Made by a program: the position numbers and the translations under genes. Below are positions 1-50,510 of a stretch of 50,510 nucleotides of DNA, in pieces. Where the stretch lies: positions 1 to 50,510 of the forward strand of contig NZ_PIPQ01000010.1 of NCBI RefSeq assembly GCF_003987015.1, written 5' to 3'. The notes under the pieces were generated by a model that ran no database searches, was not told the DNA's origin, and worked only from the letters and a program-made list of their open reading frames with translations. This DNA is from Aliidiomarina taiwanensis. GTDB lineage: Bacteria > Pseudomonadota > Gammaproteobacteria > Enterobacterales > Alteromonadaceae. The stretch's first letter is position 1, and each line of letters begins with the position of its first letter.

Positions 1-12
1 TTCAAATAAAAC

Positions 13-41
13 AGCCCTTCGCGAAAGCGAGGGGCTTTTTT
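13..41 (+). terminator. Rho-independent terminator of an upstream gene
   Basis: A 10-bp stem (13-22 with 27-36, one T-G wobble) closed by a GAAA tetraloop is followed directly by a T run (36-41). It points to the plus strand, so it most likely ends the gene lying to the left of the window. Confidence 0.85.
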
Positions 42-86
42 ATTTGTATTCTAAAGCGTGTATTTACTCGAGCATGGGCATGTGAC

Positions 87-156
87 AAAACCGCAGGGAG
101 CGGTTTTGAGCGCTGCTTGCAGCGACCTGAAGGGCGGAGGGCAGGCACCGCCTGCC
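87..156. repeat. Cluster of three adjacent hairpins upstream of deaD
   Basis: Three perfect stem-loops follow each other within 70 bases: an 8-bp stem 87-94/100-107 with loop AGGGA, a 5-bp stem 111-115/120-124, and a 7-bp GC stem 140-146/150-156. Such packing suggests an intergenic repeat of the REP/BIME kind or a structured RNA element. There is no coding potential worth calling here. The class is not recognised. Confidence 0.5.
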
Positions 157-523
157 GTGAATAACATGGGCTGTCGGTGAATTGACCGCTCCTGACGAAT
201 TAACAAACAAACAACAACAGTTTGTGTTGCGTCCTGTTAGAATGCGTGTCCGCTTGGGTAACTAAGTGGAAAAGAATGACAGTGGTCCCCTATCTTGCAG
301 GCGTTCAAGCCTGGCAACTTTAAGAAGCGGTGTAGATGAAAAACCCGCTCACATGAGAACAGGGTCTAAGGGGCAGTTGTCGGTTGCGTTCATGAAGAAC
401 GCCAATGCCCAGCCTTGGTTCTATCAGCGCCCCTTCGCGGTCAGCGCGAAAGCGATCTGTATGCCGAGTCTGATTAAATAAGATTTCCGTCTTCGGTGAC
501 GGTCGTTTATTAGTGGGAAAAAT
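157..523 (+). promoter_or_regulatory. Long non-coding leader region of deaD
   Basis: About 370 bases without a convincing gene precede deaD. A small hairpin lies at 487-502 (5-bp stem CCGTC/GACGG, loop TTCGGT), just before the deaD start. deaD/csdA homologues are known to have long 5' leaders linked to cold induction, so this is probably an untranslated leader; that is inference. A 71-codon GTG-start frame at 266-481 has no recognisable protein features and no clear ribosome site. No confident -35/-10 pair was found. Confidence 0.4.
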
Positions 524-2218
524 ATGACTGAATTTAATACCTTTTCAGCTTTGGAATTACCAGAGCCAATTCTTAGTGCTATCTCTGAAATGGGTTACAC
601 AAGCCCAACGCCTATTCAGCAGCAATCTATTCCAGCGTTGCTTGCACACAAAAACGTTCTAGGTGAGGCACAAACAGGTACAGGTAAAACCGCAGCTTTT
701 GGTTTACCTGCCCTTGCAAATATCGACACAAAAGTACGTGGTGCGCAGCTGCTTGTGGTTGCACCAACACGTGAGCTTGCTATTCAGGTAGCAGAGCAAA
801 TTGAAGCTATGGGTAAAAACATGCGTGGCCTGAATGTGGCGACTGTTTATGGTGGTTCAGCATACGGCCCACAGGTGAAACTACTGCGCGGTGGTGCGCA
901 AGTTGTGGTGGGTACACCAGGCCGCTTAATGGACCATTTACGTAAAGGCACTCTTTCATTAAGCCAGCTTAAAGTAGCCGTGCTGGATGAAGCCGATGAA
1001 ATGTTAAACATGGGCTTCTTAGAAGACATTGAATGGATTATGGAACAGGTACCAAGCACTGCACAGCGCTGCTTGTTCTCAGCCACCATGCCGCCACAAA
1101 TTCGCAAAATTGCGAATACCTTCTTAACAGACCCTGTGCATGTAAAAATTGCTTCTACCCAAGCAAATAAAGCCAATATTGCGCAAAAAGCATGGCGTGT
1201 TCAGGGCCTAACGAAAGACGCAGGCTTAGAGCGTATTTTAGAAACCAGTAACTATGAATTAGTACTGATATTTGTACGTACTCGCCAAGACACGCTAACC
1301 CTAGCAAGTCATTTGCGCGACCGTGGCTTCGCAGCCGCTGGTTTGAATGGTGACATGAACCAAGACCAGCGTGAAGCAACGGTAAACGAATTGAAAGCAG
1401 GGAAAGTTCGTATTCTTGTGGCCACAGACGTTGTTGCTCGTGGTTTAGACGTCCCTGGCGTAACGCATGTAATTAACTATGACCTGCCACAAGACGCCGA
1501 GTCGTATGTACACCGTATTGGTCGTACAGGCCGTGCAGGACGCTCTGGTGAGTCTATTTCCTTCGTGCGTCCACGCGAAATGTACATGCTGAAGCGCTAC
1601 GAGCGTGCCACCAGCGGCAGCATTGAAATGATTGATGTGCCACGTGGCCGTGAACTGACCAAACACCGCATTACCAAAGCACAAGAAGCTTTAGTAAGCG
1701 TGATGGACAAAAAAGATATGGAACAAATGGCGTCGCTGTTGAACCAAATTGTTGAGGGTTCAGAGCGTACTTTAGAAGATGTGGCTGCCGCTTTACTTTA
1801 TGAGTTCCAAAAACAGCGTCCATTGATTGTGAAAGAAGAGCCTGCACCACGTCGTGACCGTAATAGTCGTAGTGACTTTAACCCTCGCGACCGTCAGGGT
1901 CGTCGTAGTGATCGCGGCGACCGTGGTGGCCGTTTTGACCGTAAAGGCAAGCCAGGTGCTCGTGAGCGTAAGCCGCGTATGAACATTGAGTTTGACACGT
2001 ATCGCGTAGCGGTTGGTAAACAGCACGGTGCACGTCCAGGTGACTTAGTAGGCGCTATTGCCAATGAAGGCAACCTAGACAGTAAATACATAGGTGAAAT
2101 TCAGCTTTTCGACAAACACGCGACGGTTCAATTGCCGAAAAGCATGCCTGGCGAAGTACTGCGAAAGCTGCAAAAAGCACGTGTACGTCAACAGCCTATC
2201 TCTATGACCTTAGTATGA
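524..2218 (+). CDS. deaD: ATP-dependent DEAD-box RNA helicase DeaD/CsdA
   Basis: Unwinds RNA duplexes in the cytoplasm; in this family it supports ribosome assembly and mRNA turnover, especially in the cold. All core motifs are visible: Q-motif region near 7-30, AQTGTGKT at 49-56, PTREL near 81, DEAD at 155-158, SAT at 186-188, ARGLD near 304 and HRIGRTGR at 329-336. A C-terminal region (about 495-560) matches the DbpA-type RNA-binding domain that separates DeaD from RhlE/RhlB/SrmB. Between them (about 440-485) is a short Arg/Asp/Gly-rich linker. At 564 residues it is somewhat shorter than the enterobacterial protein (about 630), mainly in that basic tail. It is followed 33 bases later by sodC, with its own ribosome site. 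Confidence 0.95.
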   Translation: MTEFNTFSALELPEPILSAISEMGYTSPTPIQQQSIPALLAHKNVLGEAQTGTGKTAAFGLPALANIDTKVRGAQLLVVAPTRELAIQVAEQIEAMGKNMRGLNVATVYGGSAYGPQVKLLRGGAQVVVGTPGRLMDHLRKGTLSLSQLKVAVLDEADEMLNMGFLEDIEWIMEQVPSTAQRCLFSATMPPQIRKIANTFLTDPVHVKIASTQANKANIAQKAWRVQGLTKDAGLERILETSNYELVLIFVRTRQDTLTLASHLRDRGFAAAGLNGDMNQDQREATVNELKAGKVRILVATDVVARGLDVPGVTHVINYDLPQDAESYVHRIGRTGRAGRSGESISFVRPREMYMLKRYERATSGSIEMIDVPRGRELTKHRITKAQEALVSVMDKKDMEQMASLLNQIVEGSERTLEDVAAALLYEFQKQRPLIVKEEPAPRRDRNSRSDFNPRDRQGRRSDRGDRGGRFDRKGKPGARERKPRMNIEFDTYRVAVGKQHGARPGDLVGAIANEGNLDSKYIGEIQLFDKHATVQLPKSMPGEVLRKLQKARVRQQPISMTLV

Positions 2219-2251
2219 TAAGCTAGTCTCTTCATCACAGAGGAGACGACT

Positions 2252-2803
2252 ATGTTAAAACGCACTTTCATAGGGCTCGCACTGGTTGCGAGCCTTTCTG
2301 CTTGTAATTCAGAACCCCACCATCACATTACGCCAGTCGTTCCAGGCACTACCTACAGCGCACACTTAATGCCAACTGCTGGTAATGAAGGCCTTCAAGG
2401 CACTATTCACTTCGAGCAAAAGCCACAGCATGTAAGCATACGCGTGCATGTAGAAGGTTTGCCTGCAAACAGTACCCATGGGTTCCATGTGCATGAGTTT
2501 GGTGATTGCAGTGCCCCTGATGCAACCTCTGCCGGTAGCCACTTTAACCCACAAGAAACAGCCCATGGCGGCCCTGACTCTTCGGAACGGCATGTGGGCG
2601 ACTTAGGGAACATTGAGTCAAATGCGCAAGGTGTCGCCGTGGTAGAGCTTGCCGACACAGCTTTGGCAATGGAAGGAGCCCATAATATTTTAGGGCGTGC
2701 CGTGGTTATTCATTCACAGCACGACGACCTAACCAGCCAACCGGTAGGAAATGCCGGCTCAAGGCTATTATGTGGCGTTATTGGTGTTGCGAAAACACGC
2801 TAA
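2252..2803 (+). CDS. sodC: Cu/Zn superoxide dismutase, lipoprotein
   Basis: Converts superoxide to hydrogen peroxide and oxygen in the periplasm. The first 18 residues form a lipoprotein signal ending in LSAC (Cys18), so the enzyme is probably membrane-anchored. Family signatures are clear: HGFHVHEFGDC with two copper His residues, a zinc-loop segment with HFNP, HGGP and RHVGDLGN, and VVIHSQHDD with the last copper ligand near the C terminus. The two conserved Cys residues (GDC and LLCGVIG) can form the usual disulfide. A good ribosome site (AGAGGAG) precedes the ATG. The stop overlaps the convergent tamB stop, and no terminator is seen between them. The His-rich stretch after the lipobox (HHH at 23-25) could help bind metal. 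Confidence 0.95.
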   Translation: MLKRTFIGLALVASLSACNSEPHHHITPVVPGTTYSAHLMPTAGNEGLQGTIHFEQKPQHVSIRVHVEGLPANSTHGFHVHEFGDCSAPDATSAGSHFNPQETAHGGPDSSERHVGDLGNIESNAQGVAVVELADTALAMEGAHNILGRAVVIHSQHDDLTSQPVGNAGSRLLCGVIGVAKTR

Positions 2804-5800
2804 CGTTCAATACTGTAAAACAGATCGGCACCTGACCCTAAGGTGCCGGTTTGTGTTTCAAAGTTTAAGTAATCGGTAAGACGGTAACGAATAAAGAAGG
2901 TATTCACTGGCTCCACTAAGCCAATGCCGTATTGAATATATAAACGTGGCGACAAATGCTTGCCTATGTAGAGCGAGGTACTTTCAAGTGTATCGCCTGC
3001 ATCAAGCATAATTTCGTCAACCCCCAAAGAAGCGCTTAAGCGTTCACCCAACAAATTACCACCCTGCATACCTAACGCTAAGCTGGCTTTGAGCAGCATG
3101 TTTTCGTCTTCGCTTTTTTCGTCACCAAAGCCTCTTCCAAAAGCTAAGTACGAAAGAATTTCAGCGTCTTGCATGGTGGGCGTCGAATATAAATTAAACC
3201 GTGGCTCTTGTAGGGCGCCGCCAATGCGGGCGCCGACAGTGACATTCTCAACCGCAAAGGTTCGGCTGACCCGTAAGTCGAGACCAGGGTTCGACACCAC
3301 TCCACCGGTATACACTAGGTTGCCACGTTCAATCGTAAGGCTTTGGCCATACAGCTCGTACTCCCCTTGCTCCACTTGTATGGTGCCAACCGCTGTGGTT
3401 TCTTGGTTTGGTTTTTCGATAACCCGTAACTGGCCTGTTAGCTGCCCTTCAAAACCATAGGCGGCTACCTGGAAGTCGTTGCCAAGGCTCACCTGTATAT
3501 CCACATCGGCGGTATTGCTCGTGGTGTTTTGCCACAAGGTTTCGTCGCCTCGTACAATCATGGTGTCAGCAGAAGCTAACTGCACTGAGTCGAAGTCAGG
3601 CGGTGTAATAAGTGCATGGTCTACGTTTAATTCACCTCGTACCTGTAATAGGTCGGTACCTATTCGCACTTGCGCATCAGGGCTGACCACAAGCTGGATT
3701 TCACGGCTGTTCATTGCGGTAAAGTTTGAGCCTGAAATATTGACCTCTGCAAGGTGGTTAGCGAGATCGTACTGGCCAGTAACGAATAAATCACCCTCAC
3801 CGGAACGCGCTGTAGCTGACATTAAAAATGGTGCGTCAACCGCACGGGGTGACTCGACTAGCACGTTAAAGTTAGATAACTGCAAGCCGGCGGCAGGGAC
3901 TTCCGCCGCGCCTTCACTTATGGTCATGGTGCCACCAATGGCAGGCTTGAATAAGGGGCCAGACAGGTTAAAGCTGCCGTCGAGCTTTCCTTCAACATTT
4001 TGAATATCCGGTACCAATATGCTGACAATGGTGAGGGTATTGAAGTCGAGCGTCGCCCTCGCGTCTATGGTGGCCTCGTCAAATGGGCGCTGAATACTAA
4101 ACTCAGCCTGTAAACCGCCAGCGACAGCATCTGTGGTTAAACCAAGTCGCCCGTCCATTGTTGTTTCGTCGCCTTGGAAATGAAACAGCTCACCATTGGC
4201 AAAGCGTAAATGAATGTCTTGGGCCGGTAAGCGAAAGCCGACATCATGTAGAAAAGCCTCCCCCTGGTAATTACGTTGTGCATCTTGTTGTTGGAAGCGC
4301 AATTGAATATCGGCGGCCCCTTCCACGGTTAGCGCATTAGGCAGCAGCGGCCCTAACAAGGACAGTTCAACCTGGTTAATATCTAGGTCGGCTAACAAGG
4401 TGTTATTGGTTGCATGCCAGCCTAACTCTGCACAAATATGAGTCGGTCGGTTCTCAACACGTAAACAAAAGGGCTCTACCAATGCCCTTTCTGCGCTATA
4501 CGCTATGGCGGTAGCACTAGGCAGTGTCCAGCGTCCGTATTCTTGGCTGTCCACGTCCAGAGTGGTTAACTGCCCTTGCCATTGATGCTGCTGCCAGTCA
4601 CCGGTCAGGGCTAAACGGGCACGCACAGGCTCGCTGGTAAGGCTTGCCTCAAGGGAGTAGCTAGTGTCAAAGGTAACAGCGGCTTCGGCAGCGAGAGAGG
4701 GGGCACTGTCACCGATACGCAGGCCGCTAAACTGAATATGCCCTGTGGGTAGTTGGGTCAGGGTGGTATCGACGGAGAACTCGGATGTCAAAGTGTCGAC
4801 GGCATACTCCATGAAAGTGAATTGTTCGGCAGCAAGCTGAACTTCGAATTGTTGTGTCGTTCCTTGAGCCGTTGCGCTGACCGCGCCGTCGCCTAAAGTG
4901 ACCTCAAGCATGCTGAGGCTCAGCTGTTGCTGCGTTAGGCTGGCTTGGGCTTGAACCGATAAAGCTTGTTGCTCAACGGTGGTGTTGAGTTGCTTTACTT
5001 CAAGGTGAAGCTGTTGCTCCGCTTGGCCCCATACGCCTTGCGAAAGAATATGACTGGTTAATTGACTTTCAGCCAAATAAGGCCGTACCGCCTTCGGCAA
5101 AGGAAATAAACTTAACTGCGCATTTTCAGTGGTGAGGGCTAGATCCCAGCGTGGCGTGTGCCGCCATTCGCCCGCGCCTGTCAGCTGGAAATGACCGCGT
5201 TCACTGGACAGGGTAAGGCTCAGGTCATCCACATGCTGAGTGCTGCCTTGGTAGCTCAGCTGCATTGCAAGCTCAGGATAGTCGGCCCACAAAGTGGTGC
5301 TTTCAAGCTGCATGGTAAGCTGGTCGGAGGCGCGTTGAATTGTCCCTGTTATGTTCGTATCCAAAGCAAGTTCACTAGCGTTTACTTGAAGCTGATCAAA
5401 CTCGATCCGCTCGGGTGTATAACGCGCTGTGCTGCGCACGCTAAGAAAGCCGTAGTCATGGGCTGTGGCGGTTGCGAGTAAGTTGCCACGGGCCTCTGCC
5501 AGGTTGCCAGCGCCGTCAAACTGAAGTGTAAACTCACTCACATACTCGGCCACTGTAGGGTGGTTTAACTGGTAAACAGAGGCCTCTAATTGCCATCTTG
5601 GTTGGCCCGATGTGGCTTGGTTTATCTGACCTTCAATCAGAGCGCCGATGTTGTCCGTTAACTCAATACGCCCGTGCAGGGCTTCTTGCACATTCCCGCT
5701 GATATGAAGCTCACTGGAAACAGGGCCAACCTGTGGCACCGTAGTGTGAACTTGGCCCTCAAGGTTCACCGGGTAATTCCCTTGGGGAGTGACCTTCGCC

Positions 5801-6372
5801 TGCAGCTGAGCGTGGCCTTCAGGCATACTGAGCTGGAAGTCGTGAATGCGTAATTGGTTGTTTTCGAAGCGCCCTCGGGTTTGCAGGCGGTGAACTTGAA
5901 AAGAGCGAGCGGGCATATGTATGCTCGCGTTTTCAATAAGCAGCTGGTCAACGCGCACATTAAAGTTGAGCTCTACATGAGGCAACACAATGGCATTGTT
6001 GCTGTTGTCTGAGCTCGCTTCTGTCGTGGCAAGCTGCACTTCTACTCCGGCTACATCGAACAAGCGAATATGCGCCTGCTGCTGCAGAAGCTGCCAAGGC
6101 CACCAGCGAAGCCGAATCGATTGAATATAAACTTGGGTTCCGTTTTCCGCAGTTACTTCAACACCTTGTAAAGTGAAATCGTGCAATAAGGCCCCTTCAA
6201 AAGACTCATACTGAACCCAGGGTTCAACCCAGCGCTGGGCTTGGTCGAGCGTAAAGCGGCTACCCGGCTCAGTGTTTAACAAAAAAAGCAACAGAATGAG
6301 TAGGACCATGGCGGCAGCCACAAGATAGGTCACCGCCTTTACAAGCCAATAAAGTGGGTATTTTAGCTTCAT
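2800..6372 (-). CDS. tamB: Translocation and assembly module inner-membrane subunit TamB
   Basis: Large AsmA-like protein that spans the periplasm from an N-terminal inner-membrane anchor (hydrophobic residues about 11-31) to TamA in the outer membrane. The family acts in outer-membrane protein assembly and anterograde phospholipid transport. At 1190 residues it is close to the family's usual length. The body is repetitive beta-rich sequence, and the C-terminal third shows the conserved DUF490/TamB domain, ending in a beta-strand pattern (RYRLTDYLNFETQTG, then LFYSIER). Its ATG overlaps the tamA stop by four bases (ATGA), so the two are translationally coupled. It is the last gene of the hemC-hemDX-hemY-tamA-tamB run and converges on sodC. 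Confidence 0.93.
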   Translation of the reverse strand: MKLKYPLYWLVKAVTYLVAAAMVLLILLLFLLNTEPGSRFTLDQAQRWVEPWVQYESFEGALLHDFTLQGVEVTAENGTQVYIQSIRLRWWPWQLLQQQAHIRLFDVAGVEVQLATTEASSDNSNNAIVLPHVELNFNVRVDQLLIENASIHMPARSFQVHRLQTRGRFENNQLRIHDFQLSMPEGHAQLQAKVTPQGNYPVNLEGQVHTTVPQVGPVSSELHISGNVQEALHGRIELTDNIGALIEGQINQATSGQPRWQLEASVYQLNHPTVAEYVSEFTLQFDGAGNLAEARGNLLATATAHDYGFLSVRSTARYTPERIEFDQLQVNASELALDTNITGTIQRASDQLTMQLESTTLWADYPELAMQLSYQGSTQHVDDLSLTLSSERGHFQLTGAGEWRHTPRWDLALTTENAQLSLFPLPKAVRPYLAESQLTSHILSQGVWGQAEQQLHLEVKQLNTTVEQQALSVQAQASLTQQQLSLSMLEVTLGDGAVSATAQGTTQQFEVQLAAEQFTFMEYAVDTLTSEFSVDTTLTQLPTGHIQFSGLRIGDSAPSLAAEAAVTFDTSYSLEASLTSEPVRARLALTGDWQQHQWQGQLTTLDVDSQEYGRWTLPSATAIAYSAERALVEPFCLRVENRPTHICAELGWHATNNTLLADLDINQVELSLLGPLLPNALTVEGAADIQLRFQQQDAQRNYQGEAFLHDVGFRLPAQDIHLRFANGELFHFQGDETTMDGRLGLTTDAVAGGLQAEFSIQRPFDEATIDARATLDFNTLTIVSILVPDIQNVEGKLDGSFNLSGPLFKPAIGGTMTISEGAAEVPAAGLQLSNFNVLVESPRAVDAPFLMSATARSGEGDLFVTGQYDLANHLAEVNISGSNFTAMNSREIQLVVSPDAQVRIGTDLLQVRGELNVDHALITPPDFDSVQLASADTMIVRGDETLWQNTTSNTADVDIQVSLGNDFQVAAYGFEGQLTGQLRVIEKPNQETTAVGTIQVEQGEYELYGQSLTIERGNLVYTGGVVSNPGLDLRVSRTFAVENVTVGARIGGALQEPRFNLYSTPTMQDAEILSYLAFGRGFGDEKSEDENMLLKASLALGMQGGNLLGERLSASLGVDEIMLDAGDTLESTSLYIGKHLSPRLYIQYGIGLVEPVNTFFIRYRLTDYLNFETQTGTLGSGADLFYSIER

Positions 6373-8120
6373 AAGTCGGGTCCTATGGTTAAATGCAGAC
6401 GTAATGAGTCGCCAGGATCAGACAAGCCTGAAGCAAAGTCGAAACGGACAGGGCCTATCGGGCTTTGCCAGCGAAAGCCAAAGCCTAAACCCACTTTAAA
6501 GGACTCTTGTATGTCATTAAACGCATTACCCGCATCGACAAAAGCGGCCACACGCCAGTTCGGACGAAAACTGTAGTCGAACTCGAGGCTGCTCACCACC
6601 AAGTTGCGTGCACCTTCCACCTCGTTGTTGTCATTGCGGGGGGAAATGGAACGGTAGGCATAGCCACGCACGCTGCGGTCGCCCCCAGTAAAAAACCGTA
6701 ATGAAGTAGGAACTTGGTCAAAGTCGCTGGTAATCGAGGTGCCAAGCTCAATACGAGCAAGCGCTCGGGTGCGGCTGCCAAAGGAATGCACATACTTGGC
6801 TGAAGCAAGGGTTTGCAAGAAGTCGGAGTCAGAAAACAACTGTTTTGTAGCACCCCGCAGGGTCAAAGAAAGCCGCCAACCGTCAAGCACATTCAGGCGG
6901 TTCGGGGTTTCGACACGCGTCCATTGGGCACTTGGCATTAGGTATTGGGTTTTTCGAATGTCCCCTTCAAAATAGTCACGCTCGTCTTGCCAATCGATGG
7001 AGTAAATACGTTGTAAACGCTCCCGCTGACTCTGCCAGCTGGCACCATAGGTAAAACGCTCAGAACGAATGGTGCTACTGTCTTCGTCGGTCCACAAAGC
7101 CCGTAAAATATACTGATCAGACTGTGGTTGTGAACCTGGAATAACATAGCGGGTACCAATATTGGTCAGAATTTCTGAGGCCTGTAGCTGCGCATTGAAG
7201 CGATGCCCTCGGGTATTCACCCAGCGTCTGTTCTGCTCGAATTTTAATCGCGCTCCTGTGTCTGTCCCATAACCAAGTCCCACTTGGTAATGGGTACGCT
7301 TGTTGGGCTCGTATTCAATATTAACAGGTACTTGGTGTTTGTCTGAGGCTTCGGTCCAGAGCGGTTGTACTTCAACCCGGCTAAAATAGTCGCTATCGGA
7401 CAAGCCTAGTTGCAGGTTAATAAGCTCCGTCGCCGACACGTTATCGCCTTTCTCAAAGGGAATAAAGCGACGCATAACGTCTTCGTCTAAATGGCCTGGA
7501 GCAATGCGAATGTCTCCGAATTGATAACGAGGCCCGGTATTCAAGATCAGTTCAATATGGGCTTGGTAGCTTTCCACGTCGATACGCAAGGTACTGGTTT
7601 GATAAGCGGCTTGGTAGTAGCCCCGCTCCGAGGCATGCCGCCGTAGCTGCGACTTGGCGCTTTCATAATCAGAGTGCAGCAAAGGAGCACCCGAACGAAT
7701 GGGCAGTCTGTTAATGAGCTTTTGAAAGGAAGGGTCTTGTTCGCCAGCTCCTTTAATTTGAATGCTCACATTGCCAATGGGAATAGGGTCACCTAAGGCG
7801 ACGGTATAAGTGGCATACCAATCATGATCCCGTTTTTCTAAGTGGCTGTTGAGCTGGTAGTTATAGTAACCATAGGGGGTGAGAGCACGGAAGAAGTCAC
7901 GTTCGGCTTGGTTGTGTAAATAACGCACCCGACCATCGCCAGGTGCCACTTTAGAATGGTATTCGTAAATACGCAAAAGCAAGGCAGAGTTAGTGAGCAC
8001 TCGGCCATTGAGGCCTTCAATTGTAACGAACACCCGGCTGATTTCGGTTTCTTCTTGCCCATATACCTTAGAGGCAAAAAGAAGAACGAAGGCAAAGAAT
8101 ACGGTCCATGCTTTACGCAA
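6369..8120 (-). CDS. tamA: Translocation and assembly module outer-membrane subunit TamA
   Basis: Omp85-family outer-membrane protein, partner of TamB. It has a signal peptide (about 1-21, cut near VYG/QE), three POTRA-like domains over roughly 25-265, and a C-terminal 16-strand barrel. The barrel carries the family's VRGY motif (GGDRSVRGYAYR) and the conserved GFGFRWQSPIGPVRFD strand near the C terminus. Length 583 is typical. The start is TTG, supported by a strong ribosome site (GGAGGG) about five bases upstream and by the position of the signal peptide. It lies 12 bases after hemY and overlaps tamB by four bases. Linkage to the hem genes differs from the isolated tamAB locus of enterobacteria. 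Confidence 0.93.
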   Translation of the reverse strand: MRKAWTVFFAFVLLFASKVYGQEETEISRVFVTIEGLNGRVLTNSALLLRIYEYHSKVAPGDGRVRYLHNQAERDFFRALTPYGYYNYQLNSHLEKRDHDWYATYTVALGDPIPIGNVSIQIKGAGEQDPSFQKLINRLPIRSGAPLLHSDYESAKSQLRRHASERGYYQAAYQTSTLRIDVESYQAHIELILNTGPRYQFGDIRIAPGHLDEDVMRRFIPFEKGDNVSATELINLQLGLSDSDYFSRVEVQPLWTEASDKHQVPVNIEYEPNKRTHYQVGLGYGTDTGARLKFEQNRRWVNTRGHRFNAQLQASEILTNIGTRYVIPGSQPQSDQYILRALWTDEDSSTIRSERFTYGASWQSQRERLQRIYSIDWQDERDYFEGDIRKTQYLMPSAQWTRVETPNRLNVLDGWRLSLTLRGATKQLFSDSDFLQTLASAKYVHSFGSRTRALARIELGTSITSDFDQVPTSLRFFTGGDRSVRGYAYRSISPRNDNNEVEGARNLVVSSLEFDYSFRPNWRVAAFVDAGNAFNDIQESFKVGLGFGFRWQSPIGPVRFDFASGLSDPGDSLRLHLTIGPDL

Positions 8121-8132
8121 TCCGCCCTCCAG

Positions 8133-9290
8133 TTACTGTAATCCACTAGCTTTACGAAAAGCTTGTAAAGCACCGTCGGGCTTATTTGCAGCCAGCAAGG
8201 TTTCGCCTAACAGGCGGTACGCATAGGGCTCTGGTTGAATGACGAGAGCTTCCCGAAGCGCCCGTTCCGCTAGCTCGTACTCTTTTTCTATAAAGCGCGT
8301 CGCTGCATAAAGTTTTAAGGCGTCGGCACTGTCTGGGTTGTCTTTCACCGCTTGGCCAGCCCAGTTATTTAAGGCGTTGTCTTTTGCCCATAACTCAGGG
8401 GCTAAGGCAACAATCTCGTGAAGCTTTAACTCGTTACGCTTCAGACCACGCTCGGTCACTTTAGCCGCAACACTGTGGTGCCCTTTCATCACTAACACTT
8501 CAATATAGGCAATGCGAATAGCGGGCGTACGACGCTGGGCTTTGGACAGGCCTTTCCAGCAGTTTTCTAGGCTTTCCAGAGACAGCTCAGCCTTAAACAG
8601 GGCTTGGTAACAAAGCCGTTTTAACTTGTGTAAGCGAATGGCAGGTAGCGCCTGTTGCTTTTCAATGCGAGGTAAGAGTTCGCGCAGGGTGCCCCAATGC
8701 TCAAACCGGGCTAACTGTTCGGCAATGGCACGCCACAATGCGGGAGTTAATTTTTTCCGGGCGCTTAAGCGTTCGGCCAGGTCTAGGGCTTCGGCGGCAT
8801 CGTCGGTGCTGAGCAAGCGCAAGACTTCTAAGCTTTCCCCGGTAAAGCCAGCTAACTTGGCCTCGCTTAAAATACGCTTTTGGTCGGTGTTGGCACCGGC
8901 CTCGCCATAGGCCGCCGCAGCTAGCGCATAAGCTAACTGTGGGTCGGGATGGTGCTTTTTGCTCTTGTCGGCAAGCTCGGCACTGGTTTGAAAGTCGCGG
9001 TTTAACCAGGCGTCAAGCGCGTTACGTAGTAAGTGAATGGCTTTTTGTTCGCGCCGTGCTTGCAGCCACTTTTTGGTGGCCACTTTGCTGAGTATTAGCT
9101 GGCGCAGGAAGCGCAACAGCAACCACACCAGGAATGAACCAAGCGCAAGAATAAATACAGCAACGACTACGCTGGTTTCTATGGTATAGCCTGCAAGCTG
9201 CACCATGACATAGCCAGTATTTCCACTCCAGTAAGGTGCGGTCAGTAAGCCAATGATAATGGCTAAAACCAGTAAGGCACTCTTAATCAT
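8133..9290 (-). CDS. hemY: Haem biosynthesis-associated TPR protein HemY
   Basis: Inner-membrane protein of the proteobacterial hemCDXY operon; not the protoporphyrinogen oxidase also called HemY in Gram-positives. Two N-terminal membrane segments (about 1-22 and 40-62) match the HemY_N domain. They are followed by TPR-like helical repeats, the last near 345-380 (EYELAERALREALVIQPEPYAYRLLGETLL). Length 385 fits the family. The start overlaps the end of hemDX by eight bases, and its GGAGGG ribosome site lies inside hemDX, indicating coupled translation. Its precise biochemical role is unsettled in the family. Confidence 0.92.
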   Translation of the reverse strand: MIKSALLVLAIIIGLLTAPYWSGNTGYVMVQLAGYTIETSVVVAVFILALGSFLVWLLLRFLRQLILSKVATKKWLQARREQKAIHLLRNALDAWLNRDFQTSAELADKSKKHHPDPQLAYALAAAAYGEAGANTDQKRILSEAKLAGFTGESLEVLRLLSTDDAAEALDLAERLSARKKLTPALWRAIAEQLARFEHWGTLRELLPRIEKQQALPAIRLHKLKRLCYQALFKAELSLESLENCWKGLSKAQRRTPAIRIAYIEVLVMKGHHSVAAKVTERGLKRNELKLHEIVALAPELWAKDNALNNWAGQAVKDNPDSADALKLYAATRFIEKEYELAERALREALVIQPEPYAYRLLGETLLAANKPDGALQAFRKASGLQ

Positions 9291-11265
9291 TCGCGCCCTC
9301 CGTTACAGCAGGCATGGCACTTTCTAAGTCGTGTAAACGTTCGCGCAACATGGCCCGCGAGATCAGGCTGGTGGGGTAGTCGGTGGTTATATCGAGGTCT
9401 TTTATCGAACGTAAAGCACTTAAAAACTGACGGGTACCTGTGCTTTCTGCCAAGAAGTAATCACTCACTAAGGTATAGGCTTCTTCAAGGGTTGTGGCAT
9501 ATATCTCTTGTTGTCCACGCTGGAGCGCATTTTGCGCTAACTGTAGCTGTAGCTCGATACGGCTTACCAAAGCCAGCCGCTGCTCTTGATTAATACGCAG
9601 GGGCAATTCGGCATTGCGCTCTATGCGAACTAAGTCAGCGCTTAAGGCTTGCCAAGCATTGGCTAAGTTGTCGCGCCAATTGCTAACCTCACTGGTCACC
9701 TCAGCAGGCTCTTCGGGTGTCTCTGTGTCCAGTTTGCCATTGTGTACTTGCAGGCTATGCACCTGCTTTTGTAGCTCTTGCAGAAGCAGCATAACCCCTG
9801 TGTAGTCAATGGTGGGGACTGCGGCAACCATGGCAATGTCGCGCTCAAGCTGGTCGATGATCGTTTGGTAGCTGGTGCTATCGGCTTCGAGTATTTCTTT
9901 TGCAGACTTCAGTAGGTTCATAGCAATGGCTACGTCGCTACCACCCATACTCAACCGCTGCACTGCCACAGTAACGCGGTCATAGGCTTCACTAAGCAAT
10001 AAGCCGTTTTGGTTACGGTTTTCCGAAGCGCGAACCCGCTGACTTAAACGCAATAAGTCTTGCTCTTGCTGTGCTACTTGCTGGCGCAAGCGAGTTTGTT
10101 GCGTTTCCTGCTGATCGCGCAGGTTTTGCAGCGCTTGCTGTTGCTCTTGCTTCTGTTGGTTGAGTTTGGCTTGTGTGTCTTGTTGTAAGCGAGCCGTTAA
10201 GCGTGCTTCAAATTCAGCATCGGTGCGCTGCGCCTCAGAAAGACGCGTGCGTAATTGGTCAAACTCTTGTGCTGTGCGCTGCTGAATGCTTTGTTGTTGC
10301 TGCCATAAATACCAGCCGCCACCGCCCAAGGTCACAACAGAAAGCAATAGCACCACCAAGAAAAAGCCTGTCCAAAAGCCAGAGCCCTTGCTGGCTTGTT
10401 TGGCAGGTTTTGGTTGCTTCGGCGTTTTGCTCTTTGCTTTTACTTCTTTTGTTGCTGTGTCTGGTTTGTCAGTGTCTGGCATGGAAGTGTCGCTCTCAGG
10501 TGTTGGCAAAATAGTGTGAATGGGCACAGCAGCGGCTACAAGGTCGTCGGCCATGGCGCTGGCGGCAAAGTGGATATGCGCCTCAGGAACGCCCAGTGGT
10601 CGAATGGCGTCGGCAATTCGCTCACTCGGCACCACCCAATGACAGCTTTTTCCCCAATCGGTTTTTTGCGCGTGTTGTAAATGCGCGGCCAACAACTCGG
10701 CCTGCTCTTTACTACTGACCAGAATACGGTCGATCTGTTCAAACCAATCTGCCGGAATGTGCGCGCGCTCGCCCGTTTTAGGTACACGTTCATACACGCT
10801 TGCAATGGTGACGCGGGCCCCACGCTCCGTCAGCGTGTCTGGAATAATACTGCGGCCAGGCGCACCGTTAATAATAAGCCACTGCTCTTGATCCACCTGC
10901 TGTAGCTCAGGCAGCTCAAGCAGGGCTGTACTATTATGCGCTGTGGTTGGCCAAGTTACTGGATATTTAGAAAAATTTAACAGGGGCTCGCCTGTGCCTG
11001 GACCTACAGCAAAGTAGTGTTTGCGGGCTTTCGGCCAGGCGGCCTCATTTACAATGCGGTTAAAAAAGCGGGTGGCGTTTGGGCTAACGGCGACAATGCC
11101 GTCCCAATGGGTTTGTAACCACTGTTCTTTCACCGCGTCGGTAGGCGGTAGCGCATTAATATCGACCATTGAATGACAATAGGCATCCAACCCACGTTCA
11201 CGTAGTTTGAGTTCAAGAGCGCTTTGCTCTTGCTCGGCACGAATAATTAATACGCCTCGGCTCAT
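9283..11265 (-). CDS. hemDX: Fused uroporphyrinogen-III synthase HemD / membrane protein HemX
   Basis: Residues 1-about 250 form a uroporphyrinogen-III synthase domain, which cyclises hydroxymethylbilane with inversion of ring D (visible: ViAVSPNATRFF near 58-68, AVGPGTGE near 86-93, NGAPGRSIIPDTL near 133-145). A Pro/Lys/Asp-rich linker (about 253-296) leads to one membrane span (about 297-320), then a long Gln/Glu-rich coiled coil (322-440) and the C-terminal HemX domain. Most relatives encode HemD and HemX separately; fused forms are known in some gammaproteobacteria. Fusion places the synthase on the cytoplasmic face and HemX in the periplasm. The start codon directly abuts the hemC stop (TAA-ATG). 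Confidence 0.92.
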   Translation of the reverse strand: MSRGVLIIRAEQEQSALELKLRERGLDAYCHSMVDINALPPTDAVKEQWLQTHWDGIVAVSPNATRFFNRIVNEAAWPKARKHYFAVGPGTGEPLLNFSKYPVTWPTTAHNSTALLELPELQQVDQEQWLIINGAPGRSIIPDTLTERGARVTIASVYERVPKTGERAHIPADWFEQIDRILVSSKEQAELLAAHLQHAQKTDWGKSCHWVVPSERIADAIRPLGVPEAHIHFAASAMADDLVAAAVPIHTILPTPESDTSMPDTDKPDTATKEVKAKSKTPKQPKPAKQASKGSGFWTGFFLVVLLLSVVTLGGGGWYLWQQQQSIQQRTAQEFDQLRTRLSEAQRTDAEFEARLTARLQQDTQAKLNQQKQEQQQALQNLRDQQETQQTRLRQQVAQQEQDLLRLSQRVRASENRNQNGLLLSEAYDRVTVAVQRLSMGGSDVAIAMNLLKSAKEILEADSTSYQTIIDQLERDIAMVAAVPTIDYTGVMLLLQELQKQVHSLQVHNGKLDTETPEEPAEVTSEVSNWRDNLANAWQALSADLVRIERNAELPLRINQEQRLALVSRIELQLQLAQNALQRGQQEIYATTLEEAYTLVSDYFLAESTGTRQFLSALRSIKDLDITTDYPTSLISRAMLRERLHDLESAMPAVTEGAND

Positions 11266-12219
11266 TTAGTTATCCTTGGTTAAATAGACAGCCTGTAAAA
11301 TGTCACCCGCTCCTTGTGCGAGTAAGTCCTGTGCAACTTGTTTGCCCATAGCTTCAGCGGTTTCCCGTGGGCCTCTGAGTTCCGCGCGAAGCACATGCTT
11401 GCCGTCTGGGTCACCCACTAAGCCGCGTAGCCAAAGGGTGTCCCCTTCAAGTACTGCATAAGCTCCAATGGGCACCTGGCAGCCGCCCTGTAAGGTTCGG
11501 TTCATAGCACGCTCTGCCAGTACGCAGTCACGAGTGTCAGCGTCGCTTAACGGGGCTAGTAACGCTTTTACACGTGCGTCGTCGCTGCGACATTCAATAC
11601 CTAAGGCACCCTGGCCGTTCGCAGGTAGCGACTCTTCCACGGACAGTAAGGAGGTAATGCGCTCTTCTAATTCTAGGCGAATTAACCCAGAAGCCGCTAA
11701 AATAATCGCGTCGTACTCGCCGTCGTCGAGCTTTCTTAACCGAGTTTGCACGTTGCCGCGTAAGTCTTGAATCACTAAATGGGGATAAGCTGCAGCTATT
11801 TGGCAGCGGCGGCGCAAGCTACACGTGCCCACAATAGCGCCTTCGGGCAAGTCGGCCAACCCTTTGTATTTATTCGAAACAAAGGCGTCTCGCGGGTCTT
11901 CACGCTTGGTAATAGTGGCAAGCTCTAGGCCTTCAGGAAATTCCACCGGTAGGTCTTTCATGGAATGCACAGCAAGGTCGGCACGGTTTTCCAGCATCGC
12001 CACTTCAAGCTCTTTGACGAACAAGCCTTTCCCGCCAATCTTCGCAAGCGGCGTGTCCAAAATAATATCGCCGCGGGTGCTCATGGGCATCAGCTCAACG
12101 GTGAGGTCGCTATGAAAAGCTTCAAGTTGTGCTTTTACATGCTCTGCTTGCCACATGGCCAACATGCTTTTGCGGGTTGCTATGGTAAGAGTTTGTTTCG
12201 TTGTTTGCTTTAAAGTCAT
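11266..12219 (-). CDS. hemC: Hydroxymethylbilane synthase (porphobilinogen deaminase)
   Basis: Polymerises four porphobilinogen molecules into hydroxymethylbilane, the step before HemD. The dipyrromethane cofactor Cys is Cys247 ([13 protein letters not shown]) and the catalytic Asp is Asp89 (HSMKDLPVE). Other conserved blocks are [10 protein letters not shown] near 131-140 and [11 protein letters not shown] near 151-161. Length 317 matches the family. It is the first gene of the minus-strand run; the promoter should lie in the 106-bp gap shared with lptM (12220-12325). Confidence 0.96.
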
Positions 12220-12325
12220 TAGTACGCCATTACCGTAAAGTCGAGTGTATTTTTAGGGCTAAAGGTGACAAATAGCCCAGTGAATGCGATTATGAGCTTC
12301 TTTTTAGCTTAGTGTAACGTGGCTT

Positions 12326-12463
12326 ATGATAAAACGCACGAAACTCACAGTGTTGCTTATGTTAGTGATGTTTTCTATTGTCGGGTGTGGGCAAAAAGGA
12401 CCTTTATACTTACCTGACCCCCCGCCAGTAAATGACAAAGAACCGGCGGACCCGGAAAATTAA
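12326..12463 (+). CDS. lptM: Small LPS-assembly lipoprotein LptM (YifL family)
   Basis: A 45-codon gene translating to a lipoprotein: a basic N terminus and hydrophobic stretch, then the lipobox IVGC with Cys21. This is followed at once by the family signature GQKGPLYLP and a Pro/Asp-rich tail. LptM/YifL proteins are encoded just upstream of dapF in many gammaproteobacteria, exactly as here, and in E. coli LptM helps mature the LptD/E translocon. It ends 10 bases before dapF, so the two are probably co-transcribed. No strong ribosome site is visible. Family placement is by motif and position. Confidence 0.85.
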   Translation: MIKRTKLTVLLMLVMFSIVGCGQKGPLYLPDPPPVNDKEPADPEN

Positions 12464-12473
12464 AGGCAATTGA

Positions 12474-13301
12474 ATGCAAATGTACTTTTCCAAAATGCAT
12501 GGGCTTGGCAACGACTTTATGGTGGTCGACAATGTCACCCAGAACATTTTTTTTAATCCAGCGCAAATTAAGCAGCTTGCTGACCGCCATTTAGGCGTTG
12601 GTTTTGATCAGTTGCTGCTGGTGGAGCCGCCTTACGACCCGGATGTAGACTTTCACTATCGTATTTTCAATGCCGACGGTAGCGAAGTCGAACAGTGCGG
12701 TAATGGTGCTCGCTGTTTTGGTCGCTTTGTGCGCATGAAAGGGCTGACCAATAAAGACACCATTACGGTGTCTACCAAAAGTGGTGTCATTCGCATTCGA
12801 GTGGAAAGTGAAACCCAAATAAGTGTGGATATGGGCAAGCCACAGCTGGCCCCCCATGCCATACCCTTTAAGGCAAATAAAGAAGAGCTCACCTATATTC
12901 TTCGGGCCGAAGAGCAAACCTTCCTGTGTGGCGCTGTGAGTATGGGCAACCCCCACTGTGTCATGCTGGTGGAAAATGTACAGGAAGCCCCGGTTGCCGA
13001 AGTGGGGGCCCTGCTGACGTACCACGAGCGTTTCCCGAAAGGGGCGAACATAGGTTTTATGCAATTAACCGGTGAGCGCAGTGCGCAGCTGCGGGTTTAC
13101 GAACGCGGGGCAGGCGAAACCCGTGCCTGTGGTACGGGGGCTTGTGCGGCTGCCGTATGGGGTATTTTACAAGGCAAACTGATGTCACCGGCAACCATTA
13201 GTTTGCCCGGTGGTAGCTTAACAATTTCTTGGCAACGCGGGCAAAGTGTCTGGATGCGTGGCCCAGCGGAACATGTATACGACGGACAATTAACCCTATG
13301 A
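12474..13301 (+). CDS. dapF: Diaminopimelate epimerase
   Basis: Interconverts LL- and meso-diaminopimelate, giving the precursor of peptidoglycan and lysine. The two catalytic cysteines are Cys75 ([14 protein letters not shown]) and Cys219 ([13 protein letters not shown]), matching the E. coli pair with an offset of two. Two ATG codons (12474 and 12480) are possible; AAAGG at 12462-12466 is spaced best for the first. Length 275. The stop overlaps the DUF484 start (ATGA). The lptM-dapF-DUF484-xerC order is a classic gammaproteobacterial arrangement. Confidence 0.96.
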
Positions 13302-13996
13302 GTGATCAAAAATCGACTGCCGAACCTTTAATGGGCGACGTTTTAAGTGCTGAAATGGTGGTGGAGTATTTAGAACAACACCCGAATTTTTTTGTCGAGC
13401 ACGAACATCTATTAAGCCAAATGAACCTGCGCCATCAGCAAGCAGGTACCGTTTCCTTGATTGAACGACAGCAGCGTGTGTTACGAGACAAGGTTGCTGC
13501 TTTAGAAGAAGAAATTACATCGTTAATGGTGAATGCGCGCCGCAACGAACAAATTTTTAAAGGCTATAGTGCCTTGTATGTGCAGTTGCTGCAGTGTGAA
13601 ACACTGGACGACATTCTGGCAAAAATGAAAGAAACCTTTAAACAGGAATTTGCCTTGCCAGAATTGAGCTTGAAGTTTTTTGACAGTCCCATTGAATTGC
13701 CAGAGCAATATTCATTTGCTTCAGACACGCATAAGCAGTTGCTTAGCAAGCGTTTTAAAGACACCAGCATTTATTTAGGGCGTATCAGCAAAGAAGAACA
13801 AAAGCTCTTGTTCCGCGACGAGCAAGTCGAGTCGGTGGCCTTGGTGTTGCTTGGGCGACATCAGGAACTAGGCATGCTGGCCTTTGGCAGTAAAAACCCA
13901 GCACACTTTGAACCAGACATGGATTACTTGCTGATGACCCAGCTACAAGCACTGTTGAGCGTTATTTTGCCACGCATGTTGGCAGAGCAGGAGTAA
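13298..13996 (+). CDS. DUF484 family protein (YigA-like, GAF-like)
   Basis: Protein of 232 residues starting with [15 protein letters not shown]. The start at 13298 overlaps the dapF stop by four bases and is preferred over an upstream GTG at 13229 that lies inside dapF. DUF484 proteins are found between dapF and xerC. The N-terminal helix region contains [19 protein letters not shown], the family hallmark. A coiled-coil segment follows, then a GAF-like domain ([23 protein letters not shown], then [14 protein letters not shown]). The function is unknown. It ends three bases before xerC. Confidence 0.9.
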
Positions 13997-13999
13997 CCC

Positions 14000-14887
14000 A
14001 TGCAAACCGAGGTGGATCGCTACTGTGCTTATTTAGCGGAGGTCCGTGGTTATTCGCCTCACAGTGTGGCCAGCTACCGCCGGCAGCTGACCCAAACCGT
14101 GCAAGACCTGGTTTACCTTAAGCTCTCTGACTGGCCTGAGTTAACCGCACCCGATGTCGAACAGTTGGTGCTGCTGTGGCGGCGTAAAGGCAGCGGCATA
14201 GCCACCATTCAGCAGCGTTTGTCGGCCTTACGCTCGTTTTGCGACGACTTGCTTCGACACGGCATTCTTATGTCGAACCCGGCGCGCCAAGTGCAAGCGC
14301 CCAAAGCCCCCAAGCGGTTACCCAAGAACCTTGATGTCGACGCCATGATGCAACTGCTTGAAATTCCGCCGAATGACCCGCTGGCGCTGCGAGATCGGGC
14401 CATGTTCGAATTGCTATATAGCTGCGGCCTACGTTTAGCCGAATTAGTGAGTTTAAATGTGGCAGACATTCATGCAGACCGCGAGTTGCGGGTGCTGGGT
14501 AAAGGCCGAAAAACCCGTATTGTGCCTGTGGGCAAAGAAGCGAAGCGTTGGTTGGAGCTTTGGCTGACCGAGCGCAGTACCTGGGCGGGTGCCAGTGACC
14601 CAGCCTTGTTTTTAAGCAAACAACAGCGGCGCATTAGTGCCCGCTCCGTGCAATTACGCTTGCGCAAATGGGGCATAAGCCAGGGCGTGACCGAAAATGT
14701 GCACCCCCACAAATTAAGGCACAGCTTTGCCACACATATTTTAGAGTCGAGCCGTGACTTGCGTGCTGTGCAAGAACTGCTCGGCCATGCCAATTTAAGT
14801 ACCACGCAAGTGTACACCCAAGTGGACTTTGCTCACTTGGCTAAGGTCTACGACGACGCGCACCCGCGGGCTAAAAAGAAAGACTAG
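14000..14887 (+). CDS. xerC: Site-specific tyrosine recombinase XerC
   Basis: With XerD it resolves chromosome dimers at dif during division. The catalytic set is complete: Arg145 (SCGLRLAEL), Lys168 (GKGRK), His237 and Arg240 (HKLRH), His263 (LLGHANLSTT) and Tyr272 (VYTQ). An N-terminal SAM-like core-binding domain spans about 1-90. Length 295 matches XerC, and the dapF-DUF484-xerC context rules out a phage integrase. Confidence 0.96.
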   Translation: MQTEVDRYCAYLAEVRGYSPHSVASYRRQLTQTVQDLVYLKLSDWPELTAPDVEQLVLLWRRKGSGIATIQQRLSALRSFCDDLLRHGILMSNPARQVQAPKAPKRLPKNLDVDAMMQLLEIPPNDPLALRDRAMFELLYSCGLRLAELVSLNVADIHADRELRVLGKGRKTRIVPVGKEAKRWLELWLTERSTWAGASDPALFLSKQQRRISARSVQLRLRKWGISQGVTENVHPHKLRHSFATHILESSRDLRAVQELLGHANLSTTQVYTQVDFAHLAKVYDDAHPRAKKKD

Positions 14888-14902
14888 TTTATTGCGACCG
14901 TT

Positions 14903-15529
14903 TTAACCACCCCAAGCAATATAAATCTCATGAGGTTCGCCGTCGCTCTTTATAGTCATGGTTGTTTCGCCGCTTGCATCATACCAGCCTTGTTCCACCA
15001 GCAACTTTTGCAAATGCATCAGGGCCATAAAAGGTTGCCCATCAACATGTGTTTTTATTTGACAAATAGAACTCTTGCACTCTATAGCTAGCACATTAAA
15101 CTTTTCTAGCTCTTTAGCATGTACAGTAAAAAGGTCGGTGAGTTGTTGTGTAGCTACATACGACCAATGAGCATTGTAGCCTTGCTCATAATATTGCGTT
15201 GTATAATCCGTCACTTGCTGTTGTACTAATGCCGCCACATCAGGAGTTGACTCTGAGTTAAAAACGATAGCTGGTTCATGAACGGCTTTAGGCTCACCTT
15301 CTATAGTCGCGCTGAGGGTTGGATCTGACCCCAATAGTTCATCTGCTTCTGATCTCTCCATTTCAGCCCCTAGGCCGAATAATTCAGGTTGATTATCAAC
15401 AGTTTCTATAAAATTTGTTGTGTCGGCCGGAGCAGTTTGTTCTGGCCCTGATATTTGGTTTTCGAAAAACCAAGCGGTAATGAACCCCAAAATGATAATC
15501 AGGTAAATAATATGAATACGTTTATTCAT
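14903..15529 (-). CDS. Hypothetical membrane-anchored periplasmic protein
   Basis: Not recognised. An ATG at 15529 (208 residues) is preferred over the TTG one codon upstream; AGGTAG sits about eight bases before it. One N-terminal membrane span (about residues 7-23) is followed by an acidic, low-complexity stretch (about 25-100). The C-terminal domain (about 105-208) holds a Cys pair in IECKSSICQIK, a pattern seen in several uncharacterised proteobacterial exported proteins. The gene is five bases from the preceding CxxC protein, so they are probably co-translated. The pair of Cys residues and the neighbours suggest a redox or disulfide-linked role, which is inference only. Confidence 0.75.
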   Translation of the reverse strand: MNKRIHIIYLIIILGFITAWFFENQISGPEQTAPADTTNFIETVDNQPELFGLGAEMERSEADELLGSDPTLSATIEGEPKAVHEPAIVFNSESTPDVAALVQQQVTDYTTQYYEQGYNAHWSYVATQQLTDLFTVHAKELEKFNVLAIECKSSICQIKTHVDGQPFMALMHLQKLLVEQGWYDASGETTMTIKSDGEPHEIYIAWGG

Positions 15530-15534
15530 CAATA

Positions 15535-15957
15535 CTACCTAAACTCAACCAGTATGTGCGACACGCTAGAGAAGTTATGTTTGCCGAACTGCTCTAATGC
15601 TTCCTTTTCAGTAGCGCAGGCAGGGCATATGTTTTCGTCGATGGTAAATAAAATAGCCGTGCCATTTTTACCCAGTGTATTAACGGGTATTTTTTCACTT
15701 ATTTCGTTAAAGTGAAGCGTGGAGATGGGGGTGTTGTGTTCCGATATGTTTACGGCTATTAAAGAGTCGTCAAGCGTACCCGCATGGCTGTAAGTATGCT
15801 CACCCTGTGAATTAAAAAAAAGAGTGAGAGGGTATTCAGTTTTTATCTTGTGTGCTGTCAATAGAGGCTGTAATTCTGACATGGCTGCTTTTTTCGTAGC
15901 AGCTAAAGTATTTGGTAAGTAAATGATACATAGCAATATGAGCAAGGAAAGTCTCAT
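15535..15957 (-). CDS. Small exported protein with C-terminal CPAC (thioredoxin-like half fold)
   Basis: A 140-residue protein with a signal peptide (about 1-20, cut near TLAA). The last 40 residues read as strand, CPAC (111-114), helix (ATEKEALEQF), strand (SHILVEF), i.e. the first half of a thioredoxin active-site unit. The protein ends before the second half, and the cis-Pro loop is absent. The middle region (about 40-95) resembles the N-terminal part of a thioredoxin-like domain (LTLFFNSQGEHTYSHAG). Start ATG with GGAG six bases upstream. Middle gene of a three-gene minus-strand islet. It could be a disulfide reductase or carrier for the Cys-rich peptide encoded upstream; this is a hypothesis. 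Confidence 0.75.
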   Translation of the reverse strand: MRLSLLILLCIIYLPNTLAATKKAAMSELQPLLTAHKIKTEYPLTLFFNSQGEHTYSHAGTLDDSLIAVNISEHNTPISTLHFNEISEKIPVNTLGKNGTAILFTIDENICPACATEKEALEQFGKHNFSSVSHILVEFR

Positions 15958-15999
15958 GATTCACTCCAATATAAATCTTTATTTTTCCATGACAGGCTT

Positions 16000-16155
16000 T
16001 CAGCTGCCGGAGCTTAGATCGCATATAACACAAAAAGAATTTACACAATGAATGCAGGTGGTTGCATTACAAACGGATGAATCGCTATTTGCTAAGTTTA
16101 CAGATGGGAATGCTGCTAAACTAAATAAAAAATAAAACATAAAACGTTTAAACAT
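16000..16155 (-). CDS. Secreted cysteine-rich small peptide, 51 residues
   Basis: A short gene read on the minus strand from ATG at 16155 to TGA at 16000-16002. The ribosome site is AAGG seven bases before the ATG. Residues 1-22 are a clear signal peptide (MFKRF, hydrophobic Phe/Leu core, cut near VNLA). The mature part of about 29 residues contains five cysteines in the spacing C-x4-C-x2-C-x4-C-x2-C (CNATTCIHCVNSFCVIC). It lies 42 bases before the CPAC protein gene, same strand. No family is recognised. It may be a metal-binding or disulfide-linked peptide, or the precursor of a modified peptide. Confidence 0.65.
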   Translation of the reverse strand: MFKRFMFYFLFSLAAFPSVNLANSDSSVCNATTCIHCVNSFCVICDLSSGS

Positions 16156-16288
16156 GGCTTTACCTTATTATTTGATAGTTTAATCTAGGTTTAACTTGGG
16201 TAAAACAACTCACAAGCTCAAGGTAGCAGGTGGGTAACACTTCTGCAACATCTCTGTTTTTATTTCATACATATAGCGAGGTTACAAA
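16156..16288. promoter_or_regulatory. Divergent intergenic region between the Cys-peptide islet and yigB
   Basis: This AT-rich 133-bp gap must hold the promoter of the minus-strand three-gene islet and probably one for yigB. On the minus strand TTAAAC occurs twice eleven bases apart, shortly before the peptide's ribosome site, a possible regulator half-site pair. No convincing -35/-10 pair could be fixed on either strand. Confidence 0.3.
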
Positions 16289-17008
16289 GTGAATTGGCAA
16301 ATTCATCGCCGTTTAGAGCCTATTCGTATTTTAAGTTTTGATCTCGACGATACCTTATATGCCAACGCGCCCGTGATGGCTCATGCAGAACAGTATTTAG
16401 TAGACTACCTAGCCGACAAAGCACCGGCGTTAGCCGATATTACGGTCGCTCAATGGCGTGAGTTGCGGCAGCAAGTCGCTGCAGAAAATGCCGAGTTAGC
16501 GAGTGATATGTCGGCTTTGCGTCGGGCGACGTTTGTGCAGGAGCTTAAAAGGCGTGGGGTAGCACAGGTGGAAACCCTTGCCGACGAGGCCATGGCGGCA
16601 TTCTTTGTAGTGCGTAACCAAGTTGATATTGAGCAAGACATACATACCTTGTTAGGGAAACTGGCAGAAAAGTATACGCTGATTGCGATAAGCAACGGCA
16701 ATGCCGACATTCACCGTATTGGAATAGGCGACTACTTCACAGCCGCCGTGCGCCCGGGGCCGGGTGTGCGTGGCAAGCCTTTCACGGATATGTTTGAGTT
16801 AGCAGCTGAAAAAATTCAGCTAGAACACCCTCGTCACATGCTGCATATTGGCGACCATCCCGTGAGCGACGTGCAGGGAGCACTGCGTTTTGGTGCCCAA
16901 GCCCTTTGGTATAACTCGCCGTTTAAGCCGGCAGAAGGGGTACCCGCCGTCACTTGGTTGCCCCATGCCAGCATTCAAAATATTCAAGCCTTGCGGGCCC
17001 TGCTGTAA
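16289..17008 (+). CDS. yigB: HAD-family phosphatase YigB
   Basis: Haloacid-dehalogenase hydrolase, subfamily IA. In E. coli YigB dephosphorylates 5-amino-6-(5-phosphoribitylamino)uracil in riboflavin synthesis and FMN. Catalytic Asp18 and Asp20 lie in SFDLDDTLYAN. Motif II is ISNGN, the motif III Lys is in GKPFTDMF, and motif IV is HIGDHPVSDVQGA. Length 239 fits. The start is GTG with GCGAGG upstream. yigB normally follows xerC directly and precedes uvrD; here 1.4 kb separates it from xerC. Confidence 0.9.
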   Translation: MNWQIHRRLEPIRILSFDLDDTLYANAPVMAHAEQYLVDYLADKAPALADITVAQWRELRQQVAAENAELASDMSALRRATFVQELKRRGVAQVETLADEAMAAFFVVRNQVDIEQDIHTLLGKLAEKYTLIAISNGNADIHRIGIGDYFTAAVRPGPGVRGKPFTDMFELAAEKIQLEHPRHMLHIGDHPVSDVQGALRFGAQALWYNSPFKPAEGVPAVTWLPHASIQNIQALRALL

Positions 17009-17094
17009 TGGGACTACTGGTTGCATATACAGCCATAGGCCAGTAAACTTGCGCCAACACTTTTTTCAATACTTCTTTCAATAATAGGTAGGCT

Positions 17095-19263
17095 ATGGAC
17101 GTTTCTCATCTTCTCGACGGTATGAATGATCGCCAGCGTGATGCTGTGAGTGCAGATGAGCGGCATATGCTTGTTCTAGCAGGTGCCGGAAGCGGTAAAA
17201 CCCGTGTGTTGGTACACCGTATTGCTTGGCTCATTCAAGTGATGCAGTACTCGCCTATGTCGATTATGGCCGTCACCTTTACCAACAAAGCCGCGGCAGA
17301 AATGCGCGGGCGAGTGGAACAACTGCTAGGCCGCGATGTGCGCAGTATGTGGCTTGGGACCTTCCATGGTTTAGCGCACCGCTTGTTACGGGCCCACTAC
17401 CAAGACGCCAAACTGCCCCAAAACTTCCAAATTCTAGACAGTGACGACCAGCTGCGCTTAGTAAAGCGTATCTTGCGCGCCTTAAACTTAGACGAAAAGC
17501 AGTGGCCGGCTAAGCAGGCGCAGTGGTATATCAATGGCAAAAAAGACGAAGGGCTACGTGCCGAGCATATCGACGCCTTTGATATTACCGACAAAACCTT
17601 AAAAGAAGTCTATGCGGCCTATCAAGAAGCGTGTGACCGTGCTGGCTTAGTCGACTTTGCTGAGCTATTACTGCGGGCTCATGAGCTCCTACGGGACAAC
17701 AAATATGTGCGTGAACATTACCAGAAACGCTTTCGCCATATTTTGGTGGACGAGTTTCAAGACACCAACCAAATTCAATATGCTTGGGTGCAAATGCTGG
17801 CGGGCACGCAAAACTATGTCACCATTGTAGGTGATGACGACCAGTCTATATACGGCTGGCGCGGTGCCCAAGTAGAAAACTTGCAACATTTTTTGCGTGA
17901 CTTCCCCAGCGCTGAAACTATCCGCTTAGAGCAAAACTACCGCTCCACCAATATGATCCTGCAAGCAGCCAACGCAGTGATAGCCAACAATGAAGACCGC
18001 CTAGGGAAAGAGCTTTGGACCGATGGTGCCGACGGAGCGCCCATTTCTTTGTATGGCGCTTTTAATGAGCAAGAAGAAGCGCGCTATATCGTTTCACGCA
18101 TTATGCAGTGGCAAGAACAAGGTGGGGCGCTGTCTGACATAGCCTTGTTGTACCGGAATAATGCCCAGTCTCGGGTGCTGGAAGAAGGTTTGCTGTATGC
18201 ACAAATACCTTATCGTATTTATGGTGGTTTGCGTTTCTTTGACCGCCAAGAGGTGAAGGACGCGGTTGCTTATTTACGTCTCATAAGTAATAGAAACGAC
18301 GACGCCGCCTTTGAGCGGGTGGTGAATACGCCCACCCGCGGCATTGGTGAGCGTACCCTTGGGCTGGTACGTGAGGCGGCAAAAAATGAGCAAACTACCA
18401 TGTGGCGCGCCGCGCAACAGCTGGTGAACGAAAAGATATTAACCGGACGTGCCCGTACCGCAGTTACTGGCTTTTTAACCTTGGTCAACGAGCTGGAGGA
18501 AGCTACACACGCTATGTCGCTTTCAGCTCAAACCGACAAAGTGCTCCATGGTAGTGGCTTGCTTGCCATGTACCAAGCTGAAAAAAGCGATAAAGCAGAA
18601 ACCCGTGTAGATAACTTAAAAGAGTTGGTGAGCGCAACAGAAACCTTCGTGCCCACAGGGGAAGAAGGCATGACTCCACTGGCAGAGTTTTTGTCTCATG
18701 CGGCGCTTGAAGCGGGTGAAGAGCAAGCCGATGCCCACCAAGACGCCGTGCAGCTTATGACACTACATAGCGCGAAAGGATTAGAGTTTAAACTGGTGTT
18801 TATGACCGGTATGGAGGAAGGTACTTTCCCATCGTTGCAATCGTCGGCCGAGTCGGGCCGTTTAGCTGAAGAACGTCGCCTGTGTTACGTCGGCATGACC
18901 CGCGCCATGGAACAGTTAGTACTTACCTACGCAGAAACTCGTCGTTTATATGGGCAAATGAATACCCATAGGCCTAGCCGTTTTATTGGTGAGCTGCCGC
19001 CAGATCATGTGGAAAACGTGCGTGAGCATGTGCGGGTGGAAACACCAAGCCAAAGCCGAAGCCGATTCCACACGGGCGTTTCCCATGAAAGCTTTGTAGA
19101 AACCGGCTTTAAGCTAGGTCAACGGGTGCTGCATAGTAAATTTGGCGAGGGTACCGTGCTGAACTATGAAGGCACAGGCTCTCAAAGCCGAATTCAAGTG
19201 AACTTTGCCACAGGTAGCAAATGGTTAGTTGTGGCCTATGCGCGGCTGACAGCCCTTGACTAA
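17095..19263 (+). CDS. uvrD: DNA helicase II UvrD
   Basis: SF1A 3'-5' helicase of nucleotide excision and mismatch repair. Walker A is GAGSGKT at 30-36; DEFQDTN, GDDDQSIYGWRGA, LEQNYRST, the LMTLHSAKGLEF block and VGMTRA complete the set. Length 722 matches E. coli UvrD (720). The C-terminal extension ends with the Tudor-like UvrD/PcrA tail (GQRVLHSKFGEGTVLNYEG). A ribosome site (AGGTAGG) precedes the ATG. It follows yigB, as in enterobacteria, and converges on rarD with a 25-base gap and no clear terminator. Confidence 0.97.
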   Translation: MDVSHLLDGMNDRQRDAVSADERHMLVLAGAGSGKTRVLVHRIAWLIQVMQYSPMSIMAVTFTNKAAAEMRGRVEQLLGRDVRSMWLGTFHGLAHRLLRAHYQDAKLPQNFQILDSDDQLRLVKRILRALNLDEKQWPAKQAQWYINGKKDEGLRAEHIDAFDITDKTLKEVYAAYQEACDRAGLVDFAELLLRAHELLRDNKYVREHYQKRFRHILVDEFQDTNQIQYAWVQMLAGTQNYVTIVGDDDQSIYGWRGAQVENLQHFLRDFPSAETIRLEQNYRSTNMILQAANAVIANNEDRLGKELWTDGADGAPISLYGAFNEQEEARYIVSRIMQWQEQGGALSDIALLYRNNAQSRVLEEGLLYAQIPYRIYGGLRFFDRQEVKDAVAYLRLISNRNDDAAFERVVNTPTRGIGERTLGLVREAAKNEQTTMWRAAQQLVNEKILTGRARTAVTGFLTLVNELEEATHAMSLSAQTDKVLHGSGLLAMYQAEKSDKAETRVDNLKELVSATETFVPTGEEGMTPLAEFLSHAALEAGEEQADAHQDAVQLMTLHSAKGLEFKLVFMTGMEEGTFPSLQSSAESGRLAEERRLCYVGMTRAMEQLVLTYAETRRLYGQMNTHRPSRFIGELPPDHVENVREHVRVETPSQSRSRFHTGVSHESFVETGFKLGQRVLHSKFGEGTVLNYEGTGSQSRIQVNFATGSKWLVVAYARLTALD

Positions 19264-19288
19264 CATGCTGGCAGGCATGGCCTACCGT

Positions 19289-20203
19289 TTACGACGCACG
19301 CTGCGCTTTTAACCGCTTATGGGTGCGAAGTGCATCATAGGAATACAAAGCTAAGGCACTCCAAATAATTAAAAAAGTGAAGAGACGTTCAATTTGCAGC
19401 GGTTCGTGGAACACGAAAATAGCGAGCAAGAACATAATGCTTGGTCCTATGTACTGGAAGAAACCAAGCGTAGAGTAGCGCAAGCGCTGGGTTGCAGCGG
19501 TAAAACAGAGTAAAGGCAATGTGGTGACGACACCTGCCGCTGCTAGCAAAGCATTCAGCTGCCAAGAATTTAGCAGTAAGTTGCTGGCGCTGCTGTCGGC
19601 AAAAAACACAAAGTAAAATAGCATGACAGGTAACAGCAGAGTCACTTCAAGCCACAAGCCAGTAAGTGAGTCGAAGGGAAGCTTTTTGCGAAGGGCGCCA
19701 TAGGTAGCAAAGGAAGCGGCTAAGCCCACAGCCACCCAAGGAATGGAGCCATAAGTAACTAACTGCACTAGCACACCAGCGCAGGCCATGCCAACGGCTA
19801 ACCACTGCATTGGCCGCAACCGTTCCGCAAACACCAGCATGCCAATGGCAATGTTTAATAGTGGGTTAATAAAATACCCCAAGCTAGCGTCCAGTACATG
19901 GTCGTTGGTGGTTGCCCAAATGAATAAAAACCAATTGTTGGCGATTAATAAAGTAGCGAAACCGAGCAGTGCTAGCTGTTTCGGCTGTTTTAGTGCAGCA
20001 CGCACTAACGCCATTTTTTTTAGTACAATAAGCAGCAATAGCACCAAACCAAACGACCAGAAAATACGGTGGCTTAATATTTCCATCGCGGGTACATGGC
20101 CCACAGTTTTAAAGTACAGTGGTGCTACACCCCACATGCTATAGGCGGCAGTAGCAAAGAAAACACCCTGTTTGGTTTGATGTGACGCAGCCTGTGTTTG
20201 CAT
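19289..20203 (-). CDS. rarD: EamA-family transporter RarD
   Basis: Inner-membrane protein of the drug/metabolite transporter superfamily with about ten hydrophobic segments over 304 residues. RarD-specific features include the N-terminal KQGVFFATAAYSMWGVAPLYFK and LSHRIFWS blocks. In E. coli the name stems from a chloramphenicol-sensitivity phenotype; the substrate is not settled. The ATG at 20203 has AAGG seven bases upstream. rarD next to recQ/uvrD-type loci is common in this group. Confidence 0.92.
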   Translation of the reverse strand: MQTQAASHQTKQGVFFATAAYSMWGVAPLYFKTVGHVPAMEILSHRIFWSFGLVLLLLIVLKKMALVRAALKQPKQLALLGFATLLIANNWFLFIWATTNDHVLDASLGYFINPLLNIAIGMLVFAERLRPMQWLAVGMACAGVLVQLVTYGSIPWVAVGLAASFATYGALRKKLPFDSLTGLWLEVTLLLPVMLFYFVFFADSSASNLLLNSWQLNALLAAAGVVTTLPLLCFTAATQRLRYSTLGFFQYIGPSIMFLLAIFVFHEPLQIERLFTFLIIWSALALYSYDALRTHKRLKAQRAS

Positions 20204-20266
20204 GAGTACCTTGTTAGCTAGAACCGCTGGAATGAGAAAAACTTATTATACCCGTGTGTGAATGCT

Positions 20267-20290
20267 AGCGGAATATACAGTTCCGCTTTT
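20267..20290 (+). other. Perfect 7-bp inverted repeat with T run between rarD and recQ
   Basis: AGCGGAA (20267-20273) and TTCCGCT (20281-20287) enclose a 7-base loop and are followed by TTTT. It resembles a weak intrinsic terminator on the plus strand, yet no gene is seen upstream in that direction. It may instead be an operator or the end of a short unannotated transcript. The rest of 20204-20472 shows nothing else. Confidence 0.3.
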
Positions 20291-20472
20291 AGCTACGACC
20301 TATAGCTTGCAGCGAAACAAACAGCTTCATATAGTGTAATTATTGAGCAGTCAAATAAGCCAATAGCGGAACTCATGGTTATTCGTATCAGGGAAGCTTA
20401 CAATGTTACTCTCAAGCAATGAGAACAGGTTTCATCCCTAGGTACATACTTTAACAAAGGCATTCTCTTCAC

Positions 20473-22344
20473 GTGGTCACCTCAAGCGTAGCGCATTCGT
20501 CGGCACACATGGAAAATGACAACCATCAGCCTGGGGCTGCTCCTTCTTTAGCAGCTGCCCAGCAGTTATTGGAGGATGTGTTTGGTTATAAGTCGTTCCG
20601 ATTTGGCCAAGCGGACATTATTCAGCAAGTTCTCGCGGGCGGTGACACCCAGGTGCTGCTGCCAACCGGGGGCGGCAAGTCACTTTGCTATCAGCTCCCT
20701 GCCTTGCTTCTTCCCGGGCTTACCTTGGTTATTTCACCTCTTGTTTCCTTGATGGACGACCAAGTGTCGGCGCTAAAAGAGCTTGGTATTTCTGCTGCGG
20801 CTATTCATTCGGGCATGCAGTCGGTCGAGGTGATGAATACGCTGCGTGGTATTCAAGAAGGAAACATCAAGCTGTTGTATTTATCCCCCGAGCGGGTATT
20901 GCAAACGCATTTTCTTGAGCGCCTACAAGGCTTACATATTTCCCTTATTGCCATCGACGAAGCCCACTGTATTTCCCAGTGGGGCCATGACTTCCGCCCA
21001 GAGTACGGCCAACTTGGGGTGCTTCGCAACTGGTTGCCAGGGGTGCCTATTTTAGCCCTTACTGCCACCGCCGATGCAGTGACCCGCACAGACATTGCCG
21101 AAAGGCTGCACTTGCAGAACCCGCATTTAGTGCAGGGAAGTTTTGACAGGCCCAATATTCGTTATGTGGTACAGGAAAAGTACCGAAATAAGCCCCAAGT
21201 TGTTGACTATGTAAAAACCCAGTCGGGAGCTTCAGGCATTATTTATTGCGGTAGCCGGAAACGCACTGAAGAAATAGCTGAGCGCCTCGTTCGTGCAGGC
21301 GTAAAAGCGGCTGCTTACCATGCGGGGTTGCCCCATGAAATTCGACAAAGCACCTTGTACCGCTTTTTACGCGATGACTTGCATGTTGTGGTTGCAACTG
21401 TAGCTTTTGGCATGGGCATTAATAAGCCTAATGTGCGTTACGTAATGCACTACGACTTACCTCGCAGTATAGAAGCGTACTACCAAGAAACAGGCCGTGC
21501 CGGACGCGACGGCGCACCTGCCGAAGCCATTATGTTTTATGAGCCAAACGACGCCCGCTGGGTGCGCCGTATGTTGAATGAACAAGACGACTCGCCGCAA
21601 GTGGCGGTTGAACGGCAAAAGTTCCATGCCATGAGCTTATTTGCTGAAGCGCAAACGTGCCGCCGTTTGGTGCTGCTAAATTATTTCAATGAATTTCGCG
21701 ACAAGCCCTGCATGAACTGCGACCTCTGTTTAAACCCACCACAGCAATATGACGGCACGGTGGATGCACAAAAAGCCTTAAGCTGTGTGTACCGCACAGG
21801 GCAGCAATTTGGTGTGCAGCATGTAGTGGATGTATTACGCGGTAGTAAGCAGCAAAAAATAAAAGACTACCAGCACGACCAATTAAGTACGTGGGGCCTG
21901 GGTAAAGATAAAAAGCAGGAGTATTGGATTTCAGTCCTGCGCCAACTTATTCATCGCGGGCTTTTAGTGCAAGATATTCGTTTTCATAGCGCATTACGAC
22001 TAACGGAAGAAGCGCGCCCAGTATTACGCGGCGAAGTCGCATTAACTTTGGCCAAGCCAAGATTAGAAGCTATTTCGTCGGAACAACATGTGGAAGCCCG
22101 TGGCCAGCACGACAAAGCCTTGTTCCGCCGCTTGCGCAAATTACGCAAAGAATTAGCGGAAGAACATGAATTAGCCCCTTATATGGTATTTAGCGACGCA
22201 ACCTTACAAGAAATGGCATTGCTGCTTCCCACCACCCCTAGCCAAATGTTGGCTGTCTCTGGCGTGGGTAAAATAAAGTTCGAACGCTACGGATATGACT
22301 TTATTCATGAAGTCATTCAATATTTAGACTCCTCCCACGCATAA
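20473..22344 (+). CDS. recQ: ATP-dependent DNA helicase RecQ
   Basis: SF2 3'-5' helicase of the RecF recombination pathway. TGGGKS at 65-70, DEAH at 162-165 in IDEAHCISQWGHDFRP, and GRAGRDG in the helicase C domain are visible. The zinc-binding Cys set lies near 396-421 (TCRRL, then CMNCDLC). An RQC winged-helix region and a C-terminal HRDC domain follow. Length is 623 from the GTG at 20473; an in-frame ATG at 20509 would give 611 residues. Neither has a well-placed ribosome site, so the start is uncertain; conserved sequence begins near residue 28. Confidence 0.95.
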   Translation: MVTSSVAHSSAHMENDNHQPGAAPSLAAAQQLLEDVFGYKSFRFGQADIIQQVLAGGDTQVLLPTGGGKSLCYQLPALLLPGLTLVISPLVSLMDDQVSALKELGISAAAIHSGMQSVEVMNTLRGIQEGNIKLLYLSPERVLQTHFLERLQGLHISLIAIDEAHCISQWGHDFRPEYGQLGVLRNWLPGVPILALTATADAVTRTDIAERLHLQNPHLVQGSFDRPNIRYVVQEKYRNKPQVVDYVKTQSGASGIIYCGSRKRTEEIAERLVRAGVKAAAYHAGLPHEIRQSTLYRFLRDDLHVVVATVAFGMGINKPNVRYVMHYDLPRSIEAYYQETGRAGRDGAPAEAIMFYEPNDARWVRRMLNEQDDSPQVAVERQKFHAMSLFAEAQTCRRLVLLNYFNEFRDKPCMNCDLCLNPPQQYDGTVDAQKALSCVYRTGQQFGVQHVVDVLRGSKQQKIKDYQHDQLSTWGLGKDKKQEYWISVLRQLIHRGLLVQDIRFHSALRLTEEARPVLRGEVALTLAKPRLEAISSEQHVEARGQHDKALFRRLRKLRKELAEEHELAPYMVFSDATLQEMALLLPTTPSQMLAVSGVGKIKFERYGYDFIHEVIQYLDSSHA

Positions 22345-22416
22345 AAAAAATCTTGTCATATTTTATTCATGTTCTACGTTTAATGTGGTCATTCTCTGAA
22401 TTTCAAGAGGCTATTA

Positions 22417-22430
22417 GTACATATATGTAC
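22417..22430. promoter_or_regulatory. 14-bp perfect palindrome upstream of the Oar-like receptor
   Basis: GTACATATATGTAC is a perfect inverted repeat 150 bases before the receptor start, in the 235-bp gap after recQ. It could be an operator. It is AT-rich, so a chance occurrence cannot be excluded. The rest of the gap shows no terminator for recQ. Confidence 0.35.
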
Positions 22431-22579
22431 GAATACGCTGAAATTAAATATGAAATGAAAGAGAATTTATCATAGAATACGCTCGTTTCTTGTCCAAGAG
22501 TGACATCAGGTGGTCCCCACTCTGCGGCATGGACATAGAAATACCTTAGTTCTCACACACAACTATTCAGGTAAATGGC

Positions 22580-25500
22580 ATGATTAAAATGAAACTGACC
22601 CGTATTGCGACCGTTGTAGCGCTTACATTGGGTCTTTCTGGTGTAGCCGCTGCGCAAACATCTTCTTCTATGCGAGGACAGATTGTTGGGCCAGCAGGGC
22701 AAGTCGTTGCAGACACCCGCATCATTATTGAGCACGTACCTTCAGGTACACGTACAACAGCCGTAACGAACGCGTCAGGTACGTTCGTTGCCGGTGGTTT
22801 ACGTGTTGGTGGCCCATACCGAGTCATGATCGAGTCGGACACTTACGAAGGCCAAACGCTAGAAGACATCTTCTTGCAATTAGGTGACGCATACCGTTTG
22901 AACGCACAGCTTGAGCCACGCGCTGAAAAGTATGAGCGTATTGCTGTAACCGGTCGTGCTATTAACTTCACTTCACTACAAGCAGGCTCTTCGAGCACTT
23001 GGGGTGAAAACGAAATTCAAACCTTGCCTTCATTTGACCGTGATTTAAAAGACATCGTGCGTCAAAACCCACTTGCAACCGACCTTGGTGACGACAACCG
23101 CTCGCTAACTGTAGGTGGTAACAACCCACGCTACAACAGCATCACGGTTGACGGTATTGGCCAAAACGATGACTTCGGTTTGAACTCTGGTGGTTACCCG
23201 ACAAACCGTTCACCTATCTCAATTGATGCAATTGAGCAGGTTTCAATTGAATCTGTGCCATTTAACGCGCGCTACAGTGGTTTCACTGGTGCTCGTATTA
23301 ACGCCGTAACCCGTTCTGGTACGAACGAGTTCTTTGGTTCGGTCTTCTATGAGTATGCAGGTGACAACCTAGCGGGCTCTCCAGACCCAAGCAAGTATGA
23401 ACCAAACCACTCAGCTCCAGAGCTTGACTATAAAGAAGAAAGCATTGGTTTTAGCGTAGGTGGTCCAATTATTAAAGACCGTTTGTTCTTCTTCGCAAAC
23501 TACGAGACCTATAAAGAGCCAACGTCAATTGCACAAGGTCCAGCAGGCTCTAGCGCAATTGAAGCAAAAGAAATTGACCCTTTCTTAGTCAGTGAAGTAC
23601 AACGCATTGCACAAGAAGTATATGGTGTTGACGCAGGTGACTGGAACGTTCAGCCAGATCAGAAAGATGAAAAATACCTTCTGAAACTAGACTGGAACAT
23701 TAACAACAATCACCGTGCTGCCTTTACTTACCAGCGTGCTGATGACGAAGCAGCAAACAACACGCGTACAGATGGAAGAACCAATCTGCACTTGAACTCT
23801 CACTGGTACACGCGTACCCAGTCTATGGACAACTTCGCACTGCAGTTGTTCTCAAACTGGACAAACAATTTCAGCACTGAACTAAAAGCCTCTGTGAAAG
23901 ATGTAAAAACAGACCAGATGCCTTCATTAGGTAAGCACATGGGTCATGTTAACATTCGCTTCACAGACGACGAAAATAGCATGGGTGACGCTGGTGAGAT
24001 CAGCATTGGTCCAGACTACTCACGTCATTTAAACAAGTTAGACACGACCACCACAGAACTTAAGTTCCACGGTGAGTACCTACTTGATGCCCACAACATT
24101 CAATTTGGTGTTGAGCACCAGAAAATTGACGTTTTCAACGCCTTCGTTCAGCGTTCACTCGGTGAGTTTACATTTGACAGCCTTGCAGACTTTGAAAACC
24201 GTTTTGCAAGTGAAATCAAGTACCAAAACGCTTACACCAACAACGCAAATGACGGTGCGGCGGAGTTTGCTTACGGGAACACAGCCCTCTACATTCAAGA
24301 CACTTGGGATGTAACTTGGGACTTAACCCTAAACTTCGGTTTACGTTACGAGCGTTTCTTCTCGAACGACCGTCCAACGTTTAACCAGAACTTCTTCGAC
24401 CGTTACGACTTTGCTAACACCAACAACCTTGATGGTCTAGACCTGTTGTTGCCTCGTTTCAGCTTTAACTACGAATGGACAGACAACCTAACGGTTCGCG
24501 GTGGTATGGGCTTATTCGCAGGTGGTCGTCCGAACGTTTGGATTTCAAACGCTTACACGAACGACGGTGTAACCATTGTATATGCGGATGCGCTTGAAGA
24601 TTATGCTGGTGCAGACATCACCAAAGTACCGCAAGAGATGCAAGATGCACTTCAGCAAGGTGACGGTAACACCACGCCAATCGACCCGAACTTCAAAATG
24701 CCATACGACACACGCTACAGCATTGCGTTTGACTATGACAACCTAGATTTAGGTCCGCTAGGCTCAGGTTGGTTTACGTCTGCTGAGTTTATTTACACCA
24801 AGAAAGACCGTGAGGTTGCTTGGACGAACTTAGCAAAAGCACCACTACTTGATGAAAACGGCAACCAAGTTACATCAGCGGGCGGACGTCCATTGTATGT
24901 AAACTGGGACCCACTTAAAGGCCCACGTCCAGATACCATTGGCGGCTACAACACGAACCGTTTCGACATTCTGTTAACCAACGTTTCTGGTGGCGACAGC
25001 TTAATCTCCACCTTCACTATGGGTAACGCTTGGGACAATGGTTTAAGTGTTCGCTTTAGCTACACCAACCAAGACGTTCAAGACATCACTTCAGGTGGCT
25101 CTTCTACAGCTCACTCAAACTACAACTACCAAACAGCAGTGGACAAAAACCACGCAACTGTTGGTCGTGCGTCGTATGAAATTGAGCATCGCTTTATGGC
25201 GAGCGTGAACTACACCAAACAGTTCTTTGCTGGTTACGACACCAACATGAGCTTGTTCTGGGACCGTTCTTCAGGTCGTCCATACAGCTACACGCTTAAC
25301 GCGTTCCGCTTCCGTGGCTTCGGTGACGGTAGCTCAAGCGGCTTGTATAGCGGTACCAACTACCTGCCGTACATCCCAACAGGAGCTGATGACCCGAACG
25401 TTGTATACGCAGGTGGTTTAACGTATGAAGAGTTTGCTGGTTACTTAAATGAAGCAAACTTAACGCAGTTTGCTGGCGGCTATGCAGTACGTAACGAAGG

Positions 25501-25816
25501 TAACCGTGGTCCGTGGAACACCAACCTAGACTTCCGCTTCGAGCAGGAAATTCCAGGTCTGTTTAACAACCATCGTGGTGCTATTTACGTAGACGTTCGC
25601 AACGTATTGGCTATCTTCACTGATAACCAACGTCACACTGTGAGTCACTCAGACACAGGTGTTCGCTTAGTTGATGTTGATATTGACCCAGTAACTGGCC
25701 AGTACATCTACAAGCGCCCGTTTGGTGGTTTCGACACCTCACCAAGCAACGCCACGCGTTACAACGCACGTGCTTCCACGTGGACTGCGAAAATCGGTGT
25801 TCGCTACCGCTTCTAA
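22580..25816 (+). CDS. Oar-like TonB-dependent receptor with N-terminal carboxypeptidase-regulatory-like domain
   Basis: Outer-membrane protein of 1078 residues. Signal peptide about 1-26 (cut after VAAAQ). Residues about 30-115 form a CarboxypepD_reg-like fold (MRGQIVGPAGQVVADTRI, then GTFVAGGLRVGGPYRV). A TonB-box-like segment (ERIAVTGRAI near 119) precedes the plug (SLTVGGNNPRYNSITVDGIGQND) and a long C-terminal barrel ending in KIGVRYRF with terminal Phe. Oar-type receptors are often linked to protein or peptide handling, and a secreted S41 peptidase is encoded convergently next door. The substrate is unknown. A clear terminator follows. Confidence 0.88.
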   Translation: MIKMKLTRIATVVALTLGLSGVAAAQTSSSMRGQIVGPAGQVVADTRIIIEHVPSGTRTTAVTNASGTFVAGGLRVGGPYRVMIESDTYEGQTLEDIFLQLGDAYRLNAQLEPRAEKYERIAVTGRAINFTSLQAGSSSTWGENEIQTLPSFDRDLKDIVRQNPLATDLGDDNRSLTVGGNNPRYNSITVDGIGQNDDFGLNSGGYPTNRSPISIDAIEQVSIESVPFNARYSGFTGARINAVTRSGTNEFFGSVFYEYAGDNLAGSPDPSKYEPNHSAPELDYKEESIGFSVGGPIIKDRLFFFANYETYKEPTSIAQGPAGSSAIEAKEIDPFLVSEVQRIAQEVYGVDAGDWNVQPDQKDEKYLLKLDWNINNNHRAAFTYQRADDEAANNTRTDGRTNLHLNSHWYTRTQSMDNFALQLFSNWTNNFSTELKASVKDVKTDQMPSLGKHMGHVNIRFTDDENSMGDAGEISIGPDYSRHLNKLDTTTTELKFHGEYLLDAHNIQFGVEHQKIDVFNAFVQRSLGEFTFDSLADFENRFASEIKYQNAYTNNANDGAAEFAYGNTALYIQDTWDVTWDLTLNFGLRYERFFSNDRPTFNQNFFDRYDFANTNNLDGLDLLLPRFSFNYEWTDNLTVRGGMGLFAGGRPNVWISNAYTNDGVTIVYADALEDYAGADITKVPQEMQDALQQGDGNTTPIDPNFKMPYDTRYSIAFDYDNLDLGPLGSGWFTSAEFIYTKKDREVAWTNLAKAPLLDENGNQVTSAGGRPLYVNWDPLKGPRPDTIGGYNTNRFDILLTNVSGGDSLISTFTMGNAWDNGLSVRFSYTNQDVQDITSGGSSTAHSNYNYQTAVDKNHATVGRASYEIEHRFMASVNYTKQFFAGYDTNMSLFWDRSSGRPYSYTLNAFRFRGFGDGSSSGLYSGTNYLPYIPTGADDPNVVYAGGLTYEEFAGYLNEANLTQFAGGYAVRNEGNRGPWNTNLDFRFEQEIPGLFNNHRGAIYVDVRNVLAIFTDNQRHTVSHSDTGVRLVDVDIDPVTGQYIYKRPFGGFDTSPSNATRYNARASTWTAKIGVRYRF

Positions 25817-25850
25817 GCAGTACCTATAAGCAGCAAGCTTTGTATGCAAT

Positions 25851-25878
25851 AAACGGCTCCTACGGGGGCCGTTTTTTT
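25851..25878 (+). terminator. Rho-independent terminator of the Oar-like receptor
   Basis: A 10-bp stem 25851-25860/25865-25874 (one wobble) with loop TACG is followed by a run of T to 25878. It lies 35 bases after the receptor stop. Confidence 0.9.
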
Positions 25879-25906
25879 ATGCCTAACACACAGACACTCT
25901 CGGCAT

Positions 25907-25938
25907 AAAAAAGCCCTGCTTACAGTGAAGCAGGGCTT
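25907..25938 (-). terminator. Rho-independent terminator of the S41 peptidase
   Basis: An 11-bp perfect stem 25911-25921/25928-25938 with loop ACAGTG. An A run on the plus strand at its left (25907-25912) reads as a T run on the minus strand. It sits 54 bases beyond the peptidase stop. Confidence 0.88.
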
Positions 25939-25991
25939 GTAATGTATACACCAACGAGCGCTTTACTCGTTGGGTATAAGCTTCTTGCTCA

Positions 25992-28900
25992 TCAATCACG
26001 GTTCACTGGGTCAGCTCCGTATGGTGCATCGAGCGAGCCGGGCGTAAGGGTTGGGCGTGGGTTTTTCTCAAGCAACTCACGCAGCACTTCAATGCCACGC
26101 TCTAGCTGGGCGTCGCTGCCATTAAAGGTAACATAGGGTAGGTTCTCTACTTCAATGTCGGGCTCTACACCATAGCCTTCCACGACCCAAGTGCCGTCCA
26201 TCGCATGTTGCGGGGTTTCGGCAACGCGGGCAACACCGCGGTCGGCTAAGCGGTTCCGGCCTGAAAGCCATACACCTGCACCCGTTGTGCGTTTCCCAAT
26301 AAGCGGACCTAAGCCAAGGGTTTTCACACCGGCTGAGAAGGTTTCACCGTCCGAATACGTCAGCTGGTCTGTCAGCACTACTAGTTGGCCTCGGAAGGTT
26401 TGCTGCATGTTGGTGTAGCCTTCGCCTTGGCGTGGTTGCCAGAACATCCATGCACGGCGCAGTAACTTTTCAATAATCCAGCTGTCGATATTCCCACCGC
26501 GGTTACGACGAACGTCAATAACCAAGCCGTCCTTGTCTACGTTGTCGTAGAACTCACGGGCAAAGGCGGCAATGTCGTTTCCACCCATGGCGTAAATATG
26601 GATGTACCCGAACTTGCCATCACTGGCTTCGGCAACTTTTGAACGGTTCTTTTGGACCCAATCTTGGTAACGCAAACGGTGGTCTGCATTCGGGGTCACA
26701 GGCTCAACAATGGTGGACCAGGTTTCTCGGCCACGTTTTAAGTCGACCCGCACTTGCTTACCTACCTGGCCGCGTAAAGCGGTGGTGAGATCGCCTAAGT
26801 GTTTCACAGGCGCACCGTTAATGTGGGTAATAACATCTCCCACCTGGGCTTTTACACCTGGTTTTGCAAACGGTGCTGCAGCCATAGGCAGCTCAGGGTC
26901 TGTTTGGTAAATATGCGCAATCTGCAAGCCATCGCGGTGGTTGCTAAAGGCCGCTGCTAAGCTTGCCGCTGCTGGGCGGTCTGCTCGCTGGGCATACTCA
27001 CCACCACGCACTTGAGAGTGCAACACATTGAGCTCACTCAAAAGTTGAGCAAATAGGTCGTCAAGCTCACGGCGGTCTGTTAAGCGTGCAACCAACGGCT
27101 GGTATTGGGCGCGCATGGCATCCCAGTCTACGCCCCGCATATTGCGGTCGAACAAGAAGTCACGGTGCATAATCCATGCGTCATGGAACATTTGCTGCCA
27201 TTCAACCTGCGGATTAATAGCTAGTTGCCATTGGTTCGTAGCAATACGCGCTTTGCTTAGGTCGCTTGGCGCTTTCGCACCAGTATCCACAATATACAAC
27301 TCATGTGGTTTGCCTTGGCGGAAGAACAGGCGCTTGCCGTCACGTGATACCTGATAGCTGTTCACATGACTCGCAAACACTTCGCGGCTTATATCCGTTT
27401 GTGCAAAGGGAATTTGATACAAGCTTGCAGGTCCATTGTCGCGCGCTTGCACGTACAGACGAGTGTCGGTTACTTCTAAGTTGTAATAGTTGTCTGCAGC
27501 AACCGGTACTTGCCATAGGCGGTCGGTTAAACCGTCCCAGTCAATCGGCTTCGAACGCAGGCGGGCCGTACGCTCTTTTTCGGCAGCTTCGTTGTCACAA
27601 TGCACAACTTCTGCCGGTGGTGCAAATGGGAAGCAGGCTTGGCGCTTTAGGGCAAGCGCATAAATTTGTGTGCGCTTGTTAAAAACAGGCCCCATATTCC
27701 GGTCGCCCCACGGGCTTGTAGGTGTCGCTTTGAAGTGGCGATCGGATAAGAAGTACAGCCAATTGCCGTCGCGGCTAAAGGCCGGAGAATAGGAAGCGTA
27801 CTTGTTTGAGGTGACAACTTCGGTTCGGTTGTCTTTTAAAGAGTACAGCAGAACTTGGTGACGTGAGCCTTGCAGGTCGGTACGACTAAAGGCAAGAGCC
27901 GTACTGTCGTGGGACCAAGCTAGTTTGCCTAATGGCGTATGGCCATTGGCCCCGGTAAAAATACGCTCGTTTTTGTTTTTTTCTAAGTCAAGCAACCAAA
28001 GGTTTCCGTCTTTGTCGTCATGGGCTAAATAGCGGCCATTGGGGGACAAGTAGAGATTCCAGCGGAAGGTGTTGCCATCGTGGGTTAGTTGCTTTGCGTC
28101 TGAAGAACCGTCTGCTGCAAAACGCCAAATTTCATTTTCACCCGTGTGGTCATTAATAGCGTATACCCACTTGCCGTCGTGGCTAATAATAGCGTGGCGC
28201 GAACGGCTTGCTTCCGGCGTGTCAATTTGAACCAAGCGGCGAGGCGCTTTTGCAGCTAAGGCAACCTGGCTGCGGGCCGTTAACACAACCTGTTCGTCAC
28301 TGCCGCCAAAGCTCATGTGTGTGAGGTAGTCAAGAGGCTTCGTTAGCCAACGCTCTTGGCGTTGACGGAAGTCGCTAGCCAGACTAAGCGTTAATGGGGA
28401 GGCTTGGTTATTGTTCAGGTCGAACACATGCAAGTCGGCCCCTTGCTGGTACACAATGGTGCCATTGGACAGGGTGGCGTCCCACACTTGCCAGGTATCA
28501 AAGTGAGTATGCTGGGTAAAGTCGCCGCCTTGTTCTGAAACAGACCAAATATTAGGTGTGCCGTCTGCGTCACTAATAAAGTACACGCGGCCTTGCCAGT
28601 ACATAGGTTTACGCACAGACCCTTCATGGCCTGCAGTTAAATGAACGGCTTCTTGGTCACTGCCTAGTTGGTAGCGCCAAATTTGTCCCATTGCCCCGCC
28701 ACGATACACCCGAGCATTGTCTGTGGTGGCTTGTAAACCAAAGCGGGTAAAAAACAACTGCTTGCCATGCGTATCGGTTACGCCTTCAATGGCGTCGATA
28801 AGAGGAATGGTTTCAGTATGCAGAGTGCTGGGGTTAACTTTGCGCAGCACCCACTGGTTGGCAGGTCCCATAACATGGTCCGTAGCGTAAAGCAGGTGGC

Positions 28901-29288
28901 CGTCTGGGGTCCAGCTTTGCAGGCGAACGCGGCTTTGCTCAAAGCTAACCCGTTTTGGGGTGCCGCCTTGGGTAGGCATGACGTAGACTTCGCTGGCGCC
29001 TTCGTAGTTGGCCACAAAGGCCACCATGTCACCATTGGGCGAAAGTTTCGCATGGTTTTCTTCCGCTTCACTCGAAGTAAGCCTGCGGGGCGTGTTGCTG
29101 TTCAGCTGGGTTAGCCAAATGTCACCTTCGGCGGTAAAAACAAGCTGATCATTCACTAAGTGGGGTGCACGGTAATAGCCGTTGGTCGAGGAAAGGGCTG
29201 TTTCGGTAGCGAAGGAGGCAGGTGCCGTCGCTATACCGGACAACACCAACCCCGTAAGCACCAAAGAAAGAGATGCCTTACGTTTCAT
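25992..29288 (-). CDS. Secreted tricorn-type S41 family peptidase
   Basis: Protein of 1098 residues with a signal peptide (about 1-28). The N-terminal half has WD40/PD40-like beta-propeller repeats (LSPNGDMVAFVANYEG, ISHDGKWVYAINDHTG, LSPNGRYLAHDDKDG). Then come a Tricorn C1-like helical domain (about 690-760, with LSELNVLHSQV carrying the His of the family), a PDZ domain (about 790-860) and the S41 catalytic domain. The nucleophile is Ser979 in YSDGETFSAG, and VIDVRRNRGGN precedes it. The family degrades peptides; the signal peptide places this one in the periplasm or outside. It converges on the Oar-like receptor, each gene with its own terminator. Confidence 0.9.
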   Translation of the reverse strand: MKRKASLSLVLTGLVLSGIATAPASFATETALSSTNGYYRAPHLVNDQLVFTAEGDIWLTQLNSNTPRRLTSSEAEENHAKLSPNGDMVAFVANYEGASEVYVMPTQGGTPKRVSFEQSRVRLQSWTPDGHLLYATDHVMGPANQWVLRKVNPSTLHTETIPLIDAIEGVTDTHGKQLFFTRFGLQATTDNARVYRGGAMGQIWRYQLGSDQEAVHLTAGHEGSVRKPMYWQGRVYFISDADGTPNIWSVSEQGGDFTQHTHFDTWQVWDATLSNGTIVYQQGADLHVFDLNNNQASPLTLSLASDFRQRQERWLTKPLDYLTHMSFGGSDEQVVLTARSQVALAAKAPRRLVQIDTPEASRSRHAIISHDGKWVYAINDHTGENEIWRFAADGSSDAKQLTHDGNTFRWNLYLSPNGRYLAHDDKDGNLWLLDLEKNKNERIFTGANGHTPLGKLAWSHDSTALAFSRTDLQGSRHQVLLYSLKDNRTEVVTSNKYASYSPAFSRDGNWLYFLSDRHFKATPTSPWGDRNMGPVFNKRTQIYALALKRQACFPFAPPAEVVHCDNEAAEKERTARLRSKPIDWDGLTDRLWQVPVAADNYYNLEVTDTRLYVQARDNGPASLYQIPFAQTDISREVFASHVNSYQVSRDGKRLFFRQGKPHELYIVDTGAKAPSDLSKARIATNQWQLAINPQVEWQQMFHDAWIMHRDFLFDRNMRGVDWDAMRAQYQPLVARLTDRRELDDLFAQLLSELNVLHSQVRGGEYAQRADRPAAASLAAAFSNHRDGLQIAHIYQTDPELPMAAAPFAKPGVKAQVGDVITHINGAPVKHLGDLTTALRGQVGKQVRVDLKRGRETWSTIVEPVTPNADHRLRYQDWVQKNRSKVAEASDGKFGYIHIYAMGGNDIAAFAREFYDNVDKDGLVIDVRRNRGGNIDSWIIEKLLRRAWMFWQPRQGEGYTNMQQTFRGQLVVLTDQLTYSDGETFSAGVKTLGLGPLIGKRTTGAGVWLSGRNRLADRGVARVAETPQHAMDGTWVVEGYGVEPDIEVENLPYVTFNGSDAQLERGIEVLRELLEKNPRPTLTPGSLDAPYGADPVNRD

Positions 29289-29303
29289 GATAAGTTCCTG
29301 TTG

Positions 29304-29894
29304 TTATGAGTTGTTGCCGAGCCCTCCACTAATAACAAGTTGCAGGGCTTCAGCGGGCTTCATGTCGATACTGCGGGTGCAGCTTTGCGGGACAATAATG
29401 GTATACCCGCCCACGTTGTACGCCATGGGGAGAAAGACAGCTAATTGTTCTTCTTCAAGCAGTTCCGACATTCTGTCTCCAGTTATACCCCCTTTCTTAG
29501 TCACAATGCCAATGAGTTCAACGTCAGACTGAGGGAGTTTAACGAGAACCACCGACTCATCTGCGAAGTTCTTACCGGACATTACGTCGACAATGTCATG
29601 CAGCATGCCGTAAATTTGCTTGGTACCGGGAATACGAAGAAGTACCTTGCCTGGTAACTGCCAAAGCCAACCTATGCCTTTGAAACGAGCGCTAAACCCA
29701 ATAAAAAAGCTAAGAGTAAGAAAACTAACAATGCCTAAGCCAGGTAAGTACCACTCGCCTGGCAACACGTAAGAAAGCAGGGGAGCCAACCAGGTTTCCA
29801 TTTTTAGAAACAGCCAGCGCAAAAGCTCAATCGTAATAATGACAGGCAGCAATATGGCCAAGCCGCGGAAAACAGACTGCAGAATAAACTTCAT
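29304..29894 (-). CDS. DUF502 family membrane protein
   Basis: A 196-residue protein starting MKFILQSVFRGLAILLPV. The ATG at 29894 is preceded by TTGGAGC, which is the ribosome site rather than coding (an in-frame TTG at 29906 overlaps it). Two hydrophobic segments (about 8-28 and 48-72) are followed by a soluble domain with PGTKQIYGMLHDIVD and a central GGITGDRM. These are typical of DUF502, a family of unknown function also found in plants (LIKE COV). It lies 15 bases upstream of the S41 peptidase on the same strand and may share its transcript. Confidence 0.85.
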   Translation of the reverse strand: MKFILQSVFRGLAILLPVIITIELLRWLFLKMETWLAPLLSYVLPGEWYLPGLGIVSFLTLSFFIGFSARFKGIGWLWQLPGKVLLRIPGTKQIYGMLHDIVDVMSGKNFADESVVLVKLPQSDVELIGIVTKKGGITGDRMSELLEEEQLAVFLPMAYNVGGYTIIVPQSCTRSIDMKPAEALQLVISGGLGNNS

Positions 29895-29921
29895 AGAAAG
29901 CTCCAAGAGCCAGCAGGCTCG

Positions 29922-30350
29922 TTAACCAATAAGAGCGGCAAAGCCAAGGCCAATTAGTACGGCGTTTGCAAGCCAAGCGAGCATAAAAAACCAAGTACGT
30001 GGGCTTGGGTTCTTATTGGTGGCAATGGCGTAGTACAGCACCATGTGAGCTAAGCGCGCAATGGCAATAATGGCCAAGCAGACTTGAGTCCACACAGGGT
30101 TTGCACCGGCAAAAATGGCAAACACAGCCCCCCCTAAAATAGTGCCTAGGTTTTCAATGGAGTTTTGGTGTGTGCGCCAGGCACGGAATACAAAGCTTTT
30201 ATGCGCCCGCTCCTGAGCTGGGGGCATGCCAGGAATGGCGCCTGGCTTACTGGCTTTGGTTAAGCTGGCGACCAACCATTGCACCATAACCATAGCAATA
30301 ATAACGCCAAGCCAAAGAATACTGCCTGTATATAAAGATAAATCTAACAT
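29922..30350 (-). CDS. MAPEG family membrane protein
   Basis: A 142-residue protein with four membrane segments. The conserved MAPEG pattern is visible: ERAHKSFVFRAWRTHQNSIENL, i.e. Arg and Asn/Glu in the helix that binds glutathione or lipid in eukaryotic members, then RLAHMVLYYA. Bacterial members are poorly characterised. Start ATG with GAGG five bases upstream. It is 27 bases before the DUF502 gene and probably the first gene of a MAPEG-DUF502-peptidase transcript. Confidence 0.88.
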   Translation of the reverse strand: MLDLSLYTGSILWLGVIIAMVMVQWLVASLTKASKPGAIPGMPPAQERAHKSFVFRAWRTHQNSIENLGTILGGAVFAIFAGANPVWTQVCLAIIAIARLAHMVLYYAIATNKNPSPRTWFFMLAWLANAVLIGLGFAALIG

Positions 30351-30475
30351 AGCGACCTCAATAAGTTGTGAGAGTTACTTTAGAATAACGCATAACTAAC
30401 AAGAGATCGCTACTTGCTGCATGGCATGTAAAAATAACGTTGTTATTCACAAAGTTCCATGCTGATAATAGCCGT

Positions 30476-33400
30476 ATGTTACCTGTATCTTTTGTTTTAT
30501 TTACGGCGCTCGCCTACTTGCTAGTGCTCTTTAGTATTGCATATCGTGGCGAACGTCGGCGGAACGACAAACCGAAACCGTGGCGTTATACGCTGGTACT
30601 AGGCGTGCACTGCACAACCTGGGCTTTTTACGGCACCATTACCCAAACGGTTCACTATGGTTGGAGCTTTGCGCCAACCTATGCGGGAGCCATTTTGGTG
30701 TTTTTATTTGCCCACGGCTTGCTTATGCGTGTACTGACGGCGGTCCGCGAGCATAACATTACCTCCATAGCCGACTTTATTGGCTCTCGCTATACCAAGT
30801 CGAACGGTATTTCTGCCGCTGTTGCCATTATTGCAGTGATTGCCTTGGTGCCTTATATATCCTTGCAGCTACGCGCTATTACCGCCAGCTTTGCCAGCAT
30901 TACAGGCGCTGTGAGTGGTGAAACCCGGTGGTTTTTAGACTTGTCTGCAGGCGTTGCCCTGGCCATGGTGGGCTTTTCTATATTATTTGGAGCACGCCGG
31001 TTAAGTTTGGCCGAGAAACACCCAGGGCTTATGGACGCTGTGGCTTTTGAGTCGGTGGTGAAGCTGCTGGCTTTTGTTATTGTTGGCTTGCTAAGCACCT
31101 ACTATTTGTTTGACGGCATGAACGACCTGCTGCTGCAAGCGGCACAAAACCCTGCAACCCAGACTATTTTAGAAGCCAAGCCCAATGGGGCCTATACCTA
31201 CCTGACCCATATGTTACTAGGTGCCCTGTCTATGTTTGTGCTGCCACGGCAGTTTCATGTGAATTTTGTGGAAAACACCCATCCAAGTGAGTTACGCACG
31301 GCGCGCTGGGGCTTTCCCTTATATTTGTTTGCCATGAATTTATTTATTTTGCCCATTGCTCTAGCGGGTGGGCTATTGGTGCCAGAACTCATACATCAAG
31401 ACACTTTTATGCTGGCGCTACCCTTATATGCAGACCGTCCTAGCATTGCCTTGGTGGCCTTTATTGGTGGCCTCGCAGCAGGCACCAGTATGGTCATTAT
31501 GGCAACCTTAGCTTTGAGTATTATGGTTTCAAACGACGTAATTACCCCCCTGTGGCTAAAGCTGCGCTCGGCACGAAACCTGGCCTTAAGCTTAACGCCC
31601 ACGGTGGTGCTAACCATTCGTCGGCTCACCATGGTGGTGATTATTCTCTTGGCTTATTTGTATCACTCGGCGACCCAGTCGGGCTTGCCGCTCGTGAGTA
31701 ATGGGCTGATTGCCATGGCATTGATGGCACAAACCGCCCCTGCGCTCGTTGGCGGCTTATTTTGGCAGCGAGCCAATAAACACGGTGTTATTGCAGGGCT
31801 AGTTGCCGGTACGGCGATTTGGGGGAGCTTTTTATTACTCCCTTCGCTACAGCTTACTACGGGCGGCATTACCCGACTAACCGACACCGACATTAATCAA
31901 GGCGTTTGGTTAAGCTTAGGAGTGAACCTGGCCTTGTATGTGGCGGTTTCCTTTCTGACGCGAGATCCTGCTGCCGAGCAGGAATACGCACAGCGTTTTG
32001 CTTATGCAGGCGAGTCGAGTGGTACGTTTGAACGTCATGTCAGCTGGGGACGTTTGCGTACCGTTCTGGCGCGGTTTATTGACCATAAGGACGCCACCCG
32101 GTTAGACCAACGCTTAGGCATAGCCATAGGCGCAGCACCAAGCGACAACTTGGTGCCCGTTGCCACTTTAATGCGAATAGAACGAGAACTTTCAGGGGAT
32201 ATTGGGAGTGCCGCAAGCCGCTTACTTATCGACGCTTTGGCACGTCAGTCGCATATTTCGGTTGAAGAGGTGGTGGACTGGGCTTCGGAAGCGTCTGAGT
32301 TGTATCGGTTTAACCGTGAGCTGCTGCAGGCCTCCGTCGAAAACATTCCACAGGGTATTAGCGTGATTGACGCGGACTTGCGGTTAGTGGCCTGGAATCG
32401 GCGCTATATTACTATTTTCGACTACCCAGAAGGCTTTATTCAGGCGGGTATGTCGGTTGCAGACATTCTGCTTTATAACGCTAAGCGGGGTCTGTTTGGC
32501 GAGCCAAATGAAGACATACAAGCAGAGGTGGAAAAACGTTTAAACTACCTGCGTACAGGCAGTGCCTACCGCTACCAACGTACTCAGTCAGACGGTCATG
32601 TCATCGAGCTGCAAGGCTCTCCTATGCCAGACGGTGGGTTTGTCACCACTTACACCGATGTAACAGAGCTGGTGCAAGCACAACAAAAATTAAAGCGTAT
32701 TAATTTAGAACTCGAACAGCGTGTGTCGGAACGTACCCATGAACTCTGGGAAGCGAAGCAAGCCGCTGAGCAAGCCCACGCGAGTAAAACCCGCTTTTTC
32801 GCCGCTGCGAGTCACGACTTAATGCAACCCTTTAATGCTGCTATTTTATTTTCTGAAATGCTGGAAAAACACAGCGAAGGTGAAGCGCTGAAACTTACCC
32901 AGCAAATACAGCGGTCGCTACAAAATGCCGAAGAGTTACTGACCATGCTGCTAGAAATGACCAAGCTCGATGGCGGTAACTTACAACCACAGCTGCGTAA
33001 AGTACCCCTCGTGGAAATTATGCAGCCTTTGGTCGACAGTGCTCAGGCTATTGCTAGCGAAAAAGGGTTGTGCTTGCGCGCTGTTATGTCGTCGGCCGTC
33101 GTGTCTACAGACAGCCAGCTCCTGCGTCGAGTACTACAAAACTTACTTTCAAACGCTATTCGCTATACAGACCAAGGCAAGGTGTTATTCGGTGTGCGTC
33201 GTCGTGCAGGGTATGTGGAAGTGCAAGTGCTCGACACGGGCCGTGGCATCCCTCTCGCCCAACAGGAAAAGATATTTCAGGAATTCCACCAGGTTGAAAA
33301 AAGCTCAGAAAACCCAGGCCTGGGGTTGGGCTTGGCCATTGTTGAACGTATGTGTCGGTTACTCAAGGTGCCGATTCAATTGCATTCGCAGCCAGGAAAG

Positions 33401-33859
33401 GGCACTTGCTTTAGCGTGAGCTTGCCAGTGGTTGGTTGGCAGGCTCAGGCACCGGCATTGCCTTTACAGCAGTTTAGCGCCGAGTCGGGTACCCAGTTGT
33501 TAGCGGGTAAACGCGTGATGGTGCTCGACAATGACCGCGCAATTTGTGAAGCATTAAGCTCTTTGTTGGCTGACTGGGGGGCCCAAGTTTTCCCTTGTCA
33601 CACGCTCGCCGATGCGCTTGCTTTGCCTGAAGCGCCCGAATTAATGTTGGTGGACTACCACCTTGACGACGGCGAAGTGGGAGTCGATGTGATTCGACAA
33701 ATGCGAGCTAGGTGGGGCAGTGTCATTCCAGCCATAGTGAACTCCGCCGATCCAAACGAAGCGATACGCGAGGAAGTGGTGGAAGTGCGAGCGCAGTTCT
33801 TACCTAAACCCGTGAAGAAGGTAGCCTTACGTCGGTTAATCAAGCGACTCCGTATCTAA
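30476..33859 (+). CDS. CrbS-like sodium/solute symporter - hybrid histidine kinase
   Basis: About 1127 residues in several modules. First is an N-terminal SSS/SLC5-type transporter domain of some 12-13 membrane segments (1 to about 490; TSIADFIGSRYTKSNG is typical). Then a linker of the STAC type, a PAS domain (about 600-710, ENIPQGISVIDADLRLVAWNRRY) and a coiled coil follow. The HisKA phosphoacceptor is near His780 (AAASHDLMQPFN). The ATPase domain (NLLSNAIRYT, DTGRGIP, GLGLGLAIV) precedes a receiver with Asp near 1060 (MLVDYHLDD). This layout matches CrbS/CbrA-type sensors; CrbS with CrbR controls acetyl-CoA synthetase in Vibrio and Pseudomonas. The ATG at 30476 is preferred over an upstream in-frame TTG (30440), but the ribosome site is poor. 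Confidence 0.88.
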   Translation: MLPVSFVLFTALAYLLVLFSIAYRGERRRNDKPKPWRYTLVLGVHCTTWAFYGTITQTVHYGWSFAPTYAGAILVFLFAHGLLMRVLTAVREHNITSIADFIGSRYTKSNGISAAVAIIAVIALVPYISLQLRAITASFASITGAVSGETRWFLDLSAGVALAMVGFSILFGARRLSLAEKHPGLMDAVAFESVVKLLAFVIVGLLSTYYLFDGMNDLLLQAAQNPATQTILEAKPNGAYTYLTHMLLGALSMFVLPRQFHVNFVENTHPSELRTARWGFPLYLFAMNLFILPIALAGGLLVPELIHQDTFMLALPLYADRPSIALVAFIGGLAAGTSMVIMATLALSIMVSNDVITPLWLKLRSARNLALSLTPTVVLTIRRLTMVVIILLAYLYHSATQSGLPLVSNGLIAMALMAQTAPALVGGLFWQRANKHGVIAGLVAGTAIWGSFLLLPSLQLTTGGITRLTDTDINQGVWLSLGVNLALYVAVSFLTRDPAAEQEYAQRFAYAGESSGTFERHVSWGRLRTVLARFIDHKDATRLDQRLGIAIGAAPSDNLVPVATLMRIERELSGDIGSAASRLLIDALARQSHISVEEVVDWASEASELYRFNRELLQASVENIPQGISVIDADLRLVAWNRRYITIFDYPEGFIQAGMSVADILLYNAKRGLFGEPNEDIQAEVEKRLNYLRTGSAYRYQRTQSDGHVIELQGSPMPDGGFVTTYTDVTELVQAQQKLKRINLELEQRVSERTHELWEAKQAAEQAHASKTRFFAAASHDLMQPFNAAILFSEMLEKHSEGEALKLTQQIQRSLQNAEELLTMLLEMTKLDGGNLQPQLRKVPLVEIMQPLVDSAQAIASEKGLCLRAVMSSAVVSTDSQLLRRVLQNLLSNAIRYTDQGKVLFGVRRRAGYVEVQVLDTGRGIPLAQQEKIFQEFHQVEKSSENPGLGLGLAIVERMCRLLKVPIQLHSQPGKGTCFSVSLPVVGWQAQAPALPLQQFSAESGTQLLAGKRVMVLDNDRAICEALSSLLADWGAQVFPCHTLADALALPEAPELMLVDYHLDDGEVGVDVIRQMRARWGSVIPAIVNSADPNEAIREEVVEVRAQFLPKPVKKVALRRLIKRLRI

Positions 33860-34501
33860 TTCTTCCTCCGCTCTTAGCATGTCTTTAAAAATAACGCCCG
33901 CTTGCGTGCGGTTAATCACCCCAAGCTTACGCAATATAGCTGACACATGCTGTTTTATGGTGGTTTCTTGTACTTGTAATTCCCAAGCAATTTGCTTGTT
34001 CAGCAAGCCGTCGGCTATACAGCTAAGTACTTTAAACTGCTGCGGAGTCAACTGCTCTAACTTATAAGCAAAGTCTTCACTGGCGGTGTCAGGCTCGTTG
34101 GCGGGTGTTTGGCGCAGGTGTTCTGGTAGCCAGTTGTCGCCATTTAGAACAACCGACACGGCTTCTTTTAACATGGGTAAGGGAGACGACTTAGGTACAT
34201 AGGCGCTGGCGCCAAAAGCCATGGCCCGCCGTATGACCTCAGGGCTTTCATTCGCGGAAACAATGACCACCAGGATGTCGGGGAACAGGTTACGCAGTGC
34301 CGTTAGGCCCGTTAACCCCTTATTTCCAGGCATGTTCAAGTCGAGTAGCACCAATTCCACGTCGCGTTCGGTTTCCAGCAAGGCCTGCAAGGCTGGAAAG
34401 CTTTCCACTTCAAGCACCTCGCCCGCAAGGGTTTCAGAAAGGGCTTGTTGTAAGGCGGCACGAAACAGCGGATGGTCGTCAGCAATAACAGCTTTTGCCA
34501 T
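33836..34501 (-). CDS. CrbR-like LuxR/NarL-family response regulator
   Basis: A 221-residue protein: receiver domain with acidic pocket (ADDHPLF) and phosphoacceptor Asp54 (LLDLNMPG), conserved Lys in VPKSSPL, then a C-terminal LuxR helix-turn-helix (LTPQQFKVLSCIADGLLNKQIAWELQVQETTIKQHVSAIL). The partner is very probably the convergent hybrid kinase: the two coding regions overlap by 24 bases tail to tail. In characterised relatives CrbR activates acs and other carbon-use genes; here the nearby acyl-CoA ligase/permease operon is an attractive target (inference). Start ATG with GAGG upstream. Confidence 0.88.
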   Translation of the reverse strand: MAKAVIADDHPLFRAALQQALSETLAGEVLEVESFPALQALLETERDVELVLLDLNMPGNKGLTGLTALRNLFPDILVVIVSANESPEVIRRAMAFGASAYVPKSSPLPMLKEAVSVVLNGDNWLPEHLRQTPANEPDTASEDFAYKLEQLTPQQFKVLSCIADGLLNKQIAWELQVQETTIKQHVSAILRKLGVINRTQAGVIFKDMLRAEEELDTESLD

Positions 34502-34572
34502 TTTTCCTCTAATTGTTGTTATGAATTACTTGTACTTGTTGTATCACAAGCCTGGGACCGAGCCAAATACAT

Positions 34573-34604
34573 AAAAAAAGCCACCGCCTAGAACAAGCGG
34601 TGGC
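34573..34604 (-). terminator. Rho-independent terminator of the TonB-dependent receptor
   Basis: An 8-bp GC-rich stem 34580-34587/34597-34604 with a 9-base loop; the seven A residues at 34573-34579 are the T run on the minus strand. It ends the minus-strand receptor gene just upstream. Confidence 0.85.
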
Positions 34605-34631
34605 CAAAACCTAACAGGGAGGTTGTTATGC

Positions 34632-36929
34632 TTAGAAGCGGTAACCCAGGGTTAACGACACAGTACGTGGTTCACCGTAGTAACCGATTAAGGTTGTGTC
34701 ACCACCTAGACCAGGTAAATATTGGCCTGGGTTGTTCGGGTCAGCACTTAAGAATGCATAGTTACCTACCAAAAACTCTTCGTCGGTTAAGTTCTTCGCA
34801 TGTAAGCCAACGTTCCATTTACCATTTGCGCTGTACCAGTTCACACCAAGGTTCAAAATACCGTAGCCGTCTTGGGTTAGGACGTTCCCTAACTCGTTTA
34901 AGGCATAGCTGCTACGGTAGCTGTAGTTACCATTAAACACTAAGTCGCCGTTAGCAAAGCTGGTGTCGTAGCTAAAGCCAATATTGGCGGTTGTTTCAGG
35001 TGTGTTAGTAATCACAAACTGATCGGTAATATCAATTTTATTACCCTGCGCGTCATAGCTCATGACATTGCTAAAGTCAGAGTCAATCAGCCCTAAATTA
35101 CCGAAAATGGTCAGGTTGTTTGTCGCTATCCAGGTAACTTCAAGCTCAAGCCCGGTGGCGTCCGACTCACCCACGTTGGCTAACCGCTGGTTAAGTACCG
35201 TTGGGTCGTTCGGGTCTGGAATAACAGACACATACTGACGGTTCTTATGGTCGAGCATAAAGGCCGTTGCGTTTACACGTAGGCTGTTCGTAACATCGCT
35301 TTTCACACCCACTTCATAGGAGTAAACGTCTTCAGGGTTCGCAGCAGGTTCTGCAGTTTCAGCACGCGGGTTAAAGGTACCCGACTTAAAGCCTTGGCCA
35401 AAGCTTGCATAAAACATGGTGTCGCCACTGTGACGATATTCAACACCCACTCGTGGCGTCAACTTGTTCCACGTTTTGCTGTCATCAAGTACTACGGGTG
35501 TTTGTAGGTTCGGGTCGCGCACATAGCCAGGAATCCAGCCCGACTCAGGGTAAACAGTATCAAAGATGAGACCGTTACGAACGAGTGCTTCCTTCTTATC
35601 TCGGGTATAGCGTAACCCGGCAGTCATCGACCACTTGTCACTAAAGAAGTAAGTTCCTTGTGCGTAGGCAGCTTGGCTATTGCTGTCTGAGCAGCCTGCC
35701 ACTTCACGAGTTAAGCCAGGCGTACCAAAAGCACCTTGCCCCAATACTTCTAAAATGGCATCAAACACACCACAAGACTCAGCGTCGTAATAATAAAGAC
35801 CCGACACCACTGAAAGGTTGTCTGAGCGGTAGTTCATTTGGAATTCTTGCGTAAACCATTTGTCGTCGTAAATGGCAGGCACATCAAAAATACGCTCGGA
35901 GGTGTTGTCAAAGTCAATGTTCACCGGCGAGTAGTTTTCGCGGCTCGAGGTAATAGAGCGCAAGGTAATGCTGTCGCTCATTTCCCAGTCCACCGTTAAA
36001 CTAAGGCCTTTCGTTTCCACTTTGTTTTCAGTTGGCAAACTTGTGTACGAGTCATAAATGCTGTCAGGAACAGGCGCGTTGGTCACAATACTTGGCAGTA
36101 AACGGTAACCCCCTTTCGAGTTCGACTTGTCGTCGGTTTGGTCATAGGCCAAACGCACAAAAACATCGTCGGAAGGGTACCACTCAAGGGTCGCCCGCAT
36201 GGCTTGTAAGTCTTTGTTGTAGTTTTCTAAGTCTTGGTCGGGTAACGCGCTGGTTAAGAATTTACCATACCCATCACGTTGTAGGTTGGCGTATCCAAAA
36301 CCAAAATAGAGGGTGTTGTCGATAAGAGGTACTTCACCGGTAAGCTTTAGGTCGCGCTGATTAAAGCTGCCCACCGTACCGGAAACAGAAAACTCACGTT
36401 CGCCTGTCATACGGCGGGTGACATATTTCACAGCACCACCAATGGTATTTTTACCATACAGGGTACCTTGTGGACCACGCAGCACTTCCACGCGCTGCAC
36501 ATTCAGAATGTCCAACACCGCACCTTGAGGGCGGGCAACGTATACGTCATCAATATAAATACCAACCCCTGGCTCGTAACCCCATAATGGGTCTTCTTGG
36601 CCTACCCCACGAATAAATGCGGTAATTGTCGAGTTAGTACCACGGCTTTGTTGCAATGTGGTGTTTGGTGAGAACTGGGCGACTTCAAGAATGGTGGAAA
36701 CGCCACGCTCCATTAAGTCCGCGTCACTAATAGAAGTGACCGCCACAGGTACTTCCTGAATGCTTTCCACCGTTCGGCGGGCCGTTACTTCAATGCGCTC
36801 GAGGGTGCGGGTTTCGGATTTGTTTTCTTCGCTTTCTTGCTCTTGTGCTATGGCGGTGGTGACAGTACCAGCCATAGCGGCAGCAACCGCTAAAGCGCAC
36901 AGTGAGCGTTTAAAGGTGACTTGTTTCAT
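34632..36929 (-). CDS. TonB-dependent outer-membrane receptor
   Basis: A 765-residue receptor. Signal peptide about 1-29 (cut after AIA), TonB box ERIEVTARR near 44-52, and a plug domain about 55-175 (PVAVTSISDADLMERG, IYIDDVYVARPQ, VEVLRGPQGTLYGKNTIGGAV). The 22-strand barrel ends in a TLGYRF terminus with final Phe. The plug type (with IEVTARR and QGTLYGKNTIGG) is common among marine receptors for carbon sources and siderophores alike. Divergent from the permease/CoA ligase/hydrolase operon, sharing a 175-bp promoter region with a 14-bp palindrome. This hints that it imports the same substrate, perhaps an ester or oligomer. The ligand cannot be read from sequence. Confidence 0.88.
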   Translation of the reverse strand: MKQVTFKRSLCALAVAAAMAGTVTTAIAQEQESEENKSETRTLERIEVTARRTVESIQEVPVAVTSISDADLMERGVSTILEVAQFSPNTTLQQSRGTNSTITAFIRGVGQEDPLWGYEPGVGIYIDDVYVARPQGAVLDILNVQRVEVLRGPQGTLYGKNTIGGAVKYVTRRMTGEREFSVSGTVGSFNQRDLKLTGEVPLIDNTLYFGFGYANLQRDGYGKFLTSALPDQDLENYNKDLQAMRATLEWYPSDDVFVRLAYDQTDDKSNSKGGYRLLPSIVTNAPVPDSIYDSYTSLPTENKVETKGLSLTVDWEMSDSITLRSITSSRENYSPVNIDFDNTSERIFDVPAIYDDKWFTQEFQMNYRSDNLSVVSGLYYYDAESCGVFDAILEVLGQGAFGTPGLTREVAGCSDSNSQAAYAQGTYFFSDKWSMTAGLRYTRDKKEALVRNGLIFDTVYPESGWIPGYVRDPNLQTPVVLDDSKTWNKLTPRVGVEYRHSGDTMFYASFGQGFKSGTFNPRAETAEPAANPEDVYSYEVGVKSDVTNSLRVNATAFMLDHKNRQYVSVIPDPNDPTVLNQRLANVGESDATGLELEVTWIATNNLTIFGNLGLIDSDFSNVMSYDAQGNKIDITDQFVITNTPETTANIGFSYDTSFANGDLVFNGNYSYRSSYALNELGNVLTQDGYGILNLGVNWYSANGKWNVGLHAKNLTDEEFLVGNYAFLSADPNNPGQYLPGLGGDTTLIGYYGEPRTVSLTLGYRF

Positions 36930-37027
36930 TTTATTCCCCTTGGGTTCGCTTTCTACTAGCTCAACGCCAGCAATTTTTATTGTATGCGAACAAACTTTAG
37001 CCCAATGTTAACAGTTTGTGACCTGTA

Positions 37028-37041
37028 CCATAGTACTATGG
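37028..37041. promoter_or_regulatory. 14-bp perfect palindrome in the divergent promoter region
   Basis: CCATAGTACTATGG is a perfect inverted repeat near the middle of the 175-bp gap between the TonB-dependent receptor and the GntP-type permease. Its position fits an operator serving both. The regulator is unknown; the CrbR-like protein encoded 2.5 kb away is one candidate. Confidence 0.5.
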
Positions 37042-37104
37042 GTATGTGGGTCATCATGCATAACAATACATGCAACCTAAAAAAGAAGAATAAGAGAGGC
37101 TTAT

Positions 37105-38403
37105 ATGTTGAGTATGTTTGGTTTAGTTGGCGGCTTGGCGCTGCTGATCATACTAACATTACGGGGTTGGAACCTATTTATCAGTGCTCCTTTGTGTGCG
37201 TTATTTGTTGCGGTGACAGCCCAAGTGCCCGTGTTTGTCGGCGAGGTGAACTTTGTCGACAGCTACATGAACGGCTTTTCAAGTTTTGTGGCCTCGTGGT
37301 TTTTAATGTTCTTGCTGGGTTCTATTTTTGGTAAGTTCATGGAAGACACAGGCGCGGCCGACAGTGTGGCCGCTTGGATTATTCATAAGCTAGGCAAACG
37401 CCAAGCGGTGCTAGCTGTAGTGCTTGCCTGCGCCATACTAACCTATGGTGGTGTGAGTGTGTTTGTGGTGGCGTTTTCCGTATACCCCATGGCACTTAGT
37501 TTATTTAAAGACGCCAACTTACCACGTCGCTTTATCCCCGCGGCCCTTGCCTTTGGCTCTGTGACTTTCACCATGACCTCGGCAGGCTCACCCGAAATTC
37601 AAAACTGGATTCCCATTCAATATTTAGGAACCTCACCCTGGGCAGCGTGGGAAGTTAGTTTAGTGGTGGCCATTGTTATGTTTGTTATTGGCTACTGGTG
37701 GCTTATGAGCATGATCAAAAAAGCCGTAAGCCGAGGCGAGCACTTTGTGGAGCGCAGTTCAGACCCAACCCTGGTTGAGCGAGAGCTACCGCACCCAGTG
37801 ACTGGCATTATTCCGCTTTTAGTGGTGTTAGGGCTGTCCTTTGCGTTTCATGAAGCCTTAGCCCAAAAAGCTTTAATTGTGGCGTTAACTGGTGGCGTGC
37901 TGGCCATTATGCTGCTGAACTGGCGCTTCTTTGTTGATATGCAAGAAGCACTCGGAACCGCCACCACAGGTGCCCTTATTGCGATTGGTAACACCGCGGC
38001 AGTTGTAGGATTTGGCGGCGTAGCAAAAGTAACCCCTGCTTTTCATACTGCGGTATCAGCAATGACAGCCATACCGGGCAATGAACTGGTAGGTGCAGCT
38101 ATTGCTGTCAGTGTTATTGCGGGCTTAACCGGCTCGGCATCGGGCGGGCAAGTGATAGCACTACCAGAAGTGAGCCCCCACTATTTAGACCAAGGCGTTA
38201 GCCCGGACCAACTGCACCGAGTGGTCTCTATTTCTTCGGGTGCTCTCGACTCGCTTCCTCACAACGGGTATGTGGTCACGACCATACGCGCCATTTGTAA
38301 TGAAAAACACAGCGACGCTTACTGGGCTGTAGGTGCGGTCACCGTGGTGGTGCCGGTCATTGGTTTAGCTATTGCTATTGGTTTATTTAATATTTTCGCA
38401 TAA
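37105..38403 (+). CDS. GntP-family organic acid permease
   Basis: A 432-residue inner-membrane protein with about 11-12 hydrophobic segments. GntP-family features include the long loop with SAGSPEIQNWIPIQYLGTSPWAAWEVS, the GFGGVAKVTPAF block, and GLTGSASGGQVIALP. Members carry gluconate, 3-hydroxybutyrate and related hydroxy acids. The downstream acyl-CoA ligase argues for a monocarboxylate such as a hydroxy acid rather than gluconate (inference). The ATG at 37105 has AGAGG upstream. It is the first gene of a three-gene operon, 14 bases before the ligase. Confidence 0.85.
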   Translation: MLSMFGLVGGLALLIILTLRGWNLFISAPLCALFVAVTAQVPVFVGEVNFVDSYMNGFSSFVASWFLMFLLGSIFGKFMEDTGAADSVAAWIIHKLGKRQAVLAVVLACAILTYGGVSVFVVAFSVYPMALSLFKDANLPRRFIPAALAFGSVTFTMTSAGSPEIQNWIPIQYLGTSPWAAWEVSLVVAIVMFVIGYWWLMSMIKKAVSRGEHFVERSSDPTLVERELPHPVTGIIPLLVVLGLSFAFHEALAQKALIVALTGGVLAIMLLNWRFFVDMQEALGTATTGALIAIGNTAAVVGFGGVAKVTPAFHTAVSAMTAIPGNELVGAAIAVSVIAGLTGSASGGQVIALPEVSPHYLDQGVSPDQLHRVVSISSGALDSLPHNGYVVTTIRAICNEKHSDAYWAVGAVTVVVPVIGLAIAIGLFNIFA

Positions 38404-38417
38404 GAGGTACAACTATT

Positions 38418-40058
38418 ATGGGGCATGTGTCTAGCCGCGGTAATGCCATGGAAACACCGTTACTCATTATCGATATGCTGAAGTATGCACATCAGCGCTA
38501 CCCGAACCAAGAAGTGGTGTCGCGCCTGCACGACAACAGCATTCACCGCTCTACTTACGCCACCACGTGGACACGTACAGCGCAATTAGCCCACGCACTG
38601 CAAGCTCTGGGCGTTAAACCGGGCGACTTTGTTGCCTCGATGGCTTGGAATACGCACCGCCATATCGAGCTTTATTACGGCATAGCGGGCATGGGTGCTG
38701 TACTTCACACGGTAAACCCGCGGCTTTTTTCCGAGCAAATTGAATATGTTATAAACCATGCAGAAGACACCTATGTATTTGTTGATATTGGGTTTGTTAA
38801 ACAGATTGAAGCCATTGCACCTCAGCTGAACACCGTGAAGGGCTTTGTGGTGTTATGTGAAGCCCATGAAATGCCTGAAACCAGCCTGCCTAATGTTCAT
38901 TGTTACGAAGCCTTATTAGCTAGCCAGCCGGAAAACTACGACTGGCCAAACCTAGACGAACATCAGGCCGCAATATTGTGTTACACCTCAGGCACTACAG
39001 GAAACCCTAAAGGCGTGTTGTATTCCCATCGTTCCATGGTGTTGCATGCGCAAGCTTCTGCATCGGCAGACTTGCTGGATCTACGTGAAGAAACCGTGCT
39101 TTTGCCTATGGTCGCTATGTATCACGTGGGCGCCTGGGGAGCACCTTATGCTGCGCCTCTTGCTGGTAGTAAGTTGGTGTTACCAGGGCACGGCATGGAC
39201 GGTGAAAGTATGTGGCACCTTATTCGTGAAGAGCAGGTGGACGTTGCGCTTGGTGTCCCCACCATTTGGCTGACCTTGCATAACTACTTTCAAGAGCAAG
39301 GCATTCGAAGCACACCACTGAAGCGGGTCTGTGTAGGCGGTGCTGCTTCCCCCTTGGGTTTGGTAAAGGCTTTTGACGAAGAATACGACATTTACTGGCA
39401 GCCTATTTGGGGGATGACAGAAACCGGCCCATTAGTGACTTCCTTACCGCCTACCAAAGCCATTTTGGCCATGGACAAAAATGACCGTTACGGCATTCAA
39501 ACCACAGCGGGTAAAGCCTGCTTTGGGATCGACATGGAAATTTTCGACGAGAACGACCAAGCGCTCCCACACGACGGAGTGACATCGGGCGAGCTGCGTG
39601 TTCGTGGGCCGTGGGTTATTGAACGTTACTTTAAAGACCCAAGTACAGGCAAGTTTCCGAACGGTTGGCTTGCCACGGGTGATATCGCCGTGATTGATCG
39701 TGAAGGTCACATGAAAGTGGTGGATCGCACTAAAGACGTTATTAAAAGTGGTGGGGAGTGGATAAGCTCCCTAGAAATAGAAAGCATAGTCAGCCAGCAC
39801 CCTGGGGTAAACGAATGCTGCGTGATAGGAGTAAAACACCCGAAGTGGGACGAACGGCCGTTGCTGCTGGTGGTGCCAGAAAAGGGCCATACCTTAACTG
39901 CAGACATGATGGTAGAACACCTCACAGGGCGTATCGCCAAGTGGTGGATGCCAGACGCCATGGTACTGGTGCAGGAATTTCCGCGCACGGGCACAGGTAA
40001 AGTGTTAAAGCGGGCGCTACGCGACGAATACATGCATTACTTATTAAAAAGCGAATAA
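38418..40058 (+). CDS. Fatty-acid/carboxylic-acid CoA ligase (AMP-forming)
   Basis: A 546-residue member of the ANL superfamily that forms an acyl-AMP, then an acyl-CoA. The phosphate loop is YTSGTTGNPKG (near 190), motif MTETGP, WLATGDIAVID and a C-terminal PRTGTGKVLKR with the catalytic Lys. The middle segment WYH-type (PMVAMYHVGAWGAPY) matches the medium/long-chain fatty acyl-CoA synthetase group. The substrate is probably whatever the GntP-type permease imports. The ATG at 38418 has AGAGG ten bases upstream; a second Met at residue 11 is a possible alternative start. It ends 13 bases before the lipoprotein hydrolase gene. Confidence 0.88.
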   Translation: MGHVSSRGNAMETPLLIIDMLKYAHQRYPNQEVVSRLHDNSIHRSTYATTWTRTAQLAHALQALGVKPGDFVASMAWNTHRHIELYYGIAGMGAVLHTVNPRLFSEQIEYVINHAEDTYVFVDIGFVKQIEAIAPQLNTVKGFVVLCEAHEMPETSLPNVHCYEALLASQPENYDWPNLDEHQAAILCYTSGTTGNPKGVLYSHRSMVLHAQASASADLLDLREETVLLPMVAMYHVGAWGAPYAAPLAGSKLVLPGHGMDGESMWHLIREEQVDVALGVPTIWLTLHNYFQEQGIRSTPLKRVCVGGAASPLGLVKAFDEEYDIYWQPIWGMTETGPLVTSLPPTKAILAMDKNDRYGIQTTAGKACFGIDMEIFDENDQALPHDGVTSGELRVRGPWVIERYFKDPSTGKFPNGWLATGDIAVIDREGHMKVVDRTKDVIKSGGEWISSLEIESIVSQHPGVNECCVIGVKHPKWDERPLLLVVPEKGHTLTADMMVEHLTGRIAKWWMPDAMVLVQEFPRTGTGKVLKRALRDEYMHYLLKSE

Positions 40059-40071
40059 GGGGAGCACACAC

Positions 40072-41256
40072 ATGAAACGGATTGGGTTATGGCTAACGAG
40101 CATTGCGCTTATTTTTATGCTGGGCTGTTCGCCACAAGCGACCAGTTCGCAGTGGGTTACTAAGCAAAGCTTTACCACGGAAAACTTTACTACCTTGGGT
40201 GGCGAGGTTATTCCTGAAGTGCAAGTTGGTTGGGAAGCGTATGGCGAATTAAATGAAGCAAAAGACAACGTCATTTTAATTACTCACTTTTTTTCGGGGA
40301 ATAGCCATGCTGCAGGCAAGTATGCAGAGACGGACCCTATGCCAGGGTATTGGGACGCGATTATTGGTCCGGGCAAGGCCATTGACACCAATAAATACTA
40401 TGTGATTAGTTCCGACACCTTAGTGAACCAAGAGCCACATAACCCAAATGTGATTACTACAGGGCCCGCCAGTATTAACCCAGCCACAGGTAAGCCCTAC
40501 GGCCTCGACTTCCCGGTAGTGACCATTCGTGACTTTGTGAATGTGCAGAAGCTGTTACTAGAAAGCCTAGGGATAGAACGTTTACATGCAGTTGTTGGGG
40601 CCTCCATGGGGTCGTTACAGGCCCTGGAATGGTCGGTTGCTTACCCCGACAAGGTGGAGCGCCTAATTTCTGTTATAGGCATGGGGGAAAGTGACCCTTG
40701 GACCATAGCCACACTCCAACAATGGGCCAACCCCATTCTAGCGGACCCTCACTGGAACCAAGGGGACTACTATGGCGGCGAGGCACCAACAGAAGGGGTC
40801 ATTCAGGCATTGATGTCGATTACCCTGCAGGCGCAGCACCCTGTTATTTTCAATCAGCTGCATGCAGCCAGCTCGGCAACAGAAAAAGCGCCCTTACAAA
40901 ACATAAATGAAAACTTTGCTGCCGTAGAACAACTACGAGCTATGGCAACTGCGCGGGCAACCTATGCAGATGCAAACCATATTCTTTACTTGGTGCGAGC
41001 GAATCAGTTGTTTGTCGCAGGCCATGGCAATAGCTTAGAAGAAGGCTTGGCCAATATAAAAGCGAAAACCTTATTGTTACCTGCAACCAACGACGTGTTA
41101 TTACAACCCTACTTAGCGAAGCGCATTTATAACATATTGACGGATCAAGGCAAGTCTGTGATATATGATGAAATACAGGGCCCATGGGGTCACTTAGACG
41201 GCATTATTTCTATATCTTCAAAAGAAGATTTATTAAGAGACTTTCTAAGCAATTAA
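40072..41256 (+). CDS. MetX-like alpha/beta-hydrolase lipoprotein
   Basis: A 394-residue protein of the homoserine O-acetyltransferase (MetX) fold: GGEVIPEVQVGWEAYGELN near 43-61, the nucleophile elbow GASMGS with Ser178, a late Asp (PATNDVLLQP) and His (GPWGHLDG). Unlike cytoplasmic MetX, it begins with a lipoprotein signal ending MLGC (Cys19), so it is exported and lipid-anchored. It is unlikely to serve methionine synthesis, because acetyl-CoA is not available outside the cytoplasm. Last gene of the permease-CoA ligase operon, with GGGGAG ribosome site. A role as an esterase or lactonase releasing the imported acid is the natural reading, but is inferred. Confidence 0.83.
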   Translation: MKRIGLWLTSIALIFMLGCSPQATSSQWVTKQSFTTENFTTLGGEVIPEVQVGWEAYGELNEAKDNVILITHFFSGNSHAAGKYAETDPMPGYWDAIIGPGKAIDTNKYYVISSDTLVNQEPHNPNVITTGPASINPATGKPYGLDFPVVTIRDFVNVQKLLLESLGIERLHAVVGASMGSLQALEWSVAYPDKVERLISVIGMGESDPWTIATLQQWANPILADPHWNQGDYYGGEAPTEGVIQALMSITLQAQHPVIFNQLHAASSATEKAPLQNINENFAAVEQLRAMATARATYADANHILYLVRANQLFVAGHGNSLEEGLANIKAKTLLLPATNDVLLQPYLAKRIYNILTDQGKSVIYDEIQGPWGHLDGIISISSKEDLLRDFLSN

Positions 41257-41289
41257 ACATTAATGCAACATAATTTATACCGCATACCC

Positions 41290-41317
41290 TTGACAGGACT
41301 TTTCCGTATGATAACAT
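41290..41317 (+). promoter_or_regulatory. Candidate sigma-70 promoter for a structured RNA
   Basis: A perfect TTGACA (41290-41295) is followed after 16 bases by TAACAT (41312-41317). Transcription would begin near 41324, just before the structured segment described next. It lies 34 bases after the MetX-like gene. Confidence 0.5.
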
Positions 41318-41323
41318 GCATAT

Positions 41324-41451
41324 TATTCTGGGTTGTTATGTTGTATTTGCGAGTAAGTAGGGACTGCTTACCAAGTCTTAGGGTTTGGGCTGGAAGGTCA
41401 ACATAACACCTAGAATTCAATACCGAGTGCACACAGGGACGTGTGCTTTTT
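41324..41451 (+). ncRNA. Candidate structured RNA (small RNA or leader element) upstream of tauE-like gene
   Basis: About 128 bases with no coding signal fold into an evident multibranch structure. A 10-bp perfect closing stem pairs 41334-41343 with 41399-41408. Inside are hairpin 41353-41359/41365-41371 (7 bp, loop GGGAC) and hairpin 41374-41378/41387-41391 (5 bp, mostly wobble pairs, loop TAGGGTTT). A terminator hairpin follows. The three-way junction resembles a riboswitch or a stand-alone small RNA. It does not match consensus motifs I can recall (TPP, purine, c-di-GMP, Mn). Two loops carry AGGGA, a CsrA-type site. Confidence 0.5.
41429..41451 (+). terminator. Rho-independent terminator ending the structured RNA
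   Basis: A 6-bp stem GCACAC/GTGTGC (41429-41434/41441-41446) with loop AGGGAC is followed by five T residues (41447-41451). It lies 115 bases before the permease start, so it could end a small RNA or act as an attenuator. Confidence 0.7.
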
Positions 41452-41565
41452 GGTTTCTGCTTCGGCATTTCCTCTCTACAAATAACACTTCTTTTATATG
41501 TCTCAGGCATGGGTCTTGCGTTATGCTTGTGCGACACAGAATGCTTTTTGAAAGGATCGTTTTAT

Positions 41566-42291
41566 ATGGCAGTTGAATGGGTGCTGCTAGGCGTATTTAT
41601 TTGGTTGGCTTTTACCAGCGAAGCCATTACCGGTTTTGGTAGCATTGTTATTGCGGTGGCACTAGGCAGTATGCTGTTTTCTATTCCAGAACTACTGCCT
41701 GTGTTAGTGCCTCTTAGCGTGATCATGTCGACCACCCTTATTATTAAATTCCACCGCCACATAAACACTAAACTTTTATTCCAACGAATTTTTCCTTTTA
41801 TTGGCGCCGGTATGGTCGTCGGTATTGTGCTGCTTGAACGCTTAAGTGCAGAGGCGCTGAAAGTGGCATTTGCTTGTTTGTTAATTTGGTTTGCCAGCCG
41901 CGAGCTGTACAAGTTATACAACCGCTTAGAGCCAAAACCAAAGCCGAATTGGTGGCAGCCTATTTGGACATTTTGTGCGGGTATAACCCATGGGCTGTTT
42001 GCTTCAGGCGGCCCTCTATTGGTGTACGCATTAAACAGCGAGCAAGTTCCAAAAGCACAGTTCCGCGCAACCCTGGTAAGTGTGTGGTTTGGTTTAAATG
42101 TGGTGTATGTCAGTGTCATGTTCTGGCAAGGCAAGGTACAGCCCGTGCTGCCTTATATAGCCTGCTATGTGCCCGTGCTGGCGCTTTCCTTTTGGGGAGG
42201 CCACAAACTGCATCAGCGGGTGTCAGAGCGTCAGTTTAGGGTGCTGGTATACTGTTTACTGCTCTTATCAGCGTTGACCATGTTGTTTTAA
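41566..42291 (+). CDS. TauE/SafE family sulfite/organic-anion exporter
   Basis: A 241-residue inner-membrane protein with about 7-8 hydrophobic segments. The TauE/SafE pattern is visible in the first repeat (FTSEAITGFGSIVIAVALGSM, then PVLVPLSVIMSTT) and the second (CAGITHGLFASGGPLLVYAL). The start is ATG 41566, with AAAGGA nine bases upstream; the frame runs further 5' but that part has no membrane-protein homology and crosses the terminator region. Substrates in the family are sulfite, sulfoacetate or similar anions; the actual one is unknown. Confidence 0.85.
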   Translation: MAVEWVLLGVFIWLAFTSEAITGFGSIVIAVALGSMLFSIPELLPVLVPLSVIMSTTLIIKFHRHINTKLLFQRIFPFIGAGMVVGIVLLERLSAEALKVAFACLLIWFASRELYKLYNRLEPKPKPNWWQPIWTFCAGITHGLFASGGPLLVYALNSEQVPKAQFRATLVSVWFGLNVVYVSVMFWQGKVQPVLPYIACYVPVLALSFWGGHKLHQRVSERQFRVLVYCLLLLSALTMLF

Positions 42292-42350
42292 TACCTCTAT
42301 ACAGCAGCTGCTTTCTTGATCTGGGTCATAGCCTTATTATTTACGCAGGC

Positions 42351-42365
42351 TATACTGACAGTATA
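42351..42365. promoter_or_regulatory. 15-bp inverted repeat upstream of the small membrane protein
   Basis: TATACTGACAGTATA is a perfect 7-1-7 inverted repeat ending 21 bases before the start codon. TATACT could double as a -10 element, so a repressor could block the promoter. No matching -35 is clear. Confidence 0.35.
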
Positions 42366-42386
42366 AAAATGCAAAGGAGCTGAAGC

Positions 42387-42542
42387 ATGAGTTTATTAAA
42401 AGCATATATTTCGAACCCCATTTTCTTTTTTACATTCACAGGGCTTGGAATTTTATTGGGTATGTTTGTTTTCTTTGGCTGGTTCTTTTGGCATAAAACC
42501 AATGAAGCCGTAAAAAAAATGGAAAACAACGCCAATTCATAA
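42387..42542 (+). CDS. Small single-span membrane protein, 51 residues
   Basis: An ATG at 42387 follows a strong ribosome site (AAAGGAG, 7-base gap). The product has a short N terminus (MSLLKAYISNP), one Phe-rich membrane span (about 12-36) and a charged C-terminal tail (HKTNEAVKKMENN). It resembles tiny DUF3149-type proteins in size and layout, but the family cannot be assigned. It may belong with the TauE-like gene 95 bases upstream or be independent, given the inverted repeat before it. Confidence 0.65.
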   Translation: MSLLKAYISNPIFFFTFTGLGILLGMFVFFGWFFWHKTNEAVKKMENNANS

Positions 42543-42583
42543 ATAAAAGCCCTACCGACTGATAGTAGGTAACGATAGGGTAT

Positions 42584-42853
42584 ATGAACACCACACCAAA
42601 GCTCCCCAAGGTTCTGTATTTAGCGATGGGCGGAACACTTTCTGCCCATCACCCTCAACGAACCGAGTTAAGGCACTACCGAACAGGCCACTATAACGGA
42701 CAGCAACTTATTGCCGCCCTTCCTGAAGCGGAAAGCTTGGCTTCAATAACCGCCGATGACTTACCTCCCCAAAAAGCACGCATACTTCTTATGCTATGCA
42801 TCATGGCAAAGTGCGCAGAACAAGATATTCAGCAAGCGTTTGAAACACACTAG
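42584..42853 (+). pseudogene. N-terminal asparaginase-like fragment, 89 residues
   Basis: The product begins like an L-asparaginase N-terminal domain: a strand and nucleophile loop (VLYLAMGGTLSA, with the Thr of GGT), then YNGQQLIAALPEAE, matching the family's LL-x-xP-E pattern. It stops after 89 residues, before the second active-site block (HGTDT). A full enzyme has about 330 residues. No continuation is seen in other frames downstream. AGGG sits four bases before the ATG, so it may still be translated. It is either a remnant of a deleted asparaginase gene or a small protein that has kept this motif. Confidence 0.55.
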
Positions 42854-42960
42854 CAACAAAAAGAGCCAAAAATGCGGCCTAAAGCGTCGAAATTAGACTA
42901 ATTGCACGGAATGTCCTTTAATAGCGTTCTTTTTTGATTTGAGCAGGAGGGCGCAAGTTC

Positions 42961-43227
42961 GTGCGTGAGTTGTTTTGGGAGCGGTATTCCCTTGGCGAAC
43001 TGAACAAGAAAGAATGGGAGGCGTTGTGCGATAACTGGCTCCCCGAAACTTGTGCATACCGAGTAGTGCACCGGGGTGAGCCATTGCCGAAATGGCATCC
43101 ACTGCGTACCGGAAACCGTAACAAAATGCGTAAAAAAGGCATTAAAGTTTCGACTTATGCCGTGCCGGCCAAGCAAGTGCCACGCCGTAAAAAGTCCCAA
43201 TATATCATTGCCCGTTGGCAAGTATAG
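42961..43227 (+). pseudogene. YcgN/UPF0260-family protein with internal deletion
   Basis: The 88-residue product starts like YcgN (FWERYSLGELNKKEWEALCD) and then jumps directly to the YcgN C-terminal part (WLPETCAYRVVHRGEPLPKWHPLRTG). The roughly 55-60 residues between them, which carry the family's CDGCGxCC and other Cys ligands of the YkgJ-type metal site, are missing; the reading frame is kept. The start is GTG with AGGAGG ten bases upstream. The product probably cannot bind metal as the family does. I compare with E. coli YcgN from memory. Either an in-frame deletion or a decaying gene. Confidence 0.65.
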
Positions 43228-43311
43228 GCAGGTTGCGAACTGCCGTTGGTTTGCTATCTTGGTTGTTACCTAACAAAGATTCCTCAACGTGGGTAACCTA
43301 GGAGCACCAGC

Positions 43312-44880
43312 ATGAAACCCGTGATTGCAGACAATCGTCCCGCAAAAGTGCAGTTAGAGCAGGGTAAAGAATATTACTTCTGTATGTGTGGGCGCTCCAG
43401 CAAGCAGCCTTTTTGTGACGGCTCCCATGTGGGGACAGACTTCAAGCCAAAGCAGTTTACAGCTGAGCAAAGTGGAGACGCCTATTTATGCCAATGTAAA
43501 CACTCTGGCAACTTACCCTATTGTGACGGTAGCCATAAAGTCTTTGACCATGATCAGGTAGGACAAGAAGGACCCGGACCAAAAGAGGATGACAAGAAAG
43601 CGCCTACTGCAGAAGCTACTAAAGAAGAGCCAACCGTTGCCTTTATCCACCAATTAGCCCGCGAAGGTTTAAGCAAACTAGGCGGCCACGGGCCCATGGT
43701 GGCTATGGGTGTGCCTGGTTACCAGTTACCGCGTTGGGACGACATTCAAATAATGACAGCGCAAATGGCAACGCAGCCCCTGCCGGAAGATACACCCGTC
43801 AATGCCGAACTGGTGATTGGGCCTCACGCCAAAAAGCCGCTTAAACTGTCTATGCCCTTGTTTGTGTCCGACATGAGTTTTGGTGCATTGTCTGAAGAGG
43901 CAAAAATAGCCTTAGCCAAAGGCGCAGAGCTTGCGGGAACAGGTATTTGTTCCGGTGAAGGGGGTATGTTGCCGGAAGAGCAAGAAGCTAATTCACGCTA
44001 TTTCTATGAACTAGCCAGCGCCAAGTTTGGTTACGATGAAGAAAAGCTGAAAAAGGTGCAAGCGTTTCACTTTAAAGGGGGCCAAGGGGCCAAAACAGGC
44101 ACAGGTGGCCACCTACCAGGCATTAAGAATGTGGGCAAAATATCACAGGTGCGAGGCATACCGGAAGGAGAGCCTGCCGTATCGCCGCCTGCTTTTACCG
44201 ACCTGCATACAGCCGAAGACTTTAAAGCCTTTGCAAATCGAGTACGGGAAGTTACCGGTGGTATTCCTATAGGCTTTAAACTCAGCGCAAACCATATAGA
44301 AGAAGACATACAGTTCGCCTTGGATGCCAGCGCCGACTATATTATTTTAGACGGACGTGGCGGCGGCACAGGAGCCGCACCAGAAATGTTCCGCGACCAC
44401 ATAAGTGTGCCGACCATTCCCGCTTTAGCGCGAGCAAGGCGCTACTTAGACAAGCAAGGGGCCAGTGGTAAAGTGACCTTGATCATAACGGGGGGCCTGC
44501 GCACGCCTATAGACTTTGTAAAAGCCTTAGCCTTAGGCGCTGACGGCATAGCCCTTGCCAATAGTGCCATGCAAGCAATAGGCTGTGTTGCCGCACGTAT
44601 ATGCAATACCAACAATTGCCCAGCGGGAATTGCGACGCAAAACGCAGACTTACGCCAGCGCTTAAATGTAGATAAGTCGGCCAAGCAGCTGAATAATTTC
44701 TTACAGGCTTCTAATGAGCTGATGCAAGTTATGGCGCGCGCGTGCGGACACGCTGACTTGAACCACTTTAATATGAACGACTTAGCCACCTGGCAGCGCG
44801 ACATGGCACACCTAGCAGGAGTTCGCTACGCAGGTGTGTCCGCGAAGGATGTAATGGCCTGTAACTACCCCGTAAAATAA
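43312..44880 (+). CDS. CDGSH iron-sulfur / glutamate synthase-like FMN fusion protein
   Basis: A 522-residue fusion. Residues 1-80 carry two CDGSH-type 2Fe-2S sites: Cys24/Cys26/Cys35/His39 and Cys60/Cys62/Cys71/His75. After an acidic linker comes a glutamate-synthase FMN domain (about 135-510): ICSGEGGMLPEEQ, FHFKGGQGAKTGTGGHLPG, ILDGRGGGTGAAP, TGGLRTPIDF, and a 3Fe-4S motif with Cys425, Cys431 and Cys436. There is no glutaminase domain, so it is not a complete glutamate synthase; such stand-alone proteins are of unknown substrate. Ribosome site GGAG. The last six codons and stop (from 44860) lie within the left end of the IS element, so the native C terminus has been lost. Confidence 0.88.
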   Translation: MKPVIADNRPAKVQLEQGKEYYFCMCGRSSKQPFCDGSHVGTDFKPKQFTAEQSGDAYLCQCKHSGNLPYCDGSHKVFDHDQVGQEGPGPKEDDKKAPTAEATKEEPTVAFIHQLAREGLSKLGGHGPMVAMGVPGYQLPRWDDIQIMTAQMATQPLPEDTPVNAELVIGPHAKKPLKLSMPLFVSDMSFGALSEEAKIALAKGAELAGTGICSGEGGMLPEEQEANSRYFYELASAKFGYDEEKLKKVQAFHFKGGQGAKTGTGGHLPGIKNVGKISQVRGIPEGEPAVSPPAFTDLHTAEDFKAFANRVREVTGGIPIGFKLSANHIEEDIQFALDASADYIILDGRGGGTGAAPEMFRDHISVPTIPALARARRYLDKQGASGKVTLIITGGLRTPIDFVKALALGADGIALANSAMQAIGCVAARICNTNNCPAGIATQNADLRQRLNVDKSAKQLNNFLQASNELMQVMARACGHADLNHFNMNDLATWQRDMAHLAGVRYAGVSAKDVMACNYPVK

Positions 44881-44902
44881 TACAGCTCACTCGTAGAATT
44901 TC
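44860..44902 (+). repeat. Left terminal inverted repeat of the IS3-type element
   Basis: Pairs with 46005-46047 (read on the minus strand), sharing TGTAA, TACCCC, ACAG and TCGTAGA in order with one gap. It also aligns with the left end of the second element at 50384. The first 21 bases still serve as codons of the upstream CDGSH/FMN gene. Confidence 0.8.
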
Positions 44903-44930
44903 TTTTAAACTAAAACAAAGGAGTTTTACG

Positions 44931-45191
44931 ATGAGCAAACGCATGACAGAAAGCCAGATTGTGGCGATTTTAAAAGAAGCTGAAGCCGGTATGCCGGTGA
45001 AAGATATCTGCCGTAAGTACGGTATCGGTAATTCAACGTTTTATAAATGGCGCGAAAAGTACGGCGGTATGGAAGCGTCGGATGTGCGCCGTTTAAAAGA
45101 GCTTGAAGAAGAAAACCGCCGGCTTAAGCAGATGTATGCAGAGCTGAGCCTCAAGTCACAGATGCAAGAAGACATTATAAAAAAGCTCTAG
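44931..45191 (+). CDS. IS3-family transposase OrfA
   Basis: An 86-residue DNA-binding subunit: helix-turn-helix of the IS3/HTH_Tnp_1 type (TESQIVAILKEAEAGMPVKDICRKYGIGNSTFYKWREKYGG at about 6-46), then a leucine-zipper-like coiled coil (LKELEEENRRLKQMYAEL). The start is ATG with AAAGGAG upstream. Alone it acts as a regulator; frameshifting adds OrfB to give the active transposase. Confidence 0.93.
   Translation: MSKRMTESQIVAILKEAEAGMPVKDICRKYGIGNSTFYKWREKYGGMEASDVRRLKELEEENRRLKQMYAELSLKSQMQEDIIKKL
45179..45185 (+). other. Programmed -1 frameshift site (A6G)
   Basis: A AAA AAG in the orfA frame is the classic slippery heptamer of IS3 elements. A -1 slip leads through GCT-CTA-GCA into the orfB frame without meeting a stop, giving the OrfAB fusion transposase. 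Confidence 0.85.
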
Positions 45192-45196
45192 CACCT

Positions 45197-46006
45197 GTGG
45201 CAGAACGAAAAATCTGGGCACGCGAGTTGCAGGTGCAGTATAAGGCAAGCGTTGTAAAGTGCTGTGATGTGGTTGGCATCAGCCGAACCGCCTACTATTA
45301 CGAGCCGAAGCTGACCGATGATGATGAAATCATTGATGTTTTGAATGCTTTAGTCGAAAGGCATCATCGGTGGGGCTTCCCAAAGTGCTTCAAACGCCTT
45401 CGTAAGCTAGGCCACCGCTGGAATCACAAGCGTGTTTATCGCGTTTATACTGAGCTAAAACTGAACCTGCGACGCAAAGGTAAAAAGCGACTACCCAATC
45501 GCAACCCAGAGCCGCTAGCTGCTCCAAATGCACTGGGTAAGTCCTGGTCGATGGACTTTATGAGCGACAGCCTGCACAACAAAGTGAGGTTCCGCACATT
45601 TAACGTGATTGATGATTTTAACCGCGAAGTATTAGGTATTGATATTGCGACCAGCATGCCGTCATTGCGCGTCATACGCTATCTTGACCAACTTGCTGAC
45701 TGGCACGGCTACCCTGAAAAAATTCGGGTTGATAATGGCAGCGAATTCACTTCAAAAGTATTCGTGAACTGGGCAAAAGCACATGACATTATGATTGATT
45801 ACATCAAGCCCGGCTGTCCATACCAGAACGCTTACATTGAACGGTTTAACCGAACTTATCGTGACGATGTACTCGATTGCTACATCTTCAACAACCTGAA
45901 CGAAGTGAAGCAAATAACCGAAGACTGGATTGAGCTATACAACAACGAACGACCGCACGATTCACTCAATGATATGACGCCGTTTGAGTACCGAAATGCG
46001 GCATGA
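45197..46006 (+). CDS. IS3-family transposase OrfB (DDE integrase)
   Basis: A 269-residue catalytic part with an rve integrase core. The DDE triad is Asp120 (WSMDFMSD), Asp179 (RVDNGSEF) and Glu215 (AYIERFNRTYRDDVLD), with the family's 35-residue gap between the last two. An N-terminal HTH_21-like region (about 40-95) precedes it. The GTG given as start is nominal: the protein is normally made by -1 frameshifting from orfA at 45179-45185. All catalytic residues are intact, so the element could be active. Its stop (TGA) overlaps the ATG of the downstream rhs frame. Confidence 0.93.
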   Translation: MAERKIWARELQVQYKASVVKCCDVVGISRTAYYYEPKLTDDDEIIDVLNALVERHHRWGFPKCFKRLRKLGHRWNHKRVYRVYTELKLNLRRKGKKRLPNRNPEPLAAPNALGKSWSMDFMSDSLHNKVRFRTFNVIDDFNREVLGIDIATSMPSLRVIRYLDQLADWHGYPEKIRVDNGSEFTSKVFVNWAKAHDIMIDYIKPGCPYQNAYIERFNRTYRDDVLDCYIFNNLNEVKQITEDWIELYNNERPHDSLNDMTPFEYRNAA

Positions 46007-49000
46007 ATACTCTACGAGATGACTGTGTTATAAATGGGGTATTTACAAACGATATTCAAAAAGCGACATTCACATACTATGGAAGTGGTTTACTGCAGTC
46101 AGAAACAACTTATTTCGACACAAGTGATTATTTGACAACGACCTATAGTTACGATGCTGCAGGTAATGTGACGCATGAGAGTCGGGTTGGTGTGACAGGC
46201 GGGTCTTCGGAGACAAGAACCACAATCAACACTTATGACAGCTTATATGACCGAGTTGTAGCTAGGCAAAATGCAGAGGGACTCATTAGTTCCTTGGCCT
46301 ACAATATTTCAAACGGGCATATTACGAAGGTAACCACTACAGGGGCAAACGGAGAGCAAAGTCACAAATATTTTGATGTTTTTGGTAGAGAGTATCGCTC
46401 TTCTGTATCTTTCGGGGGCGCAGAAGTAATACAAGAGAATCAAACATGGACAGTTTGTGGAAGTTGTGGCGTATCGAATGCACGGTATAAGCTTTCAATT
46501 TCAGGCGATGGTAGACCTTCAAGTTGGAAGTATTTCGATGCAATGGGTCGAGAGATAAGGACCGAAACACAACTTTTAAATGGCAGTATCAGTAATATCA
46601 GAAAGACTTACGATACAAGCGGTCGTCCTCGAATTACATATGAGCCTTCTACATCTTCATCTGGTGGCTCATATACTAGGTATGATTATGATAGACATGG
46701 CCAAGTATATCAGACACGGGCTCCTAACAGTAGTTATACGGTAGCCGTTCTGTCTGGATTATCAACGATAGAGACCGATGCTTTAGGTAGCTCGACAACC
46801 ACTTTAAGAGACTATAGTGGGCGCCCTATTAAGGTCACAGATGACCTTGGCACTAGTCTTCATTACTTGTATCACACCTCAGGAAGGGTCCTAAAAGTTA
46901 TTTCTCAAGTCGGTAGCTCCAAGCTTTTAAGAGTCGCAAATACATTTGATAGTAATGGTCGCCGTATTCAGATGTTTGATCGCGATAAGGGGACATGGCA
47001 ATACCAATACAATGCTTTTGGGGAGCTTATTTCGCAGACAGATGCCAGATTGACGACTGTCGCTATCGAATATGATTCTATTGGAAGAGAGATTCGAAGA
47101 TACTCCGAGTTGAATGGTGGAGCTGGAGAAACGGTATGTCATGAGTACGAAAGCAGTACCAGTAGTGTTGCCAATGCTCGAGGAAGACTCACAGAAGTTG
47201 CTCATTATTCAGGGAATCGAGGGTGCAGTACGACTGCAACGCCTACATATAGAGAACGTTATACGTACAACAGTAAAGGCCTCATCTCGAGAAAGGTTGT
47301 ACTCAATAATGGTCAGTCAGCAACATTCGACTTTACTTTTGACGCATATTTACGACCTTTGTTGACGCGTTATCCAAATAACTCAGGTCTCTCTAGGTTA
47401 GTTGTCGAACGCGTCTATTCGAATGGCTATTTTAAAGGTTACCGAGATTACTCGACAGGAACCATGATTGAGCAGGTTACGAATGTAAATGCTAGAGGGC
47501 AAGGAGTGCGTGTAGCCTATCAAAACGGTGCTGAATCCCTATATACCTACAGCTCTTCAACGGGTTGGCTAACTAATATGACCGTGAACCATTCAGGACT
47601 GATTCGAAGTATCGATTATGGGTATGACTTTGTTGGTAATTTACTAGTTAGAACACAAGAGTTTAAAAGTGGCACCGGTACAAACACTACAGAGTCCTTT
47701 TTGTATGACGAATTGCACCGGTTGATTCGATATGATCAAGATATGGATGATACCTCTGGTGGAGATGATGGCGGCTCCGGTGGTGGAGGCGGTGGCGGAG
47801 GCTTCCCACCTCCCGGCGGAGAAATCGAATTAATGCGAACAGTCACGACGTACTCCACATCAAGTACGAGTAGTATCACGCATACTTATAACTATGATGC
47901 ATACGGCAATTTGACCTATAAAGGTGATGTAGGGACATCTGGGTTATCGTATAGCTATAATTCTACTACCTACAGACTTAATTCAGCTGGTTCATATGCT
48001 TTTCAATATGATGCGAATGGAAATGTTATCCACGATGGAGTTCAGAGCTTCACTTACGGGGTATTAGATAAGCCTACTGAGGTCAGGGTCTCATCAAACC
48101 TTAGAACGTTATTCAAGTACGGTCCAAAGCGAGAGTTGGTTTATCAAAGGAACATCAGATCGAGTGGTACGGAAACGAGATGGATGTTTGGTGGTTATGA
48201 ACGTTTTCAAAAAGAAAATGGTGATATTGAGCATCGTTTTCTCGTTGGAGGTTCAGTTGTAACTCATACCGATCGTAGTTCAGGAACAATTTCAAAAACA
48301 CGTCACCTCCACAAAGATGGACAGGAATCAACTGTCACGATTACTGGTGAGGCTGTAAGTGGGAATGTTTTAAAACAACAAATTAATTACGATCCCTGGG
48401 GCAAGCAATCCACGTTGTGGAGTCATACTTCGTTTGTCTATGGTCTCAATCTAGGGGATATGCGCGGGTATACCGGGCATACGGTGGTAGATGACATGGA
48501 TTTAATACATATGGGGGGAAGAACTTATAATCCGGTTCTAGGACGCTTTATGCAGGCAGATCCGTTTATTCAATCAGGTGCAAATACGCAGAACTATAAT
48601 CGGTATAGCTATGTTTTAAATAACCCTTTGAGCTATACAGATCCAAGTGGCTACTTTTTTAACAAAATAAATAAAATGCTCGGTGATTGGGCGCCAGTTG
48701 TTGGTATGGCTTTGATGTTTTTGCCCGGCGGGAGCACCGCAGGTCAAGCTATGATAAAGGGGTTTTTAGCTGGAGGCGTAAGTACTGGTAATCTCAGAGG
48801 TGCTTTCGCTGGAGGAATTCAAGCCGCGGCGTTCTTTGGGATTGGTCAGAAGTTTAAGGCTGCGTCAATAGAAAACCAACTTGCTTTAAAGTCTGGGGAT
48901 GCATTGAAAGCAGATTTTATTGACTTTGGCGGAAACACACTAACTGGCGGTCAAGTTGCAGCCCAAATCGGATCACATGCCGTCGTTGGGGGAATTGGAG

Positions 49001-49641
49001 CAGTTATTCAAGGCGGGAAGTTCTCCAGAGGCTTTGTTACTGCGGGGGTTACGAAAACCTTAGGGGCTAACATGAACTCAGCGATGGACTTCGGTGACGT
49101 TGCAGGAACTATTCAGTCAGCGATAGTTGGAGGGACGATATCTGTTATTACCGGTGGAAAATTTGCTAATGGAGCCACAACAGGAGCTTTGCAAGCTCTG
49201 TTTAATCAATACTCCTCTTCGAACCTTGAGGATGTCAGTGAGAGAGATTTAGACTCCATCTCAAGATTATTAAAAAATATCGAATCAATGCAATCGGTTG
49301 CAGAGTCAGCTAATAGCTTTCATGAGTTACTAGAGTCGTTAAATGTCGACCAAGTTTATTTACTTGGGAAAAGTTTAGGAATATCGGGAATGCAGCAGGG
49401 AAATTACAGGAACATGAATGTTAATATAATCAAAGCAACGATGAGCCGAAGGTTTTTGCGACAACAATTACCATATGCAAGAGAAGCTACAATGTCTACT
49501 TTGGAGGCTCTATACGCGGATCCGTTTACCGACATAGCACTAAGCAGATTATTAAGGCCAAGCTTATACCGGGCATACAAGACTTATAATAATATAGAAG
49601 TAATGCGCACTATTTGGGAAATACAGAATGAAAGCAATTAA
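46003..49641 (+). CDS. N-terminally truncated Rhs/YD-repeat polymorphic toxin
   Basis: A 1212-residue frame with many YD repeats (TYSYDAAGNVTHES, YDYDRHGQVY, YNYDAYGNLTYKG, FQYDANGNVIHDG). A Gly-rich insert (about 585-606) and the RHS core (DMDLIHMGGRTYNPVLGRFMQADP, ending DPSGYF at 880-885) follow. Residues 886-about 1068 are a Gly/Ala-rich pre-toxin region (GGKFANGATTGALQALFNQ). The last 143 or so residues, largely helical, form a variable tip with no motif I recognise. The first 15 codons lie inside the IS right end, so the native N terminus, which would carry the export signal, is missing. The ATG overlaps the orfB stop (ATGA). AT-richer than the chromosomal genes. Confidence 0.85.
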   Translation: MNTLRDDCVINGVFTNDIQKATFTYYGSGLLQSETTYFDTSDYLTTTYSYDAAGNVTHESRVGVTGGSSETRTTINTYDSLYDRVVARQNAEGLISSLAYNISNGHITKVTTTGANGEQSHKYFDVFGREYRSSVSFGGAEVIQENQTWTVCGSCGVSNARYKLSISGDGRPSSWKYFDAMGREIRTETQLLNGSISNIRKTYDTSGRPRITYEPSTSSSGGSYTRYDYDRHGQVYQTRAPNSSYTVAVLSGLSTIETDALGSSTTTLRDYSGRPIKVTDDLGTSLHYLYHTSGRVLKVISQVGSSKLLRVANTFDSNGRRIQMFDRDKGTWQYQYNAFGELISQTDARLTTVAIEYDSIGREIRRYSELNGGAGETVCHEYESSTSSVANARGRLTEVAHYSGNRGCSTTATPTYRERYTYNSKGLISRKVVLNNGQSATFDFTFDAYLRPLLTRYPNNSGLSRLVVERVYSNGYFKGYRDYSTGTMIEQVTNVNARGQGVRVAYQNGAESLYTYSSSTGWLTNMTVNHSGLIRSIDYGYDFVGNLLVRTQEFKSGTGTNTTESFLYDELHRLIRYDQDMDDTSGGDDGGSGGGGGGGGFPPPGGEIELMRTVTTYSTSSTSSITHTYNYDAYGNLTYKGDVGTSGLSYSYNSTTYRLNSAGSYAFQYDANGNVIHDGVQSFTYGVLDKPTEVRVSSNLRTLFKYGPKRELVYQRNIRSSGTETRWMFGGYERFQKENGDIEHRFLVGGSVVTHTDRSSGTISKTRHLHKDGQESTVTITGEAVSGNVLKQQINYDPWGKQSTLWSHTSFVYGLNLGDMRGYTGHTVVDDMDLIHMGGRTYNPVLGRFMQADPFIQSGANTQNYNRYSYVLNNPLSYTDPSGYFFNKINKMLGDWAPVVGMALMFLPGGSTAGQAMIKGFLAGGVSTGNLRGAFAGGIQAAAFFGIGQKFKAASIENQLALKSGDALKADFIDFGGNTLTGGQVAAQIGSHAVVGGIGAVIQGGKFSRGFVTAGVTKTLGANMNSAMDFGDVAGTIQSAIVGGTISVITGGKFANGATTGALQALFNQYSSSNLEDVSERDLDSISRLLKNIESMQSVAESANSFHELLESLNVDQVYLLGKSLGISGMQQGNYRNMNVNIIKATMSRRFLRQQLPYAREATMSTLEALYADPFTDIALSRLLRPSLYRAYKTYNNIEVMRTIWEIQNESN
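46005..46047 (-). repeat. Right terminal inverted repeat of the IS3-type element
   Basis: Read on the minus strand from 46047 it matches the left end at 44860 (TGTAA-A/C-TACCCC, ACAG, then TCGTAGA at about base 31). It contains the orfB stop and the first codons of the rhs frame. Confidence 0.8.
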
Positions 49642-50287
49642 CATTAAATTGAGCTTTTTGGCTATTATGTTTCTGTTCTCTTTAGAGCTCGAAGGGTCTA
49701 ATTTGTCAACGCCTGATCCTAGCGATGGAGACCTGTATATTAGTGTTGGTGAGATGGCTCTCTCTATTCCTTCAAATTTTTCAGTTGACCTTATAGCAGG
49801 GGAGTCTGGTGGAAATCCAATGACCATTGCAATGGAGTCATCACAGTCGGAGTTTCTCTACATTATAGTTGACAATACAATGACGCCTGAATTTGATTCT
49901 TTTTTCGATGAAATTTTAAATTCGCCTGGTACATACGACTGCTCCCAGCTTCAATATTTTTCAGTGTTATGTACATACCTTGGACCAGGCATTCATACAA
50001 TCTCCCAACCAAATCAGGATGTAGATACACTTCAAGTGATTTCGGCACATCACGACAAAGAGAATGAATTTAAGTTAATACAGTCTCAAGCACGAGCAAT
50101 TGTAAATGTCGTTATATCATTCGCGTTACATGATTCGATAAGAGTTTTTAAGCCTGACACATTTGAGCAAAACTTACAGGACGATGATTCTGCTTTGTGT
50201 TTTGATTTACTCATAGAAAATTTTGTGATGAAAGGTGAGGTGCCTCCCAATAATTCCTCGGATAGGGCCTCTTTTTCTTGCCATTAA
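49628..50287 (+). CDS. Signal-peptide protein, candidate immunity protein to the Rhs tip
   Basis: A 219-residue protein of unrecognised family. Residues 1-about 23 are a signal peptide (MKAINIKLSFLAIMFLFSLELEG), so the mature protein is probably periplasmic. The rest is mixed acidic sequence with three to four Cys (YDCSQLQY, VLCTYLG, ALCFDLL, and a C-terminal SFSCH). Its ATG lies inside the rhs gene, overlapping by 14 bases, with GGGA eight bases upstream. Toxin-immunity pairs of polymorphic toxins show exactly this tight 3' linkage. Immunity is inferred from position; periplasmic location would imply a toxin acting in the periplasm or on the membrane. Confidence 0.65.
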   Translation: MKAINIKLSFLAIMFLFSLELEGSNLSTPDPSDGDLYISVGEMALSIPSNFSVDLIAGESGGNPMTIAMESSQSEFLYIIVDNTMTPEFDSFFDEILNSPGTYDCSQLQYFSVLCTYLGPGIHTISQPNQDVDTLQVISAHHDKENEFKLIQSQARAIVNVVISFALHDSIRVFKPDTFEQNLQDDDSALCFDLLIENFVMKGEVPPNNSSDRASFSCH

Positions 50288-50383
50288 AGTCCCGATAGGC
50301 CTCGATTGAATATCGTGGCCAGCTTGACCTTTCTATTGAAGCAACACCTTACCTCATCGGTATCTTGGTTCTGCTCGGGGAAG

Positions 50384-50510
50384 TGTAATCCCCCCGAAAA
50401 ATAAACGGGGTCAAAAGTAGAATTTTCTCGTAAACTAAAACGCAGGAGATTCTGCATGAAAACATCAAAATTTACAGACAGCCAAATCATGGCGATTTTG
50501 AAGCAAAACG
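50384..50510 (+). mobile_element. Left end of a second IS3-type element (runs out of window)
   Basis: Starts TGTAATCCCCCCGAAAAATA and, exactly 33 bases in, continues GTAGAATTT, as the first element does; TAAACTAAAAC is also shared. The two are related but distinct copies in the same orientation. A 5-bp stem (CCCCG/CGGGG) lies near the tip. Confidence 0.8.
50456..50510 (+). CDS. IS3-family transposase OrfA, partial (5' end only)
   Basis: Eighteen codons are present before the window ends. The product MKTSKFTDSQIMAILKQN matches the start of IS3-type OrfA helix-turn-helix proteins, parallel to TESQIVAILKEAE in the first element. GCAGGAG lies eight bases before the ATG. Confidence 0.85.
   Translation, partial: MKTSKFTDSQIMAILKQN

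Follow-up and report, generated by a model that had tools for sequence, protein, structure and literature searches.

The known cases of small, exported, Cys-containing peptides that have an oxidoreductase of their own come mainly, to our knowledge, from bacteriocin operons of Gram-positive bacteria. In the pediocin operon, PedC carries a CXXC motif and its coproduction raised potency (PMC4919988). The peptide STII is exported by Sec, given two disulfides, and then exported by MacAB-TolC (PMC5985334). A third point of comparison is GspM, whose domains drive dimerization in the type II secretion platform (PMC3815138).

Within a 50,510-nucleotide stretch of DNA from Aliidiomarina taiwanensis, referred to here as the window (its genome is G000), a three-gene islet lies between xerC and yigB. 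We use "operon" for adjacent co-directional genes, and export of the products was judged by eye from hydrophobic N termini. The features are as follows.

14000..14887, plus strand: xerC, the left border of the islet
14903..15529, minus strand: gene for the anchored protein, 208 residues, with an N-terminal hydrophobic helix and a Cys pair (ATG start; to 15532 with a TTG start)
15535..15957, minus strand: gene for the CPAC protein, 140 residues, with a signal-like N terminus and a CPAC motif; its family profile weakly matches DsbG-type proteins
16000..16155, minus strand: peptide gene, 51 residues, between xerC and yigB
16156..16288, no strand: intergenic region from which the peptide gene and yigB diverge, with AAGG ahead of the peptide start
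16289..17008, plus strand: yigB-like HAD phosphatase gene (named by eye), the right border of the islet

The islet resembles pediocin PA-1 with PedC, and the sublancin oxidoreductases, in that a Cys-containing peptide, here predicted to be secreted, shares an operon with a CXXC protein. It differs in that pediocin PA-1 is Gram positive, PedC is described as having a thioredoxin-like fold, which the CPAC family resembles weakly, and the leader here looks Sec-like by eye (PMC4919988 for the pediocin features). In the STII system, with DsbA and MacAB-TolC, a small Sec-exported Cys peptide is oxidized in the periplasm, after which an adaptor and an ABC transporter move it out (PMC5985334); the locus of G135, a genome with a related peptide, encodes the peptide, CxxC proteins, an adaptor, an ATPase, and a permease. 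In contrast to the STII system, the CxxC proteins here are encoded beside the peptide, and the sets of the window, of Aliidiomarina haloalkalitolerans (G001), and of G921, a genome from another family, have no adjoining transporter gene, judging from gene names assigned by eye; the likeness is drawn from gene content, not from peptide sequence. We found no paper on this gene set in open-licence PubMed Central.

An earlier note on this DNA had proposed these three frames with these coordinates, and we confirmed all three on the minus strand. Gaps of 42 bases (peptide to CPAC gene) and 5 bases (CPAC to anchored gene) separate them. The note had also held that the islet parts two normally adjacent genes and is AT-richer than its surroundings, and both points were borne out. 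xerC is present in all 17 genomes of the genus, and in 15 of them it is adjacent to yigB, at a spacing of −44 to 123 bases; the spacing is 672 bases in G014 and 1,401 bases in the window. The islet has a G+C content of 0.400 and the window as a whole one of 0.488; 13 of 986 sliding stretches of islet length were equally low. A promoter consensus scan found no promoter-like site in the 16156..16288 intergenic region; it yielded a single site, at 15995-15968, and shuffled sequences gave more. An Rfam search over positions 14700-16400 had no match, and searches with PHROGs and PADLOC returned weak matches only, mainly to coiled-coil stretches.

The window peptide has a hydrophobic, signal-like N terminus followed by SVC-x4-C-x-H-C-x4-C-x2-C. 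Credible peptides were found in four genomes, G000, G001, G135, and G921, and S-V-C, C, H-C, N, F-C, and C are invariant in their alignment. The relatives have six Cys residues, so the five counted in the earlier note hold for the window copy and not for the family. Of 21 core codons compared between the G000 and G001 peptides, 5 are identical, 8 differ silently, and 8 change the residue; the base differences fall 8, 3, and 14 at the three codon positions (14 of 25 at the third). For the same codons, the differences were 7, 7, and 12 between G000 and G921 and 8, 6, and 13 between G001 and G921. Purine-rich stretches resembling ribosome sites precede all four peptide starts. On this evidence, the peptide looks to be translated, and it is conserved at the coding level, its Cys and His residues keeping their places. 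The earlier note had staked its proposal on this frame being conserved, and relatives were indeed found in G001, G135, and G921. Annotation may often miss so short a peptide.

A six-frame search of 165 loci (597,283 bases, overlapping copies included) found the Cys pattern C-x4-C-x2-C-x4/5-C-x2-C only at the peptides of the four genomes; these loci are not a random sample, because they were fetched for matches to the three proteins, xerC, or tRNA.

At positions 16000-16002 (minus strand) of the window, the codon that corresponds to the sixth Cys of the other three peptides is TGA. Past the TGA, the frame reads KPVMEK up to a TAA at 15979-15981 and still resembles RPVARK of G921 and KPLVSK of G001. 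Taken together, the stop and the relative-like frame behind it suggest that a nonsense change occurred recently, that the codon is read through, or that the sequence is in error here. Because the sixth Cys codon is TGA, the window copy may be altered or failing. Reading of the TGA as selenocysteine would instead make the product a selenopeptide, which fits a TGA lying exactly on a conserved Cys position with a family-like frame downstream. The window genome, rated 99.97% complete, gave 15 matches to a tRNA-Sec model, none over the cut-off, whereas the same search exceeded the cut-off in 5 of 14 control genomes; ARAGORN, run on 8 of the 15 loci, found ordinary tRNAs only, and the 69-base stretch across the TGA folded no better than shuffles (z −0.52). 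With no tRNA-Sec found in this genome and no fold signal, selenocysteine is very improbable indeed.

We looked for the peptide in several genome samples, which overlap, and their counts are not additive. Within the genus, matches at E 1 came from 7 of 17 genomes; that of G001 (E 7e-10) was the sole credible relative, and the others were weak. A scan of the species collection matched 34 stretches and confirmed one locus, that of A. haloalkalitolerans AK5. With a two-row profile, 78 of 395 genomes of the family matched at E 0.1, and G000, G001, and G135 (E 1.8e-5) were accepted; we read 28 of 30 fetched loci (L077 had no placement; L053 and L054, the G001 and window copies, stood outside that reading) and saw the Cys pattern in none but G135. 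The other 48 genomes, which stood lower in the ranking or had no fetched locus, were read in part. One locus, L082, has a short HCINGFCKQC stretch, but it is antisense to a longer frame and was not taken as a relative. In the genus of G135, 3 of 31 genomes matched at E 0.02, and only G135 was accepted. Across the order, 10 of 262 genomes matched at E 0.02; G000 and G921 were accepted, and the pattern was in none of the other 10 matches (L161 unplaced). Across the class, the same three-row profile matched 17 of 369 genomes at E 0.02, and besides the window genome none of the 16 (E 3e-4 to 0.02) was accepted. The G921 peptide reached E 3.6e-15 with a three-row profile built without its own sequence. 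Searches of plasmids gave no match or two at E 6, and none of 26 pattern stretches in viral contigs was confirmed.

The earlier note had treated the three genes as a set, and the order peptide, CxxC gene, anchored gene does recur: it is found in G000, G001, and G921, at three different sites in two families, and G135 adds a fourth genome with the peptide and CxxC proteins. In all four, a CxxC protein gene lies next downstream of the peptide gene and is co-directional with it. The three genes of A. haloalkalitolerans are consecutive and stand at a site other than that of the window, flanked, by eye, by an oligopeptidase-like gene and a small membrane protein gene on one side and rpe on the other. 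The set of G921, which has the same order in another family, lies on locus L165.

L165 8925-9125: peptide gene
L165 9179-9670: gene for a 163-residue CTEC protein
L165 9703-10428: gene for a 241-residue anchored protein

The arrangement C-x2-C-x4-C-x2-C with a conserved His recalls zinc-finger halves, and this brings in the main rival to a redox reading, namely, that the peptide is a periplasmic binder of zinc, copper, or iron, kept reduced by the CxxC protein and handed by the anchored protein to a membrane partner, with the G135 transporter acting as a metal exporter. The window peptide matched Pfam IBR_1 (E 0.0014, 18.9 bits, below the cut-off of 27), and the G921 peptide matched C1_4, a TFIIH C1-like model (E 0.0017, 19 bits, below the cut-off of 28.9). 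Both are short Cys-rich models matched below their cut-offs, however, and by eye we recognized no metal regulator or uptake gene beside the four peptide genes. We consider metal binding possible, on the unlikely side.

The CxxC Cys pair is invariant in the five sequences of the second family, which otherwise have little in common. No CxxC protein reached a curated family cut-off; for the window CPAC protein, the best scores were 11.9 bits in Pfam (cut-off 26) and 13.4 bits in NCBIfam (cut-off 210). Searched against solved structures, the family profile best matched 3tdg (E 5.1e-4; listed as an uncharacterized protein), which we take to be a Helicobacter DsbG-type protein, followed by 8pxe, which contains a DsbG N-terminal domain (E 0.017), and more weakly by thioredoxin, DsbG, and one antibody chain. 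The structural model of the CPAC protein was poor (pLDDT 52), and the 50 of 260 fold matches listed included no thioredoxin and none reaching E 0.001. We place moderate trust in the prediction that the protein is thioredoxin-like. Among the 395 genomes of the family, a sample that G921 lies outside, 59 matched the CxxC profile at E 0.05, and G000, G001, and G135 were accepted. The 27 loci that we read (15 + 12) contained, by eye, cytidine deaminases, thioredoxin- or DsbC-like proteins, and unrelated frames. The CxxC gene of A. haloalkalitolerans (L052 7707-8161) is split over two frames, reflecting a frame change, decay, or a sequencing error.

In the poor CPAC model, the elements run helix, two strands, helix, strand, CxxC helix, strand, and because of this order we considered a circularly permuted thioredoxin. 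Rearranged profiles matched 3tdg more weakly (E 0.0054 versus 7.4e-4 and 0.0096 versus 5.1e-4, the last pair differing by one row), and glutaredoxin-2 (2g2q) was matched by the rearranged profiles alone, at 0.17 and 0.18. Three rearranged single sequences had no Pfam match, and the first half alone had no thioredoxin match. These comparisons do not support a permuted fold.

We know of no counterpart of the third gene in pediocin-type operons. The model of the anchored protein has one N-terminal hydrophobic helix, a low-confidence middle, and a C-terminal alpha-beta-beta-alpha-beta-beta domain (pLDDT 75 overall, about 90 in that domain). Among the best 50 of 1,091 Foldseek matches, none reached E 0.001; the best was EpsM, 1uv7 (probability 1.00, E 0.008, TM 0.60 by target and 0.27 by query), and the sequence matches to solved structures included no GspM. 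In its model the protein has, like GspM/EpsM (PMC3815138), a single membrane-spanning helix at the N terminus and a domain that may be ferredoxin-like and periplasmic; it differs in lying outside any secretion cluster and in carrying a Cys pair. By eye, neither type II secretion nor type IV pilus genes lie beside the anchored genes of the window and 14 other loci, whose neighbors are the CxxC gene, xerC, and acyl-CoA dehydrogenase-, yidC-/mnmE-, and peroxiredoxin-like genes.

The Cys pair of this protein had been read as a redox or metal motif, CKSSIC, and that reading was not supported. Numbered from the TTG at 15532, Cys152 and Cys157 fall within the confidently modeled part and lie at the end and the start of neighboring strands (145-153 and 156-163), and because they face each other across a turn in the model, they are probably bonded. 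Since the domain resembles GspM, the pair is probably structural. A search with a profile of 17 genus sequences found the family, in one to three copies per genome, throughout the 17 genomes of the genus, 15 of which, beyond G000 and G001, have no credible peptide, so the pair is not special to the islet. The islet copy is the sole match in the window genome, and weaker matches occur in 4 of 18 other genomes of the family. In the species-collection scan with the anchored protein, none of 10 stretches was confirmed, the G001 copy included.

The set is not obligate. At the xerC-yigB site of G014, an anchored gene stands alone; searches of that genome gave nothing for the peptide at E 1 or for the CxxC protein at E 0.05, and G135 has no anchored-protein match at E 0.001. 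Elsewhere in G014, at C13:146553-147947, two further genes of the anchored family stand in tandem. The anchored gene at the xerC-yigB site of G014 without the other two, together with the anchored homologues of 14 more genomes of the genus (all but G000, G001, and G014) that have no credible peptide, would fit a killer-and-immunity arrangement, with a microcin-like peptide matured by the CxxC protein, the anchored protein as immunity, and the anchored-only genomes carrying orphan immunity genes. The G135 ATPase, whose best match is DarD and which also matches a lactococcin-972 exporter model, both below cut-off, fits the same picture. We nevertheless judge it unlikely: G135 pairs a peptide and an exporter with no anchored match, the anchored domain resembles that of a secretion scaffold, and killing itself is putative.

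In a tree of 18 anchored proteins, the operon-linked copies were not one clade; joining them costs 10.4 log units (p-AU 0.056), and a long branch leads to the G921 copy. Without G921, the islet and G001 copies grouped with two copies near peroxiredoxin-like genes (97/98). BLASTP from the window protein gave 209 bits for G014, 75.9 for the operon copy of G001, at most 48.5 for unlinked copies, and 36.6 for G921, so that the G921 copy is no closer than several unlinked ones. The set may have acquired its anchored gene on more than one occasion, which makes a fixed trio harder to claim. The two copies that group with those of the islet and G001 are L046 1057-1740 and L047 1489-2145; by eye, the gene immediately preceding each of them encodes another protein whose N terminus is hydrophobic.

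Such scatter also suits a reading without any common pathway, under which genes for small exported products have gathered where the sequence evolves fast, and the order recurs by common descent of a neutral block. The set is rare, with a credible peptide in four genomes; the CxxC gene is broken in G001, the peptide is shortened in G000, one of the three genes remains in G014, and the operon copies of the anchored protein do not group. This reading sits poorly with an identical order at three different sites in two families and with the coding constraint on the peptide, and we regard it as quite improbable.

The fullest cluster is that of G135, on locus L083.

L083 4029-9562: whole cluster (peptide, CxxC proteins, adaptor, ATPase, and permease)
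L083 6889-7080, minus strand: peptide gene

Downstream of the peptide gene lie genes for a CSTC protein, a CMPC protein, an adaptor, and an ABC ATPase, these four overlapping, and an 800-residue permease is encoded divergently from the peptide cluster. In Pfam, the adaptor and ATPase exceeded their cut-offs and the permease had no match. In NCBIfam (bits/cut-off), the adaptor matched RND_mfp, for general RND adaptors (66.1/94.9), DarC (39.8/450), CzcB/NccB (39.4/319.3), and IhpB (19.2/450). The CzcB/NccB and IhpB matches speak for the metal reading described above, though they are weaker than the match to general RND adaptors, and that to CzcB/NccB is about equal to DarC. The ATPase matched DarD (225.5/375), LolD (217.6/307.75), MacB (205.2/966), and L_ocin_972_ABC (199.2/254.85), a likeness to the darobactin, lactococcin-972, and other MacB-type exporters. 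Unlike those exporters, all of the ATPase matches are below curated cut-offs, and the permease matched ADOP alone (66.1 bits against a cut-off of 622.3). None of the other 394 genomes of the family had a relative of the permease at E 1e-20. Measured against bacteriocin-type operons, the peptide and CxxC genes are adjacent and co-directional in four of four genomes, and an exporter belongs to the cluster only in G135.

The reading that we prefer, by analogy and at somewhat less than an even chance of being right, is that the islet is an operon encoding a small, exported, Cys-rich peptide together with proteins that assist it, among them a dedicated oxidoreductase; the analogy with PedC and STII carries no demonstrated sequence kinship. 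The peptide would cross the inner membrane by Sec. In the periplasm, the CxxC protein would serve as its own thiol-disulfide oxidoreductase, pairing or proofreading its Cys residues, and the anchored GspM-like protein would be a docking partner at the inner membrane. For the G135 peptide, passage through the outer membrane would fall to the adaptor, the ABC ATPase, and the divergently encoded permease, a role that MacAB-TolC has for STII; the window peptide would take this step by a shared exporter. The product would most likely be a secreted disulfide-bonded effector or signal between bacteria.

Several findings weigh against this operon reading: an exporter is missing beside three of the four peptide genes, the Cys residues of the window peptide are odd in number, and the tie of the anchored gene is loose (alone in G014, none in G135, operon copies not one clade). 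The CxxC proteins are below family cut-offs, the CPAC model is poor, and the G001 CxxC gene lies in two frames; the zinc-finger-like peptide matches and the metal-efflux-type matches of the G135 adaptor favor metal. The dedicated redox, metal, or peptide-maturation set suggested in the earlier note thus stands in part: redox or maturation is the best reading and the trio order recurs, but a redox or metal role of CKSSIC is not supported, and the set is not obligate.

A bolder form of the proposal, which we hold tentatively and would sooner doubt than assert, is that this is an undescribed Gram-negative peptide-maturation system. It would consist of a mobile trio in which a dedicated thioredoxin-like protein from a new family folds a six-Cys, Sec-exported minipeptide and a GspM-like membrane protein docks it before release; G135 would have a more complete form, with two CxxC proteins and an ABC exporter. 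If true, a conserved trio in marine gammaproteobacteria would make three novelties accessible to direct tests: a family of peptides, a family of thiol oxidoreductases, and a use of the GspM-type domain.
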